DNA from: an uncultured Acholeplasmatales bacterium
Lineage (GTDB): Bacteria > Bacillota_I > Bacilli_A > Acholeplasmatales > Anaeroplasmataceae
DNA length: 51,192 nt
Assembly: GCA_944324795.1 (NCBI GenBank)
Contig: CALUXR010000012.1
Span: 1-51,192 of the forward strand
Direction of reading: 5' to 3'
Shown: in pieces, positions 1 to 51,192 of the stretch
Layout: each line of letters begins with the position of its first letter
Position numbering within the stretch: the stretch's first letter is position 1
The notes under the pieces: generated by a model
Seen by the model: the letters and a program-made list of their open reading frames with translations, nothing else
Told to the model about the DNA's origin: nothing
The model's database searches: none
Program-made: the position numbers and the translations under genes

Positions 1-30
1 ATATCTTATTATAAAAATTATTAATTACTA

Positions 31-71
31 AAAACAAAAAAAACTGCTGACAATAATAGTTTGTCAACAGT
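31..71 (-). terminator. Intrinsic terminator after the NERD-domain gene
   Basis: Read on the minus strand, an 11-bp stem (arms at 61-71 and 43-53, one G-U pair, 7-nt loop) is followed by a run of eight T's. It lies just downstream of the stop codon at 94. A second small hairpin (AATGATG/CATCATT) overlaps the stop. Confidence 0.85.
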
Positions 72-93
72 CTGAAATGATGTAAAAACATCA

Positions 94-795
94 TTAATTA
101 TCTATTTTCTTAGTAAAGCTACATTTAGGATAATTAGAACAACCTATAAACTTTCCATATTTTCCGTCTCTTAAAAGTAATGTACCTCCACAACGAGGAC
201 ATATTCCTTTTTTTAAATTTTTTTGGGTTTCTTTTATATTTTTAATATGTTCTTTATTAGATATATTCATTTTATTTTCTAATAAAGTATTATAAATATT
301 ATTTATTTCATCATCTGTTAAATAAGTATTATCATTAAAACATTTTAAATATTTTTTTAATTTTTTTAAATTAATAACATAATTAATATTAAGATTTTTA
401 GCATTATTATTAGTTAATACAATAACAGAATTTATATTATATTTATAATGTAATAATTGATTTAATAAATAAATATGTGATTTATTTTGTTTAATAGGGT
501 TTTTAATTTGATATTTCTTATTATAAAATATTTCAGTCCAATTATCACTAAATTCATTGCCAACTAAAAGACCTTTATAACTTTTAGTTTCTATACAAAA
601 TATACCATTATTTCTAATTTCTATATGATCGATTTGATGAGTATGACCAAAATCATCCATTAATGTTAAATTATTAATTAATTTATGATTGACTTTAAAT
701 ATTAAAGGATTTAATTTTCTTTTTACCTTAAATTCACCAATTTCTCCTTGTAAATTATTTAATGGCTTTTTAAATATTTTCCTTAATAGTCCCAT
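94..795 (-). CDS. NERD-domain protein with C-terminal topoisomerase-type zinc finger
   Basis: 233 residues. The first two thirds match the NERD (nuclease-related) domain, a PD-(D/E)XK-like fold: a GEIGEFKVKRKL start, then QIDHIEI and an IETKSYKG segment supplying the D...E-x-K pattern. The last 35 residues form a C4 zinc ribbon of the topoisomerase I type (CPRCGG...GKFIGCSNYPKC). NERD plus C4 finger is a known combination, thought to act in DNA processing, but its substrate is unknown. The protein is predicted cytoplasmic, with no signal peptide. It is the second gene of an operon: the SIMPL gene ends 5 nt upstream and a strong terminator follows. The family call is solid; the function is inferred. 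Confidence 0.85.
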   Translation of the reverse strand: MGLLRKIFKKPLNNLQGEIGEFKVKRKLNPLIFKVNHKLINNLTLMDDFGHTHQIDHIEIRNNGIFCIETKSYKGLLVGNEFSDNWTEIFYNKKYQIKNPIKQNKSHIYLLNQLLHYKYNINSVIVLTNNNAKNLNINYVINLKKLKKYLKCFNDNTYLTDDEINNIYNTLLENKMNISNKEHIKNIKETQKNLKKGICPRCGGTLLLRDGKYGKFIGCSNYPKCSFTKKIDN

Positions 796-800
796 AATTT

Positions 801-1451
801 TTATTTAATAGAATATATAACAACTACCTGATCAAATATATCTATATCATCAGGTTCAATATCTAAAGATAAATGATTTACACTTAATAAACTCCTTGTT
901 TTAAAAGGGGTTATTTCTAAATTCTTATCATATCTTTCAATTTTTCCATAATTGATATTAATTATTTCTCCTAATTCAATACCTGCAGCCTTAGCTATTG
1001 TTTTAGCCTTGCCTTTAGCATCCTTTACAGCTTCACTTAATGCTTCATTTATTGCTTTAGTTTTATCTTTAACCTCATATTTAATATCAATTTTAGGATT
1101 AATATTACTATTAGCTATTTCTTCTAAAATATTAGAAGTCAATTTATTATCATTATTATATTTAATTTTTAAAACTTCCTTATATTTATAACCAATAAAA
1201 TTCTTCTTATAAATATTATTATCTCTAATTTCTTCAAAATCAGGATCAATTGAAAAATAAGTAGTTTTAACATCAGTTCTAATAAGCCCTAAATTAACTA
1301 AAATATCTTTAATATTATTACTATTAAAACTTAGTTCCTTAACTAATTCATCATAATTTCTATTTTTTCCTTCTAATTCAAACTCTAATATGGTTATATT
1401 TGGTTTAATTGAAATATTAGCTTTTCCTTCTACACTTAATATTTTATCCAT
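801..1451 (-). CDS. SIMPL-domain (DUF541) protein
   Basis: 216 residues matching the SIMPL/DUF541 family. It has the N-terminal SVEGKANISIKPNITILEFELEG pattern, the central IRTDVKTTYFSIDPDFE segment, GYKYKEVLKIKY, and the helical ALSEAVKDAKGKAKTIAKAAGIELG region. Family members are often periplasmic or surface proteins of unclear function; this copy lacks an evident signal peptide, so it may be cytoplasmic. The start is supported by an AGGAGG site 9-10 nt upstream and a well-formed promoter (1472-1500). It is the first gene of a two-gene operon with the NERD gene. Confidence 0.85.
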   Translation of the reverse strand: MDKILSVEGKANISIKPNITILEFELEGKNRNYDELVKELSFNSNNIKDILVNLGLIRTDVKTTYFSIDPDFEEIRDNNIYKKNFIGYKYKEVLKIKYNNDNKLTSNILEEIANSNINPKIDIKYEVKDKTKAINEALSEAVKDAKGKAKTIAKAAGIELGEIININYGKIERYDKNLEITPFKTRSLLSVNHLSLDIEPDDIDIFDQVVVIYSIK

Positions 1452-1471
1452 ATATTTAACCTCCTAGGTCG

Positions 1472-1500
1472 ATTTTAGCATTTTAACATTTATATTTCAA
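1472..1500 (-). promoter_or_regulatory. Sigma-A-type promoter of the SIMPL-NERD operon
   Basis: On the minus strand there is a TTGAAA -35 (1495-1500), a 17-nt spacer and a TAAAAT -10 (1472-1477) preceded by TGC, an extended -10. The -35 lies inside the end of the decayed permease gene, so this promoter may have arisen or been preserved within the scar. Confidence 0.65.
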
Positions 1501-1738
1501 TCTTTTTATTTATAAATGAACCTATTAAATGAAATGTTATTAAATATAAAATAGCTAAACCTAAATTAATTATTAAATTATCATTACTAAAATCTTTTAA
1601 ACTATTTAAAGAATTATCTAACCATAATATATTGAAGCTAAAATTTTCAATTTTAATAATATTATCTAACATACTAAATACTAAACTAATTAATAAAGGA
1701 GTTATTATAATTCCTGCAATGCTACTACCTGATTTTTT
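1490..1738 (-). pseudogene. 3' remnant of an ABC-2 type transporter permease
   Basis: The open frame runs from about 1738, just after a TAA, to the stop at 1490. It encodes a small hydrophobic tail: a GSSIAGIIITPLLISLVF helix, then a loop, then NLGLAILYLITFHLIGSFINKK. This is the usual C-terminus of ABC-2 permeases. A 60-residue ORF starting at the internal ATG (1672) is part of it and is not a separate gene. The N-terminal part and the ATPase partner are absent. With the TetR tail on the other side (2103-2458), this looks like what remains of a TetR-regulated ABC exporter after deletion. Confidence 0.65.
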
Positions 1739-2102
1739 TTAATATATTGCTAATTAAATAATAAAAACTAGCATATGCTATATAAATTATTAATTAATTT
1801 AAAAATCCAAATTTGCAAACGAGAGATAATTGAGGCATAATTTTAACCAGATTTATTGAAAGGAAAAACTATAAAAGCTTTTGTGAACTGGTTAATTTAT
1901 AGTAACTTGGCGGTTGTTTGATGAGCCAGTTCACAAAAGCTTCAAACAACTGCCAACAATGAAAAAGAAACTTAATATTTTGGAACATCTTTAAGAAGAT
2001 TTCCTTGGACAAATACCACTTCTACTGAACTTCAAACTATGATTTCATCCACAGTTCTTGAATGGTATGAGCTAAACACAGAAAAACTAGTGTCAAAAAA
2101 TT
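1739..2102. other. Non-coding scar between two gene remnants
   Basis: No frame of either strand holds a convincing gene. The plus strand shows short open stretches broken by stops, for example a run reading FGTSLRRFPWTNTTSTELQ near 1979-2035 that ends at about 2102. These could be remains of another gene, but I cannot name the family. The striking element is the pair of interleaved inverted repeats at 1875-1954, listed separately. Confidence 0.5.
1875..1954. repeat. Interleaved inverted repeats (pseudoknot-like)
   Basis: Arm A (1875-1891, AAGCTTTTGTGAACTGG) is perfectly complementary to arm A' (1926-1942). Arm B (1909-1921, GGCGGTTGTTTGA) is complementary to arm B' (1942-1954) with one position that would be a G-U pair in RNA. 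The order A-B-A'-B' means the two stems cross, as in an H-type pseudoknot. The function is unknown. It may be a mobile-element end, a recombination site or a structured RNA. Confidence 0.75.
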
Positions 2103-2458
2103 AAAGTTTATTGATTTTATAAAGCCTCTACGATGTCATATGAATTAGATAGTCATTTAGAAAAAACAAAGTTGGAGATAATGGTCTATTATTTTTAAAA
2201 TATATTTATGATAATAAAAAATATTATCAATTATTATATAAAAATGATTTAATTTCTTCTATTATGAATATCTTTGAATATTTAGCTAATAAAAACAAAT
2301 TTGATCCAAAAGCTTCTTATTTAATGGCATTCTTCACTTATGGTTATTTTGGTATTATCTACACTTGGAATAAAAATGATTTTAAAGAAACACCAGAAAA
2401 AATCCTACAATATACAGTTGAAGTTTTATTAGAGGCTCAAAAGAAAGAGAAAAAATAA
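2103..2458 (+). pseudogene. 3' remnant of a TetR/AcrR-family regulator
   Basis: The frame ending at 2458 is open from about 2153 and reads KNKVGDNGLLFLKYIYDNKKYYQLL, then FFTYGYFGIIYTWNKNDFKETPEKI. The YGYFGIIYTWNKNDFKETPE stretch is characteristic of TetR C-terminal ligand-binding domains. The likely continuation upstream (YELDSHLEKTK at 2133-2165) lies in another frame, so there is also a frameshift. The helix-turn-helix N-terminus is missing. The 64-residue ORF beginning at 2264 is only the end of this remnant. Confidence 0.65.
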
Positions 2459-2465
2459 AACTTTA

Positions 2466-2494
2466 TTGTTAAGATGTTATTATAATGTTATAAT
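2466..2494 (+). promoter_or_regulatory. Promoter of the plus-strand secreted-protein island
   Basis: TTGTTA (2466-2471), a 17-nt spacer and TATAAT (2489-2494) preceded by TGT, an extended -10. Transcription would start near 2501, about 100 nt before the likely start codon at 2602. Confidence 0.75.
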
Positions 2495-2529
2495 ATTATC
2501 ACATTAGAAAGCTTATAAAAATGATACAT

Positions 2530-2590
2530 CTAATAAACTTGGTCAATTTATTAGATTATAAAGAGAGGAGAAAGCTTATAGACCATAAGC
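2530..2590 (+). promoter_or_regulatory. Leader hairpins ahead of the secreted-protein gene
   Basis: There are two stems in the 5' leader: CTAATAAA/TTTATTAG (2530-2537 with 2547-2554) and AGCTTAT/ATAAGCT around 2573-2590. A GAGAGGAG Shine-Dalgarno-like stretch lies between them, too far from the ATG at 2602 unless the second hairpin folds. Regulatory use is speculative. Confidence 0.35.
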
Positions 2591-2601
2591 TAATAAAAGA
2601 A

Positions 2602-3072
2602 ATGAAAATATTAAAGAAATGTTTGTTAGTTTTTATGTTTTTATGTGTTTCAATTACCTTATTTTCATTTGCTAATGAGGAAATTAATAATGCTTATGCT
2701 AATGAAAATGAATTAGTAATTGATGATGGGACAGTTAAAGTTTTTTCTTATGATAATGCTATGTTTTATAATTTAATTGATGAAGATAATAATTATGGTT
2801 ATAGAATTATATTTGATGGTTATTTAGAAACATTTATTGAAATGACACTAGAAACCAAGCTTTTAAGAGGAATATTAGATGATAAATCTTTTAGTGTTCA
2901 ATTAGAAACAGTTACTTTAGAATTATTAATAAATAAATGTGAAGAAAATAAGATAGCTGATGATAATCCTTTATGGTGGAACTTATATGAAATAAGAGAT
3001 GATTTCTATAAAAAAACTATAGGCCTAGTATCATACCTACAAGCTCTAACTATGTTTCTGATTATGAATTAG
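2602..3072 (+). CDS. N-terminal part of a frameshifted secreted protein
   Basis: The start at 2602 is preferred over the in-frame ATG at 2521 because it gives a clean signal peptide (MKILKKCLLVFMFLCVSITLFSFA, cleavage near ANE/AYA). The mature part is acidic, with no family I recognise. The coding sense breaks at the A7 tract at 3010-3016: after FYKK this frame gives an unlike tail and stops at 3072. The frame of the next ORF reads KNYRPSIIPTSSNYVSDYELERM straight on from that tract, so one extra A would restore a single protein of about 740 residues with 3078-4778. It may be a real decay, phase variation, or an assembly/sequencing error. Confidence 0.7.
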   Translation: MKILKKCLLVFMFLCVSITLFSFANEEINNAYANENELVIDDGTVKVFSYDNAMFYNLIDEDNNYGYRIIFDGYLETFIEMTLETKLLRGILDDKSFSVQLETVTLELLINKCEENKIADDNPLWWNLYEIRDDFYKKTIGLVSYLQALTMFLIMN

Positions 3073-3077
3073 AAAGA

Positions 3078-4778
3078 ATGACATCTACAGATTATTATTT
3101 AGATAATTATGAATTACAAAGATATGGTGGTAAAACTGCTAAAAAATATGAAGAAGGTATAGTAAATATTATTCCTAAAGCTTGGTTCTTTGATGTTGGC
3201 GAACACATTTATTACGGAACAGAATACATAATATATGCTGATACAATTGTTATTAATGAAGATACAATGTGGAAAAATACTTATTGGAAAACAGAGGTAT
3301 ATGTTTTTGATATTGATAGAACTAAAATAGGATCATCTCAAGTAGCAAATGACAATCCAGCTGATGATACAATAAGAGTTAATGATGGTTATAATATAAT
3401 TATTGATGTGGCAATAAGAAATGTTTATTACGGGCTAGATTATGATAAATCAACATTGTTTTATAATAGTGATAATTTAGATAAAACAAAAGAACAAATT
3501 GTCGTAAATGGTTATGCAATAGATAAAATAGACATCTATCCTGATAGACCTAGTCCTATATTTTTAAATATACAAAACTTATATGCCTCTATTGATACAC
3601 CAAATATAGACAGCGATGATGTTTATATACATGACTTGTACTATAAACTAAATAATAAAATTAATGACTACTCAGATAAAGGAAATTCTGAATCCACAGG
3701 AATTGATTACGTAGGGTATGTTAGTGAAGAGGTCGCCTTAACAGCTTTAGGTGCTGTTTTAGGAAAATATGGGATAATTTTAGATATTCTTAATATAGTT
3801 GGCGAAGGATTTAAATATATTATCCCAAAGGATGAAGAGAAACCTACTTTTGTTTCTTACGAAACTACAAAGGTAATAAGTCAGGGAACAAAGTTTAATA
3901 AAACGGCTTTAATGAGTTTGCCATATAATATAGATTCTTTAATAGATAATCAAATATATGATTATTCATATAGACTCGGTATTAAAGTTAATGACAATTT
4001 CCCAAATAATCCTTTAATGTTGAATCAAAAAATATTATTTACTTCTGCTTTTCATGTTCAATTATATGATGTAAATAGGAATTTGCTAAACAACGGCGAA
4101 CATAATTATAAGTTTAATGATAATTCTTATATATTAGATACCAATACTCACGAAAACATAAAAACATTACCATATAATGCCAATATATTAGCTAATGATT
4201 ATTTAGACAGTGCAATGTTTAGAGCTCATACATCTGGTATAAATATTATTAGGACTGCCTCAAATACTTTTGTTATGATAGCTGATATTTATGGAAGGGT
4301 AATTGCTAATTCTAAAAATCCTTATGGTAATTCAGAATATGTAATAGCTAATTTAGAAGAAGGAAATTTATATTACGCTATAACTGGTTATAATAATCAA
4401 AATAAGACCGGAAGCTATAGTTTAAGTTATTATAATACCCCTTCTACTGTATCGCCTAACTCTAGTATGACTATTACAAATTACAATGATACAATGTCAC
4501 GGATTTATAAATACACACCAGGAAGTATTCCTTGTAAACTTAACGTATTTACTAATTCATATCAAGATACAAATATTGCTATATATAATTCTAAAGGCCA
4601 ATTTATAGCTGGTAATGATGATGCATATTATGATCCTGATGAGGATAATTCAGACTACAATGCTGGATGCAAAATAGGATTAATGACATCTGAAACTTAC
4701 TACATAATTATTAATAGTATAACAAGAAGTACCTTAAATTATAAAATAGAAATAGTGGTGAATGAATCGTATGATTAA
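3078..4778 (+). CDS. C-terminal part of the frameshifted secreted protein, with PPC-like domains
   Basis: 566 residues from the listed ATG, but the frame is open from 3012 and sense continues upstream, so this ATG is probably not a true start. The sequence is Tyr/Asn/Asp-rich and typical of an extracellular protein. Two C-terminal regions resemble bacterial pre-peptidase C-terminal (PPC) beta-sandwich domains: FVMIADIYGRVIANSKNPYG...YYAITGYN and CKLNVFTNSYQDTNIAIYN...GNDDAYYDPDEDNSDYNAGC...YYIIIN. The latter has an acidic loop that could bind calcium. Without upstream restoration it has no signal peptide. It overlaps the following lipoprotein gene by a few bases, so the two are co-transcribed. 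The overall family is unrecognised. Confidence 0.7.
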   Translation: MTSTDYYLDNYELQRYGGKTAKKYEEGIVNIIPKAWFFDVGEHIYYGTEYIIYADTIVINEDTMWKNTYWKTEVYVFDIDRTKIGSSQVANDNPADDTIRVNDGYNIIIDVAIRNVYYGLDYDKSTLFYNSDNLDKTKEQIVVNGYAIDKIDIYPDRPSPIFLNIQNLYASIDTPNIDSDDVYIHDLYYKLNNKINDYSDKGNSESTGIDYVGYVSEEVALTALGAVLGKYGIILDILNIVGEGFKYIIPKDEEKPTFVSYETTKVISQGTKFNKTALMSLPYNIDSLIDNQIYDYSYRLGIKVNDNFPNNPLMLNQKILFTSAFHVQLYDVNRNLLNNGEHNYKFNDNSYILDTNTHENIKTLPYNANILANDYLDSAMFRAHTSGINIIRTASNTFVMIADIYGRVIANSKNPYGNSEYVIANLEEGNLYYAITGYNNQNKTGSYSLSYYNTPSTVSPNSSMTITNYNDTMSRIYKYTPGSIPCKLNVFTNSYQDTNIAIYNSKGQFIAGNDDAYYDPDEDNSDYNAGCKIGLMTSETYYIIINSITRSTLNYKIEIVVNESYD

Positions 4779-6408
4779 AAAAATTAGTTTTATAATCTTA
4801 TCATTAGTATTAATTAGTCTTATGATAGTATCATGTAAAGAAAAAGAGGTTATTTATAATATTGGTGATGAGGTTACAATTGATGGAATTAAATATAAGT
4901 TATATTCAACTAGTGAACTCGGCACTGGTGTTAGTTATTATGGGGAAAATCATGTATCGGTTAGATATTATAATCCTGATGGTACTTTAAAAAATATTAA
5001 TGAAGAAGATATTTATAAAAAGAATGATGATAGGGTTGGCTATTTACATAAATTTTATTATTATGATATGCTAAATTTAGATAAATATCCTGATTTAACG
5101 GTTGATTTAATTCAAAATGAATATCGAGATAAAAACATACACTTAGAGCCTTTTTATTTTAGTTATGAAGAAACCGATATTGATACTATTACTGAACAGA
5201 ACAATATGGCTTCATTATATCCAAGTCAATTTTTATATGTTGATGATAATGGTTTAGCTCAAAACGGCAATTATTTCTTCTCTACTAATTTAATTTATGA
5301 TTCTCTATGCCAAGATGAAGCATATTGGGCTGTTGTAGGATATAATTATGATGATGTTAAAGAAGATACTTTAATTTTACATAGAATTGGTGATTATCAA
5401 ATAGTAGCTATAGCTTATAAAGCTTTAGAAGGGGCTCCGATGAAAACTTTAACTGTTGAAGCTCCTACTGATGAGGACTTAAAAGAGGATAAAGATGGTA
5501 ATTATTCATATATTCCTGTTTTATACTATCCTTATGCTATATCAAATTGCCCCAATTTAGTATCTATATCAACATTTAATGGCTATTTTATGCCACTTAG
5601 TATTTCTAACATTCCAAAGATAATAGATCTTAATTTAGCAGCAAAAGAAGGTAGTTGTGGCGATAATGGTTTTTTTGCCTTAGATGCTGCATTTTACGAT
5701 TTAACAATCAAAAATTTGAAAGTTAATTTTCTAGAATCTGTAAGTATGTTAGATTCTAAATTAGCCCCTAATGATTATTTTAATAACGAGTTTAATTGTG
5801 GTTTAGGAGGGTGTTACAATTCTATATTTACAGATTGCAAAATAAATAGTTTTAAAGCATTAAATATTACTTATGAAAGTAGTGGTAATGATTTATACTT
5901 TTTTGACGGCAATCTAGTTGCAATATCATATCTAAATAAAGAACAAGTTATAATTAATAGTATTACTCCTACTTTAATAAATTTTAAATATCTACATGAT
6001 AAAGTGATTCATTATCAAATTTATGCTCATAATTTACCACTTATAAAAGATGGGGTATGTTATAATCCGTATAATACATATATTCAAGCTAACTTAAAAA
6101 ACCAATACCTATTCACAAAAAATCCATCTTTTTTAGTCGTTTTACCAACAATATATCATAGAGGTGGTGAAAATAACATTTATAGAATTCTTGAATCTAA
6201 TTATTATTGTGAAGATGGTTATATAAAATTAAAAATAACTGGTCTTTTTGTAAAAATACAAAAGTGTGAACTCTATCGAAATAATGATATTAACTGTGTC
6301 CATAGAATTCCTGCCGTTACAGATATTGTTCTAACAGTTTGTGAAATTAATGATGATTGTACTTACGTTGTTGATGATGGCATTGTAATATATGATCCTG
6401 CTAAATAG
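4771..6408 (+). CDS. Predicted lipoprotein of unknown function
   Basis: The start at 4771 (MIKKISFII) is chosen because GGTGA lies 9 nt upstream; an in-frame ATG at 4762 is the alternative. The lipobox I-V-S-C gives a lipidated Cys at residue 22. The mature part begins with a small domain (YNIGDEVTIDGIKYKLYS). Further on there are short repeated beta-strand units (NLVSISTF, SISNIPKIIDLNL, YDLTIKNLKVNFLESVSML) that recall BspA-type leucine-rich surface proteins, but not clearly enough to name it. There are several Cys in the C-terminal half. It overlaps the preceding gene, and a bidirectional terminator follows at once. Confidence 0.75.
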   Translation: MIKKISFIILSLVLISLMIVSCKEKEVIYNIGDEVTIDGIKYKLYSTSELGTGVSYYGENHVSVRYYNPDGTLKNINEEDIYKKNDDRVGYLHKFYYYDMLNLDKYPDLTVDLIQNEYRDKNIHLEPFYFSYEETDIDTITEQNNMASLYPSQFLYVDDNGLAQNGNYFFSTNLIYDSLCQDEAYWAVVGYNYDDVKEDTLILHRIGDYQIVAIAYKALEGAPMKTLTVEAPTDEDLKEDKDGNYSYIPVLYYPYAISNCPNLVSISTFNGYFMPLSISNIPKIIDLNLAAKEGSCGDNGFFALDAAFYDLTIKNLKVNFLESVSMLDSKLAPNDYFNNEFNCGLGGCYNSIFTDCKINSFKALNITYESSGNDLYFFDGNLVAISYLNKEQVIINSITPTLINFKYLHDKVIHYQIYAHNLPLIKDGVCYNPYNTYIQANLKNQYLFTKNPSFLVVLPTIYHRGGENNIYRILESNYYCEDGYIKLKITGLFVKIQKCELYRNNDINCVHRIPAVTDIVLTVCEINDDCTYVVDDGIVIYDPAK

Positions 6409-6410
6409 TA

Positions 6411-6442
6411 AAAAGCCCTAGACTAAATAGTTTAGGGCTTTT
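6411..6442. terminator. Bidirectional intrinsic terminator
   Basis: A stem of up to 14 bp (AAAAGCCCTAGACT / AGTTTAGGGCTTTT, one G-U pair) around an AAAT loop, A-rich on the left and T-rich on the right. It sits between convergent genes ending at 6408 (+) and 6444 (-), so it can serve both. Confidence 0.9.
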
Positions 6443-6443
6443 C

Positions 6444-6770
6444 TTATTCTATAACTTCTTCTAAAAATATTTTATTTTTAAAAGAACCATTTGTATTTCT
6501 TTTTTTATTACATGCATCAATTAAATCTTCATCTGTAAAGCCATAATAATTAGCATTACATTTAATTAATTCTAGCATATCAGCAAGTTCGTTTATTTTT
6601 TCTTCTTTTGTTTTTGCTGATATAAATTCATTATATTCTTCGAGTAATTTTAATTCTAATTCTTTTTTATATTCTAAATTATTTAAAATGTGAAATTTAG
6701 CTTTATTACCACTTTTTTCAATAATATTTATGATATTATCTCTAACTAATTTATTATATATTTTCCTCAT
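6444..6770 (-). CDS. MazG-like nucleoside triphosphate pyrophosphohydrolase
   Basis: 108 residues. The opening IYNKLVRDNIINIIEKSG and the EEYNEF...KINELADMLELI helices match the small all-alpha NTP pyrophosphatases of the MazG / phosphoribosyl-ATP pyrophosphohydrolase-like group. The E-x2-E and E-x2-D residues that bind magnesium are visible (LEEYNEF; NELADMLE). Members are thought to clear non-canonical nucleotides. It overlaps the stop of the upstream lipoprotein gene by one base (TAATG), so the two are translationally linked. The exact substrate cannot be read from sequence. Confidence 0.8.
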   Translation of the reverse strand: MRKIYNKLVRDNIINIIEKSGNKAKFHILNNLEYKKELELKLLEEYNEFISAKTKEEKINELADMLELIKCNANYYGFTDEDLIDACNKKRNTNGSFKNKIFLEEVIE

Positions 6771-7849
6771 TAAAATTGACTTTCTAAAATATTTAAATAA
6801 TTTGATTTTTCACTATCTGATAAAACTTTAACATCTACATCAACATTATATTCTACACCGATTTTTAAACTTATTGAAAAATCTTTAACATAGCCTGCAA
6901 CTCTAGCTATTGTATCTTCTGGTGTTTCAGATGCATTAGATGATACAGCACCACTAATCACAAGTATTGTAGCAAGTAATTTTGAATCTGTAATCTTAAC
7001 TATTTCTAATTCTTTAACATAACCATAATTTAAACTAATTTTAGCATTTAAATTAATTTTATAATCTTCAGGTGATGAATAATCTAACCCACTTAATTTT
7101 AAGATATCATTAACAGATATATTTAAATTTAAAGTAAAATCATCTTTATTAATATTATTTAATTTAATACTTGAATTAGGGAAATTAGTTTTAAATTCAT
7201 TTAATAATTGAGCTATATCTAAATTTTCTAAATCTGATAAATCAGGTAAACTAGGTGTTGATGGTGCAACTCCTAAACTACCACCTGGCCACGCACTATC
7301 AGCCATACCGCTTTGAATCATAAGTATTAGGGTAGGTAAATCAATTTTACCTTTAGCAGCTTGGTCTGCTTCATCTGTCATCTTTAAACTATAATCTAAA
7401 TAGATATTTTCATCTGCATCTTCTTTTACACCATAATAATAGGCATTAGCATCTAAAGACATAACATAACTTTTATCTTCTACTGCGCTCATATCAAAAT
7501 CAACATTACCAGATAAACCTACTTCTTTATCATAAGCTATACTAGCTAAAGCACTTAATTTAAATTCTTTTGGTAAATTTGCTTCTTCTTGAGGTACATC
7601 AGCAAAACTAATATTGAACGCTCCTTCAATTTTACCTTTAACAGCTACTATTTCTTCTTTTTCTTTTTGTCCTAATGCTTCTAATACTTTAGAGATTTGA
7701 CTAACATCTTCTGTTTCTTCTAAAACGATTTTTTCTTCTTCCCCATTACTATTAGTATATGTAAGAGAAACATCATCATTATTATCATTACATGAAGCTA
7801 ATGTAAAAGTAAGCAATAATGAACTAATTAAGTATAATATTTTTTTCAT
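6770..7849 (-). CDS. Predicted lipoprotein of unknown function
   Basis: 359 residues with a signal peptide and an L-A-S-C lipobox, giving a lipidated Cys20. The mature N-terminus is Asn/Asp-rich, followed by an acidic region and then alternating beta-strand-like stretches (KLSALASIAYDKEVGLSGNVDFDMSAV; INLNAKISLNYGYVKELEIVK; FSISLKIGVEYNVDVDVKVL). The overall look resembles outer-face lipoproteins that fold as long beta sheets. No family is recognised. AGGAGG precedes the start and an extended -10 promoter lies at 7871-7879. It is the first gene of a two-gene operon with the MazG-like gene. Confidence 0.75.
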   Translation of the reverse strand: MKKILYLISSLLLTFTLASCNDNNDDVSLTYTNSNGEEEKIVLEETEDVSQISKVLEALGQKEKEEIVAVKGKIEGAFNISFADVPQEEANLPKEFKLSALASIAYDKEVGLSGNVDFDMSAVEDKSYVMSLDANAYYYGVKEDADENIYLDYSLKMTDEADQAAKGKIDLPTLILMIQSGMADSAWPGGSLGVAPSTPSLPDLSDLENLDIAQLLNEFKTNFPNSSIKLNNINKDDFTLNLNISVNDILKLSGLDYSSPEDYKINLNAKISLNYGYVKELEIVKITDSKLLATILVISGAVSSNASETPEDTIARVAGYVKDFSISLKIGVEYNVDVDVKVLSDSEKSNYLNILESQF

Positions 7850-7870
7850 CTTTTATTACCTCCTTAGCCT

Positions 7871-7879
7871 ATTATAACA
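7871..7879 (-). promoter_or_regulatory. Extended -10 promoter of the lipoprotein-MazG operon
   Basis: On the minus strand TGTTATAAT lies about 20 nt upstream of the start at 7849; the -35 is weak. A short A/T-only hairpin between here and the yhaN-like stop (7928) may act as a weak terminator. Confidence 0.55.
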
Positions 7880-7927
7880 TAATAAATCTAAAATAAAAGC
7901 CTTTTTATTTATCAGTTTTTGATATAA

Positions 7928-10291
7928 TTATTCAATTTTTCTGCTTTCATGACAAGTAAAATAAAGAATTTGTTTATCTTTTGTTAAATCTTTAATTAAA
8001 TTAGCTACATTATTAAAATGATTACTATCTAAATTAGAAAATGAATCATCAAAAATAATAAATGAATTAATACCTAAATTATCTATTAATGCAAGTCTAA
8101 AACAAAGAGCACAAATACTAAGTTCGCCACTAGATAAATGATTATATTTATAAGGAACATTATTTATCATAATTTGTATTTCTAAATCTTTAGTTATAAT
8201 AATATTTTCACCAAGCGTATTTTCAAGCATTTTTGCATATTTGCTATAATTATTTTTTATTGGTTTAATATATCTATTTTTTAAATTATTATCAGCTTCT
8301 ATTAAATAATTTTTAGCTTTTTCTAATAATTTATTATCTAATTCATATTTATCTAATAATTCTTTATTTACAGCAATATCATTAATAATATCATCAATAT
8401 CACTAACTTCATCTTCATTTTCACTTAATTTGCTTTGTTTTATACTTAATTCTTTTCTTAAATTTTCTAAATTTAAATTTAATTCATCAATATTAATATT
8501 ATCATTTATTTCTCTATCAATTAAATTATTATCTTTTTTATAATTTAATAACTTATTTTCTTCTTTTTTTAAATCTAAAACATATTGATTATATAAAGGT
8601 AAATCTTTCTTAATTTCTAAAATATTTAAATTATCAATTTTATGTTTATTTTTAAATTCATTAATTATAATTTCTATTTCTTTATTTTCTTTAATTTTAT
8701 TTTCTTTATTTTTTAAATAATCATTATATTTATTCTCTAAATTCTTAAAATTATTATAATTTTGAATTAATATTTTATATGAATTTGTAAAATTATTATC
8801 AGAAATATTATATTTATTAAATACTTGTTTTAATTTAGTTTCTAAATTATCTAATTTATTCTTTAAAATGTTATTATCTTTTTCTTTTAAATTATTATAA
8901 ATATTTAAATCATTAATCATATTATTTAATAAAGATATAACATCACCTTGATATAAATAACCATATTGAAGAGCATATTTATTAATTTCTGATATTAAAT
9001 CATTATTCTTTAATTTAGGATTCTTTATAAAAATAAATCCATCAATAAATAAACCAATAACACTTATAATGACTAAAGTTATACCAATAATTAAATTGAA
9101 TGACACAATAACTAAACCAGATATTAAAACTAAAGCTAAAATAATACTTGTTATAATATATGGCAAATATTTATTTTTAATATTATTATTTAAACATTTA
9201 TTTTTATATTCTTCTAATTTATTTAATTCTGGTTTATGATTATTAAATCTATTTAATAATGATTCTTCATCATCTGTTAAGGAATTATTTTCTAAATTCT
9301 TTTTAATAATATTATAATTTATAATCTCACCATTTATTTTATTTATTTTTTCTTCATTTAAATCACTAAATAACGGCTTATTTAAAAGATAATCTTCGTC
9401 ATTAAATGATTCGATATAATCATTATTATCTTTTATTTTATTTAAATTTTTTCCTATGTTTTCTACTTCATTTTCATTTGGAATAATATTATTGTATTTC
9501 ATTAACAAATTATTGATATTATTTTTTAATTCATTAATTCTATTTTCTAGATCATCTATATGTTTCCATTTTTCTTCAATAATTGATTTCTTATTTTCTG
9601 CTTCTTTTTTTAGTTCTAATTCTTTAATTTCTTTATTTAAATCATTAATTTCAGTTTTTAGATTAGGGATAGTATCATAAATTTCTAATTTACTAGCTTT
9701 ATCATTATTTAAATTTCTAATTTTTTGTTTAGTTATATTTATTAACCCACTACTTTTATTACTTAATTTTTTAATTTTAGCAGTTAAATTTTCTTCTATT
9801 AAAGAAATATCATAAGTAGTATCTAAATTACCAAGAATCGATACTAAATTAGAATTAATATTATTAGTAGCTTTAATTTCTATATCTTTAGCATTAATAA
9901 TAAATAATTTTATAAATGATTCTTTATCTAGATTAAATAAATATTCTCCTATTTCTTTTATATCTTTTAATTCATTATTAATATAAAATTTAGTTTCATC
10001 ATTACTTTGTTTACTTGCAAATTCTCTTTTTATTTTATATTCATTATTATTATCTTGTAATATTAAAACCCCACCAAATTCTTTTGTCTTAAATGGTTTA
10101 TAATGTTCCCTTGTGTTAAATTTAATTTTTGAAGTATTTTCCATGCCATAAAGCATAGAAGTGATAAATTCAGTTAATGTTGATTTACCCTTACCGTTAG
10201 TCATTAAATAAGAATTTAATTTATCATCAAATTTAAAATCTTGATTTATATATATTCCAAAACCATCAATATGACAACTAATTAACTTCAT
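7928..10291 (-). CDS. YhaN/SbcC-like coiled-coil ATPase with an internal membrane hairpin
   Basis: 787 residues with a Rad50/SbcC-like plan. The N-terminal P-loop is MTNGKGKST (about 30-38), followed by long coiled coils, then an ABC signature LSSGE (about 720), Walker B FIIFDDSFSNLD (about 746) and an H-loop TCHES at the C-terminus. The middle (about 373-420) holds two adjacent hydrophobic helices, as in YhaN-type proteins, so the coil apex is probably membrane-anchored. The P-loop lacks the usual first Gly (Met instead). The start ATG overlaps the TGA of the phosphoesterase gene (ATGA), so the two are translated together and likely form an SbcDC-like nuclease complex for DNA end processing. 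The role is inferred from the family. Confidence 0.88.
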   Translation of the reverse strand: MKLISCHIDGFGIYINQDFKFDDKLNSYLMTNGKGKSTLTEFITSMLYGMENTSKIKFNTREHYKPFKTKEFGGVLILQDNNNEYKIKREFASKQSNDETKFYINNELKDIKEIGEYLFNLDKESFIKLFIINAKDIEIKATNNINSNLVSILGNLDTTYDISLIEENLTAKIKKLSNKSSGLINITKQKIRNLNNDKASKLEIYDTIPNLKTEINDLNKEIKELELKKEAENKKSIIEEKWKHIDDLENRINELKNNINNLLMKYNNIIPNENEVENIGKNLNKIKDNNDYIESFNDEDYLLNKPLFSDLNEEKINKINGEIINYNIIKKNLENNSLTDDEESLLNRFNNHKPELNKLEEYKNKCLNNNIKNKYLPYIITSIILALVLISGLVIVSFNLIIGITLVIISVIGLFIDGFIFIKNPKLKNNDLISEINKYALQYGYLYQGDVISLLNNMINDLNIYNNLKEKDNNILKNKLDNLETKLKQVFNKYNISDNNFTNSYKILIQNYNNFKNLENKYNDYLKNKENKIKENKEIEIIINEFKNKHKIDNLNILEIKKDLPLYNQYVLDLKKEENKLLNYKKDNNLIDREINDNINIDELNLNLENLRKELSIKQSKLSENEDEVSDIDDIINDIAVNKELLDKYELDNKLLEKAKNYLIEADNNLKNRYIKPIKNNYSKYAKMLENTLGENIIITKDLEIQIMINNVPYKYNHLSSGELSICALCFRLALIDNLGINSFIIFDDSFSNLDSNHFNNVANLIKDLTKDKQILYFTCHESRKIE

Positions 10292-11334
10292 CTTTTAGCC
10301 TCCTTCAAAGCTATTAAGCCATAATTAATGACTTTTAATTTTTCTTCATCGCTTAAAGCATCATCATTTTTAACTAATTTTATAAATTCCCCTTTAATAC
10401 CTATATCTTTACTTAATTTCGAAATATCAAAAGCTTTACTTGTTTTATCTAAAACAACATTAAAATAAAAATTATTATTTAATAATGAAGATATTTCAGA
10501 TGGTTCAAAAAACACATTATCTTTAACTTCTCCTCTTAAATTAAAACGATATAAATTATTTTTATTTAAATTTAATTTTTTAATTTTATTATAAACTTCA
10601 ACATCAGATTCTAAATTAGAAACATCAACATCAATATCTTCTATTTTTCTATTATTTAGACTAACAAATTCTACTTTTATTTCTTTATCTATATCAAGTA
10701 AAATAAATCCTTTATCCCCACATTCATCAAAACTACGACCTACTAAATTGCCAGGATATGCATATTTAAATTCTTCTGTTTCACCAATTTCTGTTTTATG
10801 AATGTGACCTAATGCGAGATAATTAATATTTTTATTTTTAAAATCTTTTAAACATATTTTATATAAGCCATTTTCAGTAGTAAGTTCAGCATGTAACATA
10901 ACTATATTAATTTTATCTTTAGCTAAATTTATCGTTTTAGATAGAGTTTTAGCATTAATTTCATTCATTTCAATGCCACTAATAGTAATGTTATCATAAT
11001 TATAACTAACCCATTTATCATTAAATGTTTTTAAATTAGGTAAATTAATATTATTATATAGGGGATCATGATTTCCTCTTAAATAAAGAAAATCAATATC
11101 AGGATTATTTTTAATATTATCTATAAAGAATTTTTCATCTTTTGATGAGGGAATATCTTTATCAAATATATCTCCTGCAAGTAAAATTATTTTAATATTA
11201 TTTTCTTTTGCATAATCAATGATTTTTATAAAACTATTTCTAATCTCTAATTTTAATTCATTAGCTTTATCTTTTGTAATACTTTTATCAATAGAACTAG
11301 CTAAATGAAAATCAGCAGTATGAATTATTTTCAT
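10288..11334 (-). CDS. YhaO/SbcD-like metallophosphoesterase (DNA exonuclease subunit)
   Basis: 348 residues. All calcineurin-like phosphoesterase motifs are present: TADFHLA (Asp8, His10), LAGDIFD, LRGNHDP, MLHAEL and LGHIHKTE, which ligate two metal ions. This matches the SbcD/Mre11 relatives of the YhaO type that pair with YhaN ATPases. It ends in TGA overlapping the partner's ATG. About 24 nt separate it from the upstream mutarotase gene, so it may be read from the same transcript. The enzymatic class is certain; in vivo substrate ends are inferred. Confidence 0.9.
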   Translation of the reverse strand: MKIIHTADFHLASSIDKSITKDKANELKLEIRNSFIKIIDYAKENNIKIILLAGDIFDKDIPSSKDEKFFIDNIKNNPDIDFLYLRGNHDPLYNNINLPNLKTFNDKWVSYNYDNITISGIEMNEINAKTLSKTINLAKDKINIVMLHAELTTENGLYKICLKDFKNKNINYLALGHIHKTEIGETEEFKYAYPGNLVGRSFDECGDKGFILLDIDKEIKVEFVSLNNRKIEDIDVDVSNLESDVEVYNKIKKLNLNKNNLYRFNLRGEVKDNVFFEPSEISSLLNNNFYFNVVLDKTSKAFDISKLSKDIGIKGEFIKLVKNDDALSDEEKLKVINYGLIALKEAKR

Positions 11335-11358
11335 ATTTAACTCCCAAATGATAATTAT

Positions 11359-12342
11359 TTATTCTTTATTAAAATTATAACTAATTGTATAAGTCTTAGT
11401 TTCATTTCTTTTTAATATTGGTTTTGTCACATAATTCATATTAATCGCATTAGGACAAAATTGTATTTCTAAACAAACACCAGACCAAATGCCATATACA
11501 TGACTTTTACCAACAGAAGTTTTAAGAGCACCTGCAGTATATAATTGTAGACAAGGCATATTAGTTACTAAAATCATACTAAGGTCCGTTTTATTTGATT
11601 TAAGTTTAGCAGCATAAGTATTATTTAATATATAATTATGGTCATAGCCATTAGTATTTTTTAACAATGGATCGTTAAAATCTTTACCAATCTTTTTTCC
11701 TTTTCTAAAATCAAATGGTGTATTTTCTACTTTTTTTATTTCGCCTGTTGGGATTAAATCTAATTTAGTTGGTGTATATGTATCTGCGTTTATTAATAAA
11801 ATATGTTCTAATATATTATCGCTATCTTCACCATCTAAATTAAAATACATATGATTAGTAGGTGAAAATAAAGTATCTTTATCACTTTTAGCTTTATAAA
11901 TTATATCAAGTGTTAAATCATTAACAATAAATTTAACATATAATTCTAAATTACCAGGATAATTTTCTTCTAAATCTTTTGCAACATATTTTAATATTAA
12001 TGAATTTTCAGTTTTTTCAACTAAACTAAAGATCCGTTTATCAAAACCATAAAGACCACCATGTAAATGATTTTTACCATCATTTTGATATAAGTTATAT
12101 ATTTGACCATTTAAACTAAAACTACCATCTTTAATTCTATTAGCCACTCTACTAATTGTAGCTTTGGCATAGCTGTTACTATCAAGATAATCTTCAATAG
12201 TAGAAAAACCTAAAATAACATCTTTATTAAAAACTCTAATAGCATTGATACGTGCTCCCATATCAATAATATCTACTTCTAAATTAGAATTACCAATTGT
12301 ATAGATATTTACATCTTTTCCTTTATATGAATCATATAACAT
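11359..12342 (-). CDS. galM: Aldose 1-epimerase (galactose mutarotase family)
   Basis: Start set at 12342 (MLYDSYKGKDVNIYTIGN) because AGGAA lies about 8 nt upstream; an earlier ATG at 12372 would overlap the previous gene. About 327 residues. The mutarotase hallmarks are clear: RVANRIKDGSFSLNGQ, a LHGGLYGFDKRIF block with the substrate-binding His, a NHMYFNL block carrying the catalytic-type His, DHNYIL, and a C-terminal LEIQFCPNAIN with the catalytic Glu. It interconverts alpha and beta anomers of aldoses. It follows the FucI/AraA-like isomerase directly, suggesting a joint role in feeding a sugar into metabolism. Confidence 0.9.
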   Translation of the reverse strand: MLYDSYKGKDVNIYTIGNSNLEVDIIDMGARINAIRVFNKDVILGFSTIEDYLDSNSYAKATISRVANRIKDGSFSLNGQIYNLYQNDGKNHLHGGLYGFDKRIFSLVEKTENSLILKYVAKDLEENYPGNLELYVKFIVNDLTLDIIYKAKSDKDTLFSPTNHMYFNLDGEDSDNILEHILLINADTYTPTKLDLIPTGEIKKVENTPFDFRKGKKIGKDFNDPLLKNTNGYDHNYILNNTYAAKLKSNKTDLSMILVTNMPCLQLYTAGALKTSVGKSHVYGIWSGVCLEIQFCPNAINMNYVTKPILKRNETKTYTISYNFNKE

Positions 12343-12352
12343 AGAAGGTTTC

Positions 12353-13831
12353 CTAATTAAAAGGATTTTCATTTTTATATGGTAATGATTTAGGTTGATT
12401 ATAAGAAATTTGTTCTACTTTTAATAATTTAAATAATTCATATAAATATTTACCATAATCACCAAAACAAAAAGCAGCGTGATGAGGGAATCCATTTTCA
12501 ATTAAAACATAACGATAAAATCTTTTCATTTCTTTAATGCCTACAATCCCTATTGAACCAAATGAATAGGTTGGTGCATCTAATACTTCACCTTCTGCAA
12601 CATAGGCATATAAATGATTGTCCGCTGTTGCTTGAAGACGATACATCGTAACTTTACTTGGTTTAATATCTCCTTCAATAGTGCCATTTGTTACTTCTTC
12701 AGGTAAACTTCTAGCCATGATTTTTTGATTCTTCATAACTGGATTTTTAAGTAAATTTGAACAGGTATTACCACAATGGAATCCCATAAAAATATCATCA
12801 ATTTCATAATCATATTTGCCTTTAATTTCTTTTAAATATAAATCTTTTGGAACTGTATTATTTATATCTAATAATGTAACAGGTAAATTAGATATACAAA
12901 TGCCAATATATTCAGATAAAGCACCATAAATATCAACTTCACAGCTTACAGGTATTCCTCTTTTTGTAAGTCTTGAATTGACATAACAAGGAACAAAACC
13001 AAATTCAGTTTGGAAAGCTGGCCAACACTTACTAGCTATGGCTACATATTTTTTTGAACCTTTATGTTCATTAATCCAATCAAGTAAAGTTAGTTCATAT
13101 TGAGCTAATTTATTTAAAATTTCTGGCTTTTTATTACCTTTGCCAAGCTCATTTATCATATCATTTACAACATCTTTAATCCGTGGATCAGATTGATGTT
13201 TATTAAAACTTGCAAATAAATCAAGCTCAGAATTTTCTTCAATTTCAACACCTAAATTATAAAGTTGTTTAATTGGAGCATTACAAGCTAAGAAATTTTG
13301 AGGACGTGGGCCAAAAGAAATAATTTTTAAATCTTTAAGACTTAAAAGAGTTCTTGCGATAGGAATGAATTCATGAATTAAATTTGCACAATAATAGCTA
13401 TCCCCAATCGGATATTTTGGAATATATGCTAAAACATTTCTTAATTTCAAATTATAAGAAGCATTTAACATTCCACAATAAGCATCCCCTCTATCATCTT
13501 GCAATACAGCAATCCCTTCTTCAGCCGCTGCACAAAACATAACGGGGCCATTAAATTCCTTAGCTAATAAAGTTTCAGCAATCTCAGGACCAAAATTACC
13601 TAAATAAACACATAAGGCATTACAACCGTTTTTAATGACATCTGCTAATGCTTCTTGCATATCAATTTCACTTTCAATAATACATTTAGGACATTCATAA
13701 ATATCATCTTTATTATATAATTTATGATATGCTGCAACTAAAGCTTTTCTTCTATTTTCTGCTAATGAGGCCGGAAAACAATCTCTTGAAACACTAACTA
13801 TACCAATTTTAACACTACTAATATTATCCAT
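12353..13831 (-). CDS. L-fucose/L-arabinose isomerase-family protein
   Basis: 492 residues of the FucI/AraA superfamily. Visible features are an N-terminal Rossmann-like start (KIGIVSVSRDCFPASLAENRR), GNFGPE, FGPRPQNF, a QTEFG Glu, SCEVDIYGAL with an Asp (the pair that binds Mn2+ in known isomerases), GFHCGNTC, and a C-terminal FPHHAAFCFGDYG His. The family interconverts aldoses and ketoses such as L-fucose/L-fuculose; the true substrate cannot be told from sequence. A good AAGGAG site precedes the start. It sits 11 nt after the McrC-like gene, an odd partner, and is followed by the mutarotase. Confidence 0.85.
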   Translation of the reverse strand: MDNISSVKIGIVSVSRDCFPASLAENRRKALVAAYHKLYNKDDIYECPKCIIESEIDMQEALADVIKNGCNALCVYLGNFGPEIAETLLAKEFNGPVMFCAAAEEGIAVLQDDRGDAYCGMLNASYNLKLRNVLAYIPKYPIGDSYYCANLIHEFIPIARTLLSLKDLKIISFGPRPQNFLACNAPIKQLYNLGVEIEENSELDLFASFNKHQSDPRIKDVVNDMINELGKGNKKPEILNKLAQYELTLLDWINEHKGSKKYVAIASKCWPAFQTEFGFVPCYVNSRLTKRGIPVSCEVDIYGALSEYIGICISNLPVTLLDINNTVPKDLYLKEIKGKYDYEIDDIFMGFHCGNTCSNLLKNPVMKNQKIMARSLPEEVTNGTIEGDIKPSKVTMYRLQATADNHLYAYVAEGEVLDAPTYSFGSIGIVGIKEMKRFYRYVLIENGFPHHAAFCFGDYGKYLYELFKLLKVEQISYNQPKSLPYKNENPFN

Positions 13832-13842
13832 TTTTAAACTCC

Positions 13843-15423
13843 TTATTTTAATAATCCTTTAATTTTTTCTTTTAAATATTTAAAACATTTTGTATCTTCT
13901 AAATCTTTATCAACATTAAATCCCATTATCTTACCAGCAATCCCACTACTAATTTTTCTTTCCTCTTTATCTGGATTTATAATAATAACCTCATCTACTG
14001 CGCTACGACTTATTTTATCATCTTCTTTATATACAAGCATAGCATAATTATCGATAATATTAGAAATATCATCATTAACCATTAAATAATTAATATTACG
14101 ATATTTCATTTCTAAGATTAAAGATGTTAGAAATTTATCATTTTTATAAAAAACAATCGTATAATCTGGTTTATTCCTAGTTGAAAAAACTGTAGCTAAA
14201 CTATTATTAGTTTCTATATAATGTTTAATAAAATTCTCATATGTAACAACTATTTTATATTCATTTTTAACATAATATAATTCTAAGCCTTCTAAACTAT
14301 AACTTTTTTTAACTTCATCATTATTAATAAAGTTAAAACCAAGATTTATAAATAATTTATTGATAATAACAAAACCATACAATTCAAATAAAATAGAACT
14401 TAGCTTTAAACCTAAATCTATTTCATTAGTTTTATTTAATCTATTATATAAATTCATTAAATCTAATTCATTAAAATTATTATAATCATTAAAATATTTA
14501 ATTATTTCTTTTAATTTATTTAAATCATTTTTTCTATTATTTAATTTAATAGTTTGATTTTCAATATTATTATTAATATTCTTTAAAGCATTTTGATGAT
14601 TTATAGAAACAAAATCATTATTATTATTTTTAATGTTTAAAAGTTCTAAATTCAATGATTCTAAATAGCTTTCATCTATATTAATATATTCATTAATTAT
14701 ATCTAAATAATGGTTTAATATAGCCATTATTTTATCTTTATATAATGTTGTATTGGATTTAGTTAAAAATAGTCCTTTAGAAACATTTAAATATTTAGTT
14801 GAAGGCTTTAATAAACTTTTTTTAATACTTTTAAAATTACTCTTTAGAGGATAATTTTGATATTTATAAATAGTTTTAAGTACTTCTTTATTTTCTTTTT
14901 CTCTTAAATTTATTTTTAATAAATCCCAATTAGCTAATAAATATTTTAAGTTAAAATCATCATTTATTACTACCTTTACTTTGCCTTTTCTAGCATTTGA
15001 ATAAGTAATACCTTTTTTAAAATCTTCTAATTCTTTTTTTATTTTATCTAAAGCTAAAATACTAACATGATCATTAGTTTTAACTTCAAAATAACTAGTA
15101 ATTTCTCTTTGTTTAGAAACGATATTAATAAAATAAATACCCGGATTATATCCTAAACCTTTAATTTTAAAATCATTAATAATATAACAAGTTTTATTAT
15201 TTAAACTAAGTTTATTATCTTTAACATCTTTAGCCTTATCTTTTGTTTTAACACTAAAACATTCAATTATTACTTTATAATTCTTACTTTCTACTAATAA
15301 CCCTAATTCTTCATGTTCATTAAAATTAAATAATATTTCTCCTTCTAAATTAGTATTTAATTCAATTTCTTTTTCTCTTCCTTGAGTTAAATATTTAACT
15401 ATTAATTTATCTTGTATATCCAT
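13843..15423 (-). CDS. McrC-like PD-(D/E)XK nuclease (DUF2357-type)
   Basis: 526 residues. The N-terminal half is beta-rich, the middle strongly helical, and the C-terminal part carries a PD-(D/E)XK nuclease core: NKPDYTIVFY (about 416) and LILEMKYRN (about 436), giving D...E-x-K, then YAMLVY. This is the layout of DUF2357/McrC-like proteins that act with McrB-type AAA+ motors. It overlaps the ATPase gene by 17 nt, so the pair is co-translated. By analogy with McrBC it would cut modified or foreign DNA when driven by its partner. Restriction activity is inferred; the family call is good. Confidence 0.8.
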   Translation of the reverse strand: MDIQDKLIVKYLTQGREKEIELNTNLEGEILFNFNEHEELGLLVESKNYKVIIECFSVKTKDKAKDVKDNKLSLNNKTCYIINDFKIKGLGYNPGIYFINIVSKQREITSYFEVKTNDHVSILALDKIKKELEDFKKGITYSNARKGKVKVVINDDFNLKYLLANWDLLKINLREKENKEVLKTIYKYQNYPLKSNFKSIKKSLLKPSTKYLNVSKGLFLTKSNTTLYKDKIMAILNHYLDIINEYINIDESYLESLNLELLNIKNNNNDFVSINHQNALKNINNNIENQTIKLNNRKNDLNKLKEIIKYFNDYNNFNELDLMNLYNRLNKTNEIDLGLKLSSILFELYGFVIINKLFINLGFNFINNDEVKKSYSLEGLELYYVKNEYKIVVTYENFIKHYIETNNSLATVFSTRNKPDYTIVFYKNDKFLTSLILEMKYRNINYLMVNDDISNIIDNYAMLVYKEDDKISRSAVDEVIIINPDKEERKISSGIAGKIMGFNVDKDLEDTKCFKYLKEKIKGLLK

Positions 15424-17107
15424 ATTTATCTAACTCACTTTGTTTAATTCTAAGTAAGGCTAAACTATTACTAAAGTTAGATAAATTTAGATAATTATTC
15501 AAGACTTCTTTAACTTTACTTATAATATCTTTTAAATAAAGACTAGGTCCACATATTTTACTAAATACGACTTCTTCTAAAGCTTTATCAAAAATAAATT
15601 CTCGATCAAAATTATTACCTAATAATAAAAATAAACAAATATTACTTAAATTACGATAAGATATTCTAAATGGCATTGATTCATTATTAAATAATGCATT
15701 TAAGCTATCTAATAATTTTAATTCATTAGTATCTAATTCATACATTGGATTTTCAAGTGGTAATGATTTCATATAATCTTCTAATTTATAATTGTAATGG
15801 CGAACAACATTACGATAAATTAATTGTTCATTACGATAACTTGTAAAGTCACTTTCATTCAAATTTAATAAATAAATTCTATCAAGTAATCTCTCTGATA
15901 ATTCTTTAGTTGTTTCATCTTTATTAATAGTTCCTACTATCAACAAATTATCATATAATGGAATCTTATAAGGATATTCATTTAAACATGTAGCATCTTT
16001 TGCATATAATGTTATATATTTTTCATTTCTTTCTAAATTAGCTAAAAATGGGGCAAAATAATATTCAATTTGGGCTAAATTCATTTCATCAAAGACTAAC
16101 ATATGCATTTTATTAGGATTGTTTGCTGCATGAATTAAAAAATTAGCAAGATTAGTTTCTGTTGGCATAAATTTATTTGTTGCCGGATTTAAAAAACCTA
16201 GAATATCACTTGGTTCTGTATAAGATGGAGAAATTGGCACTACAAGAAGTGTATCATTTTCTTCATTTAACCCAAAGAAATTAGCATATGATATAGCTAA
16301 TTTTGATTTACCAATACCAGGTTTTCCTTCAATTATTGTTATTTTTCTAGTACTTATAGAAACATGAAAACTATATAAATCATTTAAAATATAATATAAT
16401 CCTTTTTCAGCTAAATATTGTTTTAAATCTTTTAAAGCATCAACAATATTACCATTACCATCAATAAGTGGTACATATTTATTTTCATTAATTTCCTCTT
16501 TTAATTTTTTATTTTCTTTCAATAAATCATCATATTTTTCTAATGTATCAGTCAAATCTTTATTTAGCTCAACTAATTCATCATTTTTAATATCTAACTT
16601 ATCTTCATATTCAGCAATTATTTCTTCTTTTTCAACATTTAATTCATTTATTTTTTTATCTTTTTCATTAGTGATTTTTTCTATTTTTTCTTCATATTCT
16701 TCAATTAACTTATCAATTCTATTTTCTAAATCTAAATTGTTATTATCATTTATACCATAAAGTTTAGTTAATAATAAATAGATTTTAACTTCGCTAACTT
16801 TTTTTAAATTTTCTTCATTAATTTCTTTTAACGGCGCGCCATCATTATATTTAGATATAATATATTTAATAAATATTTTAGCTAAAGCATCATCTTTACT
16901 ATCATACATCTTATTACAGAGTTGTTGTAGTTTAGTTTTTGGTAAGCTTGCTCCTTTCCTAAATCCTTTCCATAAATCTTCAAATGGTTTTTTTCCTTTT
17001 TCTTTTTCATTAATAAATAATAATATTTGACTTATTTCATCATTTTTTAAACTAAAAAATATTTGTTCAAATTCTTCTTTAGTAATATTATTTAAATTTA
17101 ATTCCAT
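15407..17107 (-). CDS. McrB-like AAA+ ATPase/GTPase
   Basis: 566 residues. Residues 1-115 form a helical N-terminal domain I cannot assign; 120-210 is a Glu/Lys-rich coiled coil; the rest is an AAA+ motor with Walker A GKPGIGKS (about 260), Walker B LVFDEMN (about 337), and VGTINKDETTKELSERLLDR (about 394). The last segment aligns with the MNTAD-type region of McrB and carries the sensor and arginine-finger residues. It has no recognised modified-base-binding domain, so target choice may rest on the novel N-terminus. AGGAGG precedes the start and an extended -10 promoter is at 17139-17147. It forms a two-gene module with the nuclease at 13843-15423. Confidence 0.83.
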   Translation of the reverse strand: MELNLNNITKEEFEQIFFSLKNDEISQILLFINEKEKGKKPFEDLWKGFRKGASLPKTKLQQLCNKMYDSKDDALAKIFIKYIISKYNDGAPLKEINEENLKKVSEVKIYLLLTKLYGINDNNNLDLENRIDKLIEEYEEKIEKITNEKDKKINELNVEKEEIIAEYEDKLDIKNDELVELNKDLTDTLEKYDDLLKENKKLKEEINENKYVPLIDGNGNIVDALKDLKQYLAEKGLYYILNDLYSFHVSISTRKITIIEGKPGIGKSKLAISYANFFGLNEENDTLLVVPISPSYTEPSDILGFLNPATNKFMPTETNLANFLIHAANNPNKMHMLVFDEMNLAQIEYYFAPFLANLERNEKYITLYAKDATCLNEYPYKIPLYDNLLIVGTINKDETTKELSERLLDRIYLLNLNESDFTSYRNEQLIYRNVVRHYNYKLEDYMKSLPLENPMYELDTNELKLLDSLNALFNNESMPFRISYRNLSNICLFLLLGNNFDREFIFDKALEEVVFSKICGPSLYLKDIISKVKEVLNNYLNLSNFSNSLALLRIKQSELDKYGYTR

Positions 17108-17138
17108 ATTTATACGCCTCCTTTAACCATCTAAGTTA

Positions 17139-17147
17139 ATTATATCA
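17139..17147 (-). promoter_or_regulatory. Extended -10 promoter of the mcrB-like operon
   Basis: On the minus strand TGATATAAT lies about 32 nt upstream of the McrB-like start. No good -35 is seen. It follows directly after the terminator of the transport ATPase gene, so the defence/sugar operon is an independent transcription unit. Confidence 0.6.
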
Positions 17148-17171
17148 TTATTTTTAACAAAATAAATAAAA

Positions 17172-17203
17172 AAGTAAAAAAGAGGACAATTTTTTGTCCT
17201 CTA
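17172..17203 (-). terminator. Intrinsic terminator of the rpiR-lacX-msmK unit
   Basis: On the minus strand AGAGGACAA / TTGTCCTCT (9 bp, arms at 17195-17203 and 17182-17190) with a 4-nt loop, followed by a T run. It marks the 3' end of the GAG locus. Confidence 0.9.
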
Positions 17204-17232
17204 GATAATTTCCCTACTAAATTATCAAATTG

Positions 17233-18501
17233 CTAGCAAATACGCATTTCATCTTTGCCATTAAAGAAATGACAATTTTCTAAATCGATTGCTACTTGAA
17301 GTTTATCACCATCAGCCACTTTACGTTTAGAACTTATTACACTTATGATATGTGCTTCTTCAATATCAAAATGTACATTGCTTTCATGTCCAAGCATTTC
17401 TACCATATCTACATTAACACTCAATAAAGATTCTTGATGAGTTTTTATGAAGTCTTCTTCTAAATGAATTTCTTCTGGTCTAATACCAATTATTACTTTT
17501 TCAACTTGTGGGCCTTCAGGTTCTTTTTCTTCTACTGCAACTTCTGTAGGTTCTTCTTTTTTAGTTACATCTTTTTTATTTTCAGCTTCTAAAGCAGCTA
17601 CCTCTTCCTTAACTTTAGCTTCTTCAATTTCTCTTTGCTTTGCAAGTTCTATAGCTTCCTTAGATGTAATTAAACCAGCATTTTTAATAGCTTCAAATTT
17701 GCTAGTTGGTAATTTAATTTGATGAGAATCTGAATTAGTATGGAAAACTCCATCAGCAGTAACATAACCAGAAACGAAGTTCATCGGTGGAGTACCAATG
17801 AAACCACCAACAAAAACATTAGCTGGTTTTTCATAAATTTCTTCAGGTGTACCAACTTGTTGAATATGACCATCTTTCATAACAACGATTCTTGTAGCCA
17901 TTGTCATAGCTTCAATTTGGTCATGTGTTACATAAATTGAAGTCGCCCCAATTCTTTTATGAATACGGGCAATTTCAGTACGCATTTGGCCACGAAGTTT
18001 AGCATCTAGATTAGATAATGGTTCATCATATAAAAATACTTTAGCATCTCTTACGATAGCTCTACCAAGAGCTACTCTTTGACGTTGACCACCTGATAAA
18101 GCTTTAGGTTTACGTTGTAAATAAGGTTCAAGACCTAAAATGTGAGCAGCTTCATCTATTCTCCTTTTAATTTCATCTTTTGGAACTTTTCTTAATTTTA
18201 AACCAAAAGCCATATTATCATAAACTGACATATGTGGGAATAGGGCATATGATTGGAATACCATTGCGATACCTCTATTTTTAGGTAAAACATCATTCAT
18301 AAATTCCCCATCAATATATAATTCACCTGAAGAAATATCTTCAAGTCCGGCAATCATTCTAAGTGTTGTAGATTTACCACAACCAGAAGGACCAACCAAA
18401 ACAATAAAATCTTTATCTGCAATTTCTAGGTTGAAATCAAATACAGCTTGGTTTCCACCTGGATAAACTTTATTAACATTTTTTAATACAACTGTTGCCA
18501 T
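17233..18501 (-). CDS. msmK: MsmK/UgpC-type sugar ABC transporter ATPase with an acidic insertion
   Basis: 422 residues. All ABC motifs are intact: Walker [10 protein letters not shown] (38-46), Q-loop [11 protein letters not shown], signature [14 protein letters not shown], Walker [13 protein letters not shown], and [14 protein letters not shown]. The C-terminal OB-fold regulatory part ([11 protein letters not shown]) places it with MsmK/MalK energisers of sugar importers. Family members are usually 360-375 residues. Here an extra Glu/Lys-rich low-complexity stretch (about 273-335, with [20 protein letters not shown]) interrupts the regulatory domain. No other importer ATPase is present in the window, so it most likely powers the LplB/LplC-type permeases at 33945-35830, and perhaps others too. 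It is the last gene of the rpiR unit. Confidence 0.92.
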
Positions 18502-18522
18502 TGTTTCTCCTTTTATAAAATA

Positions 18523-19374
18523 CTATTTATTATTGTAAGTAATACTATAATAGGTTTTAAAGATAGAATTTTTATTTAATACTTGCAAATTATCTTTTTT
18601 TGCAATTTCATAAGCACTAGATATACTATCTGGCAAGCCATACCAACCTTCAATGCATAAAAATTTAGGGTTTCCTTCTGGTTCTTTTTGCCAAAAAGCA
18701 GTATATGGCATAGCATTATATATTCTAATACTACAACTATCTCCTAATATATCTATTATTTTTAAATCTTTATAGCATAATGTTCGTGGTATTATTAGCA
18801 TCTTAGATAAATCATTAAAACTCATTTTATTAAGTTTTACTAGATGAGTACCACTTGCATAAGCTTTTATAAAATCAACAGACTCATAGTTTTTTGAAAC
18901 TATACCTAATGAATAATTACCAAGCAATTGATTAAGACCAAAATAACTATAACCAGGGTGGATGCCTAAAGCAAAATACATTGTATTTTCGCCTTTATTT
19001 ACCACTTCAAAATTACAATTTATGGTATTATCAATCACTTCATAAATTATATCAAAGCAAAATTTAAAAGGATAAATTTCATATGTTTCACTACTATCTT
19101 TTAAACGAAGTCTAAGCTTTGTAGCAGTTTGTTCTACAATATTAAATTTACTTCTTTTAGCAAAACCATGAACTAAATTATGATATTTTTTTCCTTCATA
19201 AATATAACAATTATCTTTAAATGCCCCTACATTAGGAAAAAGAATTGGGCTTTGTTCCATCCATAAATCTTCTCTTTCCCATAATATATTAATGCCTTTT
19301 ATTTTAATATATTCTAGTTCTGCACCATCAATATTTATACCTACACTAATCAATTCATTTTTTATTTCAATCAT
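18523..19374 (-). CDS. Aldose 1-epimerase family protein (LacX-like)
   Basis: 283 residues of the LacX branch of aldose 1-epimerases: an ISVGINIDGAELEYIKIKG start, WEREDLWMEQSPILFPNVG, KYHNLVHGFAKRSKF, an ALGIHPGYSY motif with the likely catalytic His, and a C-terminal CIEGWYG. It is predicted to interconvert sugar anomers or act on a hexose derivative inside the cell. It overlaps the regulator's stop codon (ATGA) and precedes the MsmK gene by 21 nt. Its place in the locus suggests action on a sugar released from imported oligosaccharides. The true substrate is unknown. Confidence 0.85.
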   Translation of the reverse strand: MIEIKNELISVGINIDGAELEYIKIKGINILWEREDLWMEQSPILFPNVGAFKDNCYIYEGKKYHNLVHGFAKRSKFNIVEQTATKLRLRLKDSSETYEIYPFKFCFDIIYEVIDNTINCNFEVVNKGENTMYFALGIHPGYSYFGLNQLLGNYSLGIVSKNYESVDFIKAYASGTHLVKLNKMSFNDLSKMLIIPRTLCYKDLKIIDILGDSCSIRIYNAMPYTAFWQKEPEGNPKFLCIEGWYGLPDSISSAYEIAKKDNLQVLNKNSIFKTYYSITYNNK

Positions 19375-20189
19375 TTAATCACCGAATTAGTTACTAATTG
19401 ATTATAAACATGGCTCTTTTCAATATCTTTTAGAGCACAATTGGTAATTAAAACATCACTTATAAATACTTGAGAAATCTTTGAAGCAAAGAATCCTCCA
19501 TTAATATCATTTTCAAATCCTTTAGTTTGTAAAAAAACATCTGCATATTGTCTTAAAGTTGAATTATTATAATTAGAAATAACAATAACTTTAATATTTT
19601 TTTCTCTACATCTTTTAGCAATAGTTATTATTTCATGAGTTTCCCCAGAAAAAGAATATAACAATGCACAATATTCATCAGACATAATAGCTGTATACAT
19701 ATAACCAAAATGACTATCATCTAGTACTATTGCCGGAAGCCCAATCCTTAAACATTTGCTAAACATATCAAGAGCTGTAGTATGACTAATACCCATACCA
19801 GCAATAAAAACTTGTTTAGAAGCTAACATATAAGATGTGGCTTTTTCAATAGCTTCCATATCGATTGCTTCTTTAGTCGCGTTGATAACTTCAATCATAT
19901 TTTCATATATATTATCGATAAATGGACTATCTTTAATAATATGTAAATTTTCATAATTTTTATAAACAGCCATCTTAAAATTAGTAAAATTAGAATAACC
20001 TAATTTTTTAAAATATCTTACTACTGTTGCCTCACCAACATCTACTTTTTGCGCTATACTACTTAATGATTCATAGACAACTTGTAAAGGATTGGCTAAT
20101 ACAAAATCGTGAATCTTTTGTTCAGATTTTGAGAAAACTATATTATTAGGATTTAATACACTACTAAACTTTTTTAAATCAAACGCCAT
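19371..20189 (-). CDS. MurR/RpiR-family transcriptional regulator with SIS domain
   Basis: Start set at 20189 (MAFDLKKFSSVLNPNN), with GGTGAT just upstream. About 272 residues. The N-terminal RpiR helix-turn-helix is at about 15-77 (FSKSEQKIHDFVLANP, VGEATVVRYFKKLGY). The C-terminal SIS sugar-phosphate-binding domain is at about 125-255 (KQVFIAGMGISHTTALDM, CALLYSFSGETHEIITIAKR, KVIVISNY). These regulators respond to sugar phosphates or amino-sugar phosphates. It is embedded in a GAG/amino-sugar locus and has its own promoter. It is the best candidate to bind the ACTCCA-N16-TGGAGY elements at 37976 and 41280, an inference not testable here. Confidence 0.9.
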   Translation of the reverse strand: MAFDLKKFSSVLNPNNIVFSKSEQKIHDFVLANPLQVVYESLSSIAQKVDVGEATVVRYFKKLGYSNFTNFKMAVYKNYENLHIIKDSPFIDNIYENMIEVINATKEAIDMEAIEKATSYMLASKQVFIAGMGISHTTALDMFSKCLRIGLPAIVLDDSHFGYMYTAIMSDEYCALLYSFSGETHEIITIAKRCREKNIKVIVISNYNNSTLRQYADVFLQTKGFENDINGGFFASKISQVFISDVLITNCALKDIEKSHVYNQLVTNSVIK

Positions 20190-20225
20190 AAATATCACCA
20201 TTTATATAAATTTTTTCTTAACTTA

Positions 20226-20254
20226 ATTATACTACAAATAGTTTATTATGTCAT
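20226..20254 (-). promoter_or_regulatory. Promoter of the rpiR-lacX-msmK unit
   Basis: On the minus strand ATGACA (20249-20254), a 17-nt spacer and TATAAT (20226-20231). No terminator is seen between the beta-helix gene (stop at 20257) and this promoter, so read-through from the long lyase operon can add to its expression. Confidence 0.78.
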
Positions 20255-20256
20255 TT

Positions 20257-22830
20257 TTAAATAGTCACATTAACTAAAATATTAGTCATAAAACCATATT
20301 CATCTATTATTGTAAGTGCGTGCAATCCCTTTTTTAAAGCTTTAATTTCTAAAGTTTCTAAATTAATTTCTAAATCATTTTTATTATAAACAATTTGATA
20401 ATTTATTTTTGAATCATTAAATTTAAAATTTAATTTAGTTTTTTCATTCAATTTTAAATTTATATCAGTTACACTAACAAAATTATCTATAACTTCTATT
20501 TGATAATTAATAATAATATTATTATCAATATCATTAATTATTAAATTATAATTTCCATCATCTAAAGGAGTAATGATATTATCTTTTATATTTAATTTAG
20601 TTTTATCATAATCATAAGTAACATTATTAGATAAAGATAGATTTTTTAAATCTATATTATCATTAATAGTTATTTTTTCTTTAATATTAATATTTAAATC
20701 ATTAGAGACTACAACATTAAAACATTTTGTAATCTTACTATTATTTTCTACTACCTTAACGCTATGTATACCACTTGCTAGAGGAGTGATATTAAAATTA
20801 TCATCAATAATCAAATAATTAGGATAATAATCAAAGGTAAAATCAACTAAACAACCTTCTTCATAATCAATATTTATTTTTTTAGTTTCTCCTAAATTAA
20901 TATTTAAATCATTAACATTAAAATCTTCGATTAAACCATCATCAATAGTTAAATTTACTTTAATTAATAAACCACCACAATTGATGTTAAATGTTGTATT
21001 ACCAACAATTTTAGGTTTAATTGTAATATCGTTATTAGCAAGAGATATATCAACATAACTAGAATTAAAACTACCACAAGCTAAAGATGAAAACATACTT
21101 AAATCTAGATAATTAGATATTTTAACTTCATCATAATAATAAACTTTTATATCTAATTTGCTGGGGATATAAAATTGATTAATACGGTATTTTAGAGAAG
21201 GAATTTCTAAAGCTGTCTCACTATATTCTAAAGCATTAATATAAGTTGTTGAATTAGTTGTTTCTAATAATTCATAATCTGTATCAAGATTAATAATTTC
21301 ATTATTATATTTTTTATTATTTAAATATAAATTATCACCAACTAATTTACCTTCATTGATCTTAATACTTGCTTTATCTAGATTTAACAAACTATAAACA
21401 TCAATATCATTATATAATTCTAAATTAGGATAAATATACTTATTAGTACCATCACCTAAAGAACAGACTGCCCTTATACCCATCTCTTCACCTAAATAAT
21501 TAGTATTATTTAAAATGTTGATATTAGAATAATTACCTTCACCTTCAATACGCATTTCTTCATTCTTTAATCCGAGCGATATAAATTTATTATTTTCAAC
21601 TGTTAAATTAGTTATTGTTGATGAAGAAATATAATTTCTAAAATAGATTGAAAAATCGATAGTTGGATATTTAGCTAGTTCATAACCATCTAAAGATTCA
21701 TTTAATCTAAGAGTTGAAAAATCTTGATTTAATAAGATATTTTCTGCACAATAAGTATCATTAAATATATTAACATTTGATCCTGTTTGAATATAAAATA
21801 AGATCATTGAATCTTCAAATATATTGCGATAAACTAAGGCTTTTTCACCATTCCTTATCTTTAAACCACCATCTTGATTCTTATTTTGTCCTTTAAAATA
21901 ATTACCAACTACCACTAAATTATTATATTCTTTAGCATAAATAATGTGGTCTCGATTATAACCTAAAGTAGCACCTTCACCACGTTCATATTCTACTTCT
22001 ACAATATCTTTATTTAGGCTAAAATGATTGCCTTTAATTAAAGTATTTGTATCACCACTAACTACATTTATACAAGTCATAAAGTAGCCTTGATTACTGT
22101 TACTATTATATGAATCTAGTTTTATTACTTTTTCTTTTAATGCTTTAGTTTTATCACTTACAATACTATTATCAATATCAGCAATTAAACCAAAATAATT
22201 ATCATTGATAGTGAAATCATAACTTTTATATACTGCAATTCCTCTACCTAAACTATTTTCATCTCTTAAAAATAGATTAGAAGAAATATTACCATTTGTT
22301 TTACTTTTTAAAATATAATAACCAGTCAATTCACCACCATTTTTATTATTGCTGTCTGGTTTTAAACCAGAATCAATATTTATATCTACCTTTTTAGCAT
22401 TTATGAAGATATTTTCTTCAATTGACCAGTTTGTAGAATTGGCATTTTGAGAATAGATAGTAACATTATCAAAAATAATATTTTTAATAGTTATGTCTTT
22501 AGTATTTTCTCCATCAAAAATATTAACTTGATAATCGCCATTAATTCCTCTAAAAATGGTTTGTTCTGCCCCTATTAATGATACGCCATCTACTAAAGTA
22601 ATACTTTCTTTTAAGATATATATACCATCATTAAAATAAGCATCTTTATTTTCATCCTTACAAATAGTTAAGAATTTTTCTATTTCTTTACTATTATCTT
22701 TACCATCAACTAATATTATGTAATCTTTAGCTTGTAGGTAAGCTTCATCTATTGCTTTAACAGTATTAGAAAATATACTGACGGAGATTATAAGTAATAA
22801 AGAATAAATTAAAATCTTAAACTTCTTCAT
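20257..22830 (-). CDS. Secreted right-handed beta-helix protein (candidate polysaccharide lyase)
   Basis: 857 residues with a clear signal peptide (KFKILIYSLLLIISVSIFSNTVKA). Residues about 35-480 are a parallel beta-helix built from short Asn-rich turns (IDNSIVSD, DFTINDNYFGLI, NLVVVGNYFKG, ALVYRNIFED). The segment GYNRDHIIYAKEY...DGGLKIRNGEKALVYRNIF, rich in Lys/Arg, recalls PL6-type lyases such as chondroitinase B, but I cannot confirm catalytic residues. The C-terminal third looks like Ig-like beta repeats without a membrane anchor. It overlaps the PL8 gene's 3' end by 14 nt, so it belongs to the GAG operon. The enzymatic role is likely but unproven. Confidence 0.78.
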   Translation of the reverse strand: MKKFKILIYSLLLIISVSIFSNTVKAIDEAYLQAKDYIILVDGKDNSKEIEKFLTICKDENKDAYFNDGIYILKESITLVDGVSLIGAEQTIFRGINGDYQVNIFDGENTKDITIKNIIFDNVTIYSQNANSTNWSIEENIFINAKKVDINIDSGLKPDSNNKNGGELTGYYILKSKTNGNISSNLFLRDENSLGRGIAVYKSYDFTINDNYFGLIADIDNSIVSDKTKALKEKVIKLDSYNSNSNQGYFMTCINVVSGDTNTLIKGNHFSLNKDIVEVEYERGEGATLGYNRDHIIYAKEYNNLVVVGNYFKGQNKNQDGGLKIRNGEKALVYRNIFEDSMILFYIQTGSNVNIFNDTYCAENILLNQDFSTLRLNESLDGYELAKYPTIDFSIYFRNYISSSTITNLTVENNKFISLGLKNEEMRIEGEGNYSNINILNNTNYLGEEMGIRAVCSLGDGTNKYIYPNLELYNDIDVYSLLNLDKASIKINEGKLVGDNLYLNNKKYNNEIINLDTDYELLETTNSTTYINALEYSETALEIPSLKYRINQFYIPSKLDIKVYYYDEVKISNYLDLSMFSSLACGSFNSSYVDISLANNDITIKPKIVGNTTFNINCGGLLIKVNLTIDDGLIEDFNVNDLNINLGETKKINIDYEEGCLVDFTFDYYPNYLIIDDNFNITPLASGIHSVKVVENNSKITKCFNVVVSNDLNINIKEKITINDNIDLKNLSLSNNVTYDYDKTKLNIKDNIITPLDDGNYNLIINDIDNNIIINYQIEVIDNFVSVTDINLKLNEKTKLNFKFNDSKINYQIVYNKNDLEINLETLEIKALKKGLHALTIIDEYGFMTNILVNVTI

Positions 22831-24898
22831 TCTTCCTCCTATATTCGATAAGGTGCTCTAATTCATCATTTATAATGATGTTTCTAGGTCCTATATAACC
22901 ATCAATTTCTATTTTTAAGCCTATAAGTTGACGTATTCCTGTAGAAACATTAACTATAACTTTGTCATCTAAATATTTAAATATTAATGCACATCTACCA
23001 TTTACTCTAATGTTTTTATATTCAATTTCTCTATTTGTGAAATTATTTAAGAAGATATAATTATTATATTCTAATGCATGATAATTATTTTCCATTACTA
23101 ATAAATATTTATCATCACATTTTTTATAATTTGGATATATTTGATAACTATAATTTTTAACATTTTCTAATATAAGTCTAATACCCTTTATTTCTTCTTC
23201 ATTTTTATTTTCTTTTATATTTAATTCACTATATGATCTCTTTTCATTATAATTTATTAATTTTGCCTTCTCTACGCCTTTTATTACTAATTTACCACTT
23301 TTAGCAATATCGTTAAATTTAATAATATTATAATCATCATAAATAGTGTGATGTAAGTTTTCACCTTTAATATTTGAACCAACCATAACAAATGAATTTG
23401 GTAATACAAATCTTGAGAAATTGCCTTTATAACTAGCATTACTTTTAAAATAGACATTTAACAAATTATCTAAGACTACACCTATACTATAATTCTTTTT
23501 ATAAATTTTATTTGGCTCTTCAACATCTAAGTTATTAGTTGAACCATTTCTATAAAATGGATTTATTCTTATAACATCTTTTTTATTTTCATTGTTATAA
23601 TAAATATCAAAAGTTCCATTTGCTTCATAATATCCTAATAAATTTTCACCATTTATAGCTTCATAATTAGCAATATAAGCTGAATTATTGTTAAAAGATA
23701 TCAAATAATCATTGTTACGATAAATATATCTATCCATATAATTAAAAGCCTTAACTAATAAATTATATTCATTGTTTTCTAAGTCAATTAATAATTTATT
23801 TAAATAATTATCATTACTTATTTCTTTTAAAGTCTTGATAGATTTAACAATTATTTTATAACTATAATTACTATTTAAAATTTTCCTTGATACTGCTCTA
23901 CCTCTAACTGATTCTATAGCATATTTATTATATAAAAATGGTTCATAACTAGTTTTAATCAAATTTATAATAATATTTAAATAATTAGTTATATCATAAT
24001 TACATACTTTAAAGATTTTTAATAATTTAGCTAAAGAATTTAATAACACTTCACCATATGAGGCATTATAAGGTATATTTTTATGTTGAATAAATGAGCC
24101 ATCAAGATAAAAACCATCATCTTTTTTTGTATAAATTATTGTTCTTTTAATTAAATTGAATAAATAATTTAAAGTTTTAGTATCTTCTATCATTATTCCT
24201 TTTAATAAAGCAATATAAATATTATCGGCTAGATTAGCATATGTCGCTATTTCATATTTTTGATTTGGCCAATTACGTCTATAAAAGATATATAAGGCAT
24301 TAGGAGCATAAAAATTTATAATATTTAAATACTTAAATATCTCTTCTTTTTCTAAATCATTATATAACAATAATAATGTTTCAGTTAAAACTCTAGGAAT
24401 ACCTATTTCATAAGGCCACCAATTACCACTATAATTAGTTTTACCTGTATAATAATTATTTATAACAAAACTAAGAGCGTATTTAATATTTTGTAATAAA
24501 TCATTATCTTTATTATCTTTATAATGTAGGGCCATATTAAATATTCTTTTTAAACAAGTATAAGTATTATCTCCTGTATTTTCTAATATATCTAAATATA
24601 GCTTATTTTGATTTTTAATAATCGGAATAATTTCTTGTTTTTTAATATTTAATCTATAATTTTCATAAAATGATAAATATTTATTTTTATATAAAGCTAT
24701 TTTAATTTTAATATTAGGATTATCTTCAATAAATAAATTAGAAAATGAACCTAGATAGATAGCATAAGTTGCTTTATTAGATAAATAAACATAATCTTCT
24801 TTACCATCAATAATATATTTAATTTTAAATAAATCTTGATCACTATTTAACCTAATAAAACAGATAAAATTGCCTTTTTTCTTATTTTTTACATCCAT
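22817..24898 (-). CDS. Polysaccharide lyase family 8 (hyaluronate/chondroitin lyase-like), no signal peptide
   Basis: 693 residues. PL8 signatures are plain. GNWWPYEIGIPRVLTETLLLL carries the catalytic-type Asn (about 159). DGFYLDGSFIQHKNIPYNASYG carries the His (about 269) and the Tyr nine residues on, the same spacing as His399/Tyr408 of the pneumococcal enzyme. RGRAVSRKIL (about 331) gives the active-site Arg. A beta-rich C-terminal half follows. PL8 enzymes are normally exported, but the N-terminus here (MDVKNKKKGNFICFIRL) is not a signal peptide and no anchor is seen, so it may act in the cytoplasm on imported oligosaccharides. The start is supported by GGAG upstream. Confidence 0.9.
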   Translation of the reverse strand: MDVKNKKKGNFICFIRLNSDQDLFKIKYIIDGKEDYVYLSNKATYAIYLGSFSNLFIEDNPNIKIKIALYKNKYLSFYENYRLNIKKQEIIPIIKNQNKLYLDILENTGDNTYTCLKRIFNMALHYKDNKDNDLLQNIKYALSFVINNYYTGKTNYSGNWWPYEIGIPRVLTETLLLLYNDLEKEEIFKYLNIINFYAPNALYIFYRRNWPNQKYEIATYANLADNIYIALLKGIMIEDTKTLNYLFNLIKRTIIYTKKDDGFYLDGSFIQHKNIPYNASYGEVLLNSLAKLLKIFKVCNYDITNYLNIIINLIKTSYEPFLYNKYAIESVRGRAVSRKILNSNYSYKIIVKSIKTLKEISNDNYLNKLLIDLENNEYNLLVKAFNYMDRYIYRNNDYLISFNNNSAYIANYEAINGENLLGYYEANGTFDIYYNNENKKDVIRINPFYRNGSTNNLDVEEPNKIYKKNYSIGVVLDNLLNVYFKSNASYKGNFSRFVLPNSFVMVGSNIKGENLHHTIYDDYNIIKFNDIAKSGKLVIKGVEKAKLINYNEKRSYSELNIKENKNEEEIKGIRLILENVKNYSYQIYPNYKKCDDKYLLVMENNYHALEYNNYIFLNNFTNREIEYKNIRVNGRCALIFKYLDDKVIVNVSTGIRQLIGLKIEIDGYIGPRNIIINDELEHLIEYRRKNEEV

Positions 24899-24930
24899 CT
24901 AGGTCATCTCCATTTTTTATTTATTATTTA

Positions 24931-26508
24931 TTATTTATTTTTTTCATCAACTATACGTTGTAATACATCGATTACATTTTGAGAACCAGCACTTTGAATA
25001 GATTGTTTAAATAAATTCCATTCTTGGTCGCTTATTGCTGTTCCTCTTTTAATCCATGTTGCTACATTTTGATTTAATAATTCAGCTATTGAAGATTTAG
25101 CCGCATTAACAGCTGTATAATCAGTAGTTAATAATTTAGCGTTTGGATAAATTAAGTCATTATATCCTTTATTTAAGTATTGATCGTAATCTTCCATCGC
25201 TTTTGCAGCTTCAGGAGATAGCCAAGCTTCTTCATAAGCAAAATCTTGAACACCTGGAGCTTGTAATTGAGCACCTCTAGCATATAAGTTAGCTAAAGCA
25301 GTTGCGTTATCGTTGATAATATTATCTGTATATTTAAAACTTCCATCAGCTTCAACAGTATAATCTTCACCTTCTACACCCCAGTTAGATAAGTTTTTAC
25401 CTTCTTCAGTGAAGAAGAAATCGATCCATTTAATTAAATTAATTTGATCTTCTTCAGGTAGGTCAGCATTAATAGCTGTAACATTACCAATTAATTTACG
25501 AGTAGTAGGTTCTAATCTAGTACCATCTTCCCTAATTGGAGGTAAGAAACAATAAACTTCAAAATCTTCAACTAAGTTAGAAGCATAAACATCACTATTA
25601 AATGAATATGTTGTACCAATCCAGTCATGAGTTACACCACCACTGTTTTGAGCATAATAAGTAACACGTTTATCATCTGTAGATTCATTTAATATTTCTG
25701 TATTAATTATGCCCTTAGCTGCCCAATCGATTATATGATTTAATGCATCATGGAATTCATCTTCTAAAATACCATAATGAACTTTACCATTTTCATCTAA
25801 ATAATAATCAGCTGTACCACCCCATAAAGCAGCAAGTTCACTAATTACAAAGTCAGTATCACGATCAAAGTATGGATACCAACCTGTAGCAGTTGGGTTA
25901 ATTAGATTCTTGTTATCAACAAAAGCTTTTAATAATTCTTCAAATGTAGCTACAGTCATATTATCTAAACTAGCTTTTAATTCTTCATCTGTTGAACCAC
26001 TAATACCTTTTGGCAATTTATTATTGTCTCTTAAAATTCTAACCCAGTCTAAACGAACAAAATAACCTTTTGCAGTTAGACCATCAGTATAGAAAGGAAT
26101 ACCATAAATTTTACCATCTGAAGCAGTAGCCCATTCTTTTTGTTCAGGATTTGCATCAAAATAAGCTTTTAAATTAGGAGCATGTTCTTCAATTAAATTT
26201 GTTAAATCAGCAAACATACCTTCTCTTAAAGCTGAAGCTTCAATTGTATCTTGGTCATTAACAACTAAATCAATATCAGCTGCTTGTAATGTATAAACTG
26301 AATCATAGTTTGTATCATATGTTTGAAGAATCCCTTCAAGTTCTATACCAGCATATTCATTTGCTCTTTGGAAAACTGGCATATTTTCATCATACACTAC
26401 ATTTTCTTGATATAAGAAAATTGTATATGTATCACCACTACCACCACAAGAGCCTAAAATTAAGGCTCCTGCAGTAATACCTAAAGCTGTTAAACATTTT
26501 TTAAACAT
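24931..26508 (-). CDS. Extracellular sugar-binding lipoprotein of an ABC importer
   Basis: Start set at 26508 (MFKKCLTALGITAGALILGSC), which gives a proper lipobox L-G-S-C; an upstream ATG at 26544 would add 12 residues ahead of the signal. About 525 residues. It is a large solute-binding protein of the LplA-like kind, with NMPVFQRANEYAGIELE, a DIDLVVNDQD region, KIYGIPFYTDGLTAKGYFVRLDWV and a C-terminal WIDFFFTEEGKNLSNWGVEGEDY. This type pairs with LplB/LplC permeases, here at 33945-35830. Related proteins in Streptobacillus bind unsaturated GAG disaccharides. Its gene lies between the heparinase-like and PL8 genes, so oligosaccharide capture is likely. Confidence 0.9.
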   Translation of the reverse strand: MFKKCLTALGITAGALILGSCGGSGDTYTIFLYQENVVYDENMPVFQRANEYAGIELEGILQTYDTNYDSVYTLQAADIDLVVNDQDTIEASALREGMFADLTNLIEEHAPNLKAYFDANPEQKEWATASDGKIYGIPFYTDGLTAKGYFVRLDWVRILRDNNKLPKGISGSTDEELKASLDNMTVATFEELLKAFVDNKNLINPTATGWYPYFDRDTDFVISELAALWGGTADYYLDENGKVHYGILEDEFHDALNHIIDWAAKGIINTEILNESTDDKRVTYYAQNSGGVTHDWIGTTYSFNSDVYASNLVEDFEVYCFLPPIREDGTRLEPTTRKLIGNVTAINADLPEEDQINLIKWIDFFFTEEGKNLSNWGVEGEDYTVEADGSFKYTDNIINDNATALANLYARGAQLQAPGVQDFAYEEAWLSPEAAKAMEDYDQYLNKGYNDLIYPNAKLLTTDYTAVNAAKSSIAELLNQNVATWIKRGTAISDQEWNLFKQSIQSAGSQNVIDVLQRIVDEKNK

Positions 26509-29500
26509 TGTTTTTATTTTCTCCTTTAACATTGTTTTGGCCATTAGAGGCTTTCTTTTTACGAATAATAATTATTGTAGTAACCACAACAGCAATTACA
26601 ACAACTCCAACAACAACACCAATAATAATCCACATAGTAGCATTGCCACCATTATTATCATCATTAGTGCTTGCTATACCATTATCAAGTAATTTAACTT
26701 CAGCAACATTAACATTATCATCTAAATTATTGCCATAGAAGATTATTTTTACATATTTAGCATCAAAACGACCTAAAGAATAAACTTCATCACCAATACC
26801 ATTAAAGTTTTGTCCATAGCTCATAGCCACATTATAATTTTGTCCATCTTCTGAATAATAGATATCAAAATAATATGTCTTTGTTACGCCACCATTAAAT
26901 CTAATTAAAATATCTGTAATTTGTTTTACATCAGCAAGCTCAAAAATAACTTCTTGTTTACTATTAGCATTTAGGCTTGTGTTATTTTGACCATCAATTA
27001 AGTTTTCAACTCCTGTTGGACCACTAACTTTTGCAACTTCAACTTGTTGATATGTTGCATATTCATTAGCAGCACTCATAGCATCTACAACAAATTTATA
27101 ATAATATGTTCTACTTTCACCTGTCGTTTTATCCGTTAAGGTTATTGTGCTATAATTATCAAATAATTCAGATTTATTAATAGTTAAATCATATTTTTCT
27201 TCATCATAAGTAACAGCAAAATCAGGAACTTGAGTTGACCCCTTACCTAATTTAACTAAATATGTATATTGATATGGATTGAATCTATATAAATAACCTT
27301 GACCTAAATCTTTATTAACATCAAGACTTGAGAAAGTAATATCTTCTGCAATAATATCAGGTAAAGCCGGCGTTGTATCAAGAGCCCATTCAGAAATTGG
27401 TTTTACTTCATAGCTTGTAAAATCAGTTACTTCTTCCATTGATGGAATGAATACAACACTTAATGTGCCACTTATAACATCATTTAATTCAATAACTAAT
27501 TTAGTTACACCATCATTATTTAAATTACAGAAATTACCGATAGTACCAGGTAGAGGAGTATTACCACTCATCTTTGTAAATGTACCAAGTTCACTTGCTA
27601 TATAAACATATAAGCTTTTATTATTTAATGTTAATCTAGCTAATTTATCATTTAAAATATCAACGCGAGCTTCAGTATGAGCACTCCAGTATAAAGTTGA
27701 TGGTTTTCTTAAATTAAATTCATCTTGAACCATAACTTTTGTTTTATTATCAAATACCATTAAACCACGTTGTAAATCTAACGCTTGAGCTTTATAAACT
27801 TTTGATAAATCAATTACACTAATACCAGAAACATCATTTGCTTCAAAGCGGGTGATAGGTGCATTTTCATTTGGGTCTTGAGTTAAGACAGGTTCTTCAT
27901 CTGGATTAATTACTAAAGTGTTTTGACCTTGAGCACCTTTTTTATAATATGTCCAACGTTGATAATCATAATCCCAATAGCCATCAGGTACTACAGTATT
28001 ATATGTTTCGTTAGAGAAATTACCGATAAATCTTTCACCTAAAGCATAAATTTCAAATGTACCACTATCTAAATTCTTATGTGAGAAATTGTTTGTATAA
28101 TCATTTACACCTTTTAAACCAGTATATAGACCCATTTCATCACCAAATTCAGATCTAAATGTTGCGATTTCATGATTCTTTAATAAGAAGTCAGTTTCTT
28201 CCATATTATGTAAATCTACTTTATCGAATAATCCAGGTTTATACCATAATAAATTTTGAATATTATATTGTTGATTTTGATGAGCTAATAATGGCAATAC
28301 TGCAGCATTTGTATTATTTTCATCAATTCTTGTATACCATAATAAAGCTGGTTGATTATTTGAATAATCAGATTCTGCATAATAGAATGATTCGTAATTT
28401 GGAGTTGATGTATATAATGGATAATTAATATAATCTCTTATACCTTCAATATCCCATAAACCAAATGAATTAATATTTCCTTCACTATCTTCACCATATA
28501 AGTTATATAATGTAGCAATTAAATTAACCATGTTACGATGAGCATAAATTGAATAAGATGGACCTTCAGGGAACCCACCAGATTCAGAATAATGTACTAA
28601 ACCTGTTTGAAGATATTTTAAAGCTGTAGAGAAAATATCAGCTGCCATTTCTCTTACATTGATATCACTTTCAATAACATTAGTGCCTGATGTAACTTTA
28701 GTATGAATCGTACCTTCATAATTCATTACAGATAATGCCGCAACAGCTAAGTTACCACAAACAAGTAAGCAGTGGTTATTACCATGAAGCAATACATTAA
28801 CATTATTTAAGTTTTCAAAGAAATAGAATCCTTCTTCATATAATGCTCTTAAGGTAATATCTTTTTGTTCAGCTGTTAAATAATCACTTAAATAGTTATA
28901 GGCAAAGGCAACACTGTATGTAACCATTGCTGCATCTAGGAAGCCATTAGAATCTTTACCCCAACTTAAACGAGTTGAAGTCTTATCGCCCCACTCTGAA
29001 TCTTTAACTACTTGTTCTAATTGACTCCAACACATATCTGCATATTTTTCATCACCAGTAACTTGATATAAAATTGCTAATTGTTCAAGTGCTGTTCTAG
29101 AAGATGCCGGAACACCAGAAGGAATAAATAATGTATATTCAGCTTCATAATATTCAATCCATGTTGTAATATATGGATCACCAGCTTCATAGCCTGCTCT
29201 TACTTCTTCTAACCATTCATCATTTGATAATAGGTAAACACCATTAAAATCAACATTAGCAAAATTGAAATCTTCTTCACCAGGAGCTACATAAACTGTA
29301 TTATTAAATACTACTGATTTATCATCTTTAGTAATTTTCATATTAAAATGATCATAACCAGTAAATCCTTCTGCAGGTATATAATTATAAATTATGGCAT
29401 GAATTAATTTACCTTGTGATTCTCTATATCTATCTTCTACTTCTTGAGCTTCACCATTATATAAAATATTAACAGTACCACCATTTTCAGTTGTAATAGT

Positions 29501-31201
29501 TAATGAACCATCTTCAGCACTACCTTTTACAGCCTTATAAGCTTCAGCTTTAGCATTACGATATGCTTGTTGTTCAGTGCTATTAGAGCCCATCTCACCA
29601 ACATTTATAGCTGGATATAAGACTTCAATATCAGTAGATTGAACTTGAATATACCCACCACCATATTTACCAGCAGCATCACCACCTACAGTTGCAGCAA
29701 TTTTATGGTCATAATTTGGTCTTGTAGGATTATCTTGCCACATCAATGGTATGTTTTTATCAGTAGTATGCCAATAATCTATAACTGTTATTTCGTCAGT
29801 AACTGGTGTAATCATTACTTTTACAGGAACTACTACATAACCTTTTTCAGCATCATATACTAATACTTCAAAAGTATCTACATTAGTCCCTGTTGTATAA
29901 TAATTCGCATCTGGGTTATAAACTATTTCATTATTATCATTGATGTAATAATCACCATGACTAGCGTCTGAATAAGGATATACAGTAAAGTTTTCACTTA
30001 CTTCTGATTTAATTTTAATAATGTTTGAACTATCTTCTTGAACCGTAATTGTATCACTTTCTGAATCTACTTGTGCAGTTATACCATTTTCAATACCTAC
30101 TGCTACTAATACTTCTCTTTTAAAACCTTCAAGAACATCTACAACTGTAATATTAGCTACGCCATTACTTTTAGCTGTAATTAAACCAGTTTTAGATACT
30201 GTAGCTACATCTTCATTATCAGATACATAACTATATTCAAAAGGAATTGTAGAAGCAGGAACAGTTGAACAATTAATTTGAGCAGTTTGACCCACAGTTA
30301 ATTTTTCAACTTCTTTTTCAACCATAAATGCAGTATGATCTAAACTTATTACACGATACACATGAACATTATCGAAGAAAACCTCACCACTATTATTAGC
30401 AAAATATAATTCTAATCTTAGATTTTCACCTTCAGCAACTCTAAATACAGGAGATGTATAAGTGCCCATTTCAAATGTTCCGCTTAATCTTGTAGTTGTT
30501 GTTTGACCATATTGATTATTTAAATTTAATCTTAAGAAACAGTTAGTATTATCTACATTAATACCTTCTATATCAGCTTCTACATAATATTCACCAGCAG
30601 GAATATCTGTTAAATCTTTATATAAATTAGCATAATATTGAGTTGGATGATTATAGTGAATCATATGATTACCATTTTCAGGATCAGTATATAATTCAAC
30701 TACTTGATCAGCACCTACAACGGCACCGCCTGTATATAGGCGCCATCCAGCTATTTCTTGATTTGATTCACGCCATCTAGATCCTTCAGGAATAGTATCA
30801 AATCCAGGATCTGGGTTAAAGTCCTCTAGATTTACTTTAACAGTAAATTCAGAATAATAGTCATCACTTTCAGCAGTAATAACTACTCCAGCTTCATCGC
30901 TAGCTCTTAAAGCCATCATGCGGTTTAAAGAAGGATTAATATAAACTACTTCTTCATCTTCAATTGTATAAGTTATTTTTGTATCATCTGTTACATATGG
31001 CATAAAATAATCTTCAAGATTAATTTCATCCCCAACAGATAAACCATATTTTAAATCTTCATTTAAGTTTGTTAATTGCAATAAAGCTCCTTTATCGCTA
31101 GCTCTTTTCAGGTTGGAGCCGCTCGCATGAGCGACTACCCCTGAACAAATAACAAACACTAATAAGAAGAAGGCAAATAAAGAAACTATTTTTCTTTTCA
31201 T
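26501..31201 (-). CDS. Giant membrane-anchored heparinase II/III-family protein
   Basis: 1566 residues. Order: signal peptide ending near VVAHA; an Ig/cadherin-like region; a carbohydrate-binding-like domain (about 125-290); a BIG2-type Ig domain (about 295-370); more beta domains; the heparinase II/III helical and beta-sheet core (about 660-1230) with HGNNHCLLVCGNL (about 805), GGFPEGPSYSIYAHRN (about 873) and HKNLDSGTFEIYALGERFIGN; an F5/8-type discoidin domain (about 1410-1525); then one TM helix and a KKK tail. There is no LPXTG motif. It probably cleaves a uronic-acid polysaccharide at the cell surface; heparin, heparan and other GAGs are all possible. It overlaps the binding-protein gene at its 3' end. 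Confidence 0.87.
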   Translation of the reverse strand: MKRKIVSLFAFFLLVFVICSGVVAHASGSNLKRASDKGALLQLTNLNEDLKYGLSVGDEINLEDYFMPYVTDDTKITYTIEDEEVVYINPSLNRMMALRASDEAGVVITAESDDYYSEFTVKVNLEDFNPDPGFDTIPEGSRWRESNQEIAGWRLYTGGAVVGADQVVELYTDPENGNHMIHYNHPTQYYANLYKDLTDIPAGEYYVEADIEGINVDNTNCFLRLNLNNQYGQTTTTRLSGTFEMGTYTSPVFRVAEGENLRLELYFANNSGEVFFDNVHVYRVISLDHTAFMVEKEVEKLTVGQTAQINCSTVPASTIPFEYSYVSDNEDVATVSKTGLITAKSNGVANITVVDVLEGFKREVLVAVGIENGITAQVDSESDTITVQEDSSNIIKIKSEVSENFTVYPYSDASHGDYYINDNNEIVYNPDANYYTTGTNVDTFEVLVYDAEKGYVVVPVKVMITPVTDEITVIDYWHTTDKNIPLMWQDNPTRPNYDHKIAATVGGDAAGKYGGGYIQVQSTDIEVLYPAINVGEMGSNSTEQQAYRNAKAEAYKAVKGSAEDGSLTITTENGGTVNILYNGEAQEVEDRYRESQGKLIHAIIYNYIPAEGFTGYDHFNMKITKDDKSVVFNNTVYVAPGEEDFNFANVDFNGVYLLSNDEWLEEVRAGYEAGDPYITTWIEYYEAEYTLFIPSGVPASSRTALEQLAILYQVTGDEKYADMCWSQLEQVVKDSEWGDKTSTRLSWGKDSNGFLDAAMVTYSVAFAYNYLSDYLTAEQKDITLRALYEEGFYFFENLNNVNVLLHGNNHCLLVCGNLAVAALSVMNYEGTIHTKVTSGTNVIESDINVREMAADIFSTALKYLQTGLVHYSESGGFPEGPSYSIYAHRNMVNLIATLYNLYGEDSEGNINSFGLWDIEGIRDYINYPLYTSTPNYESFYYAESDYSNNQPALLWYTRIDENNTNAAVLPLLAHQNQQYNIQNLLWYKPGLFDKVDLHNMEETDFLLKNHEIATFRSEFGDEMGLYTGLKGVNDYTNNFSHKNLDSGTFEIYALGERFIGNFSNETYNTVVPDGYWDYDYQRWTYYKKGAQGQNTLVINPDEEPVLTQDPNENAPITRFEANDVSGISVIDLSKVYKAQALDLQRGLMVFDNKTKVMVQDEFNLRKPSTLYWSAHTEARVDILNDKLARLTLNNKSLYVYIASELGTFTKMSGNTPLPGTIGNFCNLNNDGVTKLVIELNDVISGTLSVVFIPSMEEVTDFTSYEVKPISEWALDTTPALPDIIAEDITFSSLDVNKDLGQGYLYRFNPYQYTYLVKLGKGSTQVPDFAVTYDEEKYDLTINKSELFDNYSTITLTDKTTGESRTYYYKFVVDAMSAANEYATYQQVEVAKVSGPTGVENLIDGQNNTSLNANSKQEVIFELADVKQITDILIRFNGGVTKTYYFDIYYSEDGQNYNVAMSYGQNFNGIGDEVYSLGRFDAKYVKIIFYGNNLDDNVNVAEVKLLDNGIASTNDDNNGGNATMWIIIGVVVGVVVIAVVVTTIIIIRKKKASNGQNNVKGENKNNV

Positions 31202-31229
31202 AAAATTCTCCTTATTTATTTTTTATAAT

Positions 31230-33860
31230 TTATTGTTGTTTTTTCTTTTTTAAAACGATAAATACTACTACACCAGCAATTACTACTACAGCAACAACCG
31301 CAACAACGATACCAACAATCATACCAGTATTATTTGAAGCAGGTTCTTCAGGTTCATCAACTGGTTCACTTGGATCTTCTGGTTCACTTGGATCTTCTGG
31401 TTCAGTTGGTTCACTTGGATCAGTTGGATCTTCTGGTTCAGTTGGCTCACTTGGTTCATCAGCAGCAGCTTTAACTGTTACATTAATTGTTATAGATATT
31501 GTTTTATCATCAGCTGATGTTAAAGTAATAGTTGTACTACCTGCAGCGGCTGGAACGATATATAATTGACCATCAACAATTGATGCATTTGATACAACTG
31601 TATTATCCGCTATACTAATTAAAATTTCACTTGTAGCATTTTCTGGTGTTAAAGTTACAGGAGTACTAAATGCTTTATTATCTACTTCAATTTCAACAGA
31701 TTTAGCTACTTCAATTTCAGTTACTTCAACTTTAATATCAACTACAACATTTAAATATAATTTCTTACCAGCAGCTTCAACAGTTATTATTGTTTGACCA
31801 TCAGCTACAGCTGTAATTAGACCTTTATCACTAATTGTAGCAACTTCAGGATTAGCACTTGTATATTTAACATCACCTAATATTGCAGCTGTAGGTATTT
31901 GTAAAACATTTAATTGAGCTGTAGCACCAGCTTTTTCTAATGTGTAGTTAGGTGCACTTACTTCACTTTCTGCAAGTGAAACATCACCAACATTTCCTTC
32001 AACGCCGATTAAATCAACATTACCGTCTGCTTTTACTAATTGCGGATGAGCAACGTATGTTGTCATACCATTAGTTGTATTCCAAGAAACTAATTCAATT
32101 TTTAAACCATCTAATCTAGCTTCATCATAATTTAAAATAGGACCAGTAATTTTCACCCATTTGTCTGTTCCTATAGTTGAACTTTCTGTTCTTAATTCTT
32201 TGTGGAATAATGTATTATACGTATAACCTAATTCACCAGCTTCATTTAAAGCTTCTTTATAACCATCAATTTTTAAATCAACACGACCAGCAGTTCCACC
32301 TACTAGTTTTACATAAATTACTAATTGATAATTTTGATTTGCTTCTAATTTGTCGCCTGGAACCCATGCTAAAACGTTTGAAGCTGCACCAGATGAACCT
32401 TTATATGCAAATACCGGACCATACATTTCATCATTACTAACTGTTATAGGTGAATAATCATGACCACTATAACTACCTGATTGATATTTAATATCCGCTG
32501 TTTCAACAACTGCACCTGATTCAGCAAATTGAGAACCTACTGTTGGATAAGTCAAACATATACCATCAGTAACTTTAATTTTTACTGTTAAAGTTGCGTC
32601 GCCTTTATCATGAGAATTAATTATCAAATTAGCTTCGCCAGCACCAATAGCCGTAATATTAGAACCGTTTAGTGAATAAACTTTGTTATCAGCTTCAGAT
32701 ACATAATCTAATGATGGATCTGTAGCATATAGAGGAGCTATGTCAAATAAATTATCTAAATCATATACTTCACCTTTTACTAACTCAATAGTGTTATTGG
32801 CAAATTGATTTTTTAAACTAATTGATTCAACTAAATTTTCACCTGATGCTTGAGCAACTGTAATATCTTTTGTTGTTACACTCTTAATTAGTGGGTCATT
32901 AAAGTTATAAGTAATAGTTGTTGTACCAGGACCAACAGCAACAAATTTATTATTATCTTCATTATATTCCAATACGTTTTCTGTAGAGAATGATGGTGTC
33001 CAATTATCATTGATTGATAAATCATATTCTTGATTTTCTGCTACAACTGTCGGATCTAAAGTTACTTCTTCATTTATTTCTAAATTTTCAGCTGGAATTT
33101 CAGGGGCAGTTGCAACACCACCATTATATGGTCCAAAGTGCATATAATCTAAATCTAAATAGTCATCAGCACTTACATAACCAACTTGAATAGAAGGGCA
33201 ATATATTTGACCGATAAAATCTGCAGTATTTTTTATATCTGCACTATATAAATGTTCACCATTTAAATATACATGGTATCTATCTCTATTTGGATTTTCA
33301 GTATCGTTGTTTTTTCCATTCTCTTCAAATACAACAGCAACTTCATACCATGTATCTGCTTCTAAGCCATTATCGTACCTAGTTCCTGTAATGGTTTTTT
33401 CACTAGAACCATCATGATATATTAGTTTATTTTCTCTTAAGCCAATTAAATTTAATGTTAATGAACCACTAGATAAACCAATATTAGCAGATGGAAAATA
33501 TAAGCGAACATTAGTAGCTTTAACAGAATTTGTTCTAAATCTGATTTTTGCTACTGCATTTTCATCAGGGATATTATAAAATACACTTTGACCTTCTTGT
33601 TTGCATCTAAAATCAACGCCTAAGGTTCCAGTACTTTCAGCTCTTGAAATTCTTAAAATACCATCACCTTCATTCAAAGAATTAACTGTGAAATTAGTTC
33701 CTGGGGTACTATGTAGATCAAAAATAGTATTACTTTCAATTGTTTCCACATATTTAAAGTCTTGACTATATGATATGTTTTCTTCCGCATTTACTTTTGG
33801 TAATGCTAGAGCAGATAGGGCTATACCACCAAGGGCTAAGCCTAAAAATAACTTTTTCAT
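31230..33860 (-). CDS. Membrane-anchored surface protein with LamG-like and BIG2 Ig-like domains
   Basis: 876 residues. A signal peptide (LALGGIALSALALPKVNA) is followed by a concanavalin/LamG-like domain (about 30-250: AKIRFRTNSVKATNVRLYFPS, WYEVAVVFEENGKN, RYHVYLNGEHLYS). Then come Ig-like repeats, including a BIG2 unit (YTSANPEVATISDKGLITAVADGQTIITV), and a Pro/Glu/Ser repeat linker (about 800-842, SEPTEPEDPTDPSEP). One TM helix and KKKKQQ end the protein. It is probably a polysaccharide-binding adhesin or scaffold that holds GAGs near the lyases. No catalytic domain is seen. It is preceded by a GC-rich hairpin (33895-33919) and an AAGGA site. Confidence 0.82.
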   Translation of the reverse strand: MKKLFLGLALGGIALSALALPKVNAEENISYSQDFKYVETIESNTIFDLHSTPGTNFTVNSLNEGDGILRISRAESTGTLGVDFRCKQEGQSVFYNIPDENAVAKIRFRTNSVKATNVRLYFPSANIGLSSGSLTLNLIGLRENKLIYHDGSSEKTITGTRYDNGLEADTWYEVAVVFEENGKNNDTENPNRDRYHVYLNGEHLYSADIKNTADFIGQIYCPSIQVGYVSADDYLDLDYMHFGPYNGGVATAPEIPAENLEINEEVTLDPTVVAENQEYDLSINDNWTPSFSTENVLEYNEDNNKFVAVGPGTTTITYNFNDPLIKSVTTKDITVAQASGENLVESISLKNQFANNTIELVKGEVYDLDNLFDIAPLYATDPSLDYVSEADNKVYSLNGSNITAIGAGEANLIINSHDKGDATLTVKIKVTDGICLTYPTVGSQFAESGAVVETADIKYQSGSYSGHDYSPITVSNDEMYGPVFAYKGSSGAASNVLAWVPGDKLEANQNYQLVIYVKLVGGTAGRVDLKIDGYKEALNEAGELGYTYNTLFHKELRTESSTIGTDKWVKITGPILNYDEARLDGLKIELVSWNTTNGMTTYVAHPQLVKADGNVDLIGVEGNVGDVSLAESEVSAPNYTLEKAGATAQLNVLQIPTAAILGDVKYTSANPEVATISDKGLITAVADGQTIITVEAAGKKLYLNVVVDIKVEVTEIEVAKSVEIEVDNKAFSTPVTLTPENATSEILISIADNTVVSNASIVDGQLYIVPAAAGSTTITLTSADDKTISITINVTVKAAADEPSEPTEPEDPTDPSEPTEPEDPSEPEDPSEPVDEPEEPASNNTGMIVGIVVAVVAVVVIAGVVVFIVLKKKKQQ

Positions 33861-33894
33861 TTTCTTTTTATCCTTTCATAAAACTTTGTTTTTT

Positions 33895-33919
33895 GGGGTG
33901 GTGGTTATATACCCACCCC
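33895..33919 (-). promoter_or_regulatory. GC-rich intergenic hairpin inside the GAG operon
   Basis: GGGGTGG (33895-33901) pairs with CCACCCC (33913-33919) across an 11-nt AT-rich loop. On the minus-strand transcript it is followed by A's, not U's, so it is not a terminator for that direction. Placed between the permease and surface-protein genes, it may block exonucleases or set unequal expression within the operon. Confidence 0.6.
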
Positions 33920-33944
33920 CGTATATTTTTTGTAAAAATAAAAT

Positions 33945-34850
33945 TTATTTTACAGAACCAACCATAACACCTTTTTTGAAGTATTTTTGGATTAATGGGA
34001 ATAATATAACCATCGGAATGATTGCTATTATAATTAATGCATAAGCTGATACTAATCCTTCAAATGGATTTGATGATGTTTCACTACCAGCTGATTGTAA
34101 TATTTTTTTAACAATTACTTGTAATGGGTACAATTCATCTTTCTTTAATACTATTTCTGCCCAGAAATAACCATTCCATCTATCTATTGCATAGAATAAG
34201 CCTATTGTTGTTAATCCAGGAATACTTGATGGGACATATATGTTAAATAAAATTCTAAAATGTGATGCACCATCAATTTGAGCACATTCATCAATATCTT
34301 GAGGTATGGCTTGGAAATATGTTTTCATTAGAATTACATTGTAACCTGAAATTGCAAATGGTAATAAAATACCTAAATAATTACCTGTCATACCAAAATT
34401 ATCAATATTCACATAAGTTGCAATCATACCAGGTTTTAACCACATTGTCATAGCTATCATAACTGTGAATATTTTAACTATCTTTAAACCCTTACGAGAT
34501 AGGACATATGCACATGTGACAGTTATGAATAAACTTATAGCTGTACCTAAAATAGTAATTAATATTGTATTACCATAAGCACGCCAAATATCAGTATTTT
34601 TTAAATGTTCTGATAAATATTCCATTGTAAATCCTTGAGGGATTATAATAAATTCATTAGCATTTACTGATTCTCTCATTAATGTTGGATTAGAAACAGC
34701 TGATAAGAATAAATACCAAATTGGATATAAGAACAATAAAGATAAAACTATTAGTAAACCATTATTTACATAACCTAAAATATTATCTACTGTAAGTCTT
34801 TTCTTTAATGCTTGAACTACTCTTGAATCTTTTTTCAATGTTCCTTGCAT
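33945..34850 (-). CDS. Sugar ABC transporter permease, LplC/MalG-type
   Basis: Start set at 34850 (MQGTLKKDSRVVQ) because AGGTGA lies 3-4 nt upstream, although an earlier in-frame ATG at 34865 exists. About 301 residues with six predicted membrane helices (LLIVLSLLFLYPIWYLFLSAV; TILITILGTAISLFITVTCAYVLS; ...; SAYALIIIAIIPMVILFPLIQKYFKKG). The cytoplasmic EAA-type loop reads DIDECAQIDGASHFRILFNIYVPSS. The family (COG0395, LplC-like) imports oligosaccharides. Its partner permease ends 8 nt upstream. It is the likely route for GAG di- or oligosaccharides bound by the lipoprotein at 24931-26508. Confidence 0.92.
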   Translation of the reverse strand: MQGTLKKDSRVVQALKKRLTVDNILGYVNNGLLIVLSLLFLYPIWYLFLSAVSNPTLMRESVNANEFIIIPQGFTMEYLSEHLKNTDIWRAYGNTILITILGTAISLFITVTCAYVLSRKGLKIVKIFTVMIAMTMWLKPGMIATYVNIDNFGMTGNYLGILLPFAISGYNVILMKTYFQAIPQDIDECAQIDGASHFRILFNIYVPSSIPGLTTIGLFYAIDRWNGYFWAEIVLKKDELYPLQVIVKKILQSAGSETSSNPFEGLVSAYALIIIAIIPMVILFPLIQKYFKKGVMVGSVK

Positions 34851-34858
34851 CTTATCAC

Positions 34859-35830
34859 CTACCATAAAGCTGTACTACTTAGCCGTTTTGATATAGAATT
34901 TACAACGGACACTAAGACGACTGCAACCACCGCATCAAACAGACCAATTGTCGCGGCTAAGCCATAATTTGCTTGACCATACATTGGGGATAATGATACG
35001 TTATATACATAAGTACTAATAATTTCAGACACTTCTGTATTATATTTATTTTGTAATAATAATACTTTTTCATAACCTAAAGACATTAATTTACCAACTT
35101 TTAAAATTAAAGTTGTAATAATTGTAGGAGCAATACCAGGAAGAGTTACATGCCATATTTGTTTAAATTTACCTGCACCTTCAATACTTGCTGCTTCATA
35201 TAATGAAGTATCAATAGCTGATAATGCTGCTAAATAAATTAATGAGTTATATCCTACCGTTTGCCATAATTCCATTAATGCATAAATCCAACGAAATGCA
35301 GACGGATTTTCTAATAAATTTTGTCTATTCATACCACAAGCTACTAAAATATTTGTTAACATACCTGTGTCAGCTTTTAAAAACTCAATCAACATGTTGC
35401 AAACTACTACGGCTGAAATGAAGAATGGTAAGAATGTTGCAGTTTGAGTTAAACCTTTAACAACTCTACTTTTCGATTCATAAATAGCTATAGCTAAAAT
35501 GATTGCACATGGGAAACCTATAACAAGTACTAATACATTTAATAATAGTGTATTTAATAATAAAGTAACAAAATTTTCTGCAGTAAAAAATTTTATATAG
35601 TTTGTTAAGCCAATGAAATCGCTACCAAAAATTCCTGCTCTTGTTGAATAATCTTGAAATGACATAATCAAGTTTATAGCAAATGGTAAAAATACAAATA
35701 ATACAACCCAAAGGAAAGCTGGTAGGAATAATAAATATATTTGCCATGTATCACGGAAATATTTAGCCCATTTACCAGGTCTTTTAATTTCGGTTGCTTC
35801 TTGCATTTCTAAAGATTGTGTTTCTTGCAC
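34859..35830 (-). CDS. Sugar ABC transporter permease, LplB-type
   Basis: Start set at a GTG at 35830 (VQETQSLEMQEATEIKR), because AGGAGG sits 7 nt upstream; the ATG at 35860 lacks such a site. About 323 residues with six membrane helices (IYLLFLPAFLWVVLFVFLPFAINLIMSF first). The EAA loop is TSLYEAASIEGAGKFKQIWHVTLPGI. It matches the COG4209/LplB permeases that pair with LplC and a large binding lipoprotein. It is immediately downstream of the GH88 gene. This order (hydrolase, permeases, lyases, binding protein) supports import of unsaturated oligosaccharides. The final gene call is firm; the transported sugar is inferred. Confidence 0.92.
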   Translation of the reverse strand: MQETQSLEMQEATEIKRPGKWAKYFRDTWQIYLLFLPAFLWVVLFVFLPFAINLIMSFQDYSTRAGIFGSDFIGLTNYIKFFTAENFVTLLLNTLLLNVLVLVIGFPCAIILAIAIYESKSRVVKGLTQTATFLPFFISAVVVCNMLIEFLKADTGMLTNILVACGMNRQNLLENPSAFRWIYALMELWQTVGYNSLIYLAALSAIDTSLYEAASIEGAGKFKQIWHVTLPGIAPTIITTLILKVGKLMSLGYEKVLLLQNKYNTEVSEIISTYVYNVSLSPMYGQANYGLAATIGLFDAVVAVVLVSVVNSISKRLSSTALW

Positions 35831-35841
35831 TTTTAAGCCTC

Positions 35842-37068
35842 CTACCAATAGGAATCCCAATCTTTGTATAATCTAGTTAATAATTCTACAAAGAAATAAT
35901 CCCCAAAAATTAAATATTCATCGATGCCAAGTCCACCTTTGAAATGATATACACCATGCTTTAATATTCCTTCATTGTTTGTACCTAAATAATTGTCACA
36001 TAAGGACTTAGTTATATGTAGGCAAGCGTTTTCATAAATAATTCTAGATTCATCGCTAATAGGAATATATTTAAGCATTTCCGACATACCTATTGCAGCA
36101 ACTGCTGCGGCACTTGAATCGCGTTTTGTATCTTTTTCAGTTAACATTAAATCCCAATGACAAATAAAATCTTCTGGTAAACGATTTAAGAAATAGTTTG
36201 CTAATTTTTTAGCTAGTTCTATTAAATCATAATCTTTTGTATATTTATACGATGTAGGGAACCCCATAATTCCCCATGCTTGCCCACGTGCCCAACAAGA
36301 GTCATCTGAAAATCCTTGATGAGTAGCACCAAAACGAGGTTTACCAGTAATTGTGTCCATATAAAATGTATGATAAGTTGAAGCATCAGGTCTAACAATA
36401 TATTTCATAGCTTGATGGACATGATTCCAAGCTTTTTGATAATAATGTTTTTCTGGGTCAAATTTATCAGCAAAATACATCAACGGAATATTTAAATTAC
36501 AATCTATAATCATACGACCACGTTGATTCTCGTCATTCATATCGCCCCAGGCTTGAAATATTTTAGCTGTATCGATATATCTCTTATCTAATAATTCAGC
36601 AGCCATGAGTGACGTTTCTAAAGCTCTTTTAGAACCAGTTAACTTATAATCGGCGACAGTTGTCAAAGAATATAAGAAACCAATATCATGATGATTTAAA
36701 CCGGCTTCTGTTTCATTTTTATGATAATAATTTTCTATTCTTTGTCTAAATGATTCCGAATGTTTTTGTGCTTCTATTTTATATTTTTCATCATTAGTAT
36801 ATTCATATACTAACCATAAAATACCTGTCCAAAAAGATGTTGTCCAAACAGAATCAAAATTACTATCATTCCAAACTAAATTCCCAACAGCCCCATATAC
36901 GTAATTGTGACTCGCTGCAGTAGGGAATATATCATCATGAAATTTTAACAACATATGATCTACTATTCCGACTACTTTATCTAAAGTCTTTTTAACATCT
37001 TCTTTCGTGAAATTAGGACGCTTAAAGTAATCTTCTCTTGTAACTTTTTCTAAAATTACTGAGTTCAT
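35842..37068 (-). CDS. ugl: GH88 unsaturated glucuronyl hydrolase
   Basis: Start set at 37068 (MNSVILEKVTREDYF) with GGAG 7 nt upstream; 408 residues. GH88 hallmarks are present: WNDSNFDSVWTTSFWTGILWLVYE with the first active-site Asp; HHDIGFLYS; GRMIIDCNLNIPLMYF with the second Asp, the likely acid/base; and DDSCWARGQAWGIMGF. These enzymes hydrate and split the unsaturated uronic acid from disaccharides made by polysaccharide lyases. No signal peptide, so it acts in the cytoplasm after import. It stands second in the main operon, directly before the transport genes, and explains what happens to the imported lyase products. Confidence 0.95.
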   Translation of the reverse strand: MNSVILEKVTREDYFKRPNFTKEDVKKTLDKVVGIVDHMLLKFHDDIFPTAASHNYVYGAVGNLVWNDSNFDSVWTTSFWTGILWLVYEYTNDEKYKIEAQKHSESFRQRIENYYHKNETEAGLNHHDIGFLYSLTTVADYKLTGSKRALETSLMAAELLDKRYIDTAKIFQAWGDMNDENQRGRMIIDCNLNIPLMYFADKFDPEKHYYQKAWNHVHQAMKYIVRPDASTYHTFYMDTITGKPRFGATHQGFSDDSCWARGQAWGIMGFPTSYKYTKDYDLIELAKKLANYFLNRLPEDFICHWDLMLTEKDTKRDSSAAAVAAIGMSEMLKYIPISDESRIIYENACLHITKSLCDNYLGTNNEGILKHGVYHFKGGLGIDEYLIFGDYFFVELLTRLYKDWDSYW

Positions 37069-37082
37069 TTTCTTTCTCCTTT

Positions 37083-37871
37083 TTAATTTTTTTCTACTCC
37101 CCAAGCTTCAAATTGGGTTAGAGCTGGAAATTCACTAATTCCTTTCGCTTTTATTAAGTTCTTAAGAATAATTGAATTTACAATTTTCGGCTCAAATTTA
37201 ATACTTTGTCTTTCTGCGCTCTTTTTTAATGATGCATCAATTGTTGAGCCATCTGAAAATTCAAGTGTAACTTTTTCCCAATAATTGTCGTGTGGAAAAT
37301 CAGCTCTTAATGTTAATATTACTTCGTCTACTTGGACCTCCCTTCCAAAATCAATTTTAAATTCTGCTTTCGGATCACGGTTAATCCCCCAACTTTGATA
37401 AGGGAAGCTACCATGTGAATCATTAAAATAGTAACCATCAATCGCATTTCTACTAGCAAATACGCATTCACCACGAGTTTCAATATTTGCTGAAGAATGA
37501 GGAAAGAAAGTATCATTTCCATGCTCATCGTATGGATTAAAAGCTAAATTTCTTCTTTGCTTTATTTCTTCTTTAGATGCTTCTTCTATTTTAATTATAT
37601 GGCAATCACCATAAAATGATTTAGGAGAATAATTACTTCTCTTATCTTTTAAAGGAATATGATAAATAAAGAAACTTCCAGGCACATAAATGATTGACTC
37701 TTGCATTGTATCTTCTAATTGTATTTTATAGAAACCACCTTTTTTATCAGAATCGATAATCATCCAGTCTCCATCTTCATAGGCAAAGTTAAATATTGCA
37801 CAAATCTTATCACTACTTTGGCCAATATACATTTCATTACCAACTTTATTAACCACTTTAATCTTTAGCAT
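37083..37871 (-). CDS. Cytoplasmic protein with a discoidin-like carbohydrate-binding domain
   Basis: 262 residues, no signal peptide. Residues 1-95 form a beta-rich N-terminal domain (MYIGQSSDKICAIFNFAYEDGDWMII; KIQLEDTMQESIIYVPGSFFIYHIP). Residues 105-260 resemble an F5/8-type jelly-roll (NLAFNPYDEHGNDTFFPHSSANIETRGE...NAIDGYYFNDSHGSFPYQSWGINRDPKAEFKIDFGREVQVDEVILTLRAD). It is the first gene of the GAG operon, with AAGGAG upstream of the start. Genes of this kind often accompany GH88 in Firmicutes. It may be an intracellular sugar-binding or enzyme-accessory protein. The function is not established. Confidence 0.78.
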   Translation of the reverse strand: MLKIKVVNKVGNEMYIGQSSDKICAIFNFAYEDGDWMIIDSDKKGGFYKIQLEDTMQESIIYVPGSFFIYHIPLKDKRSNYSPKSFYGDCHIIKIEEASKEEIKQRRNLAFNPYDEHGNDTFFPHSSANIETRGECVFASRNAIDGYYFNDSHGSFPYQSWGINRDPKAEFKIDFGREVQVDEVILTLRADFPHDNYWEKVTLEFSDGSTIDASLKKSAERQSIKFEPKIVNSIILKNLIKAKGISEFPALTQFEAWGVEKN

Positions 37872-37887
37872 ATTTCTCTCCTTTCTT

Positions 37888-37903
37888 ATGATAGCGTTTA
37901 CAT
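37888..37903 (-). promoter_or_regulatory. Catabolite-responsive element (cre), perfect consensus
   Basis: On the minus strand ATGTAAACGCTATCAT matches the CcpA cre consensus WTGNAANCGNWNNCAW at every fixed position. It lies about 80 nt downstream of the operon -10 and 16 nt before the first start codon, where bound CcpA would act as a roadblock. A CcpA gene is not in the window. Confidence 0.75.
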
Positions 37904-37932
37904 TATATAAAACATTTATTTGCCCTACTCAA

Positions 37933-37948
37933 ATAAAAGCGCTTTTAT
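37933..37948. promoter_or_regulatory. 16-bp palindrome, cre-like operator
   Basis: ATAAAAGCGCTTTTAT is a perfect palindrome with the GCGC core of LacI/CcpA-family sites, two mismatches from cre. A near copy, ATAAAAGCGTTTTACT, lies upstream of nagB (41131-41146). Confidence 0.6.
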
Positions 37949-37975
37949 AACAAAACGCGATCATATATCTTGGTA

Positions 37976-38003
37976 ACTCCAATTATATACTTTATTTTGG
38001 AGC
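37976..38003. promoter_or_regulatory. Candidate RpiR operator: ACTCCA-N16-TGGAGC
   Basis: Half-sites at 37976-37981 and 37998-38003 are inverted with 22-bp centre-to-centre spacing, two helical turns. They flank and overlap the -10 and spacer of the operon promoter. A third TGGAGT (38030-38035) lies just upstream. The same pair with identical spacing occurs at 41280-41307. Confidence 0.6.
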
Positions 38004-38010
38004 ATTGCAA
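37982..38010 (-). promoter_or_regulatory. Main promoter of the GAG utilisation operon
   Basis: On the minus strand TTGCAA (38005-38010), a 17-nt spacer and TATAAT (37982-37987). It drives the run of genes from 37871 down to 20257. It is overlapped by the TGGAG-type operator and followed by two cre-like sites. Confidence 0.82.
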
Positions 38011-38036
38011 CATATTTTTTGTTATATTTTGGAGTA

Positions 38037-39179
38037 TTACTTCAAATTATTACTTTTCTTACGTTTTTTCAAATAAATCAATACTGATATTGTTATAATA
38101 AGAATCAAAATCATGCCGACACTCAAACCAATAATAAGTCCTTTATTATTTTTTGGTTCTGCCTTAGATGAGACATTCACTTCTAATGTTTCTTTTATAT
38201 CATCCGCTATAATTTCAATTGTTGCCTTACCAAAGGCAAAAGCTCTTATCTCCCCTGATTCTGAAACTGTACAAATATCTTCATTTAAACTTTTAAATGT
38301 AACATTAGTCGTAGCATTATTTGGTTTGTAAGTATATTCAATCTGATATGTATCACCAACAACTAAATTGACACTTTCATTTTTTAATATTATTTCAGTT
38401 ATTGGCACTTCAACAACATCTACATTACAATTAGCAACCATTTTTTTATCAATCATTAAAATAATTACTGCTGAACCAACTTTATGCGTGCTTATAATAC
38501 CATCTTCACTTACTCTAGCCACTTCTTCATTATTAGAAATATAATTTATAGCATTTCCTTCTAAATTAGAAACAATTTCAATCTGTTCAATTTGGCCTAA
38601 AGGGATATTAAAATTATTTTTTGTAAGAATTAATTCCTCTATTTTCCCTTTTACATTTACTGAAATGCATTTATTAATTCCATCTATATTTAAATCAACA
38701 TTTGTTTGACCATAATTGTTAGCAGTTATAAAACCATCCTTAGAAACACTAGCTATATTTTCATTTTCACTTATATAAGTGATTGGTTTACTGCCATCCG
38801 TTGAAGCTAATATCTTATATTCTTCTCCTTCAGTTAGTGTAACATCACTCTCTGTCAAAAGATTTAAATAACTAGCCTTTTTAAAGACTGATACATATAA
38901 GGTTGCTTCATTTCCATCGCAAACTATAGTTACCATAGTACTTCCAATCTCTTTAGCTGTAATTAAACCAGTCCCTGAAACTTCAGCAACTTCTGAATTT
39001 TCTGAGAAATATTCAATCTTTGCATAATCTATTTCATTTAATATTTCAATTTGATATGTTTCAGAAATTTGTAACTCAATTTGTTCTTTTTCTAAAATAT
39101 TTGTGTTGGCAGCTTCTACTTGTAAATTAAATCCTATCAAGAATATGAAAAGAAAGAGTAAACTGACCATTTTTCTCAT
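38037..39179 (-). CDS. Membrane-anchored surface protein with four BIG2 Ig-like domains
   Basis: Start set at 39179 (MRKMVSLLFLFIFLIGFNLQVEA) since AGGTGG lies 6 nt upstream; the GTG at 39188 is less likely. About 380 residues. Four repeats of about 80 residues each share the BIG2 pattern, ending in forms of the phrase VAEVSGTGLITAKEIGSTMVTI, IASVSKDGFITANNYGQTNVDL and VARVSEDGIISTHKVGSAVIIL. A single TM helix (GLIIGLSVGMILILIITISVLIYL) and a KKRKK tail end it, as in the other two anchored proteins. It likely serves as a surface adhesin or spacer. It follows nagA by 9 nt, so it is the last gene of the nagBA unit. Confidence 0.83.
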   Translation of the reverse strand: MRKMVSLLFLFIFLIGFNLQVEAANTNILEKEQIELQISETYQIEILNEIDYAKIEYFSENSEVAEVSGTGLITAKEIGSTMVTIVCDGNEATLYVSVFKKASYLNLLTESDVTLTEGEEYKILASTDGSKPITYISENENIASVSKDGFITANNYGQTNVDLNIDGINKCISVNVKGKIEELILTKNNFNIPLGQIEQIEIVSNLEGNAINYISNNEEVARVSEDGIISTHKVGSAVIILMIDKKMVANCNVDVVEVPITEIILKNESVNLVVGDTYQIEYTYKPNNATTNVTFKSLNEDICTVSESGEIRAFAFGKATIEIIADDIKETLEVNVSSKAEPKNNKGLIIGLSVGMILILIITISVLIYLKKRKKSNNLK

Positions 39180-39188
39180 TGTCGCCAC

Positions 39189-40328
39189 CTACAACATCGC
39201 TTTCCCTTTACAATATGTTTGACAAACATTATATTCATCATCTAAAACTACAATATCTGCATCATAACCAACTTTAAGATAACCTTTACGATTATCTACT
39301 CCTAAAGCATGGGCAGGATTAGATGTACATGAATTGATGGCATAATTGAATGGTACTAAGGCTTTTTCTACTAAAACTTTTAAAGCCTGATTAATTCTTA
39401 ACGTGCTTCCAGCAATAGTTTCCGTACCTTTAATAAAAGCCAAACCTTCTGGACTAATTACAATAGGGTGGCCGCCTAAAGTTAAATTATCACTTGGTTG
39501 ACAACCTTTAGCTCTTAATGAATCTGATATTAAAAGCACGTGATCAGGTCCTTTAGTTTGATAAAAAACATTTAGCGCCGCCGGCGTTGAATGCATGCCA
39601 TCAGCTATTATTTCACCATATAAATTTCTAATTCTAAAAGCTGCTCCAACTAAACCTAGTTTACGATGATGATATGGTGTCATTCCATTATAAACATGAG
39701 TCATTGAGCGTGCACCATTAGCTACAGCCATAATAGCCTCTTCGTATGTTGCGCTTGAATGTCCGATAGAAACTACAACATCATTTTTTGTTAAATGATG
39801 AATTAATTTAAAATCTTCATCGTGTTCTGGCGCAATAGTTATATATTTTATCAAGCCAGAAGCTGCATCTTGATATGCATCAAACGCCTCAATCGTTGGA
39901 ACTTGAATAGCTTCAGGAGGTTGAGCTCCTTTATATTCCATATCTAAAAAAGGCCCTTCAAAGTGAACACCCAAAACTTCCGCCCCTTCATACCCATCTT
40001 TTACTACCTTAGCTACATTCCTTAAAGCCCTCTTTAAAACTTCAGGCATTTGGGTTACTGTAGTAGGTAATAGAGCTGTAACACCCTCCTCAGGGATTCT
40101 TTTAAGCCATTTTTTAAGGCCTTCTTCTTCAGCATCATTAGTATCAAAGCCATATGCCCCATGGGTATGAACATCGATAAATCCTGGAACTATTCTTTTA
40201 TCAGCATAATCAATGTCTACTTTTTTAGTATTATATGGATAAATATTAACTATAATTCCATCCCTTATTTCTAATTGAGCTTGAACAAATTGATCAGCTA
40301 TCCAAACTCTTTTACTAGTTATAATCAT
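39189..40328 (-). CDS. nagA: N-acetylglucosamine-6-phosphate deacetylase
   Basis: 379 residues with every NagA motif: VPGFIDVHTHGAYGFDTND (metal-binding His pair), LGVHFEGPFLDMEYKGAQPP (metal-binding Glu), VSIGHSSATYEEA, MTHVYNGMTPYHHR, and LISDSLRAKG with the catalytic Asp. It removes the acetyl group from GlcNAc-6-P to give GlcN-6-P in the cytoplasm. It starts 2 nt after the nagB stop, so the two are one unit. In this locus it would process the amino sugar freed from GAG disaccharides after phosphorylation by the ROK kinase. Galactosamine forms may need other enzymes. Confidence 0.96.
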   Translation of the reverse strand: MIITSKRVWIADQFVQAQLEIRDGIIVNIYPYNTKKVDIDYADKRIVPGFIDVHTHGAYGFDTNDAEEEGLKKWLKRIPEEGVTALLPTTVTQMPEVLKRALRNVAKVVKDGYEGAEVLGVHFEGPFLDMEYKGAQPPEAIQVPTIEAFDAYQDAASGLIKYITIAPEHDEDFKLIHHLTKNDVVVSIGHSSATYEEAIMAVANGARSMTHVYNGMTPYHHRKLGLVGAAFRIRNLYGEIIADGMHSTPAALNVFYQTKGPDHVLLISDSLRAKGCQPSDNLTLGGHPIVISPEGLAFIKGTETIAGSTLRINQALKVLVEKALVPFNYAINSCTSNPAHALGVDNRKGYLKVGYDADIVVLDDEYNVCQTYCKGKAML

Positions 40329-40330
40329 AA

Positions 40331-41059
40331 TTATTCAATTAATGATAAAGCATCTTCATCTGCTACTAATATGAAGTTTGGATGGAATTGAAGGATAGAT
40401 GCTGGAACTTCAGGAGTAACAGGACCAAAGAAAGATTTTTTCAAGATTTCTGACTTATCTTTACCACTAACAACCATAATCACCATTTTAGCCGCCATAA
40501 TTGTACCAATACCCATTGTATATGCTTGCTTTGGAACATCATCAATAGATGCAAAGAAACGTTTATTAGCTTCAATTGTCATTTGTGTCAAATTTACACA
40601 ATGCGTAGTTTTATCAAAGAATGAGTTTGGTTCATTAAATCCAATATGACCATCATGACCTAATCCTAACAATTGCATATCAACACCATTCATAGAAGCA
40701 ATTACTTCGTCATATTCTTTACAGGCTTTTTCGCTATTTTTTTCCATACCATTTGGAAGATGAGTGTTTTTTAAGTCAATATTCACATGAGAAAATAAAT
40801 TGTCATGCATGAAATAATAGTAACTTTGTTCATTGTCACGTGGTAAGCCTTTATATTCATCTAAGTTAACACTCTTAACTTGACTGAAATCTAAATTACC
40901 ATCCTTATACATCTTCACCAAATTTTTGTATGTACCAATAGGAGAAGATCCTGTAGCAAGACCCAATACACAATTAGGTTTTAGCAAAATAACAGACGCA
41001 ATTAAATCAGCTGCTTTTTTGCTCATATCATCGTAATTTTTTGTTCTAATAATACGCAT
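40331..41059 (-). CDS. nagB: Glucosamine-6-phosphate deaminase
   Basis: 242 residues, the usual length. LGLATGSSPIGTYK (phosphate loop), SVNLDEYKGLPRD (catalytic Asp region) and LGLGHDGHIGFNEPNSFF (the catalytic DGHIGFNEP motif) are all present. It converts GlcN-6-P to fructose-6-P and ammonia. It is the first gene of nagB-nagA-BIG2. GGGGTGA lies just upstream of the ATG. The promoter has an extended -10 at 41108-41120, with a cre-like palindrome over the -35 region and an RpiR-type operator further upstream. Confidence 0.96.
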   Translation of the reverse strand: MRIIRTKNYDDMSKKAADLIASVILLKPNCVLGLATGSSPIGTYKNLVKMYKDGNLDFSQVKSVNLDEYKGLPRDNEQSYYYFMHDNLFSHVNIDLKNTHLPNGMEKNSEKACKEYDEVIASMNGVDMQLLGLGHDGHIGFNEPNSFFDKTTHCVNLTQMTIEANKRFFASIDDVPKQAYTMGIGTIMAAKMVIMVVSGKDKSEILKKSFFGPVTPEVPASILQFHPNFILVADEDALSLIE

Positions 41060-41107
41060 TAAATTTCACCCCACTAATATAAAAAAATTACTTTCAGATT
41101 CTTCGAA

Positions 41108-41120
41108 ATTATAGCATATC
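41108..41120 (-). promoter_or_regulatory. nagB: Extended -10 promoter of nagB
   Basis: The minus strand reads GATATGCTATAAT, an extended -10, about 50 nt before the ATG. The identical 13-mer forms the -10 of the ROK kinase gene (42330-42342). The -35 is weak, and the cre-like site sits over it. Confidence 0.75.
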
Positions 41121-41130
41121 TGTCTGCAAA

Positions 41131-41146
41131 ATAAAAGCGTTTTACT
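41131..41146. promoter_or_regulatory. cre-like site over the nagB -35 region
   Basis: ATAAAAGCGTTTTACT, close to the palindrome at 37933-37948; both are preceded by A's and centred on GCG. Binding here would block RNA polymerase. It is three mismatches from strict cre, so another LacI-family protein is possible. Confidence 0.5.
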
Positions 41147-41279
41147 TCATTTTTTTATTTATTTTTGAAGTGGAACTTCTATCTTTTGATTTTTAATACT
41201 GATTTTCAACTTTTAGAAGGGTTTTCATTGAATGTTTTTTGGCTTTTTTAAAAGAAAATTAGGCTTTCTTTGTTTTATT

Positions 41280-41307
41280 ACTCCATTTTTTCTTTTTACT
41301 TTGGAGT
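41280..41307. promoter_or_regulatory. Candidate RpiR operator: ACTCCA-N16-TGGAGT
   Basis: Half-sites at 41280-41285 and 41302-41307 form an inverted repeat with the same 16-nt gap as the pair at 37976-38003. The spacer sequence differs, so the half-sites and the distance are what is conserved. It lies about 170 nt upstream of the nagB -10. Confidence 0.6.
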
Positions 41308-41334
41308 GGAAAAATTCTATTATTAAAGTTTGAG

Positions 41335-41379
41335 CAAAGAAAAAAGTCTATAATTTTAAAAATATATCACTATAGACTT
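41335..41379 (-). terminator. Intrinsic terminator of the ROK kinase gene
   Basis: On the minus strand AAGTCTATA (41371-41379) pairs with TATAGACTT (41344-41352), 9 bp with an 18-nt AT-rich loop, followed by TTTTCTTT. It starts 14 nt after the stop at 41393. Confidence 0.75.
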
Positions 41380-41392
41380 AATTGTATTTGTT

Positions 41393-42283
41393 TTATTGTT
41401 TTTCATCCTTTATTAGATAATAAGCACCATACATTCCTGCTTCACTACCTAGACTTGCAAACCCAATTTCTGTTTTTGCTATATTTTGGTTAGCATATTT
41501 ATAGAAATTAGTTTTTATTTGGCGCATTAAGAAATCACCAGCTGCGCTAATTCCTCCACCAATAATGATCATTTTAGGGTTTAAAATATTTGCAGCATTA
41601 ACTAAAGCTAAACCTAGTTTATCAGTAAAAACTTCTACAACTTTAGAAGCAAGTGGGTCATTTACTTTAGCTAAATTAAATACATCTTTAACTGAATAAT
41701 CTAATTCTAATTGAGTTTGCATAGAATTACGATAATAATTGACTAGATTTATTACACCTTTTTGGCCACAAACAGTTTCTAAACAGCCAACTTGACCACA
41801 ACCACAGCGAAAATTATAAACATCATCAACATGCATATGCCCAATTTCCATAAATGAACCAAATGCACCTTCTAAAACTTTCCCATTTAGAACAAAACCA
41901 CCACCAACACCAGTGCCTAATGTTATAAACACGATATTATCAATTTTTTTTGCTTTAGCTTCTCCTAACGCATGGCAATTAGCATCATTTATAACTCTAA
42001 CAGGGCAAGCAATTTTTTTAGCAAATGCTTCTTTCAAATTTACACCATCTAAAAAATGCAAGTTAGCAGAACTACTTATATAATTATTCATTATAAAACC
42101 AGGACAATCAATACCTATTCCTAAAATATTACTATCCAATTCTTTAATTGAATCTAATATACGATCAACCATTGATTCTAATGAATCAACATTCATATCT
42201 ATAGACCATGTTTTAACAAGTCTATCATTTTCAAAAGCGCCTATTTTAGCACTTGTGCCACCAATATCTATGCCATAATACAT
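41393..42283 (-). CDS. ROK-family sugar kinase
   Basis: Start set at the ATG at 42283 (MYYGIDIGGTSAKIGAF), with GGAG 10 nt upstream; the TTG at 42292 is unlikely. 296 residues. It has the phosphate-binding YYGIDIGGTS, GIGIDCPG, NDANCHALGEA with the catalytic-type Asp, ITLGTGVGGGFVLNG, and the ROK zinc motif GHMHV...CGCGQVGCLE. It lacks an HTH domain, so it is a kinase, not a repressor. Candidates for substrate are glucose, GlcNAc or another amino sugar. Next to nagBA, a role in making GlcNAc-6-P is the simplest reading. It has its own promoter and terminator. Confidence 0.92.
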   Translation of the reverse strand: MYYGIDIGGTSAKIGAFENDRLVKTWSIDMNVDSLESMVDRILDSIKELDSNILGIGIDCPGFIMNNYISSSANLHFLDGVNLKEAFAKKIACPVRVINDANCHALGEAKAKKIDNIVFITLGTGVGGGFVLNGKVLEGAFGSFMEIGHMHVDDVYNFRCGCGQVGCLETVCGQKGVINLVNYYRNSMQTQLELDYSVKDVFNLAKVNDPLASKVVEVFTDKLGLALVNAANILNPKMIIIGGGISAAGDFLMRQIKTNFYKYANQNIAKTEIGFASLGSEAGMYGAYYLIKDEKQ

Positions 42284-42329
42284 ATTTATCAAACTCCTTA
42301 CAAAACATTTGTATTAATCAATCAAAAGT

Positions 42330-42342
42330 ATTATAGCATATC
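42330..42342 (-). promoter_or_regulatory. Extended -10 promoter of the ROK kinase gene
   Basis: GATATGCTATAAT on the minus strand, identical over 13 nt to the nagB -10 region, about 47 nt before the start at 42283. No clear -35. Confidence 0.7.
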
Positions 42343-42469
42343 TTTTTTTAAATAGTTAGAGTTTTATATATATTTATAATAATTAATCTTTATTTAGTAA
42401 ATTTTTATTTGATAGAATATTTATTATTGCTTAAAATATAATATAAACTTTTCTTTGAAAAACTAAATA

Positions 42470-42575
42470 GGGAACGAACCCGTCGTGCTCTTCTTTTTAA
42501 TTCCACTTGCATAATACTTTGCGCATAAGTATAGCTTAACGTTGAATATAAAGATAAGTAATGAGTATCACTTGT
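42470..42575 (-). ncRNA. Candidate omega-RNA (reRNA) scaffold and right end of the TnpB element
   Basis: This is the stretch immediately 3' of tnpB, where TnpB guide RNAs are encoded. On the minus strand it contains a hairpin ATACTT/AAGTAT around 42505-42525 and ends with the small GGGTTCGTTCCC hairpin (42470-42481). The guide would begin shortly after. The boundaries are approximate and the call rests on position plus structure only. Confidence 0.45.
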
Positions 42576-43841
42576 TTAATCATATTGACATATAGCTTGC
42601 TTATGCAAACTATAATACAATCTATACCTAGGTCTAGATAAATCTATACTTAGATAGTCCGAGCCAGACAATAAATTACTTTTTATACCAATATTAATGG
42701 CACTGTTGATATCTCGATTATAAATTTTACCACATCGGGGACAAGTATATAATCTTACATCTGGTGATTTAACAGAAAAATAATGACAGTTAAAACATCT
42801 AGCAGTAGTTCCATTTTCATCTACAGAAATAAACTTTTTTCCTCTCTTCCTACAAACAAATTCCAAAATTGTTCTAAATTTGCCAATTACACTTTCATTA
42901 AGCATTGCGCGCCGCATATTAGAAAATGAGATATCTTCACTTTTAGGAAAATAATTACCAATTGCTATAACATCATATCTAGAAGAAATATAGTTAGCTA
43001 TTGTAAACAATGCTGTTTTAATTTGAGATTGTCTTTTAAAATAAAGTTTATTTATTGCATTATTTAATTTTGTATAGCGTAAACTCGGCTTAATATAACT
43101 AACTCCGTATTTTGTCATTTCTTTTTTTGATTCTTTCAAGCAACGACTTAATTGAGAACGTAACTTATCTATCTGTTTATCAAAATATTTAAGAATATAT
43201 ATTTTTTGAAATTCAAATGTATTTTTATGATTATCAACAGCAATAAAGAAATTTTTATGATTAGGATCAATACAAATTATATTATTTAAGCTCCTAGTTA
43301 AAGGTTTATCTTCTACTTGCATTGTTATTAAAAGATAATATTTATTAAAATTTTTAGTAATTCGATAACTATAAATTTTTTTATTATTTTTTATTTTGTT
43401 TTTCAATTTGGCAACAATTTTAAGCCTAACATCTTTCGATTTTGATTTTCTAACACCTAAGGTTATATTACAAGTCCTATTAGTGATTTTTATACCACCA
43501 TTACAAAAATCATAGAATAGATTAAACCATTTTGAATTATTAGATTTAAATTTTGGAAAATTCTTTTTTGAACTATCATAATTACTAAATGCTTTACATA
43601 TGCGTTTAATTATATTTTTTAGAGGAGAAGAATGAACAGAATAATAAAATGGTTCTTTTTGTTTTTCTTTAACTAGAATTTCTTCTAATTGGTAACTAGA
43701 TAAAAGATTAATATTATTTTTTAGAGCATTAATGGATATTTCTAATAATTTATTATACATTTTTCTACATATTCTTGATTGACTATCGAGCATAATAGCA
43801 TCTTCAGTAGAAACAACTAATTCAATTTTTTGAGTTATTAT
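42576..43841 (-). CDS. tnpB: TnpB (IS605 OrfB-family RNA-guided nuclease) with relocated RuvC-II glutamate
   Basis: Start set at 43841 (MIITQKIELVVSTEDAIML), with GGAGGG 7 nt upstream; 421 residues. RuvC-I is IICIDPNHKNFFIAVD (Asp about 191). The canonical RuvC-II Glu position is Gly (VIAIGNYFPKSED, about 293). The zinc finger is CFNC...CPRCG and RuvC-III is NRDINSAINI (Asp about 377). A Glu 47 residues after the lost one (SVDENGTTARC, about 340) matches the relocated Glu of Fanzor-like and some IS607-type TnpBs (EAYTS motif). No TnpA is nearby. It lies between the ROK gene and two tRNAs and may be an immobile remnant, a nuclease or a repurposed regulator. Confidence 0.9.
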   Translation of the reverse strand: MITQKIELVVSTEDAIMLDSQSRICRKMYNKLLEISINALKNNINLLSSYQLEEILVKEKQKEPFYYSVHSSPLKNIIKRICKAFSNYDSSKKNFPKFKSNNSKWFNLFYDFCNGGIKITNRTCNITLGVRKSKSKDVRLKIVAKLKNKIKNNKKIYSYRITKNFNKYYLLITMQVEDKPLTRSLNNIICIDPNHKNFFIAVDNHKNTFEFQKIYILKYFDKQIDKLRSQLSRCLKESKKEMTKYGVSYIKPSLRYTKLNNAINKLYFKRQSQIKTALFTIANYISSRYDVIAIGNYFPKSEDISFSNMRRAMLNESVIGKFRTILEFVCRKRGKKFISVDENGTTARCFNCHYFSVKSPDVRLYTCPRCGKIYNRDINSAINIGIKSNLLSGSDYLSIDLSRPRYRLYYSLHKQAICQYD

Positions 43842-43896
43842 CATTCTTCCACCCTCCATTATATATATAGACAAAAAATGTTCTTTTTTTTAATTA

Positions 43897-43923
43897 AAAT
43901 AAAAAAAGATGCAAAAAACATCT
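43897..43923 (-). terminator. Intrinsic terminator after tRNA-Pro
   Basis: On the minus strand AGATG (43919-43923) pairs with CATCT (43907-43911), followed by a run of T's. It ends the frr/tRNA transcript 8 nt after the tRNA and just upstream of tnpB. Confidence 0.75.
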
Positions 43924-43930
43924 CAAAGAA

Positions 43931-44007
43931 TGGTCGGAATGGTGGGATTTGAACTCACGGTCTCTAACTCCCGAAGCTAGCGCTTTACCAAACTAAGCTA
44001 CATTCCG
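43931..44007 (-). tRNA. tRNA-Pro(CGG)
   Basis: 77 nt with encoded CCA. The acceptor CGGAATG/CATTCCG is of the C1-G72 type typical of tRNA-Pro. The anticodon arm is CTAGC-TTCGGGA-GTTAG, giving CGG with G37. The T arm GTGAG/CCCAC has one A-C mismatch. It reads CCG, a rare codon in this AT-rich genome. Confidence 0.93.
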
Positions 44008-44047
44008 TTATCAAAAGCTAAAATTTAGCTTATATAGTCTTACAATT

Positions 44048-44121
44048 TGGAGCAAGTAACGAGAATCGAACTCGCATCTACGGCTTGGGAAGCCGATGTT
44101 CTACCATTAAACTATACCTGC
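44048..44121 (-). tRNA. tRNA-Gly(CCC)
   Basis: 74 nt with encoded CCA and discriminator U. The acceptor is GCAGGTA/TACTTGC; the anticodon loop TTCCCAA gives CCC, reading GGG. The anticodon stem opens with a T-T mismatch. It is separated by 40 nt from tRNA-Pro and probably processed from the frr transcript. Confidence 0.93.
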
Positions 44122-44124
44122 ATA

Positions 44125-44144
44125 TTCCTCCTTTTAAGGAGGAA
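44125..44144. other. Hairpin 3 nt upstream of tRNA-Gly
   Basis: TTCCTCCTT (44125-44133) and AAGGAGGAA (44136-44144) form a near-perfect palindrome. On the plus strand it is followed by CTTTTTT like a terminator, but no plus-strand gene reads into it. On the minus transcript it stands between frr and the tRNA with no U run, so it may be a processing signal. Confidence 0.6.
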
Positions 44145-44154
44145 CTTTTTTATA

Positions 44155-44709
44155 TTAAATATGCATTAATTCTTCATTTTTCTTATTTGTGCAAACTTCA
44201 ACTTCTTTTATTTTTTTGTCTGTTAAAATTTGAACATCTTCTAAATAACCTTTTTCATCATCTTCAGTTAAACCAAGTTTTTTAATTTTTTCATTTGCAT
44301 CTCTTCTTACATTTCTAATAGCAACTTTAGCACCTTCTTCTAATTTGTTAACCTGTTTAACTAATTCTTTTCTTCTTTCCTCAGTCATCTTAGGTATAAC
44401 AAGTCGTATTCCTTGACCATCATTTTGAGGAGGTAGGTCTAAATTAGAATTTTCAATAGCTTTTTCAACAGCTTTTAAAACAGATTTATCATACGGTTTA
44501 ATATAAAGTTGACTAGGTTCAGGCATCGATACTTGACCAACTTGTCTAATAGGCGTCATAACTCCATAATATTCAATCATAATTTGATCAAGTAATTGAG
44601 GGTTAGCGCGGCCTGTTCGAATTGTTTGTAATTCTTTATTGTAATTAGTAATAACTTTGTCCATGCTATCTTCAGCATTTAACATTTCCATATCTGCTTG
44701 TTCTTGCAT
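44155..44709 (-). CDS. frr: Ribosome recycling factor
   Basis: 184 residues, the standard length. The RRF pattern is clear: LQTIRTGRANPQLLDQIMIEYYG, TPIRQVGQVSMPEP, AIENSNLDLPPQNDGQGIRLVIPKMTEERRKELVKQV and IRNVRRDANEKIKKL. It splits the post-termination ribosome together with EF-G. A strong AAGGAGG site lies upstream. It is the last protein gene of rpsB-tsf-pyrH-frr; two tRNA genes follow on the same strand without an obvious terminator between. Confidence 0.98.
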   Translation of the reverse strand: MQEQADMEMLNAEDSMDKVITNYNKELQTIRTGRANPQLLDQIMIEYYGVMTPIRQVGQVSMPEPSQLYIKPYDKSVLKAVEKAIENSNLDLPPQNDGQGIRLVIPKMTEERRKELVKQVNKLEEGAKVAIRNVRRDANEKIKKLGLTEDDEKGYLEDVQILTDKKIKEVEVCTNKKNEELMHI

Positions 44710-44721
44710 TATATATCCTCC

Positions 44722-45429
44722 TTATTTTTTAACGTGTGTACCAATTTTTTCACCTTTAACAGCTTTTACTATATTACCATATTTATTCATGTTAAAGACT
44801 ATAATTTCTAAACTATTATCTTTACATAAAGATGCTGCTGTAGAGTCCATAACTGCTAAATCTTTATTTAATATTTCATTAAATGTTAACTCTTCATACA
44901 TCTTTGCAGACAAATCTTTACGGGGATCAGCAGAATAAACACCTTCAACATTATTCTTGGCCATCAAAATAACATTTGCTTCAATTTCTGCCGCTCTTAA
45001 TACACAAGCAGTATCAGTTGAAAAATATGGGGAACCAATACCACCAACAAATATACATACCCTACCCTTTTCTAGGTGCCTTATAGCTCTTCTTCTTATA
45101 TACGGTTCACAAACTTCATTGACCATTATTGCAGACATAACTCTAGAAGGAACACCTAAATGCTCTAGAGCATCTTGAATAGCTAAACCATTCATAATTG
45201 TAGCAAGCATACCCATATAATCTGCTTGAGCTCTATCCATTCCTAGTTCGGAAGCAGTTTTACCACGCCAAATATTACCACCACCAACGACAATTCCAAT
45301 TTGAACACCTAAATCATGTGCATCTTTAATTTGATTAGCAATATTTGTAACCGTTTTTGGATCTATTCCAAATGAAGTATCTCCTTTTATGGCTTCACCA
45401 CTCATTTTTAATAATACTCTTTTATACAT
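44722..45429 (-). CDS. pyrH: UMP kinase
   Basis: 235 residues. It has [85 protein letters not shown] and [15 protein letters not shown], all typical of the amino-acid-kinase-fold bacterial UMP kinase. It makes UDP from UMP and feeds RNA, DNA and sugar-nucleotide synthesis. It lies 12 nt upstream of frr. An attenuator-like hairpin (45447-45474) precedes it, so its expression may be lower than that of rpsB-tsf. Confidence 0.98.
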
Positions 45430-45446
45430 AAGTCCTCCATATTTTT

Positions 45447-45474
45447 AATAAAAAAGAACCTAAACAGGCTCTTT
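45447..45474 (-). terminator. Internal terminator/attenuator between tsf and pyrH
   Basis: On the minus strand AAAGAGCCT pairs with AGGTTCTTT (9 bp, one G-U), followed by TTTATT. With pyrH starting 18 nt later and no room for a good promoter, it must be partly read through. Confidence 0.8.
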
Positions 45475-45484
45475 TTAAATTAAA

Positions 45485-46381
45485 CTACTTACTTAAACCA
45501 GCCTGTGCAGCTACTTCAGCAGCAAAATCTACTACTTCTTTTTCAATACCTTCGCCGACTTTTAAGCGAACAAAACATTTTACGCTTGCATTCCCTAAAT
45601 ATTGAGAAACTGTTATATCGGGATTTTTAACAAAAGGTTGAGATAATAAGCATATTTCTTTTAAACTTTTTTCTAATCTTCCTGGAACAATTTTATCGAT
45701 AATAATTTGTTCAGGTTTTGGCTTAGCTGATTCTTTATTTTCGTTCAAAGCTTGATGAAGAATAATTTCCTTCTCCTTATCTATATCAGCTTGTGGAATG
45801 TCTTCTTTAGCAATAAAACGTGGGCTAGATGCTGCAATATGCATTGCCATATCTTTAGCAATTATTTCATCAGCATTGCCAACTACGACACATGATACAA
45901 TCGTACCACCCATATGTTTATAAATTCCAAATAATTCATTGTCGTTTTTGCTTACAATTGTTACTCTACGCAAACTAATCTTTTCACCGATTACACCAGA
46001 TGCTTCAAGAATAATTGTGTTTAAATCTTGTCCATTATCAACAATTTTTAGTGCTTCTTCTGTATTATTAGCATTTGAATTAACTAATATTTGTCCTATT
46101 CTATCAACTAAATTAGTAAATTTTTCGTTTTTTGCAACAAAGTCTGTTTCACTATTTAATTCATATAAAACTGCTTTATTGCCACTAGTAACAACATTAC
46201 ATAATCCCTCAGCAGCAACACGACCAGCTTTTTTACCAGCTTTTGCAATACCACGTTCTCTTAACCATGTGATTGCTTTTTCCATATCTCCATCGGTTTC
46301 AACTAAAGCTTTTTTGCAATCCATCATACCAGCTTCAGTCTTATCGCGAAGTTGTTTTACCATTTGTGCAGTAATATTCAT
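45485..46381 (-). CDS. tsf: Translation elongation factor Ts
   Basis: 298 residues. The N-terminal MVKQLRDKTEAGMMDCKKALVETDGDMEKAITWLRERGIAKAGKKAGR is the UBA-like domain plus linker. The TDFVAKNEKF region, which contacts EF-Tu for GDP release, is present as SETDFVAKNEKF. It recycles EF-Tu to its GTP form. It starts 2 nt after the rpsB stop and is read from the same promoter (47313-47341). Confidence 0.98.
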   Translation of the reverse strand: MNITAQMVKQLRDKTEAGMMDCKKALVETDGDMEKAITWLRERGIAKAGKKAGRVAAEGLCNVVTSGNKAVLYELNSETDFVAKNEKFTNLVDRIGQILVNSNANNTEEALKIVDNGQDLNTIILEASGVIGEKISLRRVTIVSKNDNELFGIYKHMGGTIVSCVVVGNADEIIAKDMAMHIAASSPRFIAKEDIPQADIDKEKEIILHQALNENKESAKPKPEQIIIDKIVPGRLEKSLKEICLLSQPFVKNPDITVSQYLGNASVKCFVRLKVGEGIEKEVVDFAAEVAAQAGLSK

Positions 46382-46383
46382 GA

Positions 46384-47199
46384 TTAGTCTTCCTTTACTT
46401 CAGTTTTAGCTTTAGCTTTACGTGGTGCCTTTGCTTTTTGTTCTTCTTTTGCTTCTTCTTTATTAATCTCTTCAGACATATTTACTTCTTCGTCATTGAA
46501 CTTTTCAACAACACCACCATTAGCTTCAATAACAGCATTAGCCATTACACCAACTATTAATTTAACAGCTCTAATTGCATCATCATTAGCAGGAATTACA
46601 TAATCTACTAAATCTGGATCACAATTAGTATCAACAATACCAAACACTGGAATATTTAATTTATGTGCTTCTAATATTGCATTATTTTCTTTACGTGGAT
46701 CTACTATAAATAAAGCTTCAGGAACTTTAGTCATTTCTTTTATACCACCTAAATTCTTTTCTAATTTATCTCTTTCTGCCTTTAATTTAATAACCTCTTT
46801 TTTAGGTAAAGAATCAAAAGTTCCTTCTTCTTCCATTTTGTAAAGATTTTGTAATTTTTGAATTCTTTTACGAATTGTTTTAAAGTTTGTCATAGTACCA
46901 CCAAGCCAACGATTGTTAACATAGTACATACCACAACGTTCAGCTTCTTCTTTAACAGCTTCTTGAGCTTGTTTCTTAGTACCTACAAATAAAACTTTAC
47001 CATCATTTTTACAAATATCTAACAAAGCGGCATATGCTTTTTCAATTTCGTTTGCAGTTTTTTGTAAATCGATAATATAAATACCATTTCTTGCTGTGTA
47101 GATGTATTTTTGCATTTTTGGATTCCATCTACGAGTAGCGTGGCCGAAATGAACACCACACTCTAATAATTGTTTCATAGAAACAACAGTTTCAGACAT
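46384..47199 (-). CDS. rpsB: 30S ribosomal protein S2
   Basis: Start set at 47199 ([20 protein letters not shown]) because GGAGG lies 8 nt upstream; ATGs further up are part of the leader. 271 residues: [67 protein letters not shown] and [14 protein letters not shown] are S2 hallmarks. The C-terminal tail is Lys/Glu-rich ([18 protein letters not shown]), slightly longer than usual. First gene of rpsB-tsf-pyrH-frr. Confidence 0.98.
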
Positions 47200-47312
47200 T
47201 TTCTTTTCCTCCATTTTATTTTTGTTTTTTCCTCTGTCCTCTTCAACACTAGCCTCCAACATTTAATGCACACGACGGCCAGCTCCAAAGACATGTGTTT
47301 TGTGCCTTTGCT
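47200..47312 (-). promoter_or_regulatory. Structured leader of rpsB mRNA
   Basis: About 110 nt between the promoter and the S2 start. It contains a GC-richer hairpin block (GCACA at 47300-47304 region pairing with TGTGC near 47269-47273, enclosing GGAGCTGGCC) in an otherwise AT-rich region. Ribosomal-protein leaders in other bacteria allow S2 to repress its own mRNA. That role here is a guess by analogy. Confidence 0.5.
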
Positions 47313-47341
47313 ATTCTACCATAAAAACGTATTAAAATCAA
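47313..47341 (-). promoter_or_regulatory. Promoter of rpsB-tsf-pyrH-frr
   Basis: On the minus strand TTGATT (47336-47341), a 17-nt spacer and TAGAAT (47313-47318), a well-formed vegetative promoter. Confidence 0.82.
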
Positions 47342-47433
47342 CTTTTTTAAAACACACAAAGTACAAAATTAAATTACTAAATTATAAAACTAAATTGATT
47401 TGATTATAAACAATGAAAACAATTTATACCATT

Positions 47434-47916
47434 TTAATTACTATTAGATATTAATATAACAGTTTCTGCAGCTATAGCTTCATTTCTTCCTATAAAACCC
47501 ATTTTTTCCCAAGTGGTAGCTTTAATTGAAATATTTTCAATGTTTAAATCTAAAATTTTTGATATTTCTTGACGCATTAAAAATTTATATGGTGCAATTT
47601 TTACCATTTCAGAATAAATCATAATATCACAATTAACAAGTTTATAACCTTTATTTTTAACAATTTCATAAACATTTTTAAGTATAATTTTAGAATCTAT
47701 ATTTAAAGTTTCTTTAGCAGTGTCAGGAAAAAAATCACCAAGATCTCCTAGTGCTAAACTTCCTAATAACGCCTCTGCTAAACTATGCAATACACAATCA
47801 GCATCACTATGTCCTAATAAGCCTTTACTATACCCATCAATTTCTATTCCGCCTAATATTAATTTACGGCCTTCTACTAACCTATGTACATCCCATGAAT
47901 GGCCAATTCTAATCAT
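47434..47916 (-). CDS. ispF: 2-C-methyl-D-erythritol 2,4-cyclodiphosphate synthase
   Basis: 160 residues. IRIGHSWDVHRLVEGRKLILGGIEI holds the metal-binding Asp and His (DVH). LLGHSDADCVLHSLAEALLG, LGDLGDFFPDT and the ATTWEKMGFIGRNEAIAAE end complete the family signature. It closes CDP-ME-2-phosphate into the cyclic diphosphate in the MEP isoprenoid route. It overlaps ispD by 8 nt. IspF and IspD are separate here, not fused. Confidence 0.97.
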   Translation of the reverse strand: MIRIGHSWDVHRLVEGRKLILGGIEIDGYSKGLLGHSDADCVLHSLAEALLGSLALGDLGDFFPDTAKETLNIDSKIILKNVYEIVKNKGYKLVNCDIMIYSEMVKIAPYKFLMRQEISKILDLNIENISIKATTWEKMGFIGRNEAIAAETVILISNSN

Positions 47917-48547
47917 ACAATTTCCTCGCTATTTCCAAATCATATTTAGTAGTAATTTTGAAATTATGCTCATCATCTAATATTTTCAAAACTTTAAGTT
48001 CTGAATTATATTTTAAGATTAAGGAAACATCATCTGTTGGCTTAAAATGTTCTTCTAACGCCTTTTTATAACTATAAATAAAATGTTTTTTTGTTACCAT
48101 TTGAGGTGTTTGAGCTATTATAATATTTGTTCTATCTAATAGAGCTAATGGTTCATTTTGGTAAACTGTTCCTTTTATATTTATATAAGGTAAAATTAAG
48201 TCATAATTTGCAGATTCATTAATAATCTTTGTTAATGTCTCAGTAGATATGAACGGCCTTGCTCCATCATGAATTAGAACTTTCTCGCTTCTAATCTTTT
48301 GCATTGCATTGTAAACACTAATAAATCTTTCAGCACCTCCAAGCACTATAGATACATTTTCTGATAAATATTTTTTTACCTTATCAACATCTTCAGGTCT
48401 AACACTTAAAATTATATTATCGCAAAATTCTTTTAATATACTTAACGAATATGTAAATATAGGCATATTGTTTAGGTTTATGAATACTTTATTTTCTCCC
48501 AAATTTAATCTTGTAGCACTCCCAGCCATGCAAATTATAGCATCCAT
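47909..48547 (-). CDS. ispD: 2-C-methyl-D-erythritol 4-phosphate cytidylyltransferase
   Basis: 212 residues. The start AIICMAGSATRLNLGENKVFINLNNMPIF is a variant of the AAGxGxR nucleotide loop, with Gly-Ser-Ala-Thr-Arg. SVRPEDVD, VLGGAERFISVYNAMQKI, VLIHDGARPFIS and IIAQTPQMVTKKHF are typical of IspD. It couples MEP to CTP. The gene ends overlapping ispF and begins 1 nt after the PAS/GGDEF-like gene, so the whole block from cdaA to ispF is one likely operon. Confidence 0.95.
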   Translation of the reverse strand: MDAIICMAGSATRLNLGENKVFINLNNMPIFTYSLSILKEFCDNIILSVRPEDVDKVKKYLSENVSIVLGGAERFISVYNAMQKIRSEKVLIHDGARPFISTETLTKIINESANYDLILPYINIKGTVYQNEPLALLDRTNIIIAQTPQMVTKKHFIYSYKKALEEHFKPTDDVSLILKYNSELKVLKILDDEHNFKITTKYDLEIARKLYD

Positions 48548-48548
48548 G

Positions 48549-50069
48549 TTATTTATTAATATCCTTATAAAAAATATAAGGAATTCCCCTTTCTAAAGCT
48601 TTTTTAAACGCAATTTTAGTGTTTGCATATATTTCTTTAGGTCTAATAGCGTCATTTGAAAAAGATAAGCCCATCGTAACATTTAGACTACACTTTATAC
48701 TACCATATGATAGACTTGGATTAAATATTTGTCCTTTTTTTAATGTCTTATTTAAAAGATCCATTTTAGAAATATCCGTAATAACAAATACGAAGTCTAA
48801 TCCTGAGATTCTAAAAAATCCATTTTCAAAACTGAAAATTTCTTTCAATGTCCTAACGTACTCCTCCATAGCTAATGTCCCTAATGAACGCCCATATTTT
48901 TCATTAAGATTTGGAATATTAGAAATTCTAAAATATGCCAACTCATAATTAATATTTTGATTAGCTAAATCATTTATATATAGTAAAAGTTCATTCTCTT
49001 CTTTTAATGAGTCTAGAATTGTATTTGTTTTAATAAAATTTTTACTACTATTAAATTCAACATAACTAACAATCTCATCTTGGATTCCGTCATTAAAAAT
49101 GACTTTGCTTCGTTCTCTTACATAAATGTATTTATATTCGCTTTTAATTCTATAAATGCATGTAAAACAAGAATTATTTTCAGTTATGGAATTCAAAGTA
49201 TTATTATAATCTATTAAATCATCATTATTTATTAGTTTTTCAAATTCTTTTAATGAAATATTATTACTAATATTCAATTTTTTAAGTATATAATCATTTA
49301 ACCAAATTCTACCATTTTTTAAATCTTTAATCCATATTCCCTGATCACTACACTCAACTAATGCTTCTAGTCGCTGTAAACTCATATCCTGAACTGCTGT
49401 CATATTACTAGCACTACTCATATCTTGAGCCCCTATATTAGATATAAAAATTTCACCATTTAATTTATTATTTATATAAATATTCTTTCGTTTAAATAAA
49501 AATGTTCTAGATGTATCATCTTTTAAATGAAAAGTAATATTAATACATTCGTTTTCAGCTTTTTCTTTTTGAACAAGGAAATCAACAAAAGCTTTATAAT
49601 CTGTTTTTTGCTCATTTAATTCTAGGTAGTCTAAATATCTATTATAAAAATACTTTAAACTTACATTATTAATATTTTCATCTATTTCTAAGACTTTTTG
49701 TAGGGTGCTAGATAGAGATAAATTTTTATAATTCTTATTTATATGAAAATAAAGTGTAAATTCACTAAATAAATTATTCATTTTATTAAAGTATTTTGCA
49801 TTATTAATACTTTTAATATAGTATTTTAATATCATAATAATCAATGCAACAGTAATTGAAATCATCAAATAATTAAATAATTCTTTATTAAATTTTGAAT
49901 CATAAATGGAATTATAGAATACACTTATTAGTGACAAGCAAAAAATAATGATAAAAGAAAATGTAACTTTAACTTTGCTGAAAATGTTTTTAGATAGTGA
50001 ATCTTTGACTAATATAATTGATAATATTATAGATATTATTAATGGAATTATCGGACTACAATTAAACAT
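48549..50069 (-). CDS. Membrane PAS/degenerate-GGDEF protein (GdpP-like, no DHH domain)
   Basis: 506 residues. Three N-terminal membrane helices (about 8-100), a cytoplasmic middle, a PAS-like domain (about 230-345: LEALVECSDQGIWIKDLKNGRIWLND), and a GGDEF-fold domain (about 365-500). The active-site loop reads RISGLDFVFV instead of GGDEF, so diguanylate synthesis is unlikely. This layout recalls the front part of GdpP, the c-di-AMP phosphodiesterase, but the DHH/DHHA1 catalytic part is absent. It is two genes downstream of cdaA. It may sense a signal and modulate CdaA or a separate phosphodiesterase; that is inference. Confidence 0.78.
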   Translation of the reverse strand: MFNCSPIIPLIISIILSIILVKDSLSKNIFSKVKVTFSFIIIFCLSLISVFYNSIYDSKFNKELFNYLMISITVALIIMILKYYIKSINNAKYFNKMNNLFSEFTLYFHINKNYKNLSLSSTLQKVLEIDENINNVSLKYFYNRYLDYLELNEQKTDYKAFVDFLVQKEKAENECINITFHLKDDTSRTFLFKRKNIYINNKLNGEIFISNIGAQDMSSASNMTAVQDMSLQRLEALVECSDQGIWIKDLKNGRIWLNDYILKKLNISNNISLKEFEKLINNDDLIDYNNTLNSITENNSCFTCIYRIKSEYKYIYVRERSKVIFNDGIQDEIVSYVEFNSSKNFIKTNTILDSLKEENELLLYINDLANQNINYELAYFRISNIPNLNEKYGRSLGTLAMEEYVRTLKEIFSFENGFFRISGLDFVFVITDISKMDLLNKTLKKGQIFNPSLSYGSIKCSLNVTMGLSFSNDAIRPKEIYANTKIAFKKALERGIPYIFYKDINK

Positions 50070-50072
50070 AAA

Positions 50073-50261
50073 TTAAATACCAAAAATCTCCTTATAATAA
50101 TAAATAAACACAATAGTCAATGTTATTAAAAAAGAAATTAAAATCAATAAAATTTCTGTCTTTTTTATATGTTTTAAAAACGATTTATTTTCCTCATTAG
50201 CAGTAATTATCATATAAAGAGGGTTAAAGATACATTTTAATAAATTTATTATATATTTCAT
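50073..50261 (-). CDS. Small single-pass membrane protein of the cdaA operon
   Basis: Start set at the ATG at 50261 (MKYIINLLKCIFNPLYMI), with AGGTGA 5 nt upstream; the GTG at 50270 is an alternative. 62 residues: a basic, amphipathic N-terminus, then one membrane helix (EILLILISFLITLTIVFIYYY). No family is recognised. It starts 9 nt after the cdaA stop and ends 3 nt before the GdpP-like gene. In other Firmicutes this slot holds CdaR, a YbbR-domain protein, and no similarity to that is seen here. It could be a small partner of CdaA. Confidence 0.6.
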   Translation of the reverse strand: MKYIINLLKCIFNPLYMIITANEENKSFLKHIKKTEILLILISFLITLTIVFIYYYKEIFGI

Positions 50262-50270
50262 CTTAATCAC

Positions 50271-51038
50271 CTATCTTTTTTGCATAAAAGTATCAATATA
50301 TGTTAAAAGCTTTTCTCGATCAGCTATTTTAACAAGAAATCCTTCTGCAGCAACGGATATATGCCCTGTTTCTTCAGAACATATTATTGATAAGCTATCT
50401 GTTATCTCAGAAATTCCTAAAGCAGCCCTATGTCTAGAACCAGTAGTTTTATCAATTTCACTATGTTGAGTTAAAACATAATAGGCACCCGCACATCTTA
50501 TTTTATTTCCTCTAATAATAACAGCACCATCATGTAAAGGAGTATTAGGGATAAATATGTTTATTAATAATTCTTTCGAGATATCAGCATTAAGTTGTAT
50601 TGCTTTCTCTGCATATTGATCTAATGAATTATGTCTCTCAATCGTTATTAACGCACCAATCTTCCTACTAGATAAAAACATAACGGCATCAGCAATTTGA
50701 TTATTTGTGTTATTACTAGAATATGTAATTATATCTTTAATATCTTGTTTATAATTAATTATATTTCTAAAATCAGGTGCTAAAACGAAAACAGCCAACA
50801 GTATAGAAATAAAAATAGCTCCACCGAATATTTTTTCAGTTAAGTCCAAATGTAAAAATTTAGCCAAATAGTAAATGGCAGTAATTATTAATATTGTAAA
50901 GATAAAATAAACCGCCCTTCTACTATGAGCAATTATGTAAATTAATAGAGTAATAATTATAAAAACAAAATATGTATCAAATAATATTCTTATCCAAGAA
51001 TTTTCAATAAAAAAATTTTGAATCACTTCATACCACAT
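50271..51038 (-). CDS. cdaA: Diadenylate cyclase CdaA
   Basis: Start set at the ATG at 51038 (MWYEVIQNFFIENSWIRILFDTYF); the GTG at 51053 lies inside the ribosome binding site AGGTGG. 255 residues: three membrane helices in the first 90 residues, then the DAC domain with PLHDGAVII (DGA, about 169) and GSRHRAALGISE (RHR, about 204). It condenses two ATP into c-di-AMP, the second messenger for potassium and osmotic balance. CdaR and glmM, its usual neighbours, are absent; instead a small membrane protein and a GdpP-like protein follow. Confidence 0.96.
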   Translation of the reverse strand: MWYEVIQNFFIENSWIRILFDTYFVFIIITLLIYIIAHSRRAVYFIFTILIITAIYYLAKFLHLDLTEKIFGGAIFISILLAVFVLAPDFRNIINYKQDIKDIITYSSNNTNNQIADAVMFLSSRKIGALITIERHNSLDQYAEKAIQLNADISKELLINIFIPNTPLHDGAVIIRGNKIRCAGAYYVLTQHSEIDKTTGSRHRAALGISEITDSLSIICSEETGHISVAAEGFLVKIADREKLLTYIDTFMQKR

Positions 51039-51064
51039 ATTTAATAACACCACCTAATGTATTA

Positions 51065-51073
51065 ATTATAACA
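51065..51073 (-). promoter_or_regulatory. Extended -10 promoter of the cdaA operon
   Basis: TGTTATAAT on the minus strand about 27 nt before the ATG. The leader would be very short. Tracts of AT repeat (ATATATAT, AATAATAAT) lie where the -35 should be. Confidence 0.6.
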
Positions 51074-51099
51074 TATATATAATAATAATTATATAAGAA

Positions 51100-51190
51100 A
51101 ATAAAAAAAACCGCTCACGGGTTTTCGACACTATTCTATATAATTTTTCTACTTTCGTGAGATTTTATATACTACGTATATAAGTCTCAC
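51100..51190 (-). terminator. Hairpin plus terminator upstream of cdaA, possible attenuator
   Basis: On the minus strand a long hairpin (GTGAGA at 51185-51190 with TCTCAC at 51157-51162, inner TTATATAC/GTATATAA) is followed 30 nt later by an AAAACC/GGTTTT terminator (51120-51125 with 51107-51112) and a T run. The terminator loop CGTGAGC can also pair with the CTCACG of the first hairpin, so two exclusive folds exist. It ends an upstream gene beyond the window or forms a regulatory leader. Confidence 0.55.
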
Positions 51191-51192
51191 TA

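What the first reader, a model, noticed from the sequence alone, without database searches (positions are those of the whole stretch)
1875..1954. Two long inverted repeats interleaved in pseudoknot order inside a gene scar
A 17-bp perfect repeat (1875-1891 with 1926-1942) and a 13-bp near-perfect repeat (1909-1921 with 1942-1954) cross each other in the order A-B-A'-B', and the last base of A' is the first of B'. Such a compact double crossing is very unlikely by chance in AT-rich DNA, and both stems contain GC-richer segments than their surroundings. No gene explains it. It could be a structured RNA, a recombinase or plasmid-origin site, or the end of a lost mobile element whose insertion made the scar.
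Basis: seen in the sequence. Interest (0 to 1): 0.62.

Follow-up and report, generated by a model that had tools for sequence, protein, structure and literature searches.

The report
Interleaved leader RNA of IS1595 transposons
The odd double inverted repeat is a decayed copy of a structured RNA at the start of a jumping gene's message; the same interleaved design recurs, with quite different letters, in many related jumping genes, and probably keeps their transposase scarce.

Summary
The 80 nt are not a pseudoknot of unknown origin. They are the 5' leader of a decayed IS1595-family insertion sequence (about 1801-2140) that cut into a TetR-type gene. Intact relatives, such as one in Anaeroplasma bactoclasticum, keep the leader between an internal promoter and the transposase ATG, with compensatory changes in two helices. 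The same A-B-A'-B' layout, with unrelated sequence, precedes some 30 IS1595-family transposases (Bacilli and one Spirochaetota), follows the transposase tree, and is absent from one large subclade. Non-Watson-Crick pairs are G.T 47 to A.C 6 (p = 6e-9), so the sense-strand RNA is what is selected. The crossing helices mostly cannot coexist, so I read the leader as an attenuator-like switch. In one clade the last helix covers the Shine-Dalgarno sequence or abuts the ATG; in the other the long helix ends in a U-tract like a terminator. No Rfam family matched and no described precedent was found in the papers held. The identity is well supported; the regulatory function is inferred.

The parts
1801..1831 (+). 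left terminal inverted repeat / left end of the IS remnant (AAAAATCCAAATTTGCAAACGAGAGATAATT)
   Evidence: 84% identical to the G030 copy over 1801-1831; corresponds to ATTCCTAATTTGCACAG at the left end of the A. bactoclasticum element, repeated inverted at its right end
1813..1841 (+). predicted internal promoter: -35 TTGCAA (1813-1818), 17 nt, -10 CATAAT (1836-1841)
   Evidence: read from sequence; relatives have TATAAT at the same place
1858..1864 (+). GAAAGGA, SD-like element upstream of the helices, kept in the closest relatives
   Evidence: alignment A2; L085/L086 similar
1868..1875 (+). helix C, 5' arm (ACTATAAA)
   Evidence: 4 of 8 pairs with compensatory change among 3 copies
1896..1903 (+). 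helix C, 3' arm (TTTATAGT)
1921..1942 (+). helix A, 3' arm
1942..1956 (+). helix D, 3' arm, ending 2 nt before the transposase ATG
1959..2138 (+). decayed 5' part of an IS1595-family transposase gene (ATG at 1959; frameshifted, stops inside)
   Evidence: tblastn of the A. bactoclasticum N-terminus hits 1970-2110 at 34% identity with 2 stops, E 7.9e-4; readable as YFGTSLRRFPWTNTTSTEL and later PLRCH in other frames
2168..2458 (+). remnant of the interrupted host gene: C-terminal part of a TetR-type regulator
   Evidence: Pfam TetR_C_8, E 4e-9, on 2264-2458; open frame back to about 2168

Best explanation
The segment is the 5' leader of the transposase gene of a decayed IS1595-family insertion sequence. 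In intact relatives the leader RNA starts at the internal promoter and carries overlapping long complementary segments in the order C-A-C'-D-A'-D' (not all three pairs in every element). A:A' crosses C:C' and D:D'. Because the joining loops are often too short for both crossing helices to form fully, the RNA has mutually exclusive folds. One fold blocks expression: in one transposase clade D:D' covers the Shine-Dalgarno sequence or abuts the start codon; in the other the long A:A' helix runs into a U-tract like a terminator. The competing helix relieves the block. I propose a co-transcriptional attenuator that holds transposase synthesis low. Shown: identity, position, conservation of pairing, selection on the RNA sense strand, SD occlusion by complementarity. 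Inferred: exclusivity, the direction of the switch, and that transposase output is what it controls. The trigger, if any, is unknown. The window copy itself is dead.
For: Homologous copies: G030, 86% identical over 95 nt, and three in A. bactoclasticum, one of them complete with terminal repeats and an IS1595-family transposase (NCBIfam NF033547, 78.2 bits, cut-off 75). Compensatory changes: 4 of 8 pairs in C and 4 of 21 in A among three copies; 4 pairs with double changes and 97.7% of cells paired among five further elements. Crossing helices in 30 elements; the label needs 4 changes on the transposase tree against 15.2 when shuffled (0 of 500 as low). G.T 47 versus A.C 6 in helices defined without G.T credit. 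In 16 of 18 leaders the script found a -10-like box 5-7 nt before helix C; L140, where it anchored on the wrong strand, has TAAAAT 6 nt before helix C in the printed leader. In 8 of 8 leaders of two subgroups the segment before A' pairs with the SD. Long A:A' followed by T-rich sequence in the other clade. A:A' alone and C:C' plus D:D' are each stable on their own, -21 to -38 and -12 to -29 kcal/mol.
Against: No expression data. The leaders of the window's own subgroup lack an SD next to the ATG, so how D:D' acts there is unclear. A:A' is usually the more stable fold, so the default state is uncertain and may differ between the clades. In some leaders of the terminator-like clade (e.g. L140, L110) the joining loops are long enough that a real pseudoknot cannot be excluded. 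Few sequences per subgroup, so covariation counts are small.
Confidence: 0.65

Rival explanations
1. The leader is a separate or trans-acting RNA that the transposase or transpososome needs, for example a guide or scaffold in the manner of IS110 bridge RNA, rather than a cis-regulator.
For: Strong conservation of the architecture with nearly free sequence, tight linkage to one transposase lineage, RNA-level selection, 5' end at the promoter.
Against: Copies of one element with near-identical sequence sit at different A/T-rich 8-bp duplicated targets, as expected of a DDE transposase without a guide; the transposase is a zinc-ribbon IS1595-type protein; D' overlaps the SD or abuts the ATG, which points to cis control; a large IS1595 subclade does without it.
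Confidence: 0.1
2. The two helices form together as a very long H-type pseudoknot that acts as a roadblock or ribosome-binding element.
For: Order A-B-A'-B'; in some leaders loops of 9-26 nt could span the stems.
Against: In the window and its nearest relatives the A'-to-D' loop is 0 nt against a 17-22 bp stem; in L117 and L113 the first loop is 0-1 nt against 20-25 bp.
Confidence: 0.15
3. The repeats are DNA sites: transposase binding sites, a cruciform or a recombination site.
For: They lie near the end of a mobile element.
Against: G.T pairs outnumber A.C pairs 47 to 6, which a strand-symmetric DNA constraint does not explain; the sequence is not conserved between elements while pairing is; terminal repeats lie elsewhere.
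Confidence: 0.03
4. Chance palindromes or a hairpin-templated mutation in a dying gene.
For: The window copy is decayed.
Against: Exceeds all shuffles; homologues with compensatory changes; same layout in about 30 elements.
Confidence: 0.01

Closest known systems
IS200 tnpA 5' untranslated region (stem-loop that hides the ribosome-binding site; described in PMC12594629)
   Same: Insertion sequence whose transposase leader RNA folds so as to limit transposase translation.
   Different: IS200 has an HUH transposase (general knowledge) and a stem-loop rather than crossing helices; no relation of sequence seen.
Transcription/translation attenuators (trp-type leaders, erm-type leaders; from general knowledge)
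   Same: Mutually exclusive helices, one of which is a terminator or hides the SD.
   Different: No conserved leader peptide found; the exclusive helices are interleaved (1:3 versus 2:4) and mostly 12-25 bp long rather than 1:2/2:3/3:4.
IS110 bridge RNA (from general knowledge)
   Same: RNA encoded in the non-coding end of an IS next to its recombinase gene.
   Different: Recombinase family, target choice and RNA architecture all differ.
IS10 / IS50 protection of transposase translation from read-through transcripts (from general knowledge)
   Same: Inverted repeats near the IS end hide the transposase start.
   Different: There the element's own promoter lies inside the structure, so its own transcript escapes; here the promoter lies upstream of all helices, so every transcript carries them.

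Membership tests
IS1595-family insertion sequence | IS1595-type DDE transposase | tested here: met
   Complete relative: NF033547 78.2 bits over cut-off 75; Pfam ISXO2-like domain 24.7 bits, just under its cut-off of 27. Window: only a frameshifted N-terminal piece matches.
IS1595-family insertion sequence | terminal inverted repeats | tested here: met
   A. bactoclasticum ATTCCTAATTTGCACAG..CTGTGCAAATTAGGAAT; the window keeps the left one only.
IS1595-family insertion sequence | 8-bp target duplication | tested here: inconclusive
   Clear 8-bp duplications in relatives; the window's right end is lost, so not testable there.
Known Rfam family | match to a covariance model of Rfam 15 | tested here: not met
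   No leader match in the window at gathering thresholds, nor in seventeen relative loci with permissive E-values.
IS110 bridge-RNA system | IS110-type recombinase | tested here: not met
   Transposase is IS1595 type.
IS110 bridge-RNA system | specific, RNA-matched target site | tested here: inconclusive
   Near-identical copies sit at different A/T-rich targets, which speaks against it; complementarity of leader to targets was not scored systematically.
Attenuator | mutually exclusive helices, one carrying a terminator or an SD block | tested here: met
   By sequence only: crossing helices with short loops, SD pairing, U-tracts.
Attenuator | change of expression when the balance of folds changes | not testable with these tools
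   Needs reporter or transcription assays.
H-type pseudoknot | loops long enough for both stems to form | tested here: not met
   Window loop A' to D' is 0 nt against a stem of 17-22 bp; the steric judgement is inference. In some relatives the loops would suffice.

The most novel reading that the evidence does not exclude
The leader is an uncatalogued RNA class that works in trans as a component of IS1595 transposition (binding the transposase or shaping target or donor choice), with its interleaved duplexes as the recognised fold, rather than a cis-attenuator.
Probability: 0.08. Interest if true: 0.9.

Novelty: new variant of a known kind. Interest (0 to 1): 0.6.

Why it matters
It exposes a structured leader RNA, apparently not in Rfam, attached to a widespread family of mobile elements. 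Its geometry, two long interleaved duplexes, is kept while almost every base is replaced. It gives a testable account of how IS1595-family transposons keep their transposase scarce, with two output modes (start-site occlusion and termination) on two branches of one transposase tree. RNA finders that allow only nested structures would tend to miss such crossing helices.

Tried and rejected
1) Leader peptide: the frame at 1871-1921 looked conserved in G030, but the A. bactoclasticum leader breaks it; RNA pairing explains the conservation. 2) Leader as N-terminal coding sequence of the transposase: L090 has an in-frame stop 3 codons before the ATG. 3) SD brought to the ATG by folding (GAAAGGA at 1858): fits the window, G030 and A. 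bactoclasticum, but most group-1 relatives lack that SD-like element, so not generalised. 4) Exact motif in IMG/VR: 4 hits, all unrelated coding sequence. 5) Transposase in IMG/VR: none. 6) Plasmid and phage DNA searches: only weak matches elsewhere in the query. 7) G071 24-nt match: one arm only, taken as chance. 8) Other crossing pairs in the window (15417-15526, 24452-24550): within ORFs, near the shuffle maximum. 9) IS1595 members without the layout (ISSag10, ISCco2, ISCaje5 and others) served as internal negatives. 10) The automatic label missed L155, and probably L102 (leader read only in part), at first; both were inspected by eye. 11) Paper searches for IS1595 with pseudoknot, structured RNA or leader found nothing describing this; the founding IS1595 paper was not seen in the library and ISfinder is not available here.

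Full report
Observation. The sequence at 1875-1956 is as described, slightly larger. A pairs over 1875-1896 / 1921-1942 (20 of 22 Watson-Crick, 17 contiguous) and B over 1907-1921 / 1942-1956 (14 of 15, one G.T). A third helix, 1868-1875 / 1896-1903, encloses A. A scan of the whole window for crossing helix pairs put this first with 34.5; twelve dinucleotide shuffles of the window reached 21.5-26.0, and the next two real pairs (27.0, 26.5) lie inside ORFs.

What it belongs to. The own genome holds no second copy. A genome of the same family, G030, has a copy 86% identical over 95 nt. A wider search with that copy found two in Anaeroplasma bactoclasticum at contig ends (organism named), each followed at once by the ATG of an ORF; a third place in the same genome carries the complete ORF. 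It is an IS1595-family transposase (NF033547, E 7.7e-22) in an element of about 1.26 kb with terminal repeats ATTCCTAATTTGCACAG / CTGTGCAAATTAGGAAT. In the window the left repeat (1801-1831), a promoter (TTGCAA-17-CATAAT), the leader, the ATG (1959) and a frameshifted transposase N-terminus (to about 2138) remain, followed by the C-terminal part of a TetR-type regulator. That is the 'gene scar': an IS insertion followed by loss of the rest of the IS and of the first part of the gene (inference).

Conservation of pairing. On the alignment of window, G030 and A. bactoclasticum, helix C keeps all 24 cells paired with double changes in 4 of 8 pairs, and helix A has double changes in 4 of 21 pairs; sliding the 3' arms by 1-3 columns drops pairing to 21-49%. 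Helix D is kept but without double changes in column-wise counting; in A. bactoclasticum it re-forms with a shifted register. In four elements of the order (L095, L098, L103, L104) and one on a Tenericutes plasmid (L128), 97.7% of cells pair with 4 double changes, against 39-46% when slid.

The layout is general. Searching for transposases of this family and scoring their leaders gave 30 elements with two long crossing helices, among them a Spirochaetales one (L079), an Erysipelotrichaceae one (L081) and Acholeplasmatales ones, with largely unrelated stem sequences, mostly 10-25 bp. A motif TTGGCG or TTTGGCGA lies between A and A' in most; it pairs with a downstream arm in the window's group and with an upstream arm in the others. 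On a maximum-likelihood tree of 46 transposases the label needs 4 changes against 15.2 in shuffles (none of 500 as low), before two missed positives (L155, and L102 by partial sequence) were corrected by eye. One 17-row clade, with ISSag10 and relatives, lacks it.

It is RNA. Helices were defined with Watson-Crick pairs only and all mismatches penalised alike; inside them G.T pairs number 47 and A.C pairs 6 (binomial p = 6e-9). G.T is tolerated in the sense transcript, A.C would be tolerated in the antisense one, and a DNA constraint would treat both alike. In 16 of 18 leaders of the upstream-arm type the script found a -10-like hexamer 5-7 nt before the first base of helix C, exactly 6 in most, so the RNA is predicted to start there; in L140 and L154 the script anchored on the wrong strand, and the L140 leader as printed has TAAAAT 6 nt before GCCAAAC.

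Mechanism. In the window the A' and D' arms share a base, so a 17-22 bp A:A' helix and a 15-bp D:D' helix cannot both be complete in one molecule; loops of 0-1 nt recur in L117, L113 and others (the steric reasoning is inference). The sets {A:A'} and {C:C', D:D'} are each stable. In eight of eight leaders of two subgroups the stretch between C' and A' is complementary to the Shine-Dalgarno stretch (p 0.000-0.056 each against shuffles). In the window's subgroup D' ends within a few nt of the ATG and there is no SD there. In the other clade no such complement is evident, and the long A:A' helix runs directly into T-rich sequence such as CATTTTTT. The simplest common account is an attenuator with interleaved helices whose output is start-site occlusion in one clade and termination in the other. 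The signal is unknown; it may simply be folding kinetics that set a low, steady output.

Against a guide role. Near-identical copies in G096, G087 and G453 sit at different A/T-rich targets with 8-bp duplications, and the enzyme is of the IS1595 type. A trans role is not excluded.

Known or not. No Rfam family covers the leader. Searches of the held papers found nothing on it. RBS occlusion in an IS leader has precedent in IS200 (PMC12594629). I therefore call it a new variant of a known kind; whether specialists have noted it in ISfinder is not checked.

Noticed in passing
L078 2706-2779 (A. bactoclasticum, G021:C30): A c-di-GMP-I riboswitch (67.7 bits) lies about 130 nt downstream of the end of the IS1595-type transposase ORF.
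   Followed up: no
window 2521-4778: Two adjacent ORFs (2521-3072 and 3078-4778, same strand, 5 nt apart) may be one secreted-protein gene split by a frameshift; no Pfam match over cut-off.
   Followed up: no
L172-L179 (G096, G087): Several IS1595-type elements sit in runs of A or T, their 8-bp duplications being nearly pure A or T: an A/T-tract target preference.
   Followed up: partly
L052 99-503 (G030:C81): The G030 leader copy is followed not by a transposase but by an unrelated 134-aa membrane-like ORF; its start region is also found in G024 (94% over 31 nt). The leader may have been left behind as a solo remnant.
   Followed up: no
window 94-795: NERD nuclease-related domain fused to a topoisomerase-type zinc ribbon, next to a SIMPL (DUF541) protein at 801-1451.
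   Followed up: no
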